From NCBI GenBank assembly GCA_017458965.1, contig JAFSZJ010000065.1, positions 1 to 39,756 of the forward strand: a DNA stretch of 39,756 bases. Reading direction: 5' to 3'. The stretch comes from Kiritimatiellia bacterium. GTDB taxonomy: Bacteria > Verrucomicrobiota > Kiritimatiellia > RFP12 > JAAYLN01. Made by a program: the position numbers and the translations under genes. The notes beneath the pieces were generated by a model. That model was not told the origin of the DNA. It was given only the letters and a program-made list of their open reading frames with translations, and ran no database searches. Positions 1 to 39,756 of this stretch are shown one piece after another. Position 1 is the first letter of the stretch. The number at the start of each line of letters is the position of its first letter.

Positions 1-60
1 GCCATGAGCGCATTCTTCACTCCATCCCAAAGTCGCCGATGGGGCCACGAAGCGGCAGGT

Positions 61-1239
61 TCAGACGGCGCGGGCAATTGGGATGTCTGGTTCTTCATCG
101 TGGATTCTCCTTGTGGCCGCGAGATAGTATTCGGCATTGATCTCGGCGGCGTATGCATGGCGAGCGGTGCGAAGTGCCGCTATGGAAGCCGAACAAAGGC
201 CGCCGAACGGCTCCCATACAACATCGCCAGGATCGCTTGTGGAGCGGATGGCCTGCTCCAGAATGGATAGCGGTTTTTGGTTCATGTGGAGTGCAGCCGT
301 TCCGTTTTTGATGCGCTCGCAACCGCGCACGGCCGGCACATGCCAGACATTTCCCACTCCGATTTCACAATGGAACTTGGCGCGCATTCCATCCCATTCC
401 CCCGACGAGAACGGAGTCCCGTCCGGTTTGGCAAAGTATGGACGCCCTTCCGGACGGCCATTCGCGTTGGCGAAATCGGCTATCCGCACGAATGCGTCAG
501 CGGGTGGGAAATACCAAAGGTGGTCGCGTGAAAAATATTTGCGCGTTGCGGCATCCTTCACGCCGCACGCCTCGTTCGTCTGTGAAAACCTAAGGCCGGT
601 GCGCGCCCATTCCGCCCGAAGCCAGTCGCGCAAAAGCATGTCCGTGGCACCGGACTTAAGCGTGTTTTTGCGGACATATTGTACGCATACCTCGGTCACA
701 ACCGGGTACTTGCGGATGGTGCGCGTGTTGACGTTCCCTGCGACATGGGCGAGTCCCTTGTCCCAAATGTGGCAGTTGCGGAATTCCCACCCGCAGTCCT
801 CTATTGTGCGGTGGCAATTCGCCCATCCCTGTTCGGAGTTCCAGAACCAGAGAGTGCAGCACGGAAGAGCCAAGTCGTACCAGCGACGAAGATGCGGCTC
901 GTAGAACTCTGGCAATCCATCAGGGGTCCAGGGATCCCCGGGATAACTGTGCAACCCATAGGGACCGTCTGAAACAATGACAGTTGGCGCAGGCCAATTG
1001 GCGCAATGTTGAAAAGAATCCCCGAACACGACGTGCGCGGATCCTGACGATGGCGCATCCTGTTTTGAAGCCGTATGGGCTTTCTGCCGTTTGGTAGCTG
1101 GGGACAAGCCAGGCAAATAACCGAAAACTTCCTCGTCGCCGTCATGCAATTCCATCTCATCGGAAGGCAAATCGCCTGAAATCTCGTATGTGAAAACGGA
1201 CGACGAAGTTTGCTGTTTAGTTTTTCGGGCAGTTGCCAT
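61..1239 (-). CDS. Type II-like site-specific DNA methyltransferase (amino-methylating)
   Basis: Predicted S-adenosylmethionine-dependent N6-adenine or N4-cytosine DNA methyltransferase of 392 residues. The catalytic motif IV appears as SDGPYG (about residues 90-95), a variant of D/S-PP-Y/F. The SAM-binding motif follows near the C-terminus as WEPFGGLCSAS (about 342-352), preceded by MNQKPL (319-324). Catalytic motif before SAM motif is the beta-class order. The middle part (TLWFWNSEQGWA, CHIWDKGLAHVAGN, VTEVCVQYV) matches a family of type II methylases I recognise, but I cannot name the target site. The start is the ATG at 1239, before MATARKTKQ; a longer in-frame start would overlap the promoter. 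The first 60 residues are low-complexity and probably disordered. No restriction enzyme is complete in the window; a partner could lie beyond position 1. Confidence 0.85.
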   Translation of the reverse strand: MATARKTKQQTSSSVFTYEISGDLPSDEMELHDGDEEVFGYLPGLSPATKRQKAHTASKQDAPSSGSAHVVFGDSFQHCANWPAPTVIVSDGPYGLHSYPGDPWTPDGLPEFYEPHLRRWYDLALPCCTLWFWNSEQGWANCHRTIEDCGWEFRNCHIWDKGLAHVAGNVNTRTIRKYPVVTEVCVQYVRKNTLKSGATDMLLRDWLRAEWARTGLRFSQTNEACGVKDAATRKYFSRDHLWYFPPADAFVRIADFANANGRPEGRPYFAKPDGTPFSSGEWDGMRAKFHCEIGVGNVWHVPAVRGCERIKNGTAALHMNQKPLSILEQAIRSTSDPGDVVWEPFGGLCSASIAALRTARHAYAAEINAEYYLAATRRIHDEEPDIPIARAV

Positions 1240-1278
1240 TGTTATTGTCTCGAAATGAATGCCAGCATGTCTGGAGAA

Positions 1279-1287
1279 AGTATAGCA
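1279..1287 (-). promoter_or_regulatory. Extended -10 promoter for the methyltransferase
   Basis: On the minus strand TGC is followed by TATACT (1287 down to 1279), a TGn-extended -10 about 40 nt upstream of the methyltransferase ATG at 1239. No good -35 is visible, which is common for extended -10 promoters. Prediction only. Confidence 0.45.
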
Positions 1288-1395
1288 GATACACAATGGG
1301 GAATCGCCTTCTGGCGACCTCTGGCTGTCCTGGAATTGGGCTTACGCATCGTCGGGCACCGGCGATGCGGAAGCCCCTCCCTCGTAATTAAATGC

Positions 1396-1424
1396 TTGAA
1401 GCCGCAGCGAAAGTTGGTGATAAT
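1396..1424 (+). promoter_or_regulatory. Sigma-70-like promoter for D-lyxose isomerase
   Basis: TTGAAG (1396-1401), a 17-nt spacer, and GATAAT (1419-1424) form a good sigma-70 promoter. It would start transcription near 1431, about 18 nt before the ATG at 1449. GGAGG at 1439-1443 is the ribosome binding site, 5 nt from the ATG. The promoter is divergent from that of the methyltransferase. Confidence 0.55.
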
Positions 1425-1448
1425 CTTGATGAACATTTGGAGGTGTAT

Positions 1449-2135
1449 ATGAAGAGATCCGAGATCAACAAGGCGCTGCGCGAGCTTGAGGACATGTGCG
1501 CGAAGTACAAGTGCTACCTGCCCCCCTTCTGCCACTTCACACCGGAGGAATGGAAGGACAAGGGCCACGAGTGGGACGAGGTACGCGACTGCATGCTCGG
1601 CTGGGACATCACCGACTTCGGATCCGGCGACTTCGACAAGGTCGGCTTCTCCCTCATCACGATCCGCAACGGCAGCAGGATAATGCCTGAGAAGTACCCC
1701 AAGGTCTATGCCGAGAAACTGCTCTTCCTCAAGGAAGGCCAGTACGCATGCAACCACTTCCACTGGTACAAGACCGAGGACATCATCAACCGTGGCGGCG
1801 GCAACGTGCTGATCCGCGTCTTCAACGCCCTTCCAGACGAAGAGGTCGACAAGGTCTCGGACGTGACGGTCCATACCGACGGCCGCACATACGTCGTACC
1901 CGCTGGCACGCAGATCCGTCTCACCCCCGGCGAGAGCATTCACATCACCCAGCGCCTATACCATGACTTCGCCGTCGAGCCTGGCACCGGCGACGTGCTT
2001 CTTGGCGAAGTGAGCCAGTGCAACGACGACAACACCGACAACCGCTTCAACCCGCCCGTCGGCCGCTTCCCAGCCATCGAGGAGGACGAGCCGCCCTACC
2101 GTCTGCTCTGCAACGAGTACCCTCCGGCACCGTAA
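1449..2135 (+). CDS. D-lyxose ketol-isomerase (cupin)
   Basis: Predicted D-lyxose isomerase (EC 5.3.1.15), which interconverts D-lyxose and D-xylulose and often also D-mannose and D-fructose, in the cytoplasm. The 228-residue protein is a single-domain cupin. NHFHWYKTEDIINRGGG carries the typical metal-binding His-x-His and Glu, and RLYHDF supplies the later His ligand. PAGTQIRLTPGESIHI is the cupin beta-barrel core. The length fits the family. The ATG at 1449 is chosen because GGAGG lies 5 nt upstream; the in-frame ATG at 1392 has no such site and would overlap the promoter. The gene stands alone with its own promoter. No kinase or transporter for the sugar is adjacent, so the physiological substrate is not fixed by context. 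Confidence 0.88.
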   Translation: MKRSEINKALRELEDMCAKYKCYLPPFCHFTPEEWKDKGHEWDEVRDCMLGWDITDFGSGDFDKVGFSLITIRNGSRIMPEKYPKVYAEKLLFLKEGQYACNHFHWYKTEDIINRGGGNVLIRVFNALPDEEVDKVSDVTVHTDGRTYVVPAGTQIRLTPGESIHITQRLYHDFAVEPGTGDVLLGEVSQCNDDNTDNRFNPPVGRFPAIEEDEPPYRLLCNEYPPAP

Positions 2136-2142
2136 AACAAGT

Positions 2143-2193
2143 AACAACATACTTCGATGCCGCGCCAACCTGCGCGGCAGATGCCCGGAAAGA
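2143..2193. repeat. 51-bp direct repeat, left copy
   Basis: This 51-bp sequence is identical to 4041-4091, 1898 bp away in the same orientation. Each copy contains a perfect 8-bp stem, TGCCGCGC/GCGCGGCA (here 2158-2165 and 2172-2179), around a 6-nt CAACCT loop. The two copies bracket the DUF4143 ATPase gene and its upstream region. This copy starts 8 bp after the isomerase stop, so it could also act as a 3' hairpin for that mRNA. A T8 tract follows at 2202-2209, too far from the stem for a classical terminator. Confidence 0.85.
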
Positions 2194-2295
2194 AACAAAC
2201 GTTTTTTTTGCGCGGCGGGACGCCGCACCTCCGAAAAGCTGTCCATTGTTGTCCAAGTTGTTTTCCAAGATGGCAACGCATTTCCTGAAACAGCT

Positions 2296-3600
2296 CTAGG
2301 CGCTGCGAAGCGAACCGGCATAGTAGATGGGCAGGAAGCGGAGGCGTTGGTCCTGGATTTCGCCGAAGGGAGCGGACGAAAGAACAACCGCATCTGGTGA
2401 TTCCGGCGTCTCCTTCAGGAACTGGTGCAGGCTTTTTAGGCGTCCGGCTGCGCCTCCCTTGACCTCAATCGGCAGAGCCCGTCCGTCAAGAGCAACAAGA
2501 AAATCTATTTCCGCCTGGGAGTTTTTTGCATCGCGCTTCCACCAGTGCGGTTCGCTCCCGCCAAATGATGCCGCGAGTTCCTGCGCAACGAACTGCTCGG
2601 CAAGCGCGCCATTGTACACTGCGAGGAGGTCGCATTCGCGCAAAGTCTCGTCCGCAGGTCGGCCGCTCATCGCCTGATAAAGGCCAATGTCCCCGGCGAA
2701 TGGCTTGATGCGTGGCGCGGTGCTGATGTCAAACGGGAGCGCAGAGGATGAAGCCGCCTGTGAAATCCGGACAAGTCTCGCTTTCGACAACAGGTCGAGC
2801 GCCTTCCTGTTTGTGCTTCCTGCATGGTCGCGCGACAGCGCGGCGTATGCGATCTGGCGACCGGAGGAGGCGTTGGCAGCACGCCAGATTTCACGCAGAA
2901 TTGATGCGTCCATTCGCTCCGGATACTTTGAGAAGTCCTGCTCGAAGGCGGTTATCAAGTCGTTCTGGAGTTCCCTGATGTCGAGAAGTCCGGCACCATC
3001 GGACTTGGCCTTCACGCATTCGGGAAGGCCGCCGACGATGGAGTATGCCCTGACTTCATCCAATAGTTTCAGATGCACCGCAGCCGGCAGTTTCCTTGGC
3101 GTCTCCTTCAGAAGCGCGGCGAGCGGCGCATTACCAGTCGCATCCAGATACTCGGCAAAGGACATCGGGTTGAGCTCCGCGAACTGCACCCTGCCCACAG
3201 GGAACTGGATGTCGTCAAGCGCGAAGTCAAGCAAAGAACCAGCGGCAACTACCGGCATCTCGGGCATCCGCTCGCGGAAATACCGCAGCGATGCCAACGC
3301 CTTGGGGCAGAGCTGTATTTCGTCAAGGAATAGAAGCGTCCCCCCGCCTCTTATGTGCCTCCCCGACAGAAGCTCAAGTTCGTCGCAGATCCGATCAGGA
3401 TTCAAGTCGCCGTCAAATACGGGTGCCCATCGTCCGGAAAACTCGAAGTTGACTTCAAGGAAACGATCCTTGTAGAACTCCGAGGCGAACTTCCTCACGC
3501 ACCAAGTCTTGCCGGTTTGCCGCATTCCGCGAATCACAAGCGGCTTTCGGATGGTCTTGCTGTTCCATTCAGCCAAAGTCTTTTCAAAATCGCGTTTCAT
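2296..3600 (-). CDS. AAA ATPase with C-terminal DUF4143 domain
   Basis: A 434-residue P-loop ATPase of the AAA_14/DUF4143 family. Walker A is GMRQTGKT (about residues 25-32) and Walker B is LLFLDEIQ (89-96). The AAGSLLDFAL segment is typical of the sensor region. The C-terminal half carries YSIVGGLPECV and then EIDFLVALDG...LPIEVKGG, a pattern resembling a PD-(D/E)xK nuclease-like fold; whether it cuts DNA is unknown. The family is patchily distributed and its function is unsettled (DNA-related or toxin-like roles have been proposed). The ATG at 3600 is preferred because GGAGGAG (3614-3608) sits 7 nt upstream. The gene lies alone between two 51-bp direct repeats, with three 33-bp repeats upstream, so it may be a mobile or recently acquired unit with self-regulation. 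Confidence 0.85.
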   Translation of the reverse strand: MKRDFEKTLAEWNSKTIRKPLVIRGMRQTGKTWCVRKFASEFYKDRFLEVNFEFSGRWAPVFDGDLNPDRICDELELLSGRHIRGGGTLLFLDEIQLCPKALASLRYFRERMPEMPVVAAGSLLDFALDDIQFPVGRVQFAELNPMSFAEYLDATGNAPLAALLKETPRKLPAAVHLKLLDEVRAYSIVGGLPECVKAKSDGAGLLDIRELQNDLITAFEQDFSKYPERMDASILREIWRAANASSGRQIAYAALSRDHAGSTNRKALDLLSKARLVRISQAASSSALPFDISTAPRIKPFAGDIGLYQAMSGRPADETLRECDLLAVYNGALAEQFVAQELAASFGGSEPHWWKRDAKNSQAEIDFLVALDGRALPIEVKGGAAGRLKSLHQFLKETPESPDAVVLSSAPFGEIQDQRLRFLPIYYAGSLRSA

Positions 3601-3672
3601 GTCTTCGCTCCTCCAATTACAAATGAGAACATCGGGATCATACAGCAAATCCCATATCCCGCACAAGTGAAA

Positions 3673-3771
3673 ACTTGATTTTCCAAGGGTGTTTACAGTT
3701 TTCTGACTCGATTTTCCAATGGTGTTTCCGGATTTCTGACTTGATTTACCATGGGTATTTGTGGTTGCCGC
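3673..3771. repeat. Three tandem 33-bp repeats upstream of the ATPase
   Basis: Units begin at 3673, 3706 and 3739, exactly 33 bp apart. Each opens with ACT(T/C)GATTT(T/A)CCA followed by GGT and T-rich sequence. Units 1 and 2 are close copies; unit 3 is conserved mainly over its first 20 bases. They lie 73-171 bp upstream of the ATPase start. The regular spacing, about three helical turns, suits an iteron or operator array bound on one face of the DNA. Function is inferred. Confidence 0.7.
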
Positions 3772-3804
3772 ATGGGAAATACAACAGTGTGGTACGTCGA
3801 ATCA

Positions 3805-4019
3805 AGCATTTTGCCACAACGAACGCACATAATGCGCAAAAATGAAGGCTAGGACACGGAAGCCCAGCAACGCGGGGACATGGAAACGGCGCATGACATG
3901 CTTGCATGTAGATGCGACAGGCCAAGCCCAACGGTCGCCACAGCGACCGGCCGCGACAAAGGTTTTCGTGTTCCGCGCGAAGCGCAATTCTTTGCGGCCT
4001 ATGCGCTCCTTGCGGCTAC
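3805..4019. repeat. Inverted pair of degenerate GCG-rich intergenic elements
   Basis: The plus strand at about 3986-4018 reads like a run of TTTGCG...TATGCGCTCCTTGCGGCTA. The minus strand at about 3842-3805 reads TTTTTGCGCATTATG then TGCGTTCGTTGTGGCAA. The two are recognisably similar and face each other. The 5' part of the right element (TTTTCGTGTTCCGCGCGAAGC, near 3963) resembles sequence at 39235-39260 on the opposite strand. This looks like a dispersed degenerate non-coding repeat. No gene is supported in 3601-4131. Confidence 0.4.
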
Positions 4020-4040
4020 ACATCAACCAGAACAACATAG

Positions 4041-4091
4041 AACAACATACTTCGATGCCGCGCCAACCTGCGCGGCAGATGCCCGGAAAGA
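4041..4091. repeat. 51-bp direct repeat, right copy
   Basis: Identical over 51 bp to 2143-2193, including the 8-bp stem (4056-4063 with 4070-4077) and its CAACCT loop. It lies 41 bp past the stop of recJ, which runs towards it, and marks the right edge of the block holding the ATPase gene. Confidence 0.85.
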
Positions 4092-4107
4092 GATAGTTCG
4101 AGTGGCT

Positions 4108-4143
4108 AGACCTTCAGGACCTTCCAGACATTCAGGACCTTCC
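4108..4143. repeat. 18-bp tandem duplication at the recJ stop
   Basis: Two adjacent 18-bp units (4108-4125 and 4126-4143) differ at one base. On the minus strand each begins GGAAGGTCCTGAA, and the upstream unit contains the recJ stop TGA. The duplication therefore begins in the last codons of recJ and continues into its 3' flank. Confidence 0.6.
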
Positions 4144-5913
4144 GGCCGGTCGGGCGTCGAGAACTAAAAGCTGGATCTCCGTATCGCCACGGTACTCGTT
4201 GACGGACAGCTCGCCGACGACATCCCAGAGTTCGCAGGAGGCGAGCTCCCTTTCGTACTTGGCGGCCCCGAACCATACGGCTCCTAGGTTCAGGCCATCG
4301 TCGCGCCTGAGCGAAAGACGCAGATGGGTCTTTTCGCGCCCCATGGCGAACATCGAAAGGCTCACGCCCTCGAAAAGCCAAAGCGGCTTCTCGTTGCTCG
4401 CGCCAAAAGGCTCCAGACGTTGAAGCGCGTCGAGTAGCTCCGGCGTCAAATCGGAGGATGAGAGAACCCCAGCCACATCAAGCGTGCGCCGTGTGCGGAC
4501 GCCCCCCACCTGTCTGCGGCACTCGTCCGTGAACGCCTTGCGGAACGCGGGGATGTCCGCCTCTCGCAGAGACAGCCCGGCGGCGCCGGAATGCCCGCCG
4601 AAGCGGACTAGGAGCGACGAGCATGCGTCGAGGACGTTGTAGAGGTTGCATGCGTCGACGGGTGCGCGGGCGCTTCCGTGCGCCAGACCCTCGTCATCGA
4701 CTGACAGGACGGCGACGGGGCGCGCAAGCCGTTCGCAAAGCCGCCCTGCGGCGAGTCCGACCACGCCATGGTGCCAGCCGCGCCCAGCGAAGACGGCGGC
4801 CGCGTCAGACGAGGCGTCGAAGACCGCCCCTGCCTCAAGCTGCCGGTCGATGTCCTTCAGGAGTACATCCTCTGCCATCTTCCTCTGCGAGTTGAGGCTG
4901 GCGAGGCGCGTGGCCCGTTCAAGGGCGTCGTCGTCGTCCTTCGCAAGAAGAAGGCCAAGCGCTACGGAGGCGCTGCCCATGCGTCCTGCGGCGTTGACAT
5001 GCGGACCGAACACGAAGCCGAGATGGTATGCGGTTATGCCTTCAGTTGGCATCCGGCTGAAGGCCTTGCGGACAAGGGCCTTGATCCCGATGGGAGGGCG
5101 CCTGTTCATCACGGACAGACCCTCGCGGACGAAGACTCGGTTCTCGCCGACGAGCGGCACCACGTCGGCGACGGTCGCGACGGCGAGCGGCCCCATCCAT
5201 GAGTGGATTTCGGAGCGGAGGGTCCTGTCCGGCAGCGGATGGCGGAGGGCGACGGCCGCCCAGGCGATCTTGAATGCGAGACCCGCGCCGCAAAGATAAC
5301 GGCATTGGGGCGGGACGGCGGGATCGAAGTTGGAAACGACGACGCATTCCGCGGGAAGCGGCGAACCAGGAGTGTGGTGGTCGGACACGACCACGCGGTA
5401 TCCTGCGCCAAGGAAGCGGCGGAGCGCATCCCCAGCCCCCATCCCGCAATCGACTGTGACGAGAAGGCGGCATGGGGCCTCGGGCATCGCGGCCGAGGCC
5501 TCGTCCATGCAGCGCGACACGGCCGCGTCCGTCAGCCCGTATCCCTCCGATCTCTCCGGTATGAAGGGGATGGCGTTGGCGCCTAGGCCGCGCAGGATCG
5601 ACACGAGGATCGCGGTCGCCGTCACGCCATCGCAGTCGTAGTCGCCGAAGACGACGATCTGCCCGCCGGCGTCTATGGTCTCGGATATGGCCTTGGCAGC
5701 GTCCGCGACGCCAGGGAACGCCTCAGGCGCGGAAAGCCCGTTCATCGACGCGTCAACGAAAGCGGAGACAGCCGAGGCATCGGTGACATCCGCCAGATCG
5801 CGGTCGCGGATCAGGCGGATGATAGGCTTGGGCAGCCCGGCGCATTCCGGCACGTCGCCATCGGACGCCACGCGCCACTCGCAGAGCGGGAGTGTTGCAG
5901 CTTCCTGCATCAT
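4132..5913 (-). CDS. recJ: Single-stranded-DNA-specific exonuclease RecJ
   Basis: 593-residue DHH/DHHA1 phosphoesterase, the 5'-3' single-strand exonuclease of recombination and mismatch or base-excision repair. The metal-binding motifs are in order: GDYDCDG (about residues 90-96), TVDCG (153-157), SDHH (177-180), and FGPHVNAAGRMGSA in the middle. The DHHA1 signature RFGGHSGAAG follows, and the C-terminal OB-fold region (THLRLSL...ELSVNEYRG) ends the protein. Length is normal for RecJ. The start at 5913 has no clear Shine-Dalgarno site; an adjacent ATG at 5910 is equally possible. It is the last gene of a minus-strand cluster, 32 nt after the ACT-domain gene. The stop lies inside an 18-bp tandem duplication. 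Confidence 0.95.
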   Translation of the reverse strand: MMQEAATLPLCEWRVASDGDVPECAGLPKPIIRLIRDRDLADVTDASAVSAFVDASMNGLSAPEAFPGVADAAKAISETIDAGGQIVVFGDYDCDGVTATAILVSILRGLGANAIPFIPERSEGYGLTDAAVSRCMDEASAAMPEAPCRLLVTVDCGMGAGDALRRFLGAGYRVVVSDHHTPGSPLPAECVVVSNFDPAVPPQCRYLCGAGLAFKIAWAAVALRHPLPDRTLRSEIHSWMGPLAVATVADVVPLVGENRVFVREGLSVMNRRPPIGIKALVRKAFSRMPTEGITAYHLGFVFGPHVNAAGRMGSASVALGLLLAKDDDDALERATRLASLNSQRKMAEDVLLKDIDRQLEAGAVFDASSDAAAVFAGRGWHHGVVGLAAGRLCERLARPVAVLSVDDEGLAHGSARAPVDACNLYNVLDACSSLLVRFGGHSGAAGLSLREADIPAFRKAFTDECRRQVGGVRTRRTLDVAGVLSSSDLTPELLDALQRLEPFGASNEKPLWLFEGVSLSMFAMGREKTHLRLSLRRDDGLNLGAVWFGAAKYERELASCELWDVVGELSVNEYRGDTEIQLLVLDARPAGRS

Positions 5914-5945
5914 GGCAGAAGGCGATGTCGCGTCGCTGCCCGGAG

Positions 5946-6383
5946 CTAACGCTTCCTCGCGAGAAGCTCGGTCGGGGAGATGATCTCGCGTCCGGCGGCG
6001 GCGAGGGCCTCCTGCGCCTTGGCGTTGTCGTCGAAGCGGAAGACGAGAACGGCCTCCTCGCCATGGCGCGCGGTGAAGGCGTACATGTACTCGATGTTCA
6101 CGCCGGCGGCCTCGATGACGTCTAGGATCTCGGCCATCCCGCCGGGCTCGTCGCGGACGGCAGCCGCGACCACATCATGGACGTTGACGGCGAAATGCGC
6201 CTCCTCGAGGGCCTTGCGGGCTGCCTCCCAGTCATCGACCACCATGCGGACGATGCCGAACTCCATCGTGTCGGCGAGCGAAAGGGTGACGATGTTGATG
6301 CCGCCATCCCGAAGCACCTTGCAAGCCGCGGCCAGCCGTCCGGGCTTGTTCTCCATGAAAAGGGATATCTGCTTGATTGTCAT
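5946..6383 (-). CDS. Tandem ACT-domain protein (amino-acid sensor)
   Basis: 145-residue cytoplasmic protein made of two ACT domains, roughly residues 4-65 and 70-138. The first begins MTIKQISLFMENKPGRLAAA, with the typical GRL turn before the first helix; the second contains DEPGGMAEILDVIEAAGVNIEYMY. Stand-alone double-ACT proteins bind amino acids and act as regulators; the ligand here is unknown. The ATG at 6383 overlaps the trkH stop as ATGA, so translation is probably coupled to trkH. A longer start would place GC-rich codons ahead of the conserved domain start. Confidence 0.85.
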   Translation of the reverse strand: MTIKQISLFMENKPGRLAAACKVLRDGGINIVTLSLADTMEFGIVRMVVDDWEAARKALEEAHFAVNVHDVVAAAVRDEPGGMAEILDVIEAAGVNIEYMYAFTARHGEEAVLVFRFDDNAKAQEALAAAGREIISPTELLARKR

Positions 6384-7885
6384 TGCCGCGTCCTCCGCGC
6401 CGCCGCCGTCCATCGGCCGCGACGACGATATTGAACCACAAAACGCGCCCGTTTTGCAAGGGCGCCGACCAAAAACAGCATGGTGTAGATCTCAAGGCGC
6501 CCGGCCAGCATGGCGAAGCAATACCACCATTTGAGCGGCGCAGGCAGGAAGCCATAGTTCGCGGACGGTCCCAGCGCACCGAAGGCGGGGCCGATGTTTC
6601 CGACCATGCTGAACGCACCGGTGAACGCGCCAACAAGGTCGAGGCCGGCAAGCGCACCGAAGAAGGCCGTCGCGAAGACGAGAAGAAGGTAGGCGAATAT
6701 GAACGAGGCAACGATCGGGACGAACTCCTCGCGTCCGGGCTGCCCGTTGATACGGAGGGTCGACACCTCGCGAGGATGGAGCAGACGGCGGAACTCGCGG
6801 TTGAGCTGCTTTGACAGCACGGTCCAGCGTATGACCTTGATGCCGCCCCCTGTCGATCCGGAGCAACCTCCGATGAGGAAGAGGGCGAAGACGAGCAGCT
6901 GGGCGACCGGACGCCAGAGCGTGTAGTCGGACGTGCCGAAGCCGGTCGTCGAGAGTATCGACGCGACCTGGAAGGCGGAGACGCGCAAGGACGAGGCCGG
7001 CGTGGCGCCGTCGGCGACATTGAAGATGGTTACAAGGCCGACCGTGACGAGCAGTATGACGATGAACGAGCGCAGCTCCGAATCGCGGAGGATGTCGCGC
7101 ACACGGCCGGAGACAAGGCGGAAGTAAAGGGCGAAATTCACCGACGCGACAACCATGAAGACCGTCACCACGATCTCGACACAGACGTTCCCGAATCCGC
7201 CCACGCTTGCGTTGCGCGTTGAGAAGCCGCCAGTGCCGAGAGTGGAGAACGAGTGGCACACGGCGTCGAACCAACCCATGCCCGCCGCACGGAGTAGCAG
7301 CGTCTCGACGAGCGTGAAACCGGCATAGATCAGCCAGAGCGCCTTGGCCGTCGCGGCGACACGCGCCGTCACCTTGCTCTTCTCGGGGCCGGTCGTCTCC
7401 GCCTTCATCAGCTTGAAGCCACCGGAGCCAAGCAAAGGCACAAGCGCCACGACGAGCATGATCACGCCCATGCCGCCCAGCCAATGCGTGAGGCAGCGCC
7501 ACAGGTTGACGCTGCGCGGGATCGACTCGACATCGTCTAGGACGCTCGCCCCGGTCGTGCTGAAACCGCTGACGCTCTCGAAGACCGCGTCCGTGAACGA
7601 CGGGAAGACGCCGCTGAAATACAGCGGAAGCGCGCCGAAGAGCGACATCGCCACCCACGCGCCACCGACTATGCGGAAGGCGCGGGCGACGTCAAGAGGC
7701 CGCGCCTCCCCTCCCCTGCGGCGCCAGAGGAGCGCCGTGACCAGCCAGCTGGCGCACATCGGAATGGCGAAGGCCATTGCGGCACGATGCTCGCCGTAGC
7801 GGATGGCTGCGGCCAGAGGCAGCAGGAGCGAGGCCGCGACCATACCGACGATGGCGGACAGCATGCGTATGGCGGAGAAGGACAT
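6380..7885 (-). CDS. trkH: Potassium uptake protein TrkH/KtrB family
   Basis: 501-residue integral inner-membrane protein forming the K+ channel of a Trk system. All four selectivity-filter loops can be read in order: FSTTGAS, STLGTGGFST, ILSTTGFGTSD and SMVGNIGPAFG. Hydrophobic helices fill the rest of the protein, and the C-terminus is arginine-rich and cytoplasmic. Length is typical of TrkH. It starts 6 nt after the trkA stop and overlaps the ACT gene by 4 nt, so trkA, trkH and ACT are read together. The regulatory partner TrkA is immediately upstream, which supports the assignment. Confidence 0.95.
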   Translation of the reverse strand: MSFSAIRMLSAIVGMVAASLLLPLAAAIRYGEHRAAMAFAIPMCASWLVTALLWRRRGGEARPLDVARAFRIVGGAWVAMSLFGALPLYFSGVFPSFTDAVFESVSGFSTTGASVLDDVESIPRSVNLWRCLTHWLGGMGVIMLVVALVPLLGSGGFKLMKAETTGPEKSKVTARVAATAKALWLIYAGFTLVETLLLRAAGMGWFDAVCHSFSTLGTGGFSTRNASVGGFGNVCVEIVVTVFMVVASVNFALYFRLVSGRVRDILRDSELRSFIVILLVTVGLVTIFNVADGATPASSLRVSAFQVASILSTTGFGTSDYTLWRPVAQLLVFALFLIGGCSGSTGGGIKVIRWTVLSKQLNREFRRLLHPREVSTLRINGQPGREEFVPIVASFIFAYLLLVFATAFFGALAGLDLVGAFTGAFSMVGNIGPAFGALGPSANYGFLPAPLKWWYCFAMLAGRLEIYTMLFLVGALAKRARFVVQYRRRGRWTAAARRTRQ

Positions 7886-7891
7886 GGAAGC

Positions 7892-9316
7892 CTAGGCCTT
7901 CCCGCCGAACAACCCGACGACACGCCGATCACCGGCCCGCACGACAAGCGCCACGCGGGAACCCTCTTCGACAACGGTGTCGCCGTGCGGCAACTCGAAA
8001 GTGTCCCCGCCAGGACGGCGTATAAGGAGTAGCAGATACTCGCCCGGCCTCGATATCTCGCGGAGCGCCTTGCCCGCAACGCGGCTTCCGGAAGCGACAT
8101 CGCACTCGACGATCTCGAAGTTACGGTTGCAGACCGTGTGCACGGCCTTGACGTTGCGGCCGCGGAGGTGGCTGACTATTGCATCCACCACGGAGTCTCG
8201 CATCGGCACGGCAACGTCTACGCCGAGTTTGCGGGCCACATCGTCGAAGTCGGAGCTCTCCGTGAGCGCTATCGCCTTTCTGACGCCACGCGACTTCATG
8301 TATGCGGAGATCATCAGGTTCCGGTCGAGGTTGCCGGAGGCGGCCACGAGGAGGTCGCATTCGGCAAGGCGCTCCTCCAATATGAAGTCAGCGTCCGTCA
8401 TGTCCCCGCACAGGACGCGGACGTCATCGAAGCGTTCTGCGGCCTCGCGGCAAAGACCCTCGTCGGAATCGACAAGCACCACCTCACGGCCATCGTCCGA
8501 TCCCTTGCCAAGGAACGACGCGATAAAAGAAGTGCGGCGCGACGGCCTCTGCCTGTCAGCGACCATGCTCCCGACAGTCCCGGCGCCAAGCACTACAATC
8601 CGGCGGAGCGGGGACGAGTCGGAGGCGGCAGCAAGACGGAAGACGTCGGCTATGTCCGCGACAGGGCATAGGATGCCGACCCTGTCGCCGGCCGCCATGG
8701 AGGTGTCGCCGGAAGGCAGCGAGGCGCCGGAAGCCGATTCGACATACGCCACCAGCGAGCGCCAGCCAGGGAGCGATGGCAGATCGCGCAGGTGGAGGCC
8801 GTCGAGGACGCTCCCCTCGCCCACCTGGACCGATACGATGCCAAAGCCGCCTCCCAGCTCGATTATGTTGCCGACGGCGCCATGCGCGATCGCGCTGCTG
8901 ATGGCCTCAGCGGACGCCACATCGGGGTTGAGCGCCAGATCGATGCCGGGGATGCGGAGGCCGGTCGTGCCGTCGGCGGCCTTTGAGTAGTAGAAGTCTG
9001 TGCGAACGCGGGCGACGGTCAGCACATCGGGATGGGCCGCGCCCACGATGGAGCATACGACCATGTTCACCTCGTCCACATCCGTCAGCGCGACAAGCGC
9101 CGAAGCCGAGGCAACGCCGGCGTCCTTGAGGACTTCGGGGCTTGTTCCCTCGGCCTCGACGACCTCGCAGTCAAGAAGATTGCGGGAGAGGCGCACTCGC
9201 TCCTCGTCGCTGTCGATCAGGGTGACGTCCACCCCGTCCGATATGAGCGTCCGAGCCAGCTGGATGCCGGTGAAGCCGGCACCGACGATGATCACCTTGC
9301 GTTTCGAGAATTCCAT
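7892..9316 (-). CDS. trkA: Trk potassium transport regulator TrkA
   Basis: 474-residue peripheral membrane protein that binds NAD(H) and gates TrkH. It contains two RCK modules. The first Rossmann fold starts KVIIVGAGFTGIQLA (GxGxxG, residues about 8-22) with the acidic LIDSD after strand 2. The second starts RRIVVLGAGTVGSMVA near residue 240 and is followed by VVLVDSDE. Each is followed by a RCK-C (TrkA-C) domain; the last ends in GSRVALVVRAGDRRVVGLFG. An insertion of about 15 residues (RQRPSRRTSFIASF) after the second glycine loop is unusual. GATAAT ends 6 nt before the ATG and there is no Shine-Dalgarno site, which suggests leaderless transcription. Confidence 0.95.
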   Translation of the reverse strand: MEFSKRKVIIVGAGFTGIQLARTLISDGVDVTLIDSDEERVRLSRNLLDCEVVEAEGTSPEVLKDAGVASASALVALTDVDEVNMVVCSIVGAAHPDVLTVARVRTDFYYSKAADGTTGLRIPGIDLALNPDVASAEAISSAIAHGAVGNIIELGGGFGIVSVQVGEGSVLDGLHLRDLPSLPGWRSLVAYVESASGASLPSGDTSMAAGDRVGILCPVADIADVFRLAAASDSSPLRRIVVLGAGTVGSMVADRQRPSRRTSFIASFLGKGSDDGREVVLVDSDEGLCREAAERFDDVRVLCGDMTDADFILEERLAECDLLVAASGNLDRNLMISAYMKSRGVRKAIALTESSDFDDVARKLGVDVAVPMRDSVVDAIVSHLRGRNVKAVHTVCNRNFEIVECDVASGSRVAGKALREISRPGEYLLLLIRRPGGDTFELPHGDTVVEEGSRVALVVRAGDRRVVGLFGGKA

Positions 9317-9321
9317 GGCGG

Positions 9322-9327
9322 ATTATC
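9322..9327 (-). promoter_or_regulatory. -10 box adjacent to trkA start (leaderless candidate)
   Basis: GATAAT on the minus strand (9327 to 9322) with only 5 nt before the trkA ATG. Transcription would start at or next to the ATG. No convincing -35 was seen. Confidence 0.35.
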
Positions 9328-9381
9328 GGATGGACTTTACCAGAATGCGGCGACCACTGCAACATGCATGATGCCCCACTT

Positions 9382-9413
9382 CAACCTTTCAACCCTTCAA
9401 CTTTTCAACCCTT
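9382..9413. repeat. 8-bp tandem repeat (4 units), CAACC family
   Basis: Four units in exact 8-bp register: caaccttt, caaccctt, caactttt, caaccctt. They lie in the 103-bp gap between the YdbH-like gene stop and trkA. The same octamer family occurs at 23832-23903. Confidence 0.7.
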
Positions 9414-9419
9414 TCTCCC

Positions 9420-11174
9420 CTACAACCGCGTCCTAGCCGCCTTCAAGGCAAGGTCGATCGCCCTCTCCAACGCCCCGTTGACGGAGATGTTCACATCGAC
9501 TGGCGTTACGGCCTTTCCGACACGGGATTCTCCGCGTATGCGTATGGCGAGCTTGCCATCCTCATCGCCACCGGCGCCGCGGCTGAGGTCAAACCGGAGA
9601 ATGTCGTATTCGAGATCGCGCAAAGCGGTGGCGAGATCCTTCGCTATCTCGCCTGGCAGACCCGACGATCTAAGCAGTTCGCGCACCTGCGCGTCGTCTT
9701 CAAGGCGAAGGTGCCCCGTATCGCCAGGCGGGGTATACAGGAAGCCGTTGCCGAAGCGGAATTTCTCGCCGCCGCCCATGATGAACATCGGCAGGCGGCC
9801 ATACAGGCGGCCGGTGGCGGAACAGGAGGTGAGCTTGGGGAACATCTTGAAGAACGGCTCCACCTCTATGCCGTCTATGAAGACCGTGAAACCCGCGCTA
9901 AGCCGTTCGTAGTCCAGGTTCAGCGAGTAGAGACGCAGGTGACCGCCGCAGAAGCCGACCGTCGCCTCGGAAATCAGGAGGCTCTTTGTATCGGAGATAA
10001 GCCTTGCGCGGCCGGAATCGAGCGAAATCGTGCCGAACGTCGCGTTGGTGAAGGCGACAGGGATCGGCTCGATGTCGAAATGCGCACCATACCCGCGCAC
10101 CGTCACTCCGGCGGAGAGACCACCAAGCGACACAGGGACGTCGCCGGCCTTCATCGTGGCGCCGCCGTCGCGAAGGTTCGCTATCAGCGTCCAGTTCGCC
10201 AACCCGTTGGTCACGCCAACGCTTAGGAGGGCGTTGGCCTTGGCATGGAACGACACGTCCGCCGCCGCGCTGGCCTCGGCGATCTCGGGTAGGCTCATCA
10301 CCGTCCTGACAAGCGCATTGGCCTCGGTCACCTCTCGTCGCATAATGGAGGCCTTCACCGCGGCGCCGTTTGGTGCCAGGTCGAATTTGAACCCTGCGTC
10401 CATGGCGGTCTCGCCTACGGACAGCGAGCCATCGCCCATGACCCTGTACCCGTCCTCGGCAAGGACGGCGAAGTCAACCGCCAGCGAGGTGTCGCCGGGG
10501 GTTAGGATTCCGGAAAGATTGGGGGAATAGACCATTGCCACGTTCCCCTTCCCGTCCTTCTGCGAGTATCCGACCTTGCCTTCTAGCGTTCCGCCAAGCG
10601 CATGACCTTCAATCCTCCCCATGTATGCCGCGTCGCCTAGTTCAAGCGTAAGGCGGGCGTCCAGCATGGTGGAGCGGATGAACCGCCTAGCCTCAGGCGG
10701 CACGACCGCGGCGAGGTCGGTCCCAGGCATGGCCAACGACACGCTTTTGAAGGTCCAGCCCTGCAACGGGTCCTGCGCCACAACGCGGCGGCCGGCATGC
10801 GCGGACGTCGCCATGGAGAAATTCGGGACTTTGTAGTCAGGCGTGAAGGCGACGCCCTCGACACGGATGGCGTCGATGCGCTTCGACATGAGGCCTGCGG
10901 GCGAGAATACTACCTGCGCGGAGGAGAACGATGGGCGGGTCGGCAGTCCGCCCAAGACGGTCTCACCGACCTCTAAGCCAAAGAGGGAGACTCGCCGGAT
11001 GTCGATTTGGTTCTCGAAGCCGGCGCCATGAGGAAGGAACGCGCAGACAACTTTCCTCGCCAGCCAAGGTCCCCAGTGCGCAGGGAACGAGGCGACGAGC
11101 GCGACGAGTACCGCAAGCGCCACCAGGCGCCTTGACCACCTCGCCAGCCTAGACTTGCCTTTTTCCGCATTCAT
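9420..11174 (-). CDS. YdbH-like envelope protein (AsmA/TamB-type)
   Basis: 584-residue protein with an N-terminal signal anchor (basic SRLARWSRR, then LVALAVLVALVASF) and a long beta-rich periplasmic part, as in the AsmA/TamB/YdbH superfamily of inter-membrane lipid transporters. The C-terminal third fits the YdbH domain: it has YSLNLDYERLSAGFTVFIDG and IEVEPFFKMFP, and ends PVDVNISVNGALERAID. In Escherichia coli YdbH moves phospholipids between membranes with YnbE; no YnbE-like lipoprotein is seen next door here. The start is taken at ATG 11174, where the basic-hydrophobic anchor begins shortly after; an upstream ATG at 11213 would add 13 residues. It is the first gene of the minus-strand cluster leading to trkA. 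Confidence 0.65.
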   Translation of the reverse strand: MNAEKGKSRLARWSRRLVALAVLVALVASFPAHWGPWLARKVVCAFLPHGAGFENQIDIRRVSLFGLEVGETVLGGLPTRPSFSSAQVVFSPAGLMSKRIDAIRVEGVAFTPDYKVPNFSMATSAHAGRRVVAQDPLQGWTFKSVSLAMPGTDLAAVVPPEARRFIRSTMLDARLTLELGDAAYMGRIEGHALGGTLEGKVGYSQKDGKGNVAMVYSPNLSGILTPGDTSLAVDFAVLAEDGYRVMGDGSLSVGETAMDAGFKFDLAPNGAAVKASIMRREVTEANALVRTVMSLPEIAEASAAADVSFHAKANALLSVGVTNGLANWTLIANLRDGGATMKAGDVPVSLGGLSAGVTVRGYGAHFDIEPIPVAFTNATFGTISLDSGRARLISDTKSLLISEATVGFCGGHLRLYSLNLDYERLSAGFTVFIDGIEVEPFFKMFPKLTSCSATGRLYGRLPMFIMGGGEKFRFGNGFLYTPPGDTGHLRLEDDAQVRELLRSSGLPGEIAKDLATALRDLEYDILRFDLSRGAGGDEDGKLAIRIRGESRVGKAVTPVDVNISVNGALERAIDLALKAARTRL

Positions 11175-11271
11175 AGCTTTCGAACCACCGGTGAAATGAT
11201 GCCATCTGGACACTCGTCGCGCAAGCCAATTCGCAGATGGGCCGCCTAACCGCTTCTCTTATGCATTTTCC

Positions 11272-11300
11272 TTGATATCCGGCGGCCATTCGCATATCAT
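11272..11300 (+). promoter_or_regulatory. Sigma-70-like promoter for the EF-hand gene
   Basis: TTGATA (11272-11277), an exact 17-nt spacer and TATCAT (11295-11300). Transcription would begin near 11307, giving a 65-nt leader before the ATG at 11372. It may drive the whole plus-strand cluster 11372-20250. Confidence 0.6.
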
Positions 11301-11371
11301 CCAGCATGACTGCGGTGCGGGATGTCCGTCGCCGTGGTCATGGCACGAAAACAAGGATGAAGGATCAGGCA

Positions 11372-13687
11372 ATGTCAGACAAGCCGGATGGCGCCAAGGC
11401 GCACAGAAAACACCGCTGGACTTTCTTCAGGGCGTCGGGAGTGACGCAGGCCGCGGTCAGGACAGCGGAGGACATCCGCCGGCTGACCGAACTCCCGGAA
11501 GAGCTGTGGACAATACTGAGCTGCCCGTCGTCGGGCCTCCAGTTCGACCAGAAGACCTTCGACTTCATGGACAACGACCACGACGGACACATCCGCGTCC
11601 GCGAGGTCGTCATGTCGATCGAATGGCTGCTCAAGCGCCTGCGCGATCCGGCCGACATCTTCCGCGACTCCACCTCGGTGCAGCTTTCCGCGTTCGCGGA
11701 CACCGATGAGGGCAAGGCCCTCCGCGAAGCCTCGGAGCTGCTCCTCGCCTCCGTCGGCAAGAAGGGCGCCGACACCATCACGCTGGACGACGTGATGGTC
11801 CGCCAGACCACCTTCATCAACGCCCCCTTCAACGGCGACGGCGTCATCACCGCCGCGGCCGCTGAGGACGAGACCGTCAAGCGCCTCATCGGCGAGATCA
11901 TCGCCGCGACAGGCGGAACGCCGGACCGCAGCGGCGCCGCTGGCGTGGACAAGGCCAAGGTCGAGGAGTTCACGGCGGCACTGGAGGCGCACCTGGCATG
12001 GCTTGGCCGCGCCACCGCCGAGAAGGACACGCTTTTCCCGCTCGGCGACGCCACCGCCGACGCGGCCAAGGCGCTCGACGCCGTAAAGGCGAAGATCGAC
12101 GACTACTTCCTCCGCTGCCGCCTCGCCTCGTTCGACTCAGCGGCGAAACCGGCGCTGAACGCCTCGGACTACGCCGCCGTCTCATCCGGGGACATCACCT
12201 CGGCCGTCGGCGCCATCTCCGCATTCCCGATCTCCATAGTCGAGGCGGACGCACCGCTCGCCCTCGACACCAGGCTGAACCCGGCATGGCGCGATGCTGT
12301 CGCCTCCTTCGTGTCGCTGGTGGTACGGCCCATCCTGGGTGAAGTCGACTCGCTCGCCGAAGCGGAATGGCGGTCGATTCTCGCGAAGTTCGCGCCGTAC
12401 GAGGCATGGCGCGACAACGTTGGCGGGGCATGCGTCGCCTCCCTCGGCGAGGCAAGGGTCAAGGAGATACTCGCCGACGCCGCGACCAAGGAAGAGGTGC
12501 TGCGCCTCTGCGCCAAGGACCTGGACCTGAGCTCAGACATCGCCGTCCTCAACGACATCGAGAAGTTCGTCAGGCTGCACGCAAATCTGGACCGCTTCCT
12601 ACACAACTACGTCAACTTCTCCGATTACTACGATCCGGCATACGACGAGATCTTCCGCGCCGGCAACCTCTACATAGACGGACGCGTCTGCCGCCTCTGC
12701 ATCGACATCGCGGACATGGGGTCGCATGCCACGCTGGCGGCTTCATCCAAGCTCTTTCTCGCCTACTGCGAGATCACCCGCTCACAGACGAAGCAGAAGA
12801 AGACCATCTGCGCGATGGTGACGGCCGGCTTCGCCGCATCGATCTGGGTCGGCCGCCACGGCATCTTCTATGATCGCGAGATGAACGACTGGGAGGCCGT
12901 CGTGGTGAAGATCCAGGACGCGCCAGTGAGCCTGAAGGAGGCCTTCTGGTCGCCCTGGCTCAAGATCTCCGACATGCTCAACGCCCAGATCAACAAGCTC
13001 CTGTCCTCCAAGCAGGACGCGATGCTGGGCGCGGCCTCGGCCAAGGTCGGCACGATAGGCACGGATGCGCCAGCCGCTCCCGAGGCCGCTCCGGCAGCCA
13101 AGCCCGACGGCGCCGCGCTGGCTTCTTCGGTCGCGGCGATCGGCATCGCCGTCGGACTCGTCGGCTCCGCCATCGGCGGACTCGTATCCACCATAAGCGG
13201 GCTTCCGCTCTGGAAGACGCTGCTGGGGATAGTCGCGGTCTTCCTGATCGTCTCCGGACCGTCCGTGATCCTCGCCTGGTTCAAGATCCGCAACCGCGAT
13301 CTCGCCCCAGTCCTCAACGCATGCGGCTGGGCGGTGAACAAGAAGCTCAAAATGAACACGCGCCTCGGACGCGAGTTCACCCGCGAGGCGGTCATACCGA
13401 TCGGCTCCAAGATCGAGCTGACGGATCCCTATGTCCGCAACAATCCGGTGCGCCGCGCGCTCGCCATCATCGTCCTCGCGGCCATCCTGATATGGCTTGG
13501 CCATTCATTCGGCATCCTGCGCTGCCCGTTCAAGTGCTGCCTCAAGTGCCACCCGCAGGAGGAAACCGTCATCGAGGCAGAACCCGACTGCGCCCATGAG
13601 CCCATGGAGGGAGCGGACGATGCCGCGCCCGCCGCGCCGGCGGCAGTCGATGAGACGGCGGCCGAAGCCGCCGCGGACGGACAGTAG
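11372..13687 (+). CDS. EF-hand-containing multi-pass membrane protein, function unknown
   Basis: 771-residue protein not assigned to a named family. Residues 67-78 (DNDHDGHIRVRE) are a textbook calcium-binding EF-hand loop, with acidic residues at positions 1, 3, 5 and 12, Gly at 6 and Ile at 8. A second, degenerate loop (FNGDGVITA) lies about 90 residues later. The large middle part is soluble and helix-rich. Three hydrophobic segments follow, near residues 582-605, 613-636 and 695-715. A Cys cluster (CPFKCCLKCHP) comes next, then an acidic Ala-rich tail. No signal peptide is present. ATG 11372 is chosen because AGGA lies 8 nt upstream; two earlier in-frame ATGs are less well placed. It may share a transcript with the SGNH gene 34 nt downstream. 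Confidence 0.75.
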   Translation: MSDKPDGAKAHRKHRWTFFRASGVTQAAVRTAEDIRRLTELPEELWTILSCPSSGLQFDQKTFDFMDNDHDGHIRVREVVMSIEWLLKRLRDPADIFRDSTSVQLSAFADTDEGKALREASELLLASVGKKGADTITLDDVMVRQTTFINAPFNGDGVITAAAAEDETVKRLIGEIIAATGGTPDRSGAAGVDKAKVEEFTAALEAHLAWLGRATAEKDTLFPLGDATADAAKALDAVKAKIDDYFLRCRLASFDSAAKPALNASDYAAVSSGDITSAVGAISAFPISIVEADAPLALDTRLNPAWRDAVASFVSLVVRPILGEVDSLAEAEWRSILAKFAPYEAWRDNVGGACVASLGEARVKEILADAATKEEVLRLCAKDLDLSSDIAVLNDIEKFVRLHANLDRFLHNYVNFSDYYDPAYDEIFRAGNLYIDGRVCRLCIDIADMGSHATLAASSKLFLAYCEITRSQTKQKKTICAMVTAGFAASIWVGRHGIFYDREMNDWEAVVVKIQDAPVSLKEAFWSPWLKISDMLNAQINKLLSSKQDAMLGAASAKVGTIGTDAPAAPEAAPAAKPDGAALASSVAAIGIAVGLVGSAIGGLVSTISGLPLWKTLLGIVAVFLIVSGPSVILAWFKIRNRDLAPVLNACGWAVNKKLKMNTRLGREFTREAVIPIGSKIELTDPYVRNNPVRRALAIIVLAAILIWLGHSFGILRCPFKCCLKCHPQEETVIEAEPDCAHEPMEGADDAAPAAPAAVDETAAEAAADGQ

Positions 13688-13721
13688 GCGGATGATTGGC
13701 CAGCAATAAGGAGGTTTGACT

Positions 13722-14615
13722 ATGGGACCGGCAGTTCTGAAGGTTTTGATGATCGGCAACAGCTTCTCCATCTGCGTGCTCAACTACACGCCGCAGGTGG
13801 TCGCCGAGATGGGGCGCAAGATGGATCTTTGCAGCCTCTACATCGGCGGATGCCCATTGGTCAGCCATGCCGCCAATATCGCGGCAGGCGGATACGACTA
13901 CCACCGCCCGTATCTCGTCACATGGCACTACGACTCCCTTGACGACCAGACAAACGCGCCGTTCGCGCACTTGCTGGGCGGCAATGACCATAACATGGGC
14001 AACATCCCGCAGCTGCTCGCCTCCGACAAGTGGGACATCGTCACCATCCAGCAGGCAAGCCACGAAAGCTGGCGTCCGGAGTCATTCCACCCCTGGGCCG
14101 ACCTGGTCATCGAGGCCATCCGCAGGCACGCCCCGCAGGCCAGGATCGTCATACAGCAGACATGGAGCTATTGCAACGCCGATGGACGCATCTACGACAG
14201 GACGACCGGTGGTCCCGGCAAATGGGGCTTCGACCAGGCCGGCATGTACGAGCGCCTGACGACAAACTACCTTGCCCTCGCCAAGGATAAAGGCTTCGGC
14301 ATCATCCCTGTCGGCAAGGCCGTGCAACTCTACAGGGAGCGGCGCGGCAGCACCGACATGGGCGACGACGTGGTCGGCAACATCGCGAAGGATGAAAATG
14401 GCGAATACCAGGGCGACTCCATCCACCTCAACAAGGACGGCGAATACCTTCAGGCGTGCGTCTGGGCCGAGACGCTCTTCGGCGTCGACGCAAGATCCCT
14501 CACGACGGTCCCCGACAACCTGAAGACCCCCGCCAACGCCAAGCTGCTGCGCGAATGCGCTCATGACGCCGTGGTCTCGTTCGCCGACATGCAGCCCAGG
14601 AAGCAAGCCGACTGA
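13722..14615 (+). CDS. SGNH-type hydrolase (DUF4886-like)
   Basis: 297-residue protein of the SGNH/GDSL esterase superfamily, closest to DUF4886. The nucleophile block is VLMIGNSFS (Ser near residue 15). The last block is GDSIHLNKDGEYL, with the Asp and His of the catalytic DxxH. KWDIVTIQQASHES is typical of DUF4886. No signal peptide is visible, so it appears cytoplasmic unless the start is misplaced. Substrate unknown; relatives act on acylated carbohydrates. AAGGAGG (13708-13714) lies 7 nt before the ATG, the strongest ribosome binding site in the window. It is followed after 2 nt by the YggT-like gene. Confidence 0.75.
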   Translation: MGPAVLKVLMIGNSFSICVLNYTPQVVAEMGRKMDLCSLYIGGCPLVSHAANIAAGGYDYHRPYLVTWHYDSLDDQTNAPFAHLLGGNDHNMGNIPQLLASDKWDIVTIQQASHESWRPESFHPWADLVIEAIRRHAPQARIVIQQTWSYCNADGRIYDRTTGGPGKWGFDQAGMYERLTTNYLALAKDKGFGIIPVGKAVQLYRERRGSTDMGDDVVGNIAKDENGEYQGDSIHLNKDGEYLQACVWAETLFGVDARSLTTVPDNLKTPANAKLLRECAHDAVVSFADMQPRKQAD

Positions 14616-14617
14616 AG

Positions 14618-15550
14618 ATGACGGCCTTCGCCATAGCCATTACGGACATTCTGTTCGTCCTTCTCTTCGCCAGGGCCTTTCTGGGGAGGGACGAGAGCAG
14701 CTACCTCTTCAACCCGTACCTGCTATGGGCCGATAAGGCGACATCCCCGATCATACGGTTTGTAAAGGACCTCATACCAAGGGCGTCGTCGGGCGTCGCC
14801 TCGATGGCGGCATTGCTTTTCCTCATCGCGTTCCGCGGGGCGGTCCTATCTTCCAGCGGGGCGATCGTCGTCACCGTCGGATCGGTCTTCAACTTCACAC
14901 CCCGTCCGGGCTGGGATGGCGCGATCATCGCGAGCGCGATGGAGTTCGTCGTCTTCCTGACTCGCCTGTGGGGGCTGCACGCCCTGACGCTCGCGATCGC
15001 GACTTTCGAGGGGCGTCGATCCCGCATGGCGCAGGCCTTCGCGCACCTGGCCCGTCCGGCATCGGCCCTGCCAGGCTGGGCAATGTGGCCGGCGTTGTTT
15101 GCCGTAAACGTGCTTCTGGCGGTGGCGCTGCCGTTCGCGATGGCGCCAAGCGTGCAGGGCGCGCAGGCGTCGACGCCGTTATCCTCGATCTTCAACCTAG
15201 GGACGACGGCCAATGCCGCAATGGCGTACATCGGCATGGGGCTGCTCTCACTGGCTGACATGCTGCTTTTCGCACGCGACGCGCTCATCCTCGCCATATT
15301 CGCCTCGCTCTTCGCGGCGATCTTCGGCAACAGGACGCTTGCATCATTCCTCCTGGAGTTCGAGAACGCGCTTCTGGGGCGCTTCGCCCGGCGCAACCTC
15401 GCGGCCGGGGTCTTCGACTTCTCGCCGATCCTCTTCTTCCTCGCGGCAAGCCTGGCGTACGGGATGATCGTAGCCGTCGTCACCATGGCGATGAAGCACC
15501 TGGGCGTGATCGCGGCAGGGGCGCTTGCCTTGCAACCATACCAAGGATAG
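14618..15550 (+). CDS. YggT-family membrane protein (two YggT repeats)
   Basis: 310-residue integral membrane protein. ATSPIIRFVKDLIPRA near residue 42 and the later FARRNLAAGVFDFSPILFF near 255 both resemble the YggT signature (a P-x-x-R-x-x-R-x-x-I-P stretch followed by G-x-x-D-(L/F)-S-P-I). It therefore probably holds two divergent YggT units, in helical segments throughout. The role of YggT is poorly known (osmotic tolerance and cell-shape links in some bacteria). It sits 2 nt after the SGNH gene, and its stop overlaps the ribosome binding site of the next lipoprotein, so the genes are co-translated. Confidence 0.6.
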   Translation: MTAFAIAITDILFVLLFARAFLGRDESSYLFNPYLLWADKATSPIIRFVKDLIPRASSGVASMAALLFLIAFRGAVLSSSGAIVVTVGSVFNFTPRPGWDGAIIASAMEFVVFLTRLWGLHALTLAIATFEGRRSRMAQAFAHLARPASALPGWAMWPALFAVNVLLAVALPFAMAPSVQGAQASTPLSSIFNLGTTANAAMAYIGMGLLSLADMLLFARDALILAIFASLFAAIFGNRTLASFLLEFENALLGRFARRNLAAGVFDFSPILFFLAASLAYGMIVAVVTMAMKHLGVIAAGALALQPYQG

Positions 15551-15554
15551 ACCT

Positions 15555-15974
15555 ATGAAACCGACCTTCATGCTCAAGGCATTCGCGGCGGCGGCCATGC
15601 TGGCGGCTTGCGGCTGCGCCACGAAAATGCCGCCAGGAACGGGCGCGTACGTGTATGTGACGTCTGGCGGCGCCATAACATTCCGTGGAGACACTTTCAG
15701 GGATCCATCCCTGCTGCCGAAGCGGCTTATCAAGGCGGGGGCGACCCCGAGGAACGAGATCTACATCGTCCCGCAGGGCGAGGTCAAGGAGGACATGCTT
15801 CGGATACTCGCGCTTGAATGCGGTCGCGGCGGACTGCCGAACGTGGCGATAGTCGCGGAGAGGAAGCCGGAGGCCTTCGTGCAGAAGGAAGGCGAAGGTT
15901 ACAAGGTGAATACGGCGACAAAGCCGCCTCATTTCTCGCCTCCCGGAGCAAGGAAGAGAAAGCGCAAGCAGTGA
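15555..15974 (+). CDS. Lipoprotein with ExbD/TolR-like periplasmic domain
   Basis: 139-residue lipoprotein. The signal peptide ends in a lipobox around LAAC-GC (Cys near residue 19). The mature part reads AYVYVTSGGAITFRGD, then NEIYIVPQGEVKEDMLRILA and GGLPNVAIVAE. This follows the strand-helix-strand plan of the ExbD/TolR periplasmic domain, but with a lipid anchor replacing the usual transmembrane helix. The C-terminus is basic (GARKRKRKQ). AAGG at 15543-15546 is 8 nt from the ATG. The stop overlaps the next ATG (TGATG), linking it to the TPR gene. The ExbD resemblance is my inference from pattern and operon context. Confidence 0.6.
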   Translation: MKPTFMLKAFAAAAMLAACGCATKMPPGTGAYVYVTSGGAITFRGDTFRDPSLLPKRLIKAGATPRNEIYIVPQGEVKEDMLRILALECGRGGLPNVAIVAERKPEAFVQKEGEGYKVNTATKPPHFSPPGARKRKRKQ

Positions 15975-18511
15975 TGTGCATCATGCGTCAGCAATTGCGC
16001 ACACCCCTTTCCGCATCCCGCATCGTGCATCACTCATCGTGCATTGTGCATTGTGCATTGTGCATTCTCCTCCTCTCATCCCTCCCCTCCGCCTCGCTTG
16101 CGGCATCCCCTTCCCTGGATGACTGCGCACAGGCGCTGGCCGACGGCATGCACCAGGTCGCCGAGCAGCGACTAGTCCAGTATCTCGCGGCGAACCGCCA
16201 GCTTGCGGCCACGGACGACTACCAAAGCGCGCTCTCGATGCTTTGCCACGCCATAGCCGCGCAGCGACGCCCGCAGGAGGTGCTGGCACTGCTTGAGCGC
16301 AATGCGGACATAACCGACTCAGGCGACGGACGCGTATTCGACTACTGGCGGGCGCAGTCCTTGCTGAGGCTTGGCAGGACCGACGAGGCGCTGACCATAG
16401 CCGACCCAGAGGCCAGAATGGCGGCGAAGACCAACGACGTCGCGGATCTCCGCCTCATGCGCGTCGCCGCTGAGGCGTATGCCGCGCAAGGCACCGCCGA
16501 AGGCGACGCGAAAGCCAACAAGGTTCTGGACACCCTTTTCGAAAGGTCGAAAGCGGCAAGGCTCAACCTGGACGGGGCAAGACTTCTGCGGTCGAGGCTT
16601 CTCGCCCGATCCGGGGACGAAGCCGGAGCCACGGCGATTCTCTCCGCTCTTGCGGCCGATGAAAGCGCGGACAGCCATGTCAGGGCAGCCGCCTGCCAGG
16701 ACCTTGTCGGGATGTCAGGAACGAACTCGCAGTCCGCGGTCAGCGCGGCCCTCGCCATAGAGCGGCTTCCGCTTGGCCGTGATGCCCCGGCTTATCTCAT
16801 ACCATGCGGCCGCATCCTGATCTCGCGATCCGAGACGATACCTGATGGGGCTGCGTTGCTGAAGCGGGCAATACGAATGACTCCGGTATCCCAGGAGGCG
16901 GCGGAGGCGCAGCATGCCCTCTCCTGGGCATGGCTCTCGATAGGATCGAACGAAGTCGCAGAAGCCGAGTTCCGGGCATACCGTGAGACATACGGGGCGA
17001 CATACGGCAACGGCGCATTGGCCAAGTCCGGGCAGGCGCTCGCCCTTCGAGCAATCGGAGGGAACGACGAGGCGGCGACGCTTTTCCAAAAGGCGGCGAA
17101 GGAGACGACGAACGACTTCCTTTCGGCGACATGCACACTGCTTGCGGGCGAGAGCGTCCTAGCCGCCGGAAGGCCACAGTCGGCGGCGGCAATCCTCGAA
17201 AAGGTCTTCGACGTCGCTTGCGAGGCCAACGATGAAGGACTGCGCGTACTGCGCCATGTCCACCCCGGCGCCGCCGACGACGCGCCCCGTCGCATTGGGT
17301 CCCTTGCACGCATACAGGCGGCGGACGCAATGGAGCGTTCGGGCGAGGCCTCGCGTGCCCTCGCCCTCTACGACGAGGTATCCGATGCCTGGAACCATGA
17401 GGGCGACCTTTCGGATCTCGCCATGTACCGGTCTGCGCTGCTCCTTGAACGCACCGCGACCGACGTGGCCGGCGGTGACCAGGCGATCGAAAGATATTCG
17501 CGCCTGGCGGAAGCGACCACGAACGCCCCGCTCCGCTCCCTCGCGGTGCTTGGGCGTGGCCGTTTGCGCTATGCCCGCAGATCCCTTGCCGCGGCGGTGT
17601 CCGACTTCGCCGAGGTCGAGAAGGCCGGCTTCGAATCCGCCGCCGAGGCAAGGCTATGCCGCGTGTACGCCCTCTACGGTCTAGGCAGGGACGAAGATGC
17701 GCTTGCGGCGGCAGAGGACGCAATCCGTTCCGGCGACGGCGCATCGACGCTGCCAGACCTAACACTATGGCTGGGACAGTACCGCTACAACGAAGGGGAC
17801 ATGGACAAGGCCGAGTCCATATTCGCCGATTTCGCCGACCGCTGGCCGGAGGACCCCCGTTCGCCGCATACGCTCCTGTGGGCCGCCAAGGCCGCGCTGT
17901 CTCAGAGCGAGAACCAGAGGGCCGTGGAACGGCTGGCGCTGATCGGCGAACGCTACCCCGATGACCCGGCGCTTCAGGAGGCACGGCTCCTCCAGGGTCG
18001 CGCCCTGTGCAACCTCGCCCGCTTCGAGGATGCCGTGCTGGTGCTCGACGACGCCGTGGCCAAGGCGCCGACCGGGGATTTCGCCGTGCAGACCCTCATA
18101 ATGAAGGGCGACGCCCTGTTCGCGCTTACCGGTTCATCGCGCGCGTCCGTCACAAACGCGCTTTCCGCATACCGTGCCGCAAGGTCCCGTACGGACGCTA
18201 CGCCATCGCAGATGCTCGAGTGCGGCTTCAAGATGGCCCGGTGCATGGAAAGGAGCGGCGACGCGGAAGACGCATGCAACCGCTATTACGAGGACGTAAT
18301 CCTGCCGTACCTGCGTTTCGCCGACGAGGCGTCGCCTGCGGACGAGTCGTTCTTCGAGCAGGCGGCATTCGCCGCCGCGAGGCTTCTGGAGGTACGCGGG
18401 GATGCCGGTGCGGCGCTGGCAATGCTCGGGCATGTCGCGGACGCCGAGGGCAAGGGCGCGGAGCGCGCGTTGCAGGAGATGGCTAGGATAAGGGTCGGAG
18501 GTCGCTTATGA
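15974..18511 (+). CDS. Exported tetratricopeptide-repeat protein
   Basis: 845-residue protein built of many helical hairpins of TPR type, e.g. RVFDYWRAQSLLRLGRTDEA, RLCRVYALYGLGRDEDALAA, LTLWLGQYRYNEGDMDKAES and ARLLQGRALCNLARFEDAV. It resembles periplasmic TPR proteins of Tol/Exb clusters (YbgF/CpoB-like role), but is far longer. The N-terminus carries a signal peptide (CIVHCALCILLLSSLPSASLA) encoded by a 7-bp tandem repeat. The start ATG 15974 overlaps the previous stop (TGATG); ATG 15983 is an alternative. The end overlaps exbB by 4 nt (ATGA). It is probably periplasmic and a scaffold for the energiser encoded next. Confidence 0.8.
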   Translation: MCIMRQQLRTPLSASRIVHHSSCIVHCALCILLLSSLPSASLAASPSLDDCAQALADGMHQVAEQRLVQYLAANRQLAATDDYQSALSMLCHAIAAQRRPQEVLALLERNADITDSGDGRVFDYWRAQSLLRLGRTDEALTIADPEARMAAKTNDVADLRLMRVAAEAYAAQGTAEGDAKANKVLDTLFERSKAARLNLDGARLLRSRLLARSGDEAGATAILSALAADESADSHVRAAACQDLVGMSGTNSQSAVSAALAIERLPLGRDAPAYLIPCGRILISRSETIPDGAALLKRAIRMTPVSQEAAEAQHALSWAWLSIGSNEVAEAEFRAYRETYGATYGNGALAKSGQALALRAIGGNDEAATLFQKAAKETTNDFLSATCTLLAGESVLAAGRPQSAAAILEKVFDVACEANDEGLRVLRHVHPGAADDAPRRIGSLARIQAADAMERSGEASRALALYDEVSDAWNHEGDLSDLAMYRSALLLERTATDVAGGDQAIERYSRLAEATTNAPLRSLAVLGRGRLRYARRSLAAAVSDFAEVEKAGFESAAEARLCRVYALYGLGRDEDALAAAEDAIRSGDGASTLPDLTLWLGQYRYNEGDMDKAESIFADFADRWPEDPRSPHTLLWAAKAALSQSENQRAVERLALIGERYPDDPALQEARLLQGRALCNLARFEDAVLVLDDAVAKAPTGDFAVQTLIMKGDALFALTGSSRASVTNALSAYRAARSRTDATPSQMLECGFKMARCMERSGDAEDACNRYYEDVILPYLRFADEASPADESFFEQAAFAAARLLEVRGDAGAALAMLGHVADAEGKGAERALQEMARIRVGGRL
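16013..16068. repeat. 7-bp tandem repeat (8 units) inside the TPR signal peptide
   Basis: Eight heptamers in exact register: gcatccc, gcatcgt, gcatcac, tcatcgt, three gcattgt and gcattct. They lie within the first 32 codons of the TPR gene and encode its hydrophobic signal-peptide core. Since 7 is not a multiple of 3, gain or loss of one unit would shift the frame. Confidence 0.8.
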
Positions 18512-19149
18512 CTGTTTCGGGGCTTATGCATGATGGAGGCGCTGTCCTTGGCGTGATATTCCTGGCCGGCGTGGCCGCATTGGCGGTGTTCGTCGAGCGC
18601 ATGGTGTCGCTGCGTCAGGCGCGCATCCTTTACGAGGACTTCCTTTCAGGTGTATTCAACATCCTTCGAGGCGGCAGGATACGCGAAGCCATGTCGCTTT
18701 GCGAGGACACCCCCGGTCCTGTCGCCCGCCTCATGCGCACCGCGATCACCCATCGCGCCGACACGGACGACACATTGAGGAACGCCCTCGACAACGCCGG
18801 CCGCGCCGAGGTCGCACGCATGGAAAGGCGCCTCGCGGCCATATCCACCATCGCCGACGCCACCCCCCTGTTGGGACTCCTTGGCACGCTTCTCGGCCTT
18901 CTTCAGACGCTTCTCACAATGCGCACCGATATGCCGCTCGTGCAGACGCTGGACGTCACGGACGGCCTTTCACGGGCGATCGTCACCTCCATAGCCGGTC
19001 TTATCGTCGCCATCCCCGCGCACGCCATGTACTCGATCCTCGCCTCGAGGATCGACCGCATAATCCTCGACATGGGGCAGGCATCGGGCGACATCCTCGC
19101 GTTCATGGGGCGTTGGGATGGGCGGCGCAAGGAGGAAGGCGATGAGTAG
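18508..19149 (+). CDS. MotA/TolQ/ExbB proton-channel family protein
   Basis: 213-residue inner-membrane protein of the ExbB/TolQ family, which uses the proton motive force to drive a partner across the periplasm. Three hydrophobic segments are visible: residues about 11-30, 118-135 (ADATPLLGLLGTLLGLLQTL, the conserved proton-path helix) and 155-175 (AIVTSIAGLIVAIPAHAMY). A cytoplasmic loop with AMSLCEDTPGPVARLM lies between the first two. GGAGG (18497-18501) is 6 nt before the ATG, which overlaps the TPR stop. It overlaps the ExbD-like gene by 8 nt. Whether it acts as ExbB or TolQ cannot be told. Confidence 0.92.
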   Translation: MTVSGLMHDGGAVLGVIFLAGVAALAVFVERMVSLRQARILYEDFLSGVFNILRGGRIREAMSLCEDTPGPVARLMRTAITHRADTDDTLRNALDNAGRAEVARMERRLAAISTIADATPLLGLLGTLLGLLQTLLTMRTDMPLVQTLDVTDGLSRAIVTSIAGLIVAIPAHAMYSILASRIDRIILDMGQASGDILAFMGRWDGRRKEEGDE

Positions 19150-19612
19150 TGCGCCGATCACGCCCCTGCAATGGGGACGGGGCGCGTCGCGACAACGCCA
19201 CCCTTCGTCGTACGCGCTCCTAAGGGCCGTGCCGTGGCTGGACGCGATCATCATAGCAGCCCTGTTCTGGGCGGTGGTCGGCCGCGCCACGCTCGCGCCG
19301 TCCGTAGCGTTCGAACTCCCGTCCGCCCCGTTCACGGAAGGGGCTTACGCGGCAGGATCGCTCATAGCCTTCCCCGATCCCGCGACCGATGGTCGCATTC
19401 TTGTGTTCTTCGATGACGCAAGATACATCCTAGGAACCGACGACGAGGCCAATCTCGCAGCCGACGTGTCGGAATACGCCCGGTCTGCGGCGGGTGGACG
19501 CCTGCTGCTGCTGGCGGACGCATCGATCCGCCATGGTGACGTGATGCGCATCGTGGACATTGTCCGCGCCGGTGGCGTCAAGCGGATCGACGTAGCGGTG
19601 AAACCCGAGTAG
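19142..19612 (+). CDS. ExbD/TolR-family biopolymer transport protein
   Basis: 156-residue protein with one transmembrane segment (about residues 32-46) and a periplasmic domain. VPWLDAIIIAALFWAVV holds the membrane Asp (near residue 34) that carries protons in ExbD/TolR. The soluble part has the expected RLLLLADASIRHGDVMRIVDIVRAGGVKRIDVAV. The ATG at 19142 lies 8 nt inside the end of exbB, with AAGGAGGA just upstream. It is partner to the preceding ExbB/TolQ. Confidence 0.85.
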   Translation: MSSAPITPLQWGRGASRQRHPSSYALLRAVPWLDAIIIAALFWAVVGRATLAPSVAFELPSAPFTEGAYAAGSLIAFPDPATDGRILVFFDDARYILGTDDEANLAADVSEYARSAAGGRLLLLADASIRHGDVMRIVDIVRAGGVKRIDVAVKPE

Positions 19613-19614
19613 CG

Positions 19615-20250
19615 ATGGCGAAGAAGGGAATAAATGGCGTTGCCAGGCCGCAGCCCAGCGAGATGGAGGACTGGGGCGCTATCCTGGTGATCGTCCTTCT
19701 CGTAGGGCTTTGGTTTTTGTGGCCGCGCTACACGACGTCCTCAGGTCGCGATCTGCCACCTGAACCATCGTGCGCTTATGTCACACTGCCGGGCGACTTT
19801 CCAACATACGCCACGGCACGAGGGTCATCAGACGCCAAAATCGGCTTTCCACGCCTACCACCCCTGGCTAAGCCGACCACACCTCCGCCGCTGGACACAT
19901 CCGTACTTGCCTCGCAGCCGGACGAATACAGCGCCGTACCCGCCGACGCCATGATCCTCCCGCCGCCACCGGCATCGCCTTTCGCGACGGCACCGGGCAA
20001 CAATGTCGGGATAAGCGTTGACTCCGCACTCTCGGCGGCCGGCTTCGCGGTCGATCTGTCGTCGGTCACTTCATCCGCCCCATGTTCGCTCACTGCCACG
20101 CTCTCGTTCAACGACAACGGGCGCATCTCGGCGCTGCTCGTCGAGCGTAGCGAAGGCGACCCCTCGGCGCTGGTCCCTCTACGCCTGTCGCTGCTCCTAT
20201 CACGGACCAGAGGCGCGGCCACGGGCAATGTGACGATCTGGCGGCGCTAG
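19615..20250 (+). CDS. TonB-like single-span protein
   Basis: 211-residue protein with an N-terminal transmembrane helix (WGAILVIVLLVGLWFLW, about residues 20-36). A Pro-rich spacer follows (LPPLAKPTTPPPLD, ILPPPPASPF). The C-terminal segment SLTATLSFNDNGRISALLVERSEGDPS recalls the TonB C-terminal fold (strand, turn with N-x-G, helix, strand). Position right after ExbB/ExbD (2 nt gap) supports a TonB-like role, transmitting force across the periplasm. The sequence match to TonB is weak and the assignment rests on architecture and neighbours. Confidence 0.6.
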   Translation: MAKKGINGVARPQPSEMEDWGAILVIVLLVGLWFLWPRYTTSSGRDLPPEPSCAYVTLPGDFPTYATARGSSDAKIGFPRLPPLAKPTTPPPLDTSVLASQPDEYSAVPADAMILPPPPASPFATAPGNNVGISVDSALSAAGFAVDLSSVTSSAPCSLTATLSFNDNGRISALLVERSEGDPSALVPLRLSLLLSRTRGAATGNVTIWRR

Positions 20251-20656
20251 GGCTGATTCCACGCCCCCTCGAAAAATTTATCCGCAGCGCCCAGGTTCTG
20301 CTATCATCTAGTTGACAATCTGACTTGCGATTCTGCAAGAGTCGTTCGCCAAAATCCGTGGAAAGATTTCGTAGGACGACACGAAGCGGAAGAGCGCACA
20401 ACGTGCGCCTTTCTTTGCGTGTTTCCTACAAGGCCTTTTCCACGGAGCCTAGGCGAAGACACGAGGGGGAAGGCGACTTTTTTCTTCTGTGCCGTAAGAT
20501 TCGGGCGGGATGGCGGGAATGAAGAGTAGGAAGCCTTGTAGCGCCGGGTGGCGTTAGCCGTGGTTTCCAGACTCGAGTAATACAGCTTCGGGACGCCGCC
20601 TGTCCGCGCCGGACGCCGCAGCAACAAAGACAGGCCCCATGCATGGAGTACAAACA
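20251..20656. other. 406-bp non-coding region with strong secondary structure
   Basis: No convincing gene lies here. A 5-bp hairpin (CTTGC/GCAAG, 20324-20339) is followed by the long hairpin at 20341-20460. T6 follows at 20478-20483, and a 7-bp stem at 20540-20557. TATCAT at 20302-20307 could be a -10 box. It separates the Exb operon from the lipoprotein cluster and may hold the promoter of the latter. Confidence 0.5.
20341..20460 (+). ncRNA. Candidate structured RNA or palindromic element (120-nt hairpin)
   Basis: The arms pair in successive blocks towards an AAC loop at 20400-20402. GTC plus TTCGCC pairs with GGCGAA plus GAC; TCCGTGGAAA (20355-20364) with TTTCCACGGA (20437-20446); GTAGGA with TCCTAC; ACACG with CGTGT (one mismatched neighbour); GGAAG with CTTTC; and GCGCAC (20394-20399) with GTGCGC (20403-20408). 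Internal loops separate the blocks. It could be a small RNA, a 5' leader of the lipoprotein operon, or a MITE-like palindrome. Strand is a guess. It does not show the conserved motifs of RNase P or SRP RNA. Confidence 0.4.
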
Positions 20657-21346
20657 ATGAAGTCAATCACAGCGATCGCGATGGCATTCGCCGCCGCGGC
20701 AATGGTAACCGGATGCGCATCGGCTCCGAAACAGTCGAACGCCGGACACGGCAACCAAACCGATGAAGTCAAACCATGGATTGAAAGTCGCTCCGACGCC
20801 AGCAAGGCATTCGCATCGCAGTGCTCTGTCGGCACGGTGGCAACGGCCATCAACGCCATCGGCGCACCACTGCAAATCATGCAGCGCCAGGCCTACGACA
20901 AGGTCGATGTGGCATATGCAAACTACAAGGGTCGCCGCATCTGGACGGCAATCGACAACGACGCCAAAAACGGTGCCAGCAAGGCCGAACTCTACGCCAG
21001 CCTCTCGGCCGAGGATAAGGCCACATACGACGCCTACCAGAAATACTGCAAAGACCAGGACTTCGGCGAACGCGAGAATCAGCTAAAGGCGATGCTGCCA
21101 AAGCTGGCGCAGGCCGGGGTGGAAATTGGAAGCCTCGTCGTTATGGCGAAAAAGGATCCCGACTTCGCGAAGTTGGCCGGACTTGCCATGGCCACCCAGG
21201 TGCGCAACGTCAACAAGGATGCCGACGCGCTGAAGGCAATTCTCGCCGACACGAACGAGGCGACAAAATTCTGGAAGGCGCTTGACGAGCAGGACAAGCG
21301 CATCCAGGAAGACCAGAAGAAGATGGAAGCCGAAGCCGCGAAATAG
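20657..21346 (+). CDS. Lipoprotein of unknown function
   Basis: 229-residue predicted outer-membrane lipoprotein. The signal peptide MKSITAIAMAFAAAAMVTG ends at Cys20 in a VTGC lipobox. The mature part is soluble and helical, with DAKNGASKAELYASLSAED and a charged C-terminus (EDQKKMEAEAAK) that may form a short coiled coil. I do not recognise a named family. GGAG lies 8 nt before the ATG at 20657, which fixes the start. It is the first gene of a five-gene plus-strand group of exported proteins; the next begins 12 nt after its stop. Confidence 0.75.
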   Translation: MKSITAIAMAFAAAAMVTGCASAPKQSNAGHGNQTDEVKPWIESRSDASKAFASQCSVGTVATAINAIGAPLQIMQRQAYDKVDVAYANYKGRRIWTAIDNDAKNGASKAELYASLSAEDKATYDAYQKYCKDQDFGERENQLKAMLPKLAQAGVEIGSLVVMAKKDPDFAKLAGLAMATQVRNVNKDADALKAILADTNEATKFWKALDEQDKRIQEDQKKMEAEAAK

Positions 21347-21358
21347 GACATTCGCACC

Positions 21359-22366
21359 ATGAAACGACAGCAAGTTATTCGCTGCATCAGCGCCGCCGCA
21401 GTCGCGGCGGCGCTGATGTGCGGCTGCGCCACCGCACCGCTACCACCCCAGCCAGGTTCCGGTACTGGCTTCATACTTCAAGGCGACCTTGAAAAGTGCC
21501 AGGTAGCCATGCCTCCGAACGCCAATACCCAGAATTTCCGCAAACTGGGATTGGCTGTCCAGTTCCAGAACATCACCGGCGTGGACAAGAAAACCGGCAA
21601 ACCGCTGAAAGTCGATCCGAACCTCTCGAAGCGGCTGCAGGTCGAGATGGGCAAGATGAAGCGCTACACGATTGTCGATCTCCATAGCGACAACGGTTTC
21701 CTTGGCGACATGGCGGACGCTGGCCTTGCGAATGTAGTCGAAGGCGAACAGCGGCAAATCGACTTGCTTCTCTCCGGCAGCATAACGCTCGTCAAGGAGA
21801 TACACGACCTCCACGACTACACGATGCTGAAGTACGTTGCCGAGTTCGACTTTATCTGCAAGGACTTGAAGGACGGAACGCAGAAGTTCGCCGAGAAGGC
21901 TTCGGGCACGGCTTACCGCAAACAGTTCTGGAGCATCGCAGGCGGCATGGCCGGCGGCTTCCGCGAGGAGGACGAGGCTGGCGTATGCCTGGAGGCGGCC
22001 ATGAAGGCCATCTCCGTCGTGGCGAACAAGATTGTCAACACCTACCCGGCCGGCGGACGGATCATCAGCTGCACCGCGTCAGGCGAACGCATGACGCTTG
22101 ATCGCGGCTTCGAGCAGGGCATCGCGGGAAACCAGCAGTGCGTCGTTTTCGTGGATGACGAGGGAACAAAAGTGCCGCTCTGCTATGCCAGGGCCGAACC
22201 AAGCGACAACACCTCCGGCATCATTCCATACCGTTGGGACACCGTCGGCAAGGACGCCGTGCTTCTCAAAAAGAAGTTCGACATGGATCCCAAGTCGTTC
22301 ATCAGAAACTATGAAACATACGCCGTGGGATACGGCGTCCCAAGCAACCCAATGGACTTGAAATGA
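21359..22366 (+). CDS. CsgG-like lipoprotein
   Basis: 335-residue lipoprotein, with a signal peptide ending LMCGC (lipobox Cys near residue 21 or 23). The segment KLGLAVQFQNITG...VDPNLSKRLQVEMGKMKRYTIVD, followed by IDLLLSGSITLVKE, matches the plan of CsgG/LpoB-type periplasmic domains. In those, a strand with F-x-N is followed by a helix and a strand ending in VD. CsgG forms an outer-membrane pore for curli, while LpoB activates cell-wall synthases; neither role is proved here. The AAGGA-type site upstream is modest. The stop overlaps the next ATG (ATGA), so the following gene is translationally coupled. Confidence 0.6.
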   Translation: MKRQQVIRCISAAAVAAALMCGCATAPLPPQPGSGTGFILQGDLEKCQVAMPPNANTQNFRKLGLAVQFQNITGVDKKTGKPLKVDPNLSKRLQVEMGKMKRYTIVDLHSDNGFLGDMADAGLANVVEGEQRQIDLLLSGSITLVKEIHDLHDYTMLKYVAEFDFICKDLKDGTQKFAEKASGTAYRKQFWSIAGGMAGGFREEDEAGVCLEAAMKAISVVANKIVNTYPAGGRIISCTASGERMTLDRGFEQGIAGNQQCVVFVDDEGTKVPLCYARAEPSDNTSGIIPYRWDTVGKDAVLLKKKFDMDPKSFIRNYETYAVGYGVPSNPMDLK

Positions 22367-23820
22367 AAAAGGCCGTTCTTTCAAAAATTGCCGCCATATC
22401 AGCCGTTTTGACTATCATGCTGGCGGCGGAGGCCGCGGAGCCAGACTGGCTTGTCACGGCAAAGACGATGGCCGAGGACGGAGAACAGACCAGAATCGGC
22501 AGAAGCGACGAGACCGGCGGATATGTCATCGCCATCGCTAAAATTGGCGAAACGGGCGATGAAGCCGAAATGCTCAATGCGGCGAGAATCGCCGCGAAAC
22601 GCCTTGTCGCCGGAATTGTCGGCGGCGAGAATGTCGAGGTCGCGGAGCATTTTTCGGCTTCCGAGTCCGCCAATGGCGATGACGCCGCAACATCGGAGAC
22701 CTACTCCCAGAGCGTCAAGGTCAACGTGGACGCCATCCTCAAAGGCGCGATGACCATTGGAACTGTAAACGCCGATGACTCATGCTACACGGTTCTCCTT
22801 GCGACGCAGAAGAACGCCGACGCCTCCGTGGCAATGGATTCGGCGGTCGGCGACAACCCGAACGTCGTCAAAGTGGTCGGCTTCGCCCCAATCAGCGGCG
22901 GCGATATCGCCACGGCACAGCGCATGGCCTCGGAAAGCGCAAAGTCCCAGGCCATCGAGCAGGTGCTTGGCACCGCCGTCGCGGCCGCCGACACCTCGAT
23001 GAACGACAAAGCCAGCGCCAAGGTATTCGCCAGCGCCGCGGGCTTCATAAAGCAGTTCCGCGTCATTCAGGAGGGGAAAGTCGGCGACGCGACATACCGC
23101 GTCGAGGTCGTGATTGAAGTCGCGAAGGACGAACTCCTTAAATCCTATAAGGCGGCCCTTGAGGCGTTGGGCGATGTACGTTTTCACGTGGAGTGCGGCA
23201 ATACGTTCATTCGCGAGAAGGTGATCGAGGCCTTTTCAGAATGGGGATGCAATGTGACCGAAGACCGGGAATACGCACAGTATCTTATCGCGTGCCATGG
23301 TTCGTTCCAAGGCGTCACGCATCCGGCCAACGGAAGCGACGGGACTCGCTGCGTCCTCTCAATACGCATCGTTGACCGCGCCACGGGACGCGAAATGCTG
23401 ACCGCGCAGAACGACACGCGGAAGTCTGTCGCCTTCACCGGCGACGAGACGCGCAGACGCCGTCTTTCCGCCGAGAAGGCAATGAAGGAGATTCACGGAA
23501 CCATCCATGGAAAACTTGACGAGATGGTGCGCGGCATGGTCGCTTCAGGTCGCGACGCGCGGCTGGAATTCGACAACTACTCCGAAGCATACGCCGCGTC
23601 TCTGGACGCGATTGCCGCGGCACTTGACAAGATACCCGGTTGCGAGGCGCCGAAGACCAAAGCCGACGCCGAGCGCGGAGTTGCCACCATCGTTTTCCGG
23701 TGCAAGACAGATATGGACACGGTCCGCAAGTATCTAAACGATGTCATTGATACTGCCGGCGTGGCATTCAAGCCCCACCAAATCGGCTTCGACGCCAACT
23801 CCGTATCCTTCACCTGGTAG
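22363..23820 (+). CDS. Exported LPP20/FlgT-like protein
   Basis: 485-residue protein with a Sec signal peptide (cleavage near LAAEAAE, residue 24). Two copies of an LPP20-like pattern can be seen. One is near residues 60-90, AEMLNAARIAAKRLVAGIVGGENVEV. The other is at about 185-225, ATAQRMASESAKSQAIEQVLGTAV. They are followed by FRVIQEGKVGDATYRVEVVIEVAKDEL, which is typical of LPP20 and FlgT N-terminal domains. The last 200 residues are less clear. Its start overlaps the CsgG-like gene by 4 nt. These families recur with CsgG-like lipoproteins in envelope assembly gene sets, so a shared outer-membrane complex is plausible. Confidence 0.6.
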   Translation: MKKAVLSKIAAISAVLTIMLAAEAAEPDWLVTAKTMAEDGEQTRIGRSDETGGYVIAIAKIGETGDEAEMLNAARIAAKRLVAGIVGGENVEVAEHFSASESANGDDAATSETYSQSVKVNVDAILKGAMTIGTVNADDSCYTVLLATQKNADASVAMDSAVGDNPNVVKVVGFAPISGGDIATAQRMASESAKSQAIEQVLGTAVAAADTSMNDKASAKVFASAAGFIKQFRVIQEGKVGDATYRVEVVIEVAKDELLKSYKAALEALGDVRFHVECGNTFIREKVIEAFSEWGCNVTEDREYAQYLIACHGSFQGVTHPANGSDGTRCVLSIRIVDRATGREMLTAQNDTRKSVAFTGDETRRRRLSAEKAMKEIHGTIHGKLDEMVRGMVASGRDARLEFDNYSEAYAASLDAIAAALDKIPGCEAPKTKADAERGVATIVFRCKTDMDTVRKYLNDVIDTAGVAFKPHQIGFDANSVSFTW

Positions 23821-23831
23821 GCACTACCCCT

Positions 23832-23903
23832 CAACCGCTTAACTTCTTAACCTCTTAACCGCATAACCGCTCAACCACCCAACCACCCCACCACCCAACC
23901 ATC
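23832..23903. repeat. 8-bp tandem repeat (9 units), CAACC family
   Basis: Nine octamers in exact register: caaccgct, taacttct, taacctct, taaccgca, taaccgct, two caaccacc, ccaccacc and caaccatc. They fill nearly the whole 84-bp gap between two exported-protein genes and end one base before the ATG at 23905, leaving no room for a Shine-Dalgarno site. Confidence 0.8.
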
Positions 23904-23904
23904 C

Positions 23905-25188
23905 ATGAACTACCCCCGCACACTCCTCGCGGCCGTTGTCGCCGCAACCACCTTCTGCGCGGCATACGCGCAGGAAGCCACCCCCGAAGACGTCGTGGCA
24001 ACCGAGGCCGCCGTCGAGTCCAAGTCCGTCCATGACATGGTGGACGAATACCTGAACGCCAAGGGTTATTCCGAAGGGGAAAACACCAAGGGCGGCAAGC
24101 CGTTCTACGTCGCAGTGGGCTACGGCGTAATTCAGGCGCCGCTCGAAAACCGGAGCTACATCGACTCGCGCGTCAACGCCTACAACAAGGCGATGCTCGA
24201 CGCCAAGGCGAAGATGGCCGAGTATCTTGAAGTCGCCATCAGGACGGAAACAGAGCACGACTATGCCGAGGGCAACTTCGGCGGCAACGAGGAGGCCGAG
24301 GCGGATTCGCTCAGCATAACTTCGAAAATAAAGTCACTAATCAACGCGAAACTAGACAAGGCGCTGCGCGAGGAGGGGCTTGATCCCGACAAGGCCGAGC
24401 GCGAGGCTCGCGAACGCATCGCCAAGAAGCAACTCAATTCCGACTTCTACAAGAAGGTCATCTCAACCGCCGCAAAGGCCGAGATAACCGGAATGCAGGT
24501 CATGTGCGCATTCGAGGGTGTACCTGCCGGCGGGAAGGGGCAGATTGGCGTAGTCGCCATCTGGAGTCCGAAGCTCCAGGCGATGGCGCAGTCGATATCG
24601 CGCGGCACCCGGCTCCCGTCAGGCGTCGGCAAGAAGCCGGTCAAGGAGCAGATTCCATCAGACAACAAGGTACTTCTCTCGACATTCGGCGTGCAGCAGA
24701 AGATCGACGAGAACGGCGACCTTGTGTTAGTCGCGTTCGGCCAGGCTGGAGCCGTGACGGATTCGCCTCAGTCGGCTAACGCCGCCCGCAACAAGGCGAA
24801 GATGCAGGCGATGGCCGCCATCCGCGAATTCGCCGGCGAGAGCGTTGCCGTGACATCCGACGCCGTGAACGCCGAGAACGTGGAGGAGTTCGAGAACGCG
24901 GCGGAGGAATACGAGGACGTTTCAGCCTACTCCCAGAAGATCAAGGCTGCCGCCGAGAAGATGAACATTACAGGAATAGCCACGATAAAGAATTGGGACT
25001 GCAAGCACCCGCTCGCCGCACGCACCGTTTACGGCGCTATCTGCACATGGAGTCCGAAACAGGCCATAAACGCCAAAGACATGAGCAATGCCATGAACGG
25101 CGCGGGAACTCCGCAGCCGCAACCAGTGGTGAACACGACCGACGGTATTCAGAACCGGGGCGCGGACGGGGATGAAGACGCTTTCTGA
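23905..25188 (+). CDS. Exported DUF6844-like protein
   Basis: 427-residue protein with a cleavable signal peptide (LLAAVVAATTFCAAYA, cut before QEAT). Two related halves appear. The first contains YVAVGYGVIQAPLENRSYIDSRVNAYNKAMLDAKAKMAEYL, the second LVLVAFGQAGAVTDSPQSANAARNKAKMQAMAAIREFA. Each looks like the LPP20/DUF6844 pattern of a small strand, then a run of A-x-x-x-A helices. Both halves end with a similar strand, VMCAFEGVPAGGKGQIGVVAIWSPKLQ and ARTVYGAICTWSPKQ. The DUF6844 label is from memory of family appearance. No Shine-Dalgarno is possible: an 8-bp repeat abuts the ATG. It overlaps the next gene by 17 nt. Confidence 0.6.
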   Translation: MNYPRTLLAAVVAATTFCAAYAQEATPEDVVATEAAVESKSVHDMVDEYLNAKGYSEGENTKGGKPFYVAVGYGVIQAPLENRSYIDSRVNAYNKAMLDAKAKMAEYLEVAIRTETEHDYAEGNFGGNEEAEADSLSITSKIKSLINAKLDKALREEGLDPDKAEREARERIAKKQLNSDFYKKVISTAAKAEITGMQVMCAFEGVPAGGKGQIGVVAIWSPKLQAMAQSISRGTRLPSGVGKKPVKEQIPSDNKVLLSTFGVQQKIDENGDLVLVAFGQAGAVTDSPQSANAARNKAKMQAMAAIREFAGESVAVTSDAVNAENVEEFENAAEEYEDVSAYSQKIKAAAEKMNITGIATIKNWDCKHPLAARTVYGAICTWSPKQAINAKDMSNAMNGAGTPQPQPVVNTTDGIQNRGADGDEDAF

Positions 25189-25765
25189 TCGTGTCTGGGC
25201 ACTTGCCGCCCTCATCGCGGCGGTGCTGTCGATCAGCGCCGCCGTTCCCTGCCCCGCCGCCACGGCGGCAGAGGTATTCAAGGCTCACGAGGTCGAAATA
25301 GCCACCAACCGGTGTGTCGCGGTCGGCGGCTATGTTTTCGGCGTGGGGCGGGCGATCTCTCGGCAGGGAGGCGACGCCGTGGGCTTCTCGAAAGCGCGCC
25401 TCCTCGCGCAAGGGAAGATATTGGCATACGCCACAGGCAACGCGCCATGCCCTGAGGGGCTGGAGATCGCCGGTATCGAGACGGTTTTCGAGAGGCGCGA
25501 GGCGCCGGAGCACTACATGGTAGTGGTAGCCGTTATGGAGGCGCAGACTGAAGGTCTGCGCCGACAGGACGCCACAGCACATGCGTGGGAAGGTCTGCGC
25601 CGACAGGACGCCACAGCACATGCGTGGGAAGGTCTGCGCCGACAGGACGCCACAGCAACCGAGCAGGATGCAGCCTGTGCCATAGAGGAGTATGAACCCC
25701 GAGGCTACTGGGAGGAGCGCGGCATCAAAGCAAACGAAACGCTGAGCGAGGCGCAGTTTCTGTGA
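25172..25765 (+). CDS. Small exported protein with REP-derived 13-residue repeats
   Basis: 197-residue protein with a signal peptide (VWALAALIAAVLSISAAVPCPAATA). The first 120 residues resemble the LPP20-like domains of its neighbours: AVGGYVFGVGRAISRQGGDAVGFSKARLLAQGKILAYA, then HYMVVVAVMEAQ. After that come three copies of a 13-residue unit, EGLRRQDATAHAW (the last shortened), encoded by 39-bp tandem DNA repeats. The DNA at the start of this block is a REP hairpin of the same family that flanks the adjacent transposase. The tail YEPRGYWEERGIKANETLSEAQFL resumes normal sequence. The insertion keeps the frame, so the gene may still be functional. Confidence 0.7.
   Translation: MKTLSDRVWALAALIAAVLSISAAVPCPAATAAEVFKAHEVEIATNRCVAVGGYVFGVGRAISRQGGDAVGFSKARLLAQGKILAYATGNAPCPEGLEIAGIETVFERREAPEHYMVVVAVMEAQTEGLRRQDATAHAWEGLRRQDATAHAWEGLRRQDATATEQDAACAIEEYEPRGYWEERGIKANETLSEAQFL
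25541..25568 (+). repeat. REP element 1 (inside a coding gene)
   Basis: Perfect 8-bp stem GCGCAGAC/GTCTGCGC around the loop TGAAG, followed by CGACAGG. Same loop and tail as the REPs flanking the RAYT gene; here it is within the exported protein gene. Confidence 0.75.
25550..25658. repeat. 39-bp tandem repeats (2.8 copies) in coding sequence
   Basis: Identical units begin at 25550, 25589 and 25628, the third cut off at about 31 bp. Each contains the REP right arm and tail plus CGCCACAGC. Being 13 codons long, the repeat preserves the reading frame. Confidence 0.9.
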
Positions 25766-25772
25766 CCACCAT

Positions 25773-25801
25773 CCTGTCGGCGCGGTCCTTCAGACCGCGC
25801 C
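25773..25801 (-). repeat. REP element 2 (left flank of RAYT)
   Basis: Tail CCTGTC, then the perfect 9-bp stem GGCGCGGTC/GACCGCGCC with loop CTTCA. Read on the minus strand this is stem, TGAAG, stem, GACAGG. It ends 18 bp before the RAYT ATG and is inverted relative to REP element 3. Confidence 0.85.
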
Positions 25802-25807
25802 TTGTGG

Positions 25808-25813
25808 CATAAT
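25808..25813 (+). promoter_or_regulatory. -10 box adjacent to RAYT start (leaderless candidate)
   Basis: CATAAT preceded by TGG (extended -10) just after the left REP. Only 6 nt separate it from the ATG at 25820, so the transcript would start at about the ATG. No Shine-Dalgarno site is present. Confidence 0.4.
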
Positions 25814-25819
25814 GTCCGC

Positions 25820-26809
25820 ATGGGCTTTCCGGAATTCAGGGGCGGGCGGCGTTACAAGGGCTACGACTATTCGCGTGGCGCGGTCTTCTTCATTTCCTTC
25901 GGGGTCTCCGGTCGTCCTCCAGTGTTCGGAACTGTCGATGGCGACAAGGTCATCCACAGCGCGGCAGGGCTGGCTGCCTGCGAGACATTGCGCCGCGAGG
26001 CGGAGCGCAACCCAGACATCGCGCTTCACACCTCGGTCGTGATGCCGGACCATGTACACCTGCGTCTATACGTGCGCCCCGGGACCCCAGACCCGATCAA
26101 GGCTGTCGGTGCCTTCGTCGGCAACCTCAAGCGCTGGACCTCCTGGCGCGCGAAGGGGCTGGGCATCACCATCGAATGGGAGCCGAACTACTACGACCGA
26201 CTCTGCCTTTCCCGCGAGATCATAGAGCTTGTCGACAAGTACATAGCGAACAACCCGCTCAAGTGGGCGCTGATGCATGGTCCCAACCCACCGCTCAAGG
26301 TAATCGAGCCCCTCTCCTCGCCGCTGTTGCCGGACTATGAATGGTGGACAGGCGTAGGTGCAGCATCGTGGCTCGACGCCAAACACCGCTTCGCCGCCAT
26401 AAAATTGTCGCGAAGCATTGCTGCGGCCGAGATCCAGGCAGTCGTAGGACGATGCCTGAACGCCGTAAAGAAAGGTTTTGTGCCTATCTCGACCTTTATC
26501 TCCCCGGCGGAGCGGGCGTTGCAGAAGGCTCTCGCCGCACAAGGTGCGCCAATGGCGCGGGTGGTGCCTGACGCACTTGAGACGGTTTACCGCCCCAAGG
26601 AGGACGAACCACCACAGTTCGCGGCAGGGCAACTGCTGCTTTTGTCGCGTGTCGCAGCAGCCAGTATGAGCCGCCATGACGCATGGCACGGGGTGAACGA
26701 CGCCATAGCCGACATGGCGGTGAAGAGTGGCGGAGCTGCGCTCTACGTGGTGCGGGAGAGGCCCGGGGCGCAACTGGAGTGGCGGTTCAGGACGGGAGGC
26801 GAGGTTTGA
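25820..26809 (+). mobile_element. REP-associated tyrosine transposase (RAYT, Y1_Tnp) with extra C-terminal domain
   Basis: 329-residue protein-coding gene. The first 165 residues are a Y1 HUH transposase of the IS200/RAYT type. VVMPDHVHLRLYV holds the metal-binding His-x-His, and NYYDRLCLSREIIELVDKYIANNPLKW holds the catalytic Tyr helix and the usual YIxxNPxxW end. RAYTs bind and cut REP hairpins on single-stranded DNA. Residues about 190-329 are additional: FVPISTFISPAERALQKALA, VPDALETVYRPKEDE, FAAGQLLLLS and RHDAWHGVNDAIADMA. I recognise this tail from some Bacteroidetes RAYTs and it recalls a DprA/SLOG-like Rossmann fold, which is inference. ATG 25820 is chosen from the -10 box at 25808. 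The stop codon lies in the loop of REP element 3. Confidence 0.9.
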
Positions 26810-26826
26810 AGAACCTCGCCGACAGG
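26798..26826 (+). repeat. REP element 3 (right flank of RAYT, holds stop and start codons)
   Basis: Perfect 9-bp stem GGCGAGGTT/AACCTCGCC around the loop TGAAG, then GACAGG. The RAYT stop TGA (26807-26809) forms the loop start, and the likely kinase start TTG (26806-26808) spans the stem-loop junction. Confidence 0.88.
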
Positions 26827-28539
26827 ACGGCCGCCTCAACCCTTACTCTGCCGGGTGAGCGGCGGGCGCCCCCGTTTTCGCCAGGCACGGTGATCGGCGG
26901 AAACCTGCGCATCGTCTCACGGATCGGCGCGGGAGGCATGGGCACGGTATATCTGGCGGTCGATGCAGGGCTGCTGGGAAGGTCGTGCGCCGTGAAGGTG
27001 CTGGACAATGTGGAGGCAGGCGCCGCAAGCCACGGGCGCTTCCTCGCCGAAGCCCGCATCATGGCCTCCCTGCGCCACCCGAACATAGTGCCGGTCTCAC
27101 GCTACGGAACCGATGCCGACACCGGGCTCGACTTTTATGTGATGGACGAGCACCTCCCATCGCGGACGGAGGTGGAGCACATATGCCGGGATGTGCTCCA
27201 TTGTCCAATCCCTGTGACGGATGGCAAGCAATCGCCCTTGACGCTGGCGCGCCTGATCGACGGCGGCAGGACCTTGCCGGAAGCGGCTGTGACCACAATC
27301 GCGCTACAGCTGCTTTCCGCCATGGAGGCGGCACATGCGCTTTCGCCGCCTGTAGTGCACCGCGACATCAAGCCATCCAACATCCTATTCGCAGGTGATG
27401 GACGCGTCGTGCTATCCGACTTCGGAATCGCAAAGCGCATATCCGGGGACGACGGAGCCGCGACGGCGGAATGGACCTCGCCCAACGCCGCTCCTGGCAC
27501 CTGGGCCTATTCGGCGCCGGAGCAACGGCACGGGGGCGTGATCGGCATAGCGACCGACTACTATGCGTACGGCCTTGTGCTTTTCAGGACGCTGACCGGC
27601 GGCATGCCCAACCACGCCGCAGCGTTGCCGACGGACATAGCGCCAAAGGTCTCGAAGCACTGGACCAGGCTCTTCTCAGGTCTCCTAGCTGAAGATCCTG
27701 GCAAGCGCCTTGCCGACGCCGCGCAAGTGCGCAAGACATTGGAGAAGATCGTGGCGGACATAGGCCTGCGCGGGCAACGCAGGAACTACCTGCGCGTGGC
27801 GGCTGGCATCGCCATTGTCGCAGTCCTGGCGACGGCGGTGGGGCGCGGCCTGAAGGATCGTACCGACAGTACGCCACAGCCAACGCAGGACGAGGAACGC
27901 ACCGACAGGGCGCCACAGCCCACGCAGGATGAAGACAGCACAATTACGAAGGAGAAAGACCCGCCATTCGACCACAGGGGATGGTGCCGGCAATATGCCG
28001 AATCACTCCGGGAAACGCTTGATAAGGCGCTTGCCGCGCCCAAGCCCGACGATGCAGGCAGGATCACGGTCCGCGAGGGGCAGACACTCCTTTCAGGGGA
28101 CATCCAGGAAGTCGACAATGTCGTGGAGATAGTTCTCGACGGCGGCGAGATGCGTTTCTCCCCATCAGCAGAGTATCTGCGCGACATAGTTGCCAGATGC
28201 GAGGACTTCGCCGTAAACGCGGCGGATGGGGAGAAGTCGCCTGAAGACCTGTTGCCCACAATGCGCGTGCACTTCTACAAGCCAATATCCGTAACGGAGC
28301 GCGGCGGGCACCTCGACACTGCCGACGGCGAAATAACAGCCCTGCTATCCGGCCCGGTGCGCCGCGCCGATGGCGTGGACAAGGCGACGCTTAAGGTTTT
28401 CGGTTTTTCCTCGATCATCATCGACCGAGCCGAACTCGATCCCGGACTGCGGATAACCGGCGCGGGTCAGATAGCCGATATCGGCTTTGGCGGCGCATTG
28501 CGGAACCGACGCTGGTTCGACGACGAAAACCCGCTATAG
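26806..28539 (+). CDS. Membrane-anchored Ser/Thr protein kinase (PknB type)
   Basis: 577-residue protein if the TTG at 26806 is the start. The kinase domain is complete: GAGGMG loop (about 41-46), catalytic Lys in CAVKVL (64), HRDIKPSN (HRD 185-187), DFG (205-207) and APE (237-239). It is followed by one transmembrane helix (about 328-346) and a 230-residue extracytoplasmic region of unknown fold. GGGAGG (26794-26799) lies 6 nt before the TTG, which overlaps the RAYT stop as TTGA. An in-frame ATG at 26683 would add 41 residues of RAYT-overlapping, atypical sequence. The linker after the membrane helix (RTDSTPQPTQDEE, RTDRAPQPTQDED) is encoded by REP-derived 39-bp repeats. The gene converges on the FHA gene; the stops share the palindrome CTATAG. 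Confidence 0.9.
   Translation: MKNLADRTAASTLTLPGERRAPPFSPGTVIGGNLRIVSRIGAGGMGTVYLAVDAGLLGRSCAVKVLDNVEAGAASHGRFLAEARIMASLRHPNIVPVSRYGTDADTGLDFYVMDEHLPSRTEVEHICRDVLHCPIPVTDGKQSPLTLARLIDGGRTLPEAAVTTIALQLLSAMEAAHALSPPVVHRDIKPSNILFAGDGRVVLSDFGIAKRISGDDGAATAEWTSPNAAPGTWAYSAPEQRHGGVIGIATDYYAYGLVLFRTLTGGMPNHAAALPTDIAPKVSKHWTRLFSGLLAEDPGKRLADAAQVRKTLEKIVADIGLRGQRRNYLRVAAGIAIVAVLATAVGRGLKDRTDSTPQPTQDEERTDRAPQPTQDEDSTITKEKDPPFDHRGWCRQYAESLRETLDKALAAPKPDDAGRITVREGQTLLSGDIQEVDNVVEIVLDGGEMRFSPSAEYLRDIVARCEDFAVNAADGEKSPEDLLPTMRVHFYKPISVTERGGHLDTADGEITALLSGPVRRADGVDKATLKVFGFSSIIIDRAELDPGLRITGAGQIADIGFGGALRNRRWFDDENPL
27842..27869 (+). repeat. REP element 4 (degenerate, inside the kinase gene)
   Basis: GGCGCGGCC, loop TGAAG, GATCGTACC, then GACAG. 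The left arm matches REP element 2 at 8 of 9 positions. The right arm has decayed but still gives 5 Watson-Crick and 2 wobble pairs. It encodes part of the linker after the transmembrane helix. Confidence 0.6.
27862..27939. repeat. Two 39-bp tandem repeats in the kinase linker
   Basis: Units 27862-27900 and 27901-27939 agree at 32 of 39 positions. Each contains a CGACAG.ACGCCACAGC-like core shared (at most one mismatch) with the 39-bp repeats at 25550-25658. They encode two 13-residue Pro/Gln/Asp-rich units. Confidence 0.8.
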
Positions 28540-28962
28540 AAGAAGGAAGGAGGAACTTCCCGCACGGATGACGTCGCCGCGCCGGAGCGGGGCGCAGTCT
28601 TCAACGGCTTCGTCGTTCACAAATGTGCCGTTCTTTGCGCCAAGGCAGCGCAAAGCAGGACTGCCATTCGCCTCCACGGCGAAGAGAAAATGACGGCGCG
28701 ACATCCATGGGTCGTCGATCCGCCAGTGCGGGGTGCCGGCATCAGGGCTGCGACCGACCTCAACCCCCTCCCCCGCATGCAAGATCCTGACTTCGGTACA
28801 GTCCCGCGCCACCAGGCAAATTGCATAGGCTCCCTTTGCGCCATCAATGACATCCTGCGGTATGCGACCCTCGGAAACTAGCCGAGAACCAATGGCAAGG
28901 ACGTTGCCGAGGAGTGTATTGTCCTTGTGCGCGGACGCGCCGCTGGTTGCGATTTCAGTCAT
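28534..28962 (-). CDS. FHA-domain protein
   Basis: 142-residue cytoplasmic protein. The C-terminal 80 residues are an FHA (phosphothreonine-binding) domain: EVGRSPDAG with the GR pair (70-71), SRRH (88-91) and GAKNGTFVND (108-117). The first 60 residues are a short N-terminal region without a recognisable motif. It probably docks to proteins phosphorylated by the kinase encoded opposite. The ATG at 28962 has GGGGAGG about 9 nt upstream and overlaps the sigma-factor stop by 8 nt, so the two are co-translated. Its stop codon abuts that of the kinase. Confidence 0.9.
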   Translation of the reverse strand: MTEIATSGASAHKDNTLLGNVLAIGSRLVSEGRIPQDVIDGAKGAYAICLVARDCTEVRILHAGEGVEVGRSPDAGTPHWRIDDPWMSRRHFLFAVEANGSPALRCLGAKNGTFVNDEAVEDCAPLRRGDVIRAGSSSFLLL

Positions 28963-29671
28963 GGCCGTTTGCCTCCCCTTCGCGCTCAAGTGCGCAGATC
29001 ATGTCGAGAATGTCCCCTGATTCGCGCTGAAGGGCGCGAGCCTTATCCGTCAGCTTAGCCACGACGCGGTTCTTAAGCTGGTAGATCGCATTCCGGTCCA
29101 TGCCGTACTCCTCCGCAAGCGCCGAAGCGGGCTCACCTGCGGCAAGGCGCATGAATATCGCCTTGGACCGTCCGGAGAAGTTGGATTCCCTGAAGACACG
29201 GTCGACAAGCAGACGCGAGAGCTCCATGCGCAACCGCCCGGCAGCTTCTCCATCGTTCCCGCCCTCAAATGGCGGCAAGCCAAGCCCATCGCGGACAATG
29301 ATCGCCTTCTCCTCCGGCAATGATCGCAGGGATGCGCGTCCGGCGTCATCCAGGCAATCGATGGCGCGATTGCGCAAAATAGACTGGAGGAGAGTGCGGA
29401 AGCGGGCGCGGTCCTTGTCGTAGCGCCTTTGCGGGAAAAGCTTCATCAGCGACACCATCGTTTCCTGGATGATGTCATCGAACATGTCAGGTGATAGCGA
29501 CGGCAACGGCCCGTTCCTAAGGCATTGAAGCCAATAGGTCAGAACCGGGGTATAGAGGTTGACGAACTCCGTCCATCGGACGGAATCCGCCCCGTCGGCA
29601 AGGTCGCGGAGCATCGTCGATGATGTTTCCGGCACAGGGCAGTTTACAGATGTCTTCATGGGCGAATCCAT
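28955..29671 (-). CDS. Sigma-70 family (ECF-like) RNA polymerase sigma factor
   Basis: 238-residue sigma factor. Region 2 is seen in FDDIIQETMVSLMKLFPQRRYDKDRARFRTLLQSILRNRAID (about residues 65-106). Region 4, a helix-turn-helix, is AIFMRLAAGEPASALAEEYGMDRNAIYQLKNRVVAKL (about 175-212). Regions 1 and 3 are absent, as in ECF sigmas. ATG 29671 is used; ATG 29659 is four codons later. It sits upstream of the FHA gene with an overlap, beside the kinase, suggesting regulation by a phosphorylation relay instead of a membrane anti-sigma factor, since none is visible. It is divergent from the GH2 gene. Confidence 0.88.
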   Translation of the reverse strand: MDSPMKTSVNCPVPETSSTMLRDLADGADSVRWTEFVNLYTPVLTYWLQCLRNGPLPSLSPDMFDDIIQETMVSLMKLFPQRRYDKDRARFRTLLQSILRNRAIDCLDDAGRASLRSLPEEKAIIVRDGLGLPPFEGGNDGEAAGRLRMELSRLLVDRVFRESNFSGRSKAIFMRLAAGEPASALAEEYGMDRNAIYQLKNRVVAKLTDKARALQRESGDILDMICALEREGEANGHD

Positions 29672-29755
29672 TTGTCTTTCATACTTTATTCACGGGTCAA
29701 GGACGGAATCTTACGGTATTATCTGCTTGAGCGCCTGACACGGCGCAAAAATGCC

Positions 29756-31924
29756 ATGCAGAAACAGAACTTTTCCCGCGCAGGGTACTGGCCGGCCCCG
29801 GATTCGCCGCGCCGCGTCACATGCTTCAACTCCGACTGGCTATTCCGCTATGACGGCGACGCCGCCTGGGAGCGGGTGTCGCTTCCGCATTCCATCGACC
29901 CTCCCATGTTCGAGGCGTCGGGCGGCGTAAACAGGCAGGGGCCAGCCTCCTATATCAAACGCTTCAAATGGAGCCGGTCGCGCGCTCGCGCCTTTCTTCA
30001 CTTCGAAGGTGTAATGGGCAAGAGCCGTTTCTTCGTGAACGGCGTCAAGGCGGCAGAGCATTTCGGAGGCTACCTCCCTATCCATTTCGAGGTCACGGAC
30101 CTTCTGCGCGATGGGGGTAACGAGGTACGCGTCGAGTGCGACAACTCCGACGACCCCACCTATCCGCCCGGCAAGCCGCAGCGTGATCTGGACTTCTGCT
30201 ACTTCGGCGGCATCTACCGCGACTGCTGGCTGGTCGAGACCGACGGTGCAACGATAGGCGAACCATCGCAAGGCGGCATATCGATCACCACGGAGCGCAT
30301 CGACGATGGCATGTGGCGGGTGGTAGTGGCGGGACGCGACGATGTCACGAACTTGCGCTTCTTCTACGAGGGGCGCGAGGTACCCGGCATGTTCACCGTG
30401 GAGAACCCGGCGGAGTGGACGCCCGACGAGCCCAACCTCCACTTCCTCGAAGTGCGGGCCTACGAACGCGAGCGCGTCACGGACGCGGTGCGCGTCCGCT
30501 TCGGCTTCCGCGATGCGCGCATCTCGTCCGCCGGTCTTGTCCTAAACGGCAAGCCGTGGCGCAAGCTCGTCGGTGTTAACCGCCATCAGGACTTCGCCTA
30601 TCTCGGCAACGCCCTTGCCAACTCATTGCATTGGCGCGACGCGAAGAAATACCGCGACGCCGGCTTCACGATCATCCGCGCCGCGCACTACCCGCAGGAT
30701 CCGGCCTTTATGGACGCATGCGACGAGCTTGGGCTCTTCGTGATAGTCCCGACCCCGGGCTGGCAGTTCTGGAACGATGAGGACCCGGTCTTCGAGGAGC
30801 GCATCATCGCGGACATACGCGCCATAGCAAGGCGCGACGGCTCGCGTCCGTCCGTGCTCTTCTACGAGCCGATCCTGAACGAGACGAAGTATCCCGCATC
30901 CTTCGCTGGCAAGGCGCTCGCCGCAGTAAAGGAGGAGACGGGTGGGCGCGGACTTTGCGCGTGCGACTCATGGTCGGAGGGGGCTGAAAGCTTCGACATC
31001 ATCTACCATAACCAGACTGTTCCCATTCCATTCGAACTCAAGCCATCGCAGGCGCGCTTCGTCCGCGAGTGGGGCGACTGCGTTGACGACTGGAGCGCCC
31101 AGAACTCGCCATCCCGCGTGGCGAGGGAGTGGGGCGAAGGGCCGATGATCGTCCAGGCCGAACACTACCTCCATGGCACTGGCGGACGGATATGCCTGGA
31201 CACGATCCTCTCATCTCCGCCTGACATGCTCGGCGGTTGCATATGGCACGGCGCGGACCACGCGCGCGGCTACCATCCCGACAACTTCCTCGGCGGCGTC
31301 ATCACATATGACCGGAGGCCCAAGTATTCGTACTACGCCCTCAAGTGCGCCCTTTCGGCGGAGCCATGCCTGTTCGTCGCGAACGCGCTCGCGCCATATT
31401 CCCCGCAGCCAGTGACCATCTACTCCAATCGCCGCTACAAGGCTGAATGGATGGGCGAACCGTTTGAAGGCGGTATGCCGCACGACACCGCTAAGATCAA
31501 CCGCCTGAACAACGACGCCTTCTACGGCGAGGGCTACCCGATGGAGAAGCTAACGCTCTCCATCGAGACCGAGGACGGCGAGAAGAGCGAATGGCGCTGG
31601 GCAAGGCGTCTAGCGAGGCTGGACCTAGCGCTCGACACCTGCGGACTGGAGATCGCCGAGGACGGCGACGACATGGTCGTGGCCGTCGCCACGCTGTGCG
31701 ACGCGCAGGGCACACCCCGTCGCTATGCCGGGGAGGAGATCGTCTTCGAGGCGGAGGGATGCGACATCATCGGGCCGGAGAGGCAACGGACGCGCTTCGG
31801 CGAGGCGACGGTCGTTCTGCGGACACACGGTGCCCCGTTCCGCCTCTTGGCCCGTGTCGCACGGCATGGCATGCACGCCGACTTCCATGCGGAGCTTCGC
31901 GCAAATGCCAGCGGAAGCCTCTAA
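29756..31924 (+). CDS. Glycoside hydrolase family 2 enzyme
   Basis: 722-residue enzyme of GH2 (beta-galactosidase/beta-glucuronidase/mannosidase group). The N-terminal sugar-binding domain (VSLPHSIDPPMF, FLHFEGVMGKSRFFVNG) is followed by an immunoglobulin-like domain and the TIM barrel, which starts near LVGVNRHQDFAY. Glu376 in FYEPILNE is the likely acid/base and Glu438 in FVREWGD the likely nucleophile. The C-terminal region continues beyond the barrel. No signal peptide is seen, so it is probably cytoplasmic. Substrate cannot be called from sequence. ATG 29756 is used because the conserved fold begins soon after; there is no Shine-Dalgarno. It may be expressed with the large secreted protein downstream (66 nt gap). 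Confidence 0.88.
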   Translation: MQKQNFSRAGYWPAPDSPRRVTCFNSDWLFRYDGDAAWERVSLPHSIDPPMFEASGGVNRQGPASYIKRFKWSRSRARAFLHFEGVMGKSRFFVNGVKAAEHFGGYLPIHFEVTDLLRDGGNEVRVECDNSDDPTYPPGKPQRDLDFCYFGGIYRDCWLVETDGATIGEPSQGGISITTERIDDGMWRVVVAGRDDVTNLRFFYEGREVPGMFTVENPAEWTPDEPNLHFLEVRAYERERVTDAVRVRFGFRDARISSAGLVLNGKPWRKLVGVNRHQDFAYLGNALANSLHWRDAKKYRDAGFTIIRAAHYPQDPAFMDACDELGLFVIVPTPGWQFWNDEDPVFEERIIADIRAIARRDGSRPSVLFYEPILNETKYPASFAGKALAAVKEETGGRGLCACDSWSEGAESFDIIYHNQTVPIPFELKPSQARFVREWGDCVDDWSAQNSPSRVAREWGEGPMIVQAEHYLHGTGGRICLDTILSSPPDMLGGCIWHGADHARGYHPDNFLGGVITYDRRPKYSYYALKCALSAEPCLFVANALAPYSPQPVTIYSNRRYKAEWMGEPFEGGMPHDTAKINRLNNDAFYGEGYPMEKLTLSIETEDGEKSEWRWARRLARLDLALDTCGLEIAEDGDDMVVAVATLCDAQGTPRRYAGEEIVFEAEGCDIIGPERQRTRFGEATVVLRTHGAPFRLLARVARHGMHADFHAELRANASGSL

Positions 31925-31990
31925 TCCTGCAAGTCGCCTTAATCGTCTCTTTGGCATGGGGCTTGCTTCAAATCCAACATCAAGGTGAAC

Positions 31991-34900
31991 ATGGACATGG
32001 AACTCAAAACAGCAACACTTCTCGCAGCCGCCCTCGTCGCGACGAACACCCTCTCCGCGAAAACGATCTTCGAGGAGAACTTCATGCAGTACCCGGACTA
32101 CGCGCCGCGCATGGCGCCCGACAAGGGCATCCGATGCGGCACCGATCCGATCTGGCAAGGCATGGGGCAGGTCGATGTGAACGTCAAGGCCCCCTGCGAC
32201 CTCTTCCGCGAGAACATCGCAGTCCCTGAGGGAAGCTTCAACGCCACCTTCCGCTTCAAGCTGAACGCGAAGCAGCCGAAAACAGAGAAGAACAAGGAGA
32301 CGGGCGAGGTCAAGGTCGTTGAGCCGGGCGACCCCTCCTTCTTCGACCTCGCCTTCTTCGACAAGGACGGCAAGCGCGAGACGGTTCGCATCGCATCGGA
32401 CAAGATCGCAAAAGAGCCCGTCGATTTCCTGGACAACGGCTGGAAGAACTTCGGCCTGAAGGTGCGCGGCACGGGCGTCGAGCTCTGGATGGCGACGGAC
32501 CGCGGCCATGAGTTCGGGAAGGTGACGTCCGCCACGCTCCAGCGCAAGCCCGCCGCCTTCAACTTCGGCTGCACGCCGGAGAAGAAGTTCTCCATGACGG
32601 TTCTCTTCGTCAAGACGGCCGACGAACCGCTGATGTCCTTCCCCGTCGAAAAGCACTTCGCCTCCTTCAAATCGCTCTCGCAGCCGCTTGCCAACGCGAA
32701 GGTCGCGCAGGGCGGCGAGGAGATCGACCTCGGCGGCGGCAGGCGCGCGGGCGTGGCCTTCAGCTTTGGCGGCAACGCCTCGCGGACGGCTCAGATCGGC
32801 TTTAACAAGGATGACGGCACGTCGGTCGCCTGGGACTGCGCGATAGGCGACTATCAGGCGACCGGCCGCAAGGACGCCTTCCTGTCCTTCAGGAACGCCA
32901 ACGGCGGACGCCTTGCGCCGCAGTCGCAGTGGGTGCGCCCGAACATGCGCCCCTTCTGCGAGAACTCCGAGTCCGGTCAGCGCGGAATGGTCGATTCCGG
33001 CTTCGACATCCTGCGCGAGTGGGACAAGCTCCCGCCCGCATCAAAGCACAACTTCAACATCGATTTCACACATGAGGCGAACGGTTCCTGGACGATGTGG
33101 GTCGATGGTTCGCGCGCCCTGTCCCTTGGCGACGGCATAAAGAACTTCTTCTTCAAACCCGGGGCGGGCGTCGCCTACACTGTCAAGGGCGACGACGCCT
33201 TTGCCAAGATCGACCGCTCCCGCTTCGAGCCGCTCGACTTCGCCGCGAACCCGCGCGCCAAGACGATGGCCAACGGCGCACTCAAGGGCATCCAGCCCGG
33301 CGTCCGCGACTTCGGCGGCGCGCCCGTCAAGCTCGTCGCGCCGATCGACTCGGCGGACATCTCCATCTGCCGCCAGGGTAAAGGCAACTGGGCACTCGAG
33401 GTCGAGGAGTACCACGGCCGCCACCCGCACCAGGGCTTCCCGATGGCCGTCCACTACCGCGTCCCCGCCGCCACATACGTCAAGGCGCATATCCTCTTCG
33501 CGATCGACCCCGACCCGAAGAAGGACGCCATCCTCACGCTACGCCTCGGCCAGTACGAGACGAACGGCGTCGGCGGCAACCGCCTCGGCGACGTGGTTCT
33601 CGACTTCACGGACGGCGTCCCCGACTGGTGCAAAAAGGTCGGCGAGGTGGAGTTCAACGGCAAGACCGCGCCGCTCTACTTTGCCGCCGTCGCCCTCAAC
33701 GTCGGACCGGTCATAGACCAGGCCGCCCGCACGGACTCGTACATGGAGTTCGACCTCACGGGCAAGGGCTGGGAGAACTTCCAGCAGATCGACAACCGCA
33801 TGAAGCCGGACCCGAACTCCGACAGCGCCTTCAACCTCTTCGGCGTCACGCTGGAGAAGGCACCATTCTCGGTAACCGTCCGCGAGGCGCAGCCGGGCAA
33901 CATCTTCACCGCCGACGAGGGGGGTAAGAAGACGGCTTTCGACATAATCACCACCAAGACGGCCTCTGGTTCGGTCAAGTGGGTCGCGAAGGACATCGAC
34001 GGCGTCGAGGCCTTCAAGGGCGAGGCGAAGTGGAGCGGCGCCGCCGGCTCCACGAACCGCGTGGACATCCCCTTCGGCAACGTCGGCCCCGGCTGGTATT
34101 CGCTCGACGTGACTTTCGCCGACGAAAAGGGCAAGGACCTCTTCACGCATGAGGCGGCGCTGGGCATCATGCCGCCGGCCGGTCGCAAGGTCTCGCGCAA
34201 GGACTCGCCATACGCCGTCTGGTGGTTCAACACCCACGGCTCGACGGGCGCAGCGGACATCGGCGGCCCGATCATGAAGAAGGCCGGCATCCGCAAGTTC
34301 TCGTGGAACTCGTTCTCGAAGACGGTCAAGGACGAGAACGGGCGCAGCAGGACGGTCATGGACCAGGACATGTACGACAAGTACGACACCACCGGATGCG
34401 GCAATTTCCACGTCCCAGGACGACGGGACAACTTCGACCCGGACAAGGGCGTCTTCCTCGACAAGACCGACAAGAAGACTGGCGCAATTACGAAGGGCGA
34501 GGACTGGTTCGTGCACGAGGTGCGGAAGTCGATCGACAGGATGCCGAAGGACTCCGTGCCGACGCCGATGATCTGGCATGAGTCCGCGCCAGGCTCAGGA
34601 ATCGCCGAGGAGCTCATAGGCCGCGAAGTCCCGACTACGCCGTCCTACCCGATGGCCGAGGCCGACGCCAAGTACATCAATGAGTGTGCGCGCCTCCTCC
34701 GCAAGCATTTCCCCGAACTCGCGCCGCGCCTCCAGATCGGCAACTCGACCTGGTCGCATGGCGCGGTCGTCCACCCGCTCCGCAACGGCGCCAAGGCCGA
34801 AAGCTACGGGCGCGTCGGCATTGAGACCCCCTCGCAGACGATTGTCCCGGAGAAGCTGCAGGACTGCAACATCCAGGGGCAGCACGCCACGATGGACGCC

Positions 34901-36145
34901 TTCGAGGCGATTTCCGGTAAGACCGTGAAGTGCAACGGATCGTGGGAGTTCGTATACCGCACCGAGCGCGACCTCGGCATCAGGACACAGGCCGAATACT
35001 ACATCCGCGACATCCTCATCTCGCTCGCCCACGACTACTATCTCATCAGCCCCGGCATCTTCTTCGACTGCTCCTCCGGCTACTACAACGGCCTCTGGGG
35101 CGGCTCCGGCCTCACCTACCGCTCGCCGTGGGTCTACCCGAAGCCGGCGATCGTCGCCTACGGCGTCCTGACTAAGGCCCTCGACGGCGTGAAGTTCTCC
35201 CGGCAGATAGACACTGGCTCGACGACCGTCTACGCAATAGAGTTCAAGCGCATCGACGGCAAGTACGCGACGGCGCTTTGGGCCTCGCGTGGCGCTGTGG
35301 AGTTCGCGGTCTCGTCGCCCTCTGGCGGCACGGTCGTGCAGATGCTCGGCAAGGAGTCGCCGCTCAAAAAAGGCGATTCAACAGTCAAGGCCGGTTCCTC
35401 GCCCGTTTATGTCATCACGGACAAGCCGCTGGCGTCCGCTACCGCCGGCGCGCGCACCTATCCCAAGGCGGAGAAGATCGTCGAAAAGGCGGTTGTTGTG
35501 GCGGAAATGGACGACTCCGACGAGATCGAGCTCGTCCCCGATCCGTGGCTGGCCACGGCGCACAGATTCCTCCCTCACCTCGAGCCCTGCGACGAGTTCA
35601 CCGTCCGCAACGTCAAGGATCCGGAGAAGGGCCACTGCGTCGAGCTTGCGCTCGGTCCCGCCAAGGAGCCGCCGAAGAACAAGTTCATCGACCGCTACGT
35701 CACGCGCTACACGACGATGCGCTTCAAGGAGCCGAAGCCCATCGCGGGCAAGCCGAACGTCATCGGCGTGTGGGTCAAGGGCGACTCCAACTGGGGGCAG
35801 GTCCGCTTCGAGATCGAGGACGCGCAGGGCGAAGTCTTCAAGAACCTCTCCTCGGGATCGTGGTGGTGCTGCGACATCATGGACTGGCCGGGCAACCTCT
35901 GCGTCAACTTCGATGGATGGGCATACGTCTATTGCCCGCTCCGTGACACGACGCTCATCTCCGAGCGCAGCCCGGGGCCGGTGGTGGAGCAATGGTCCAG
36001 CGAGGGCGGCGACAAGGTCATCGACTTCCCGATCAAGCTCCGCGCCGTATCGGTCGGCATGAACCGCTCCAAGCTCGACCTCGTCGACTTCAAGCCCGCC
36101 TCCAACGTCCTCCGCTTCAAGGATGTCGGCGTAACGGCCGACTAG
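31991..36145 (+). CDS. Very large secreted protein, putative glycoside-hydrolase-like
   Basis: 1384-residue exported protein with a signal peptide (MELKTATLLAAALVATNTLSA). The N-terminal 680 residues form beta-rich modules, e.g. FNATFRFKLNA and NFNIDFTHEANGSWTMWVDG, which resemble lectin- or LamG-like sandwich folds. Residues about 730-1110 look like a TIM-barrel hydrolase domain: YAVWWFNTHGSTGAADIGG, TPMIWHESAPGSG, LQIGNSTWSHG, GQHATMDAFEAISG and RDILISLAHDYYLISPGIF. The C-terminal 250 residues (WVKGDSNWGQVRFEIEDAQG) are like a carbohydrate-binding module. I know no family name for the whole. The start is uncertain between GTG 31985, ATG 31991 and ATG 31997. Confidence 0.75.
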   Translation: MDMELKTATLLAAALVATNTLSAKTIFEENFMQYPDYAPRMAPDKGIRCGTDPIWQGMGQVDVNVKAPCDLFRENIAVPEGSFNATFRFKLNAKQPKTEKNKETGEVKVVEPGDPSFFDLAFFDKDGKRETVRIASDKIAKEPVDFLDNGWKNFGLKVRGTGVELWMATDRGHEFGKVTSATLQRKPAAFNFGCTPEKKFSMTVLFVKTADEPLMSFPVEKHFASFKSLSQPLANAKVAQGGEEIDLGGGRRAGVAFSFGGNASRTAQIGFNKDDGTSVAWDCAIGDYQATGRKDAFLSFRNANGGRLAPQSQWVRPNMRPFCENSESGQRGMVDSGFDILREWDKLPPASKHNFNIDFTHEANGSWTMWVDGSRALSLGDGIKNFFFKPGAGVAYTVKGDDAFAKIDRSRFEPLDFAANPRAKTMANGALKGIQPGVRDFGGAPVKLVAPIDSADISICRQGKGNWALEVEEYHGRHPHQGFPMAVHYRVPAATYVKAHILFAIDPDPKKDAILTLRLGQYETNGVGGNRLGDVVLDFTDGVPDWCKKVGEVEFNGKTAPLYFAAVALNVGPVIDQAARTDSYMEFDLTGKGWENFQQIDNRMKPDPNSDSAFNLFGVTLEKAPFSVTVREAQPGNIFTADEGGKKTAFDIITTKTASGSVKWVAKDIDGVEAFKGEAKWSGAAGSTNRVDIPFGNVGPGWYSLDVTFADEKGKDLFTHEAALGIMPPAGRKVSRKDSPYAVWWFNTHGSTGAADIGGPIMKKAGIRKFSWNSFSKTVKDENGRSRTVMDQDMYDKYDTTGCGNFHVPGRRDNFDPDKGVFLDKTDKKTGAITKGEDWFVHEVRKSIDRMPKDSVPTPMIWHESAPGSGIAEELIGREVPTTPSYPMAEADAKYINECARLLRKHFPELAPRLQIGNSTWSHGAVVHPLRNGAKAESYGRVGIETPSQTIVPEKLQDCNIQGQHATMDAFEAISGKTVKCNGSWEFVYRTERDLGIRTQAEYYIRDILISLAHDYYLISPGIFFDCSSGYYNGLWGGSGLTYRSPWVYPKPAIVAYGVLTKALDGVKFSRQIDTGSTTVYAIEFKRIDGKYATALWASRGAVEFAVSSPSGGTVVQMLGKESPLKKGDSTVKAGSSPVYVITDKPLASATAGARTYPKAEKIVEKAVVVAEMDDSDEIELVPDPWLATAHRFLPHLEPCDEFTVRNVKDPEKGHCVELALGPAKEPPKNKFIDRYVTRYTTMRFKEPKPIAGKPNVIGVWVKGDSNWGQVRFEIEDAQGEVFKNLSSGSWWCCDIMDWPGNLCVNFDGWAYVYCPLRDTTLISERSPGPVVEQWSSEGGDKVIDFPIKLRAVSVGMNRSKLDLVDFKPASNVLRFKDVGVTAD

Positions 36146-36194
36146 GGCGGCTTCAGAAAATCTTAAACAACCTGGGAACCAAAGAACCCAGGAG

Positions 36195-37988
36195 CTACTT
36201 GACTTGGAACAGCGGCTCCCCGAGCAGCAGCTCCTTGCGGATCACGCGGGTCGTTATCCCCCATTTGCCATTCCGCATGACCAGCGCGCGGCGGAGCACC
36301 AGGTTCCCGTCTTCAGGACGGAGTATGTAGAGCGGGGCGTTGCGATCCACTCCGCTGGCGACCTGGGGGGCTATCGCGCTTGGATCACGCGCGAAGAGCT
36401 TGCCAAGGGGATCGAACATGATCTTACCGGCCGTGACGGCCCTGTATGCCCGCAGCGGCCGCATGTCATCTTCATCGCCATCGTCCACGACCACGCGCTC
36501 GGACAGATTGCCGAGCAGTTCGCGAACCTCGTCCTCGCCATACGGCAGCGGCCCAAGGGATGCGATCGGTCCGTATGCCGAGTGCTTTTCGCGGAGAGAC
36601 TGGCGCAACGACACCACGTCCATGGCGCGCATGGCCGACTTGAAGTCCGCAAGCGCATTGACCGCCCCGGTCTGGCGGCGCAGCGCCCCCTCGAAGCGGC
36701 GCCGAGGCGCCGCGAGGTTGGCGTCGGCGTCCTTGGCGTCCTTGGCGTAGTCCCGATCCCATTTGCCAAGAGCCTCGACGCACTTCTCCGTCAGGACATG
36801 AAGCTCGCCATCGGGGAGATCGGTGTCGAGGCGGCGGGCAAGCGAATCGAGTATCGGAGTCAGCCTGGCCGCGTATTGGCGCGACAGGTTGGCCCCATTG
36901 TCCTTCTTGCGGCGCGAATGCTCCAACGCGGCCTCCTTGATCTTGAGAAGCCTGATCGAGAACTCCACGTCATGCGGGAGGAGCAAGCCGTCGACGCGCT
37001 CGATCTTGTCGATCGTGCTTGCGTCGGCCTTCTCCCATGATGACGCGGCGACGCCTTCCAGCTCTACGAGGAGGGAGACGATCTCATTCGTACGCACCAG
37101 GTTGTCCTCCCGCATCTTGGCAAGCGTGCCGACATACGATGAGATGTGGTGATCTGCGAGCAGATCCGGTTCCTCGGCCCGCAGATAGGCCAGTTCGGAG
37201 GACAACTGCTCTATGGGGTCGTACATCTTCATCAGGGAGTCGAGCTTCTCCGCCTCCGCCGCGCGACGCTGGTCGAAGTCCCGTTCATGGCTCCTTTTAC
37301 CGAGGAAGATGAAAAGGGCGACAAGCGCGGTTATGCCCACGGTCGCGGGCATGATGAAACGCCTCATCGTGCGGTTTCCGCGTCCTCGCAATACCCGTTC
37401 GGCCTTCCAGACGATGGTTTCGTCCTCCGGCTCCCTGTACCGGAACTCCCGCGCCGAAAGTATGTTTTTGATCGACTTGACGTCCGAACGCTTGACGGCC
37501 TCGGCTAGATCCGCGCACATCTGCCGCCACTTCTCCTCGCGTCTGCGCGCCTTTTCATGTTCCCGGCAACGCGATCTCGCTTTCTCGATGACCTCCCTGT
37601 CGTCAGGGCCGATGGTCCATCCCTCCGACTTCAATCTGTCTATTTCCGAGAGTGTCGAGACGGCGAGGTCGTAGCGCCATTCCCCAGACAGGCACTTCAG
37701 GAGCACCGCCACGTTGTCATGGCCGTCCTTCTCGCGCTTCGCCTCGTCGGCGCGCTCAAGGAACAGGCGCATCGCGAAGGATGGCGCGGCAAGTGGCTGG
37801 CCCTCCCATGCGTACGAGAGGAACTGCCGCGCGATTCGCACGGCCTCGGCCTTGTCTCCGGCTGCGCGTGCGTCGTTGAACTCGGCGAAGAGAAGCCTCT
37901 GCGCGGAGACTTCGTCGACGTCGTCGGGAAATGGGGTCATCCGCGAGCGGGCGGTGTCGGCCGTGTTGCTTGGATCAGGCGTTGGCAT
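36195..37988 (-). CDS. Single-span membrane protein of unknown function
   Basis: 597-residue protein. The N-terminal 200 residues are soluble and helix-rich (SAQRLLFAEFNDARAAGDKAEAVRIARQFL resembles a TPR-like helix pair). A transmembrane helix (MPATVGITALVALFIFLG) follows, then a long charged, probably coiled-coil region rich in heptads (LSSELAYLRAEEPDLLADHH, ELVRTNEIVSLLVELEG). The C-terminal domain ends LYILRPEDGNLVLRRALVMRNGKWGITTRV. No family is recognised. TATAAT on the minus strand (38018-38013) lies 24 nt before ATG 37988, which favours this start. It is 25 nt downstream of the glycosyltransferase. Confidence 0.7.
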   Translation of the reverse strand: MPTPDPSNTADTARSRMTPFPDDVDEVSAQRLLFAEFNDARAAGDKAEAVRIARQFLSYAWEGQPLAAPSFAMRLFLERADEAKREKDGHDNVAVLLKCLSGEWRYDLAVSTLSEIDRLKSEGWTIGPDDREVIEKARSRCREHEKARRREEKWRQMCADLAEAVKRSDVKSIKNILSAREFRYREPEDETIVWKAERVLRGRGNRTMRRFIMPATVGITALVALFIFLGKRSHERDFDQRRAAEAEKLDSLMKMYDPIEQLSSELAYLRAEEPDLLADHHISSYVGTLAKMREDNLVRTNEIVSLLVELEGVAASSWEKADASTIDKIERVDGLLLPHDVEFSIRLLKIKEAALEHSRRKKDNGANLSRQYAARLTPILDSLARRLDTDLPDGELHVLTEKCVEALGKWDRDYAKDAKDADANLAAPRRRFEGALRRQTGAVNALADFKSAMRAMDVVSLRQSLREKHSAYGPIASLGPLPYGEDEVRELLGNLSERVVVDDGDEDDMRPLRAYRAVTAGKIMFDPLGKLFARDPSAIAPQVASGVDRNAPLYILRPEDGNLVLRRALVMRNGKWGITTRVIRKELLLGEPLFQVK

Positions 37989-38012
37989 TTGGAAGCTATT
38001 GGGTAGTGTCTG

Positions 38013-38018
38013 ATTATA
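38013..38018 (-). promoter_or_regulatory. -10 box upstream of the 36195-37988 gene
   Basis: Perfect TATAAT on the minus strand, overlapping the stop region of the glycosyltransferase gene. No clear -35 was found. It could give the downstream gene its own promoter. Confidence 0.35.
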
Positions 38019-39162
38019 TGCCGCGGACGCCAAGAAGCGCCATGAGCCTTGACGACACTGCCGAAGGCGAGTATTCGTCCAAGGTGAAAGACCGTCCGGC
38101 TTCGCCCAGGGCGTCTGACAGGTGCTTGTCGCGGAGAAGCAGTTCTAGGCATTCGTTGAAGTCGGCGAAGTCGCGGAACCATAGGCCTCCATTGGCCCTC
38201 TTCGTCTGCTCGCGCAGAACCTCGCCGCTCGCGTGGACCAGGACGGGCCGTCGCGCCAGCCAGCTTTCAAGGAGCACGATGCCGAGGCTTTCGTTCACGG
38301 AGGCATGGCAGAAGGCCACGGCGCCGGCCATGAGATCGTGGCGCTTCCGTTCGTCCGCCACGTCGCCGAGATCTATCAGGCTTCCGGCGCATCCTTCCGG
38401 CACGTCCACGTTGCCGATGCCGGTGAGGACGAGCTTCAGGTCGATGTCCTTGTGGCATTCCCTGAACGCGGCCCAGTAGTCGATGATGAGCGGCGTGCCC
38501 TTCATCGGCTCCCTGCGGCCGCAATAGATGATGTACGGCGCGTCGGTGCCGGCCAGTCTGCGGCCCTCGGCGGGATCGGCCTCGAAGTCCGGCATCGCGA
38601 AGCCGGCCACGCACATCGGCTTGTCCGCGACGGCCCCCTTGTAAAGGCGGATAGCGAGAGCGCGCTCTTCCGGGGTGTTGAAGCAGAAGCCCCCTGCCAT
38701 CTTGAAGGTCTCCTTGACCCGTGCCTCCCTGGCGTTATCCTCGTCATGGAGGCATGGCACAAGGAAGCCCCGTCCGGGCACGGCGGCAACTGCCGACATG
38801 ACCAAGCCGAAAAGGTACGGCCCGGCCAGAACCCCGTCGTAGCTTGAGGAGGTGAGATGGTCGATCAGACCTGGGCACTCCACGTCGCCCAGGCCCCGGA
38901 GTCTTCCGCCATCGGCCGGGAAGCGGATAACCTTCAGGCCATCGAAGAGCGACTCGCCCTCCGGGATGTCATTGGTCCATTTCCCATCGCGGTTGGTGGA
39001 GCAAGTCGTCAAAAAGGTGACATCGCAACCGGCCCCGACAAGAAGACGGGACAGGTTCAGAAGAAGCGTCTCAGCCCCGCCTATGGCTCCGTCCAGCGGC
39101 AATCGCGGCGAAACCACGGCTATGCGCGGCGGATGTCCTCCATTTGCTTCGACTTCGTTCAT
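38014..39162 (-). CDS. Glycosyltransferase family 4 (GT-B fold)
   Basis: 382-residue retaining glycosyltransferase. N-terminal Rossmann domain: IAVVSPRLPLDGAIGGAETLLLNLSRLL, the usual G-G-x-E/A acceptor-site start. C-terminal domain: YIIYCGRREPMKGTPLII for the nucleotide sugar, and HASVNESLGIVLLESWLARRPVL, with the E-x7-E motif. The sugar donor and acceptor are unknown; a role in cell-surface glycan synthesis is the default. ATG 39162 follows TACAAT by 6 nt, suggesting leaderless transcription; an ATG at 39183 is also in frame. The hypothetical membrane-protein gene begins 25 nt after its end, so the two may share a transcript. Confidence 0.92.
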   Translation of the reverse strand: MNEVEANGGHPPRIAVVSPRLPLDGAIGGAETLLLNLSRLLVGAGCDVTFLTTCSTNRDGKWTNDIPEGESLFDGLKVIRFPADGGRLRGLGDVECPGLIDHLTSSSYDGVLAGPYLFGLVMSAVAAVPGRGFLVPCLHDEDNAREARVKETFKMAGGFCFNTPEERALAIRLYKGAVADKPMCVAGFAMPDFEADPAEGRRLAGTDAPYIIYCGRREPMKGTPLIIDYWAAFRECHKDIDLKLVLTGIGNVDVPEGCAGSLIDLGDVADERKRHDLMAGAVAFCHASVNESLGIVLLESWLARRPVLVHASGEVLREQTKRANGGLWFRDFADFNECLELLLRDKHLSDALGEAGRSFTLDEYSPSAVSSRLMALLGVRGI

Positions 39163-39756
39163 GCCATCATTGTACACGAACATTGACGAAGCGATGCGTC
39201 GCGGGTGTGGCCAATTTTAGCCAGCGAAACGGCGCTTCGCGCGAAACACGAAAGCCGTCTTCGGCAGGGAGCGGCTATGTAGCCGCGCGGCAAGGCCCGC
39301 TTTAGCGCCAGTGGGCAAGCCCCAGTGCAAGAACGCGCCATTGCCGCGTCATTTCGTGACCCTATCTCGACGGACATTAAACGGACTTCGCCCGACACGA
39401 AGTGACACGAAAATGAGGCGTCTAAGACTGAACTAGAGCGGTTCCAAATAATCTGTAGCCGCAACATTCATGTCACGCGACGTGCACGGTTGCGCGGCAG
39501 AGCCAGCGGAATATCTTGCGCGGAGGCGAAGGGGGCGAGGAGGGCGCGCGAAGTCCGAGTCGCGTTGCGGTTGGGGGCGGGCGCCGCAGGCGGCCGAACC
39601 GCCGCAAATCGGCCGGAATCCGCCGCCAGGTGCGTCCGCGAGGCGACACCGAGTGGACGCAGACGCGCCACGCACATGGCGCATCGGCCCTGTGGCACCA
39701 TTTGCGTTTTACCCGCGAAAATCCGCTTGGGCGAGGGTGAGGCAAGTTGCCGCCCC
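39163..39756. other. 594-bp region without a convincing gene
   Basis: The left half holds hairpins (GCGGCT/AGCCGC at 39271-39286; ACTTCG/CGAAGT at 39385-39403) and stretches like CGCGCGAAACACGAA, similar to degenerate elements at 3963-4019. The right half (about 39480-39756) is very GC-rich with G-runs. Short open frames on both strands lack any recognisable protein pattern. It may be a dispersed repeat, or the edge of a gene outside the window. Confidence 0.5.
39169..39174 (-). promoter_or_regulatory. -10 box adjacent to glycosyltransferase start (leaderless candidate)
   Basis: TACAAT on the minus strand ends 6 nt before the ATG at 39162. It follows the same layout as the RAYT and trkA starts. 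Confidence 0.35.

Follow-up and report, generated by a model that had tools for sequence, protein, structure and literature searches.

The closest described systems are the REP units linked to a RAYT (REP-associated tyrosine transposase), whose classical REPs carry a GTAG or GTGG head (Nunvar 2010, PMC2817692; Quentin 2018, PMC6006769), and the CGTC REPs, for which TGTC and CCTC are listed as variants of the CGTC tag (Di Nocera 2013, PMC3733652). The 2013 survey of the CGTC REPs found no linked transposase and left the mover open, and it listed none of them for the PVC group (PMC3733652). The presence of REPs inside genes is already established: the Rickettsia palindromes, which sit in frame within coding sequences, are counted among the CGTC REPs, and Opitutus terrae has intragenic REPs, some of them in DNA repair genes (PMC3733652). 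A search of the open-access literature found no description of elements of this kind from Kiritimatiellae.

The window analysed here, a stretch of 39,756 nucleotides from a Kiritimatiellia bacterium, carries a RAYT gene located between a predicted exported-protein gene and a protein kinase gene, with REP copies around the RAYT gene and inside both neighbours. We consider it highly probable that a RAYT-associated REP was inserted in frame and that its 3' half, together with the adjoining flank, was later tandemly duplicated. What is new in comparison with the systems above is that a transposase is linked to the REP, that the copies in housekeeping genes use a nearly uniform reading frame, and that an insert has given rise to a repeat protein. 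All the evidence comes from MAGs, with one genome for the species of the window.

Table 1 Features of the window around the RAYT gene (positions in the window).
Feature	Position	Strand	Support or remark
Predicted exported-protein gene	25172..25765	+	ORF, orthologues elsewhere in the order
REP copy 1	25540..25571	+	58 bits, E 3.8e-13
Exported-gene array	25550..25657	+	TRF
REP copy 2	25770..25801	-	Inverted, directly upstream of the RAYT gene
RAYT gene	25802..26809	+	Motifs, sub-cut-off family scores
REP copy 3, closing the RAYT unit	26798..26829	+	
Ser/Thr protein kinase gene	26806..28539	+	Pfam PF00069, E 2.7e-31
Degenerate REP, kinase linker	27842..27873	+	27.4 bits, E 1.7e-5
Kinase array	27854..27929	+	TRF

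The RAYT gene has two start candidates, TTG 25802 or ATG 25820. The alignment of 27 sequences showed that H84-V-H86 (the HuH motif), Y147, N151 and P152 are invariant; the protein has the HuH motif and the catalytic tyrosine followed by N-P that are expected of a RAYT. A search of the PDB sequences gave weak transposase matches alone (2xm3 and 2xma, E 0.07). The family scores were 30 bits for a cut-off of 80 with NCBIfam NF047646 (REP_Tyr_transpos) and 20.3 bits for a cut-off of 23 with Pfam PF01797 (Y1_Tnp); judged by these below-cut-off values, the window protein is a distant relative. By RAYT match, the nearest named relatives of the window genome are MAGs of Kiritimatiellae and Verrucomicrobia, many of them from ruminants. 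G053 and G124 represent two further families of the order; their RAYTs are 72% and 71% identical to that of the window and are also flanked by inverted REPs of the same type, so that the gene is enclosed as in a REPtron in the three genomes. In three bacterial families, an intragenic REP family with a CGTC-related foot is found next to a RAYT gene of its own. Since the RAYT gene is enclosed by inverted REPs in the window and likewise in its relatives, the repeat of the exported-protein gene is a copy of the palindrome of the neighbouring RAYT. With an intragenic REP lying beside its RAYT gene, it becomes possible to test how mobile DNA inserts stretches of peptide into proteins. In G005, which belongs to the same family as the window genome, the RAYT closest to that of the window shares 42% identity with it, and a REP was looked for beside this gene with none found; the mover may have been lost, may be unassembled or may act in trans.

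The loop region of REP copy 3 (TTTGA) contains the RAYT stop codon, TGA 26807-26809. This stop is overlapped by TTG 26806-26808, the best-placed start of the kinase gene, with GGAGG 7 nt upstream. The kinase ORF is open from 26683, and the N-termini of the orthologues make the TTG at 26806 the likelier start. REP copy 3 may in this way supply the start codon of the kinase and couple its translation.

The REP family was then described from its copies. On the tagged strand the element reads CGTCCTGTC-hairpin with TGTC as the foot, the stem is of 9 bp and the loop of 5 nt, and the tail is nearly invariant among the copies. Being a hairpin of 20-40 nt with a conserved foot tag and dispersed copies, it corresponds to a REP element. 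The covariance model at E <= 0.1, a threshold at which the weaker matches are uncertain, gave 36 matches in G005, 7 in the window genome (G000) and 7 in G053, and an exact pattern search recovered 21 G005 copies. In about 11 copies of this genome (L126, L127, L128, L131, L133, L141, L142, L174, L175, L177 and L183), the REP is adjoined by another hairpin, typically GGCGGGGCTTCGCGCCCCGC, and the composite of about 60 nt is translated as ..QGAGREAPP..; at L117, L123, L137, L139 and L140 of the same genome the neighbour of the REP is instead T[GAT]CCA[CT]GGCGG. The hairpin may be only a part of what moves, or the mobile units may be of several types.

In common with RAYT-REP units (REPtrons) and BIMEs, a HuH tyrosine transposase gene lies here between inverted REPs, the hairpin is tagged by a 5' foot, and single copies and inverted pairs are dispersed in the genome. 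Unlike these extragenic repeats, the copies are mostly intragenic and have no GTAG/GTGG head; the GTAG REP superfamily was rejected on the head, the foot TGTC being within CGTCCTGTC. The TGTC foot, the 9-bp stem, the 5-nt loop (8-9 bp and 4-5 nt are the values for the CGTC REPs) and the existence of intragenic members are shared with the CGTC REPs, but the stem begins with G-C and not A-T pairs, the bases after it are mostly [TA]GC with no CCA tail, and a transposase is linked; the CGTC REP superfamily was rejected on the stem start and the tail. As for the Rickettsia palindromic elements (RPE), we have in-frame palindromes in unrelated protein genes, including housekeeping ones. In contrast to RPE, which were compared by their description in PMC3733652, the host belongs to another phylum (Kiritimatiellae), a cognate transposase gene can be recognised, and in one genome almost every intragenic copy is in a single frame. 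The REPs of Opitutus terrae also lie inside genes in a related phylum (Verrucomicrobia; PMC3733652), but they belong to the GTAG superfamily, differ in sequence and are often dimers. It is conceivable, although we hold it as rather doubtful, that the elements form a RAYT-linked REP lineage living mainly inside genes, with a sequence shaped by translation in one frame and the same dozen residues added to many housekeeping proteins, and that their TGTC foot designates the missing transposase-linked relative of the CGTC REPs, perhaps of RPE.

The reading frame was analysed on the 30 G005 copies with the highest scan scores (above 36), 25 of which are inside genes and 5 outside, a distribution that departs from the mainly extragenic location of classical REPs. 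Because a bacterial genome is mostly coding, the intragenic location is not in itself an enrichment and the signal is the frame. One antisense frame is used by 22 of the 25 intragenic copies, compared to 1 in 5 open frames (p 5e-13), and another antisense frame by the three copies in genes for a glgB-like enzyme, a GspE-like ATPase and a DnaQ-like exonuclease. The main-frame peptide, with the tag CGTCCTGTC first, is (S/T)RPVG[AE][VD]LQ[TS]xP, for example RPVGAVLQTAP. A Pfam or NCBIfam match was obtained for the host genes of 19 of the 22 main-frame copies, the other three being supported by an open frame and codon usage. The G005 host genes code for TatD, CysRS, MutL, FtsK, DnaX, a PreP peptidase, ABC transporters, an L,D-transpeptidase, an FAD oxidoreductase, a glycosyltransferase and others, and many have domains on either side of the REP or a domain spanning it. 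Five G005 REPs exhibit the loop TAAAG, which gives a TAG stop in the main frame, and none of the five uses this frame (Fisher p 4e-4). The insert present in the CysRS of G005 is absent from all 10 aligned orthologues; G004, a congener of G005, has a CysRS 83% identical and without the insert. REPs in the same frame were found in a copper ATPase and a hybrid histidine kinase of G000, and an in-frame REP in GltB of G053.

In the mechanism that we propose, the RAYT associated with these repeats would spread the hairpin with its GACAGGACG tail into and between genes. The frame statistics and the empty CysRS site are consistent with a wide insertion after which only the readable copies would persist in genes, the survivors being those that keep the host gene open with a harmless peptide. 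The frame bias could be due in part to a target-site preference linked to codon phase rather than to selection. Transposition, like the translation of the inserts and their effects, is inferred.

The exported-protein gene, whose frame is kept open by both the REP and the 39-bp array, codes for a product of 197 aa with an apparent signal peptide. REP copy 1 is composed of GGCGCAGAC-TGAAG-GTCTGCGCC-GACAGGACG, that is, a perfect 9-bp stem, the loop TGAAG and the tail GACAGGACG, and gives the peptide ..QTEGLRRQD... The initial annotation had reported a REP followed by 2.8 identical 39-bp units in this gene, and TRF found the same array (period 39, 2.8 copies, 100% matches, score 216), with a slight correction of its limits: REP and array together extend over 25540-25657, the array being of 108 bp. 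The array starts inside the loop of REP copy 1 and overlaps the 3' half of the REP, the 39-bp unit consisting of this 3' half (hairpin and tail) and some 17 bp of flanking sequence, and the translation across the repeat is QTEGLRRQDATAHAWEGLRRQDATAHAWEGLRRQDATA. It gives a concrete example of an insert that has become a new segment of tandem repeats in a protein. With 100% identity of the units in a single MAG, a recent expansion is plausible, and the copy number could have been miscounted in the assembly. That the array as a whole is an artefact of assembly is hardly credible: it comes from one MAG, 63% complete, but its 108 bp fall below the usual length of short reads and lie within a contig of 39.7 kb, and a REP is present at the same site in the separately assembled G004.

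The G004 orthologue has a REP hairpin in the same place and frame and without the array, and the number of 39-bp copies is thus not conserved between genera. The stems at this shared site differ, GCGAGGTT in G000 against GCGCAGAC in G004, and the REP common to both is either ancestral or the result of two insertions. Orthologues outside the family showed no REP at the site and a variable linker of 44-57 residues; over the orthologues the linker ranges from 32 aa, in G004, to 57 aa, with 53 aa in G000 including the repeats. The length in G000, within the range outside the family and longer than in G004, and the strong uniformity of the reading frame would both be expected if the REP-encoded peptide or the repeat itself were under selection, be it for the length of the linker, for binding or the like. 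We judge such a selection very improbable, because the proteins that contain the peptide are unrelated and share no role, and because close orthologues, such as those of CysRS, lack it.

The kinase array lies 2.3 kb from the exported-gene array. Kinase repeats of equal length with a shared core had been noted at first, and this was confirmed: TRF gave a period of 39 with 1.9 copies and 86% matches, and the core is present in both genes. The array starts within the degenerate REP, translated as GRGLKDRTDST, and the translation across the repeat is GRGLKDRTDSTPQPTQDEERTDRAPQPTQDE. As also noted, the repeat is read in different frames, EGLRRQDATAHAW in the exported protein and DRTDSTPQPTQDE in the kinase. 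The exported and kinase units are identical in register at 27/39 positions, while the best 39-mer elsewhere in the window scores 23, and both arrays have CCACAGC in common past the REP tail. Since the in-register match extends beyond the REP, the two arrays would probably have a single shared origin, one array having been copied between neighbouring genes; the possible alternative is that a REP with its flank was copied and then duplicated separately in each. With up to 1 mismatch, the 17-bp core occurs 5 times, all in the exported and kinase genes, and the proposed search in other genes of the genome found none (MAG 63% complete); with up to 3 mismatches, 6 matches were found in the window compared to 0.26 expected from shuffles.

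The initial annotation went further and proposed an expansion of the element at the DNA level, with 39 bp as its preferred unit; we weighed this as two independent expansions, one in each gene. Both arrays have indeed a period of 39 and each starts in a REP. The REP-tail arrays found inside genes have, however, units of 15, 21, 24, 39, 39 and 42 bp, all multiples of 3 as coding requires and with no single length. The 21-bp unit, with 2.7 copies, is in GltB of G053, in the same REP reading frame as in the window (EGPREQDGHAREQDG), and the G005 arrays are in an HAD-like gene (24 bp), the gene at L134 (15 bp) and a DnaQ-like gene (42 bp). Together with the in-register match of the two window arrays beyond the REP, which points to common ancestry, and the lack of further core copies in the incomplete genome, these lengths largely refute the preference, to which we give very little credit. 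The other part of the proposal stands, namely a REP with its tail tandemly expanded while the frame survives, with similar in-frame cases elsewhere.

The arrays could also be ordinary minisatellites in disordered linkers, overlapping a REP by chance. The kinase linker is repetitive and variable among the orthologues too, with repeats showing no relation to the REP, such as PEAVVPAAPEAETAVDAA, present twice in G022, and the exported-protein linker varies in length as described above. Such an origin seems unlikely to us, since both arrays begin inside a REP and include its 3' half, and since similar arrays occur on REPs in the GltB, DnaQ-like, HAD-like and other genes. Arrays were present at 9 of 57 REP sites, the window pair being excluded, compared to a background of 7% (p 0.018). 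The enrichment is modest, and with so weak an effect we refrain from calling the REPs strong hot spots of expansion. In the duplication model that we favour, a few REP tails would seed a tandem array, by slippage or unequal recombination at the hairpin, and the array would be retained if its unit is a multiple of 3.

In G033 (C12, 12722-14645), the exported-protein and kinase genes are convergent neighbours; in the window (25172-28539), the kinase gene is flipped with respect to G033 and the RAYT gene lies in between. The two gene orders suggest a rearrangement at REPs. The window contains further tandem repeats: one of 33 bp x 2.7 with 81% matches at 3673-3760, a short array of the 7-bp units GCATCGT/CATTGTG at 16013-16066, and the 8-bp units AACCTCTT/CAACCACC at 23826-23905, just upstream of a DUF6844 gene.

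Follow-up and report, generated by a model that had tools for sequence, protein, structure and literature searches.

Can the hairpin that closes a transposase gene also open the gene beside it? In the window, by which we mean the whole 39,756-nt stretch of DNA analysed here, a RAYT-like transposase gene and a Ser/Thr protein kinase gene meet inside a REP, and a sequence-only reading had proposed that this REP provides the stop codon of the first and the start codon of the second. The window makes up a single contig of a MAG of 1.75 Mb, 63% complete. Relatives recovered by synteny are named Kiritimatiellae or Verrucomicrobia, several of them from rumen, omasum or faeces, and the host is a gut or rumen bacterium. 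The family survey covered 96 genomes of the order, including the window's own genome (G000), G004 (same family, different genus) and G053 (another family). Our answer is that the REP hairpin probably supplies the kinase's new start codon and first amino acids. The features concerned are as follows.

25540 to 25649, plus strand: REP and two 39-bp partial repeats, in frame inside the hypothetical gene 25172-25765
25770 to 26829, no strand assigned: REP-RAYT-REP unit in which the RAYT lies between two inverted REPs whose tails point outward, the hypothetical gene and the kinase on either side
25770 to 25801, minus strand: left REP, inverted, hairpin GGCGCGGTC-TGAAG-GACCGCGCC with tail GACAGGATG (read on the minus strand)
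25820 to 26809, plus strand: RAYT-like Y1 transposase, its ATG 25820 start set by comparison with G053
26794 to 26799, plus strand: Shine-Dalgarno-like GGGAGG of the kinase, 6 nt before TTG
26798 to 26829, plus strand: right REP, hairpin 26798-26820 (loop TGAAG) and conserved tail GACAGGACG
26806 to 28539, plus strand: Ser/Thr protein kinase, proposed start TTG 26806, open reading frame open over 26680-28539
26890 to 26892, plus strand: alternative kinase start GTG, in frame
27842 to 27873, plus strand: decayed REP-like stretch in the kinase linker, arms only partly complementary

The hairpin of the right REP reads GGCGAGGTT-TGAAG-AACCTCGCC, a perfect 9-bp stem with a 5-nt loop. Folded as RNA it reaches -18.5 kcal/mol (z -4.0), a value equalled by none of 200 shuffles. 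The RAYT stop TGA (26807-26809) forms the first three bases of the loop, and a TTG in the kinase frame (26806-26808) overlaps it as TTGA. The final two bases of GGGAGG are the foot of the hairpin, and the motif is formed at the junction of RAYT and REP. Read from this TTG, the kinase residues MKNLADRT come from 26806-26829, which spans the end of the left arm, the loop, the right arm and the tail. The proposal that the loop supplies the RAYT stop and an overlapping TTG behind GGGAGG is correct to the base; the further claim that KNLADRTA is encoded by the REP holds for KNLADRT, the last A falling just beyond the REP.

The stop half of this junction belongs to the transposase. The RAYT translation carries HVH (MPDHVHLRLY) and YIANNP, the HUH and catalytic Tyr motifs expected of a Y1 transposase. 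Its sole NCBIfam match is NF047646 (REP_Tyr_transpos, REP-associated tyrosine transposase) at 30 bits against a cut-off of 80; Pfam Y1_Tnp scores 20 bits, under the cut-off of 23, and a PDB search returned only weak Y1 transposase matches and low-scoring C-terminal matches to designed proteins. The left REP is 85% complementary to the right one. In the REPtron (PMC2817692, PMC3733652), two inverted REPs enclose a gene for a Y1 HUH transposase; this layout is found here and in G053, and the cognate REPs are dispersed, with two more loci in this incomplete genome. The window REP differs from those of REPtrons in that it has no GT[AG]G foot, its stop TGA sits in the loop, and that loop would also start the next gene. 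On the 5' side of the hairpin foot there is no canonical GT[AG]G guide; conservation at the foot lies in the tail GACAGGACG, and the other side is variable. We rejected a canonical GTAG REPtron on the missing foot and on a RAYT-like protein that falls below the family cut-offs.

REPs near or overlapping RAYT 3' ends are known, and the termini of GTAG-family REPs often give TAG stops (PMC2817692, PMC3733652). REPs that give stops, overlap RAYT 3' ends or lie inside genes have precedents; one REP serving as the stop and the start of adjacent genes is new. The nearest RAYT, in G053 (L079, G053:C254), is 72% identical, from another family and among other neighbours. To its left stands the same inverted REP; to its right it enters the same REP as the window RAYT, in an identical frame and one codon earlier. 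That REP has the loop TGGAG, and past it the RAYT frame continues without a stop for hundreds of codons, which fits the TGA of the window's loop as a working stop. This open frame runs antisense over an alpha-galactosidase-like gene. The stop in the REP is a feature of the RAYT unit, whose junction recurs with a RAYT in another family. Among the 14 RAYTs of at least about 35% identity, ten read into a 3'-end hairpin and the remaining four have a hairpin within about 20 nt past the stop, as judged from listed hairpins, not all of which were shown to be repeats. In four RAYTs with other REP families (L082, L083, L084 and L088, from G047, G002, G018 and G022), the frame runs through several REPs and gives a long repeat-encoded C-terminus.

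The start half rests on the kinase frame. TTG 26806 had been named the best-placed kinase start, and it has by far the strongest Shine-Dalgarno pairing among the in-frame starts: -10.3 kcal/mol, compared with -1.9 at ATG 26683, -5.6 at GTG 26779 (spacing 13) and -2.5 at GTG 26890. Only 1.2% of random positions are as strong. Among the window genes examined, an equal pairing occurs only at two other tightly overlapping genes, the 18508 gene (-10.7) and the FHA gene (-10.9), so a strong Shine-Dalgarno at an overlap fits this genome's habit. Upstream of TTG, codon use in the kinase frame scores as non-coding (-13.2), and there the RAYT frame scores as coding. ATG 26683 and GTG 26779 were rejected because they combine this non-coding score with a Shine-Dalgarno that is weak or badly spaced. 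From 26806 to 26889 the kinase-frame score is ambiguous at +1.0 (5% of coding segments are this low, and 23% of open non-coding frames are this high). Based on these sequence features, TTG 26806 is the favoured start.

Relatives show what the kinase 5' end looks like elsewhere. In three of them (G056, G033, G009) the gene order is UP2> UP1> DUF6844> HYP> <kinase sigma>: the gene of the hypothetical protein (HYP) adjoins the kinase with no RAYT, and the kinase lies on the other strand, divergent from the sigma gene. The window order is HYP> RAYT> kinase> <FHA <sigma, so the kinase has also been turned round. Compared with L069, L070 and L073, the window segment 26797-29671 has the kinase and the sigma/FHA genes turned round, at least two rearrangements. 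In the seven kinases at RAYT-less loci, the start codon is ATG or GTG and lies 4-12 residues ahead of PGxxxGG. An extended -10 box stands 6-9 nt upstream of that start in each of them, the seventh being L070; by chance such a box precedes 0.5% of all ATG/GTG codons in the window. The box was found by comparing relatives. No such box precedes the window kinase at any in-frame ATG, GTG or TTG start. In the kinases divergent from the sigma gene (L067-L073), the position of the box suggests transcripts with a very short leader or none.

Nothing in relatives corresponds to residues 1-24 of the TTG version, and the N-termini of all seven RAYT-less orthologues differ from it. The sequence-only reading had asked for this comparison and named a shared N-terminus as the refuting outcome, which was not observed. 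These other N-termini, each with its own promoter-like box, support a rebuilt kinase 5' end. The earlier idea that an inserted REP did the rebuilding needs amending: the rebuilt end stands, and what arrived was a whole REP-RAYT-REP unit at a locus that was also rearranged. Since the right REP is the right end of that unit, a simple one-REP insertion was rejected. With the unit (25770-26829) removed and its flanks joined, the kinase frame has no ATG, GTG or TTG between a TGA and GTG 26890.

The kinase could instead start downstream, at GTG 26890 or at a non-standard codon near 26848, with the REP in an untranslated leader, where it would perhaps dampen or stabilise the message. GTG 26890 lies just upstream of IGG, and a start there would keep the kinase domain intact, which together with the unmatched residues 1-24 and the non-coding score of 26833-26889 (-2.9) speaks for such a start. 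Intragenic REPs, including N-terminal ones, have been described, with the caution that those at predicted N-termini are often, or may often be, untranslated (PMC3733652). However, GTG 26890 has a weak Shine-Dalgarno and no -10 box, its product would lack the PGT residues kept by relatives, and the Shine-Dalgarno at TTG 26806 is among the strongest in the window. We regard a downstream start as possible but doubtful, and retain TTG 26806.

The missing ancestral start and promoter-like box, together with the decayed REP in the linker, might also mean that the rearrangement cost the kinase its promoter and that the gene is decaying, a dead or poorly expressed by-product. This is improbable for a gene with 618 open codons, coding-like codon use (+110 over 26890-28536) and intact GAGGMGTVY, AVK, HRDIKPSN, DFG and APE motifs (Pfam Pkinase 2e-31). 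Nor do we think that a chimeric join at a short repeat made the RAYT-REP-kinase junction. The junction does come from one assembly of a single MAG, and 29 bp of the right REP are identical to a copy on another contig (C122). But the kinase adjoins HYP in three relatives as well, where a random chimera would hardly have placed it, and the RAYT-REP half is matched in G053; an artefact is therefore very improbable.

We lean, if only slightly, toward a reading in which the REP of the unit gives the RAYT its stop and the kinase its TTG start, and in which the kinase is translated mainly by ribosomes finishing RAYT. The kinase gene would have lost its ancestral start and promoter, and rearrangement of the locus would have placed the unit directly before it. 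The TGA in the right REP loop would then close the RAYT frame, and the same loop would provide the TTG start in a 4-nt TTGA overlap. A ribosome ending RAYT would stop on bases shared with the kinase start, beside a strong Shine-Dalgarno, and ribosomes translating RAYT would melt the hairpin that would otherwise bury this start. The first eight residues of the kinase would be encoded by the REP. A sigma-70 two-box scan over 25100-27200 found nothing. A promoter-like extended -10 box does precede the RAYT ATG 25820, as it does only some other RAYTs, and this box could drive RAYT and kinase together. Several points count against the preferred reading: the codon score from 26806 to 26889 is ambiguous, TTG is a weak start codon, the hairpin, at its predicted stability, could shut the site down, and the REP-kinase junction comes from one assembly of an incomplete MAG.

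Translationally coupled genes with a 4-nt overlap of the ATGA or TTGA type have an overlapping stop and start with a Shine-Dalgarno just upstream. The window junction resembles them in the overlap at 26806-26809 and in its pairing energy, and differs in that stop, start and part of the Shine-Dalgarno sit in a mobile hairpin. The arrangement would function as a coupled pair of genes assembled by a REPtron. Provided that the TTG is used, the start and N-terminus of a signalling kinase, and probably the control of its expression, have been rewired by a transposase-borne hairpin, which would be a concrete, testable route for REP/RAYT elements to reshape genes.

The REP family is a genuine repeat. 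The pattern TGAAGNNCNNCGCCGACAGGACG occurs in full at five places in the own genome (three around the RAYT, one each on contigs C55 and C122), where the reversed control pattern has no match. Among the 96 genomes, clear copies are confined to the own genome, G004 with 29 and G053 with three that all flank its RAYT; control-pattern matches are absent from these three genomes. Single one-mismatch matches in a few other genomes look like chance. Stems differ between copies and are mostly still complementary; the loop TGAAG and the tail are near-invariant, features that the search pattern itself held to at most one mismatch. On the antisense strand, nearly all copies read CGTCCTGTC; the left window REP has CATC. 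G004 has 29 copies, yet its best RAYT is only 42% identical.

Such hairpins are taken up into genes more widely, and the window is one instance. Of the 24 copies analysed in G004, 13 sit in frame within genes, where nearly all read as RPVGAVLQTAP; with the own genome added, 14 of 26 analysed copies lie in stop-free frames that score as coding on both sides. These 14 are all antisense and 13 share one frame, as RPVGAVLQTAP or variants (P of about 6e-6 for at least 13 of 14 in one given frame, assuming that the three antisense frames are equally likely). In-gene copies are found at L152, L155, L144, L146, L149, L151, L158 and L141 (G004) and near 2950 of L078 (C122). Host genes, named by inspection and with CysRS confirmed, include CysRS, an ABC-F protein, a glycosyltransferase and a histidine kinase with a receiver domain. 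A comparison of CysRS with the PDB did not clearly place the REP peptide; the congener G002, whose CysRS lacks the REP stretch, placed it. One REP family in one dominant frame, across CysRS, ABC-F, histidine kinase and other genes, offers a system in which coding palindromes can be tied to a candidate transposase.

Short palindromes in frame inside unrelated genes, N-termini included, are known, also from the verrucomicrobial Opitutus terrae (PMC3733652, PMC10969869). In-frame insertion in unrelated protein genes is what our copies share with intragenic REPs and Rickettsia palindromic elements (RPEs). Unlike both of these, our family flanks a RAYT, and its in-gene copies in G004 are antisense without exception, almost every one of them in a single frame. 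With CGTC-tagged REP families 1-4 it shares the antisense CGTC head, the 9-bp stem, the 5-nt loop and in-gene copies; here, however, CGTC lies 5 nt from the stem and the repeat is transposase-associated, whereas CGTC families were reported without transposase association (PMC3733652). The A-T pairs at the stem foot and the CCA tail that define families 1-4 (PMC3733652) are absent, the foot being G-C, and we rejected membership: the CGTC terminus was present and the other defining features were not. A limited literature search found no paper on REPs in Kiritimatiellia, which leaves their absence unproven.

It is conceivable, though on balance unlikely, that a RAYT with a non-GTAG guide spreads a preferentially coding REP family and that the element works as a movable linker peptide, as a stop codon or as a switch between stop and start; the preference would arise because the palindrome can be read in all frames but one. 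If so, RPE-like coding palindromes would be joined to a transposase, the association reported missing for CGTC-type repeats.

In the hypothetical gene downstream of DUF6844, a sense REP is read in a third frame; the RAYT, kinase and HYP readings together make one palindrome a stop, a start with leader, and an internal peptide. The decayed stretch in the kinase linker keeps the frame of the 5' REP (GLKDRTDSTPQ compared with GLKNLADRTA). At the corresponding place, the G002 orthologue of HYP has a REP-like hairpin whose stem differs (L113, 4336-4378).

Follow-up and report, generated by a model that had tools for sequence, protein, structure and literature searches.

Intragenic REPs of the GTAG and CGTC types, many of them in Opitutus terrae (Verrucomicrobia) and R. 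conorii, were described by Di Nocera et al. (2013, PMC3733652), in whose passages on these repeats the copies located in ORFs encode 20–30 residues or more, clusters enlarge the coded segment, the host genes include those for DNA repair, tRNA synthetase, pseudouridine synthase and others, and flexible linkers or loops are proposed as tolerant sites. The same passages portray CGTC repeats as having no association with transposase genes and characterize the class by its tag (CGTC, also TGTC or CCTC), A-T at the first two stem positions and a CCA-type tail. Rickettsia palindromic elements (RPEs; Ogata et al. 2000, 2002), as outlined in the part of PMC10969869 that concerns them, are in-frame protein-coding inserts of ~150 bp, and that outline names no mobilising enzyme.

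The window, i.e., the whole stretch of 39,756 nucleotides that was analyzed, corresponds to contig C13; the genome measures 1.75 Mb and is 63% complete. Like the intragenic REPs of O. terrae and R. conorii, the family found here consists of short palindromes inside ORFs, but its tag is CGTCCTGTC, with a stem base rich in G+C, where PMC3733652 describes GTAG or CGTC beside the stem; those passages give no orientation or frame figure for the intragenic copies. It resembles the RPEs as outlined in PMC10969869 in its in-frame spread through unrelated genes and in encoding a conserved peptide, while it differs in its unit of 32 nt, in adjoining a RAYT-like gene and in its host, a rumen Kiritimatiellae lineage, and some copies share a longer flank. 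As in the REPtrons described in parts of PMC3733652 and PMC6006769, a RAYT-like HUH/Y1 gene lies between inverted REPs, with dispersed copies elsewhere: the palindrome is imperfect, has a conserved unpaired tag and occurs in several copies (three in the window plus those on contigs C55 and C122), and palindromes flank the Y1/HUH tyrosine transposase gene, an arrangement also found in genome G053. The same parts of these sources place classical REPs mostly outside genes, whereas the present family lies mostly within them and lacks GTAG; no conserved GTAG (GYAG, GTRG, GTGG, etc.) was found on either side of the stem-loop.

With respect to the CGTC class, CGTC stands at the end of the tag, and the stem of 9 and loop of 5 fall within the class limits (stem 8–9 bp, loop 4–5 nt), but the stem begins with G-C, CTGTC separates CGTC from the stem, the CCA tail is not conserved, and a RAYT-like gene adjoins, unlike in that class. 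In common with protein-coding palindromes, copies sit in frame within conserved genes that are unrelated to each other (27 Pfam-supported in genome G004) and are missing from orthologues. Assignment to either the GTAG or the CGTC class was rejected on account of the tag, the stem base and the tail; the family lacks a GTAG tag and fits the CGTC class incompletely, yet it behaves like both, being a REP next to a RAYT-like gene that resides in proteins. Protein-coding palindromes are already known, and the many published examples (in the cited passages of PMC3733652, and the RPEs in the cited part of PMC10969869) contradict the remark of the earlier note that few REP-coded protein segments exist. 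What is new is the tag CGTCCTGTC, the RAYT-like neighbor, and an orientation and frame that hardly vary.

Palindromes, tandem array and RAYT-like gene in the window

The three intact palindromes (Table 1) have a common design, GGCGCnGnC-TGAAG-GnCnGCGCC-GACAGGACG, with a 9-bp stem, a 5-nt loop and the tag GACAGGACG / CGTCCTGTC. Covariation within the family is clear (10 cells changed on both sides, reached in 0/500 shuffles). The copy in the kinase linker folds with −1.4 kcal/mol vs. −10 to −12.5 for intact REPs and has lost its hairpin.

REP2 and REP3 flank the RAYT-like gene, whose product matches NCBIfam NF047646 (REP_Tyr_transpos) with E = 4e−7, below the model cut-off, and Pfam Y1_Tnp with 6e−4. 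REP3 contains the stop codon of this gene (TGA, 26807–26809), overlapped at 26806 by a TTG with GGAGG 6 nt upstream, a candidate start codon of the kinase. With this arrangement, the REP3 palindrome may be the source of the kinase start site, coupling kinase translation. Kinase orthologues start ~10 residues ahead of the PGT motif and have no such N-terminal extension. The earlier note had one mobile repeat supplying two parts of the same protein; the linker part stands, and the REP3 part amounts to this candidate start. Other RAYT relatives (L091, L093, and L094, ~50% identical) are flanked by different palindromes, e.g., GGTAGTGGCGGATC-n-GATCCGCCACTACC and AAGTGYGGCC-TGAAG-GGCCRCACTT, which form separate REP families, some of them keeping the TGAAG loop.

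Upstream of the transposase gene, the 3′ half of REP1 has grown into a 39-bp array with identical units 1 and 2. L131, the closest orthologue of ORF 25172 (66% identical), has no array, and orthologues of this ORF lack the REP insert. Two further repeats occur in the window: a 58-bp direct repeat (2136–2193 and 4034–4091, 95% identical, 1.9 kb apart) that carries a GCCGCGC-n-GCGCGGC palindrome and belongs to another repeat family, and three tandem 33-bp units at 3673–3771 (ACTTGATTTTCCAAGGGTGTTTACAGTTTTCTG, 70–85% identical).

Table 1 Features of the palindrome family in the window and on two other contigs of the same genome
Feature	Position	Strand	Details
REP1, intact, within ORF 25172–25765	25540–25571	+	54.7 bits; hairpin −11.3 kcal/mol
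39-bp × 3 array, grown from the 3′ half of REP1	25550–25666	+	repeat search; encodes (EGLRRQDATAHAW)n in ORF 25172–25765
REP2, intact, upstream of transposase gene, inverted vs. REP3	25770–25801	−	55.4 bits; hairpin −12.5 kcal/mol
RAYT-like (REP-associated tyrosine transposase) gene	25802–26809	+	HUH motif HVH, tyrosine motif YIANNP
REP3, intact	26798–26829	+	55.5 bits; hairpin −10.1 kcal/mol
Ser/Thr protein kinase, host of the linker REP	26806–28539	+	Pfam Pkinase E = 2.7e−31; orthologues L044–L050
Decayed REP copy in the kinase linker	27842–27873	+ (sense)	encodes GLKDRTDST; hairpin lost
Two 39-bp units in the kinase linker	27852–27890 and 27891–27929	+	each = REP 3′ half + tail + spacer
L237	C55:6095–6126		in frame in P-type metal ATPase, after HMA domain; RPVGAVLQAAS
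L238	C122:2941–2972		in frame in hybrid histidine kinase, between HATPase and receiver; RPVGEVLQTSS

The palindrome copy in the kinase linker

The kinase consists of the kinase domain, a TM helix, a linker and a C-terminal domain that is also found in orthologues, and the REP copy directly follows the TM helix (~27794–27841, read from the sequence). Its sequence (GGCGCGGCCTGAAGGATCGTACCGACAGTACG) was assessed with a covariance model of the family (R1) that was built from nine intact REPs, the kinase site being excluded. The copy reached 27.3 bits (E = 1.2e−4), compared to 54.7–55.5 bits for the intact window REPs and ~12 bits for chance matches, and it was the sole imperfect site clearly flagged in the window, the REP/array region excepted. 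It is identical to REP1 (25540) at 24/32 positions, to REP2 (25801–25770) at 26/32, i.e., with six differences, and to REP3 (26798) at 23/32, while unrelated window sites reach at most 20/32. The claim that a member of the same family, close to REP2, lies in the linker just after the TM helix was thus borne out, as was its in-frame location: the copy is read in the kinase frame, the same as that in which REP3 is read at the start of the kinase (expected by chance in one case out of three).

The two 39-bp units behind it, which had been noted as Pro/Gln/Asp repeats following the palindrome, are indeed present and encode ~13 such residues each (RTDSTPQPTQDEE / RTDRAPQPTQDED), but they are not a feature of their own, and this description was dropped: each unit comprises the 3′ half of the REP together with the tail, at the 39-bp period of the array. 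They are 32/39 identical to each other and 27/39 to the units at 25550. Taken together, 27842–27925 matches the REP plus array at 25540–25623 at 61/84 positions, against a background with a mean of 22.9 (sd 4.2), and the 16-nt tail GACAGGACGCCACAGC was found twice in the kinase, at 15/16. In a scan of 59 genomes for the REP-tail pattern only the array and the kinase stood out; other matches were scattered, had two mismatches and were no commoner than in the control.

An ordinary low-complexity Pro/Gln/Asp linker could resemble a REP by chance or composition, and in this kinase family linkers with in-house tandem repeats are normal and LRDRT/LRSRA-type juxtamembrane residues occur in REP-free orthologues. 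We nevertheless consider this explanation scarcely credible, as the next unrelated window site reaches 44 of the 84 positions, synonymous redraws of the kinase peptide with local codon usage attained 61/84 only once in 20,000 (mean 50.4), the model E-value is low, and the two tail copies are spaced at the period of the array. The match is therefore real at the DNA level. The encoded residues are another matter: REP-free orthologues carry LRDRTP (L046), LRSRAPT (L044), and IKGRAEA (L047) at the start of the linker, so the amino acid motif alone is no evidence, and a conserved LKxxxDxT motif coded by the REP, to which the earlier note had drawn attention, was discarded.

Seven related kinases (L044–L050) with the same C-terminal domain, only ~45% identical, differ in their linkers, which span 14 to ~70 residues and show no conserved sequence; three of these linkers hold tandem repeats of their own that are unrelated to the present ones. 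No convincing REP was found at these seven loci. A search of genomes G018, G022, G033, G050, and G056 with a REP pattern gave no perfect match, and matches with two mismatches were only slightly above the control. A library-wide genome scan with the kinase returned one locus, L054, in a Kiritimatiellae MAG from sheep omasum, and no genome with an empty kinase site at high DNA identity was found. Kinases from genomes without a clear REP lack the segment, as the proposed orthologue alignment had predicted, and what the linker has in common with REP-free orthologues is limited to its first 4–5 residues and does not extend to the remainder. The unrelated linkers of these REP-free orthologues point to a tolerant site, into which the segment was inserted in this lineage.

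The same comparison bears on the word "exapted," which the earlier note had applied to this segment. The REP-derived residues might by now be under selection, e.g., by serving as a spacer behind the membrane helix and setting the signaling geometry, and an intact reading frame across both units as well as synonymous changes in the kinase frame at three of the five REP2 differences that depart from the family consensus (too few to test) would agree with that. Such a role appears improbable, since neither the length nor the sequence of the linker is conserved among orthologues, unrelated repeats occupy the same place, several orthologues having their own, and the segment is common to no relative; no sign of function was seen.

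The palindrome family in related genomes

With the covariance model, five intact copies were counted in the window genome, five in G053, ~35 in G004 and one in G112, while 158 of 162 genomes of the order had no copy at E ≤ 1e−5. Four of the five REPs of G053, which have the same design, surround the gene whose product, at 72% identity, is nearest to the RAYT-like protein. In G004, a related rumen bacterium of the same family as the window genome, none of the RAYT-like matches listed was located < 10 kb from a strong REP match, and the exact G004-type REP was absent from viral contigs.

Most G004 copies are situated within long ORFs. By codon usage, 24 of 35 occupy the antisense frame CGT CCT GTC GGC GCG GTT CTT CAA ACC GCG, which reads RPVGAVLQTA. 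All 27 copies in or at Pfam-supported genes are antisense to the gene (p = 7e−9), and 22 of them encode the peptide RPVGAVLQTAP, almost always within linkers, a frame preference with p = 1e−11 vs. five open frames and 4e−7 given antisense orientation; the nine sense-strand ORFs tested in this genome had 0 Pfam matches. The hosts of the RPVGAV frame are MutL, a glycosyltransferase, FtsK, RimO, CysRS, an ABC-F protein, a dipeptide-type ABC ATPase, a HAD phosphatase and pseudouridine synthase (one ORF with two copies), TatD, an L,D-transpeptidase, a FAD oxidoreductase, YceD, an ABC exporter, an M16C peptidase, ParB, VIT, PD40, TPR, and DUF2764 proteins, DnaX, and an HTH_25 (RodZ-like) protein, while a second antisense frame (SCRRSPLDCA) is used in an amylase, GspE, a cellulase, an exonuclease, and a T2SS G protein. 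By Pfam coordinates nearly all of these inserts are placed between domains or near termini, TatD being the clear exception, and for L208, L214, L216, and L230, which are near ORF 5′ ends, the true start may be downstream of the REP. The CysRS of G002 (same genus, 83% identical) has no insert, nor do relatives of the histidine kinase on contig C122. The peptide RPVGAVLQ was not mentioned in the literature searched. The palindrome family is thus far more often coding than is visible from the window alone.

In-frame tandem tails recur elsewhere (L205 and L234), including RPIGAAATRPAGATATRPVGAVLQTAP at L205 and, on the sense strand, ARSEGPREQDGHAREQDGPAREQDD in a glutamate synthase of G053. As noted at L200, L204, L208, L210, L217, and L226, many G004 copies share a longer 5′ flank (~CCCGCACCCCGCGCT, translated as RPVGAVLQTAPARGAGREAPP), and others have GCGGCCGCCGTGGCA in common, which reads ...TAPATAAAPAA. 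The mobile unit may extend beyond the 32-nt REP and fall into subtypes.

Origin of the kinase segment and its meaning

In relatives, a DUF6844 gene, a homologue of ORF 25172, a reversed kinase and a divergent sigma factor form the neighborhood that corresponds to 23905–29671 of the window, where the RAYT-like gene and an FHA gene intervene and the kinase and sigma genes are flipped. As ORF 25172 and the kinase lie tail to tail in relatives, with the sigma gene divergent, and both order and orientation differ in the window, the kinase locus has been rearranged.

Taking these results together, the segment is very probably an in-frame fossil of a mobile REP with a two-unit 39-bp expansion, derived from the neighboring REP/RAYT cluster and lodged in a tolerant linker. 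The RAYT-like protein would cut and paste the palindromes as single strands, and one of them would have entered the kinase gene from the cluster next door. Selection would then filter the insertions, leaving mainly copies that keep the frame and encode a harmless peptide, replication slippage would build in-frame tandem units from the tail, and the hairpin would decay afterwards. The kinase insert presumably survived because a linker behind a TM helix tolerates almost any soluble sequence.

The kinase copy is on the sense strand, unlike the 27/27 antisense Pfam-supported copies of G004, and is therefore an untypical coding insertion of the family. It shares this strand with the copy in ORF 25172, both being located beside the transposase gene and both having in-frame tandem tails. 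Since the CCACAGC tail and the 39-bp period are limited to these two loci, they probably have a shared source, either one having been copied from the other or both from a common array. Recombination or gene conversion between ORF 25172 (2.3 kb upstream) and the kinase linker, in either direction and without the transposase, would account for this restriction, and the rearranged locus is in line with it, although the hairpin half in the kinase is nearer to REP2 than to REP1, from which the array grew. The two units of the linker also differ from each other, in contrast to the identical units 1 and 2 of the array, so that the kinase copy may be the older one. We regard such local copying as a substantial possibility, somewhat short of an even chance for the explanation as a whole; with the tail in common with the array and the hairpin nearer to REP2, local recombination or conversion is as likely as fresh transposition.

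Palindromes inside rickettsial proteins have reportedly been known since 2000. The present case adds a coding palindrome family next to an intact RAYT-like gene, with > 25 host genes, which makes approachable what moves protein-coding palindromes and why one orientation and frame is used. We give an even chance to a wider scenario in which a RAYT-driven family moved from its extragenic niche into genes and came to occupy almost exclusively one orientation and frame in one Kiritimatiellae genome, strand-biased insertion and peptide filtering made RPVGAVLQTAP a portable and harmless linker module, and older copies decayed to ordinary protein. If true, this would link RPE-type protein-coding palindromes to an identifiable transposase. 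The copies also form a graded series, with fresh insertions at one end and fossils like the kinase linker at the other, which is a natural record of mobile DNA becoming linker peptide. With the same palindrome family in frame in at least twenty other proteins of the related rumen bacterium G004, this is a striking example of a route from mobile DNA to protein that is known but has received little study.
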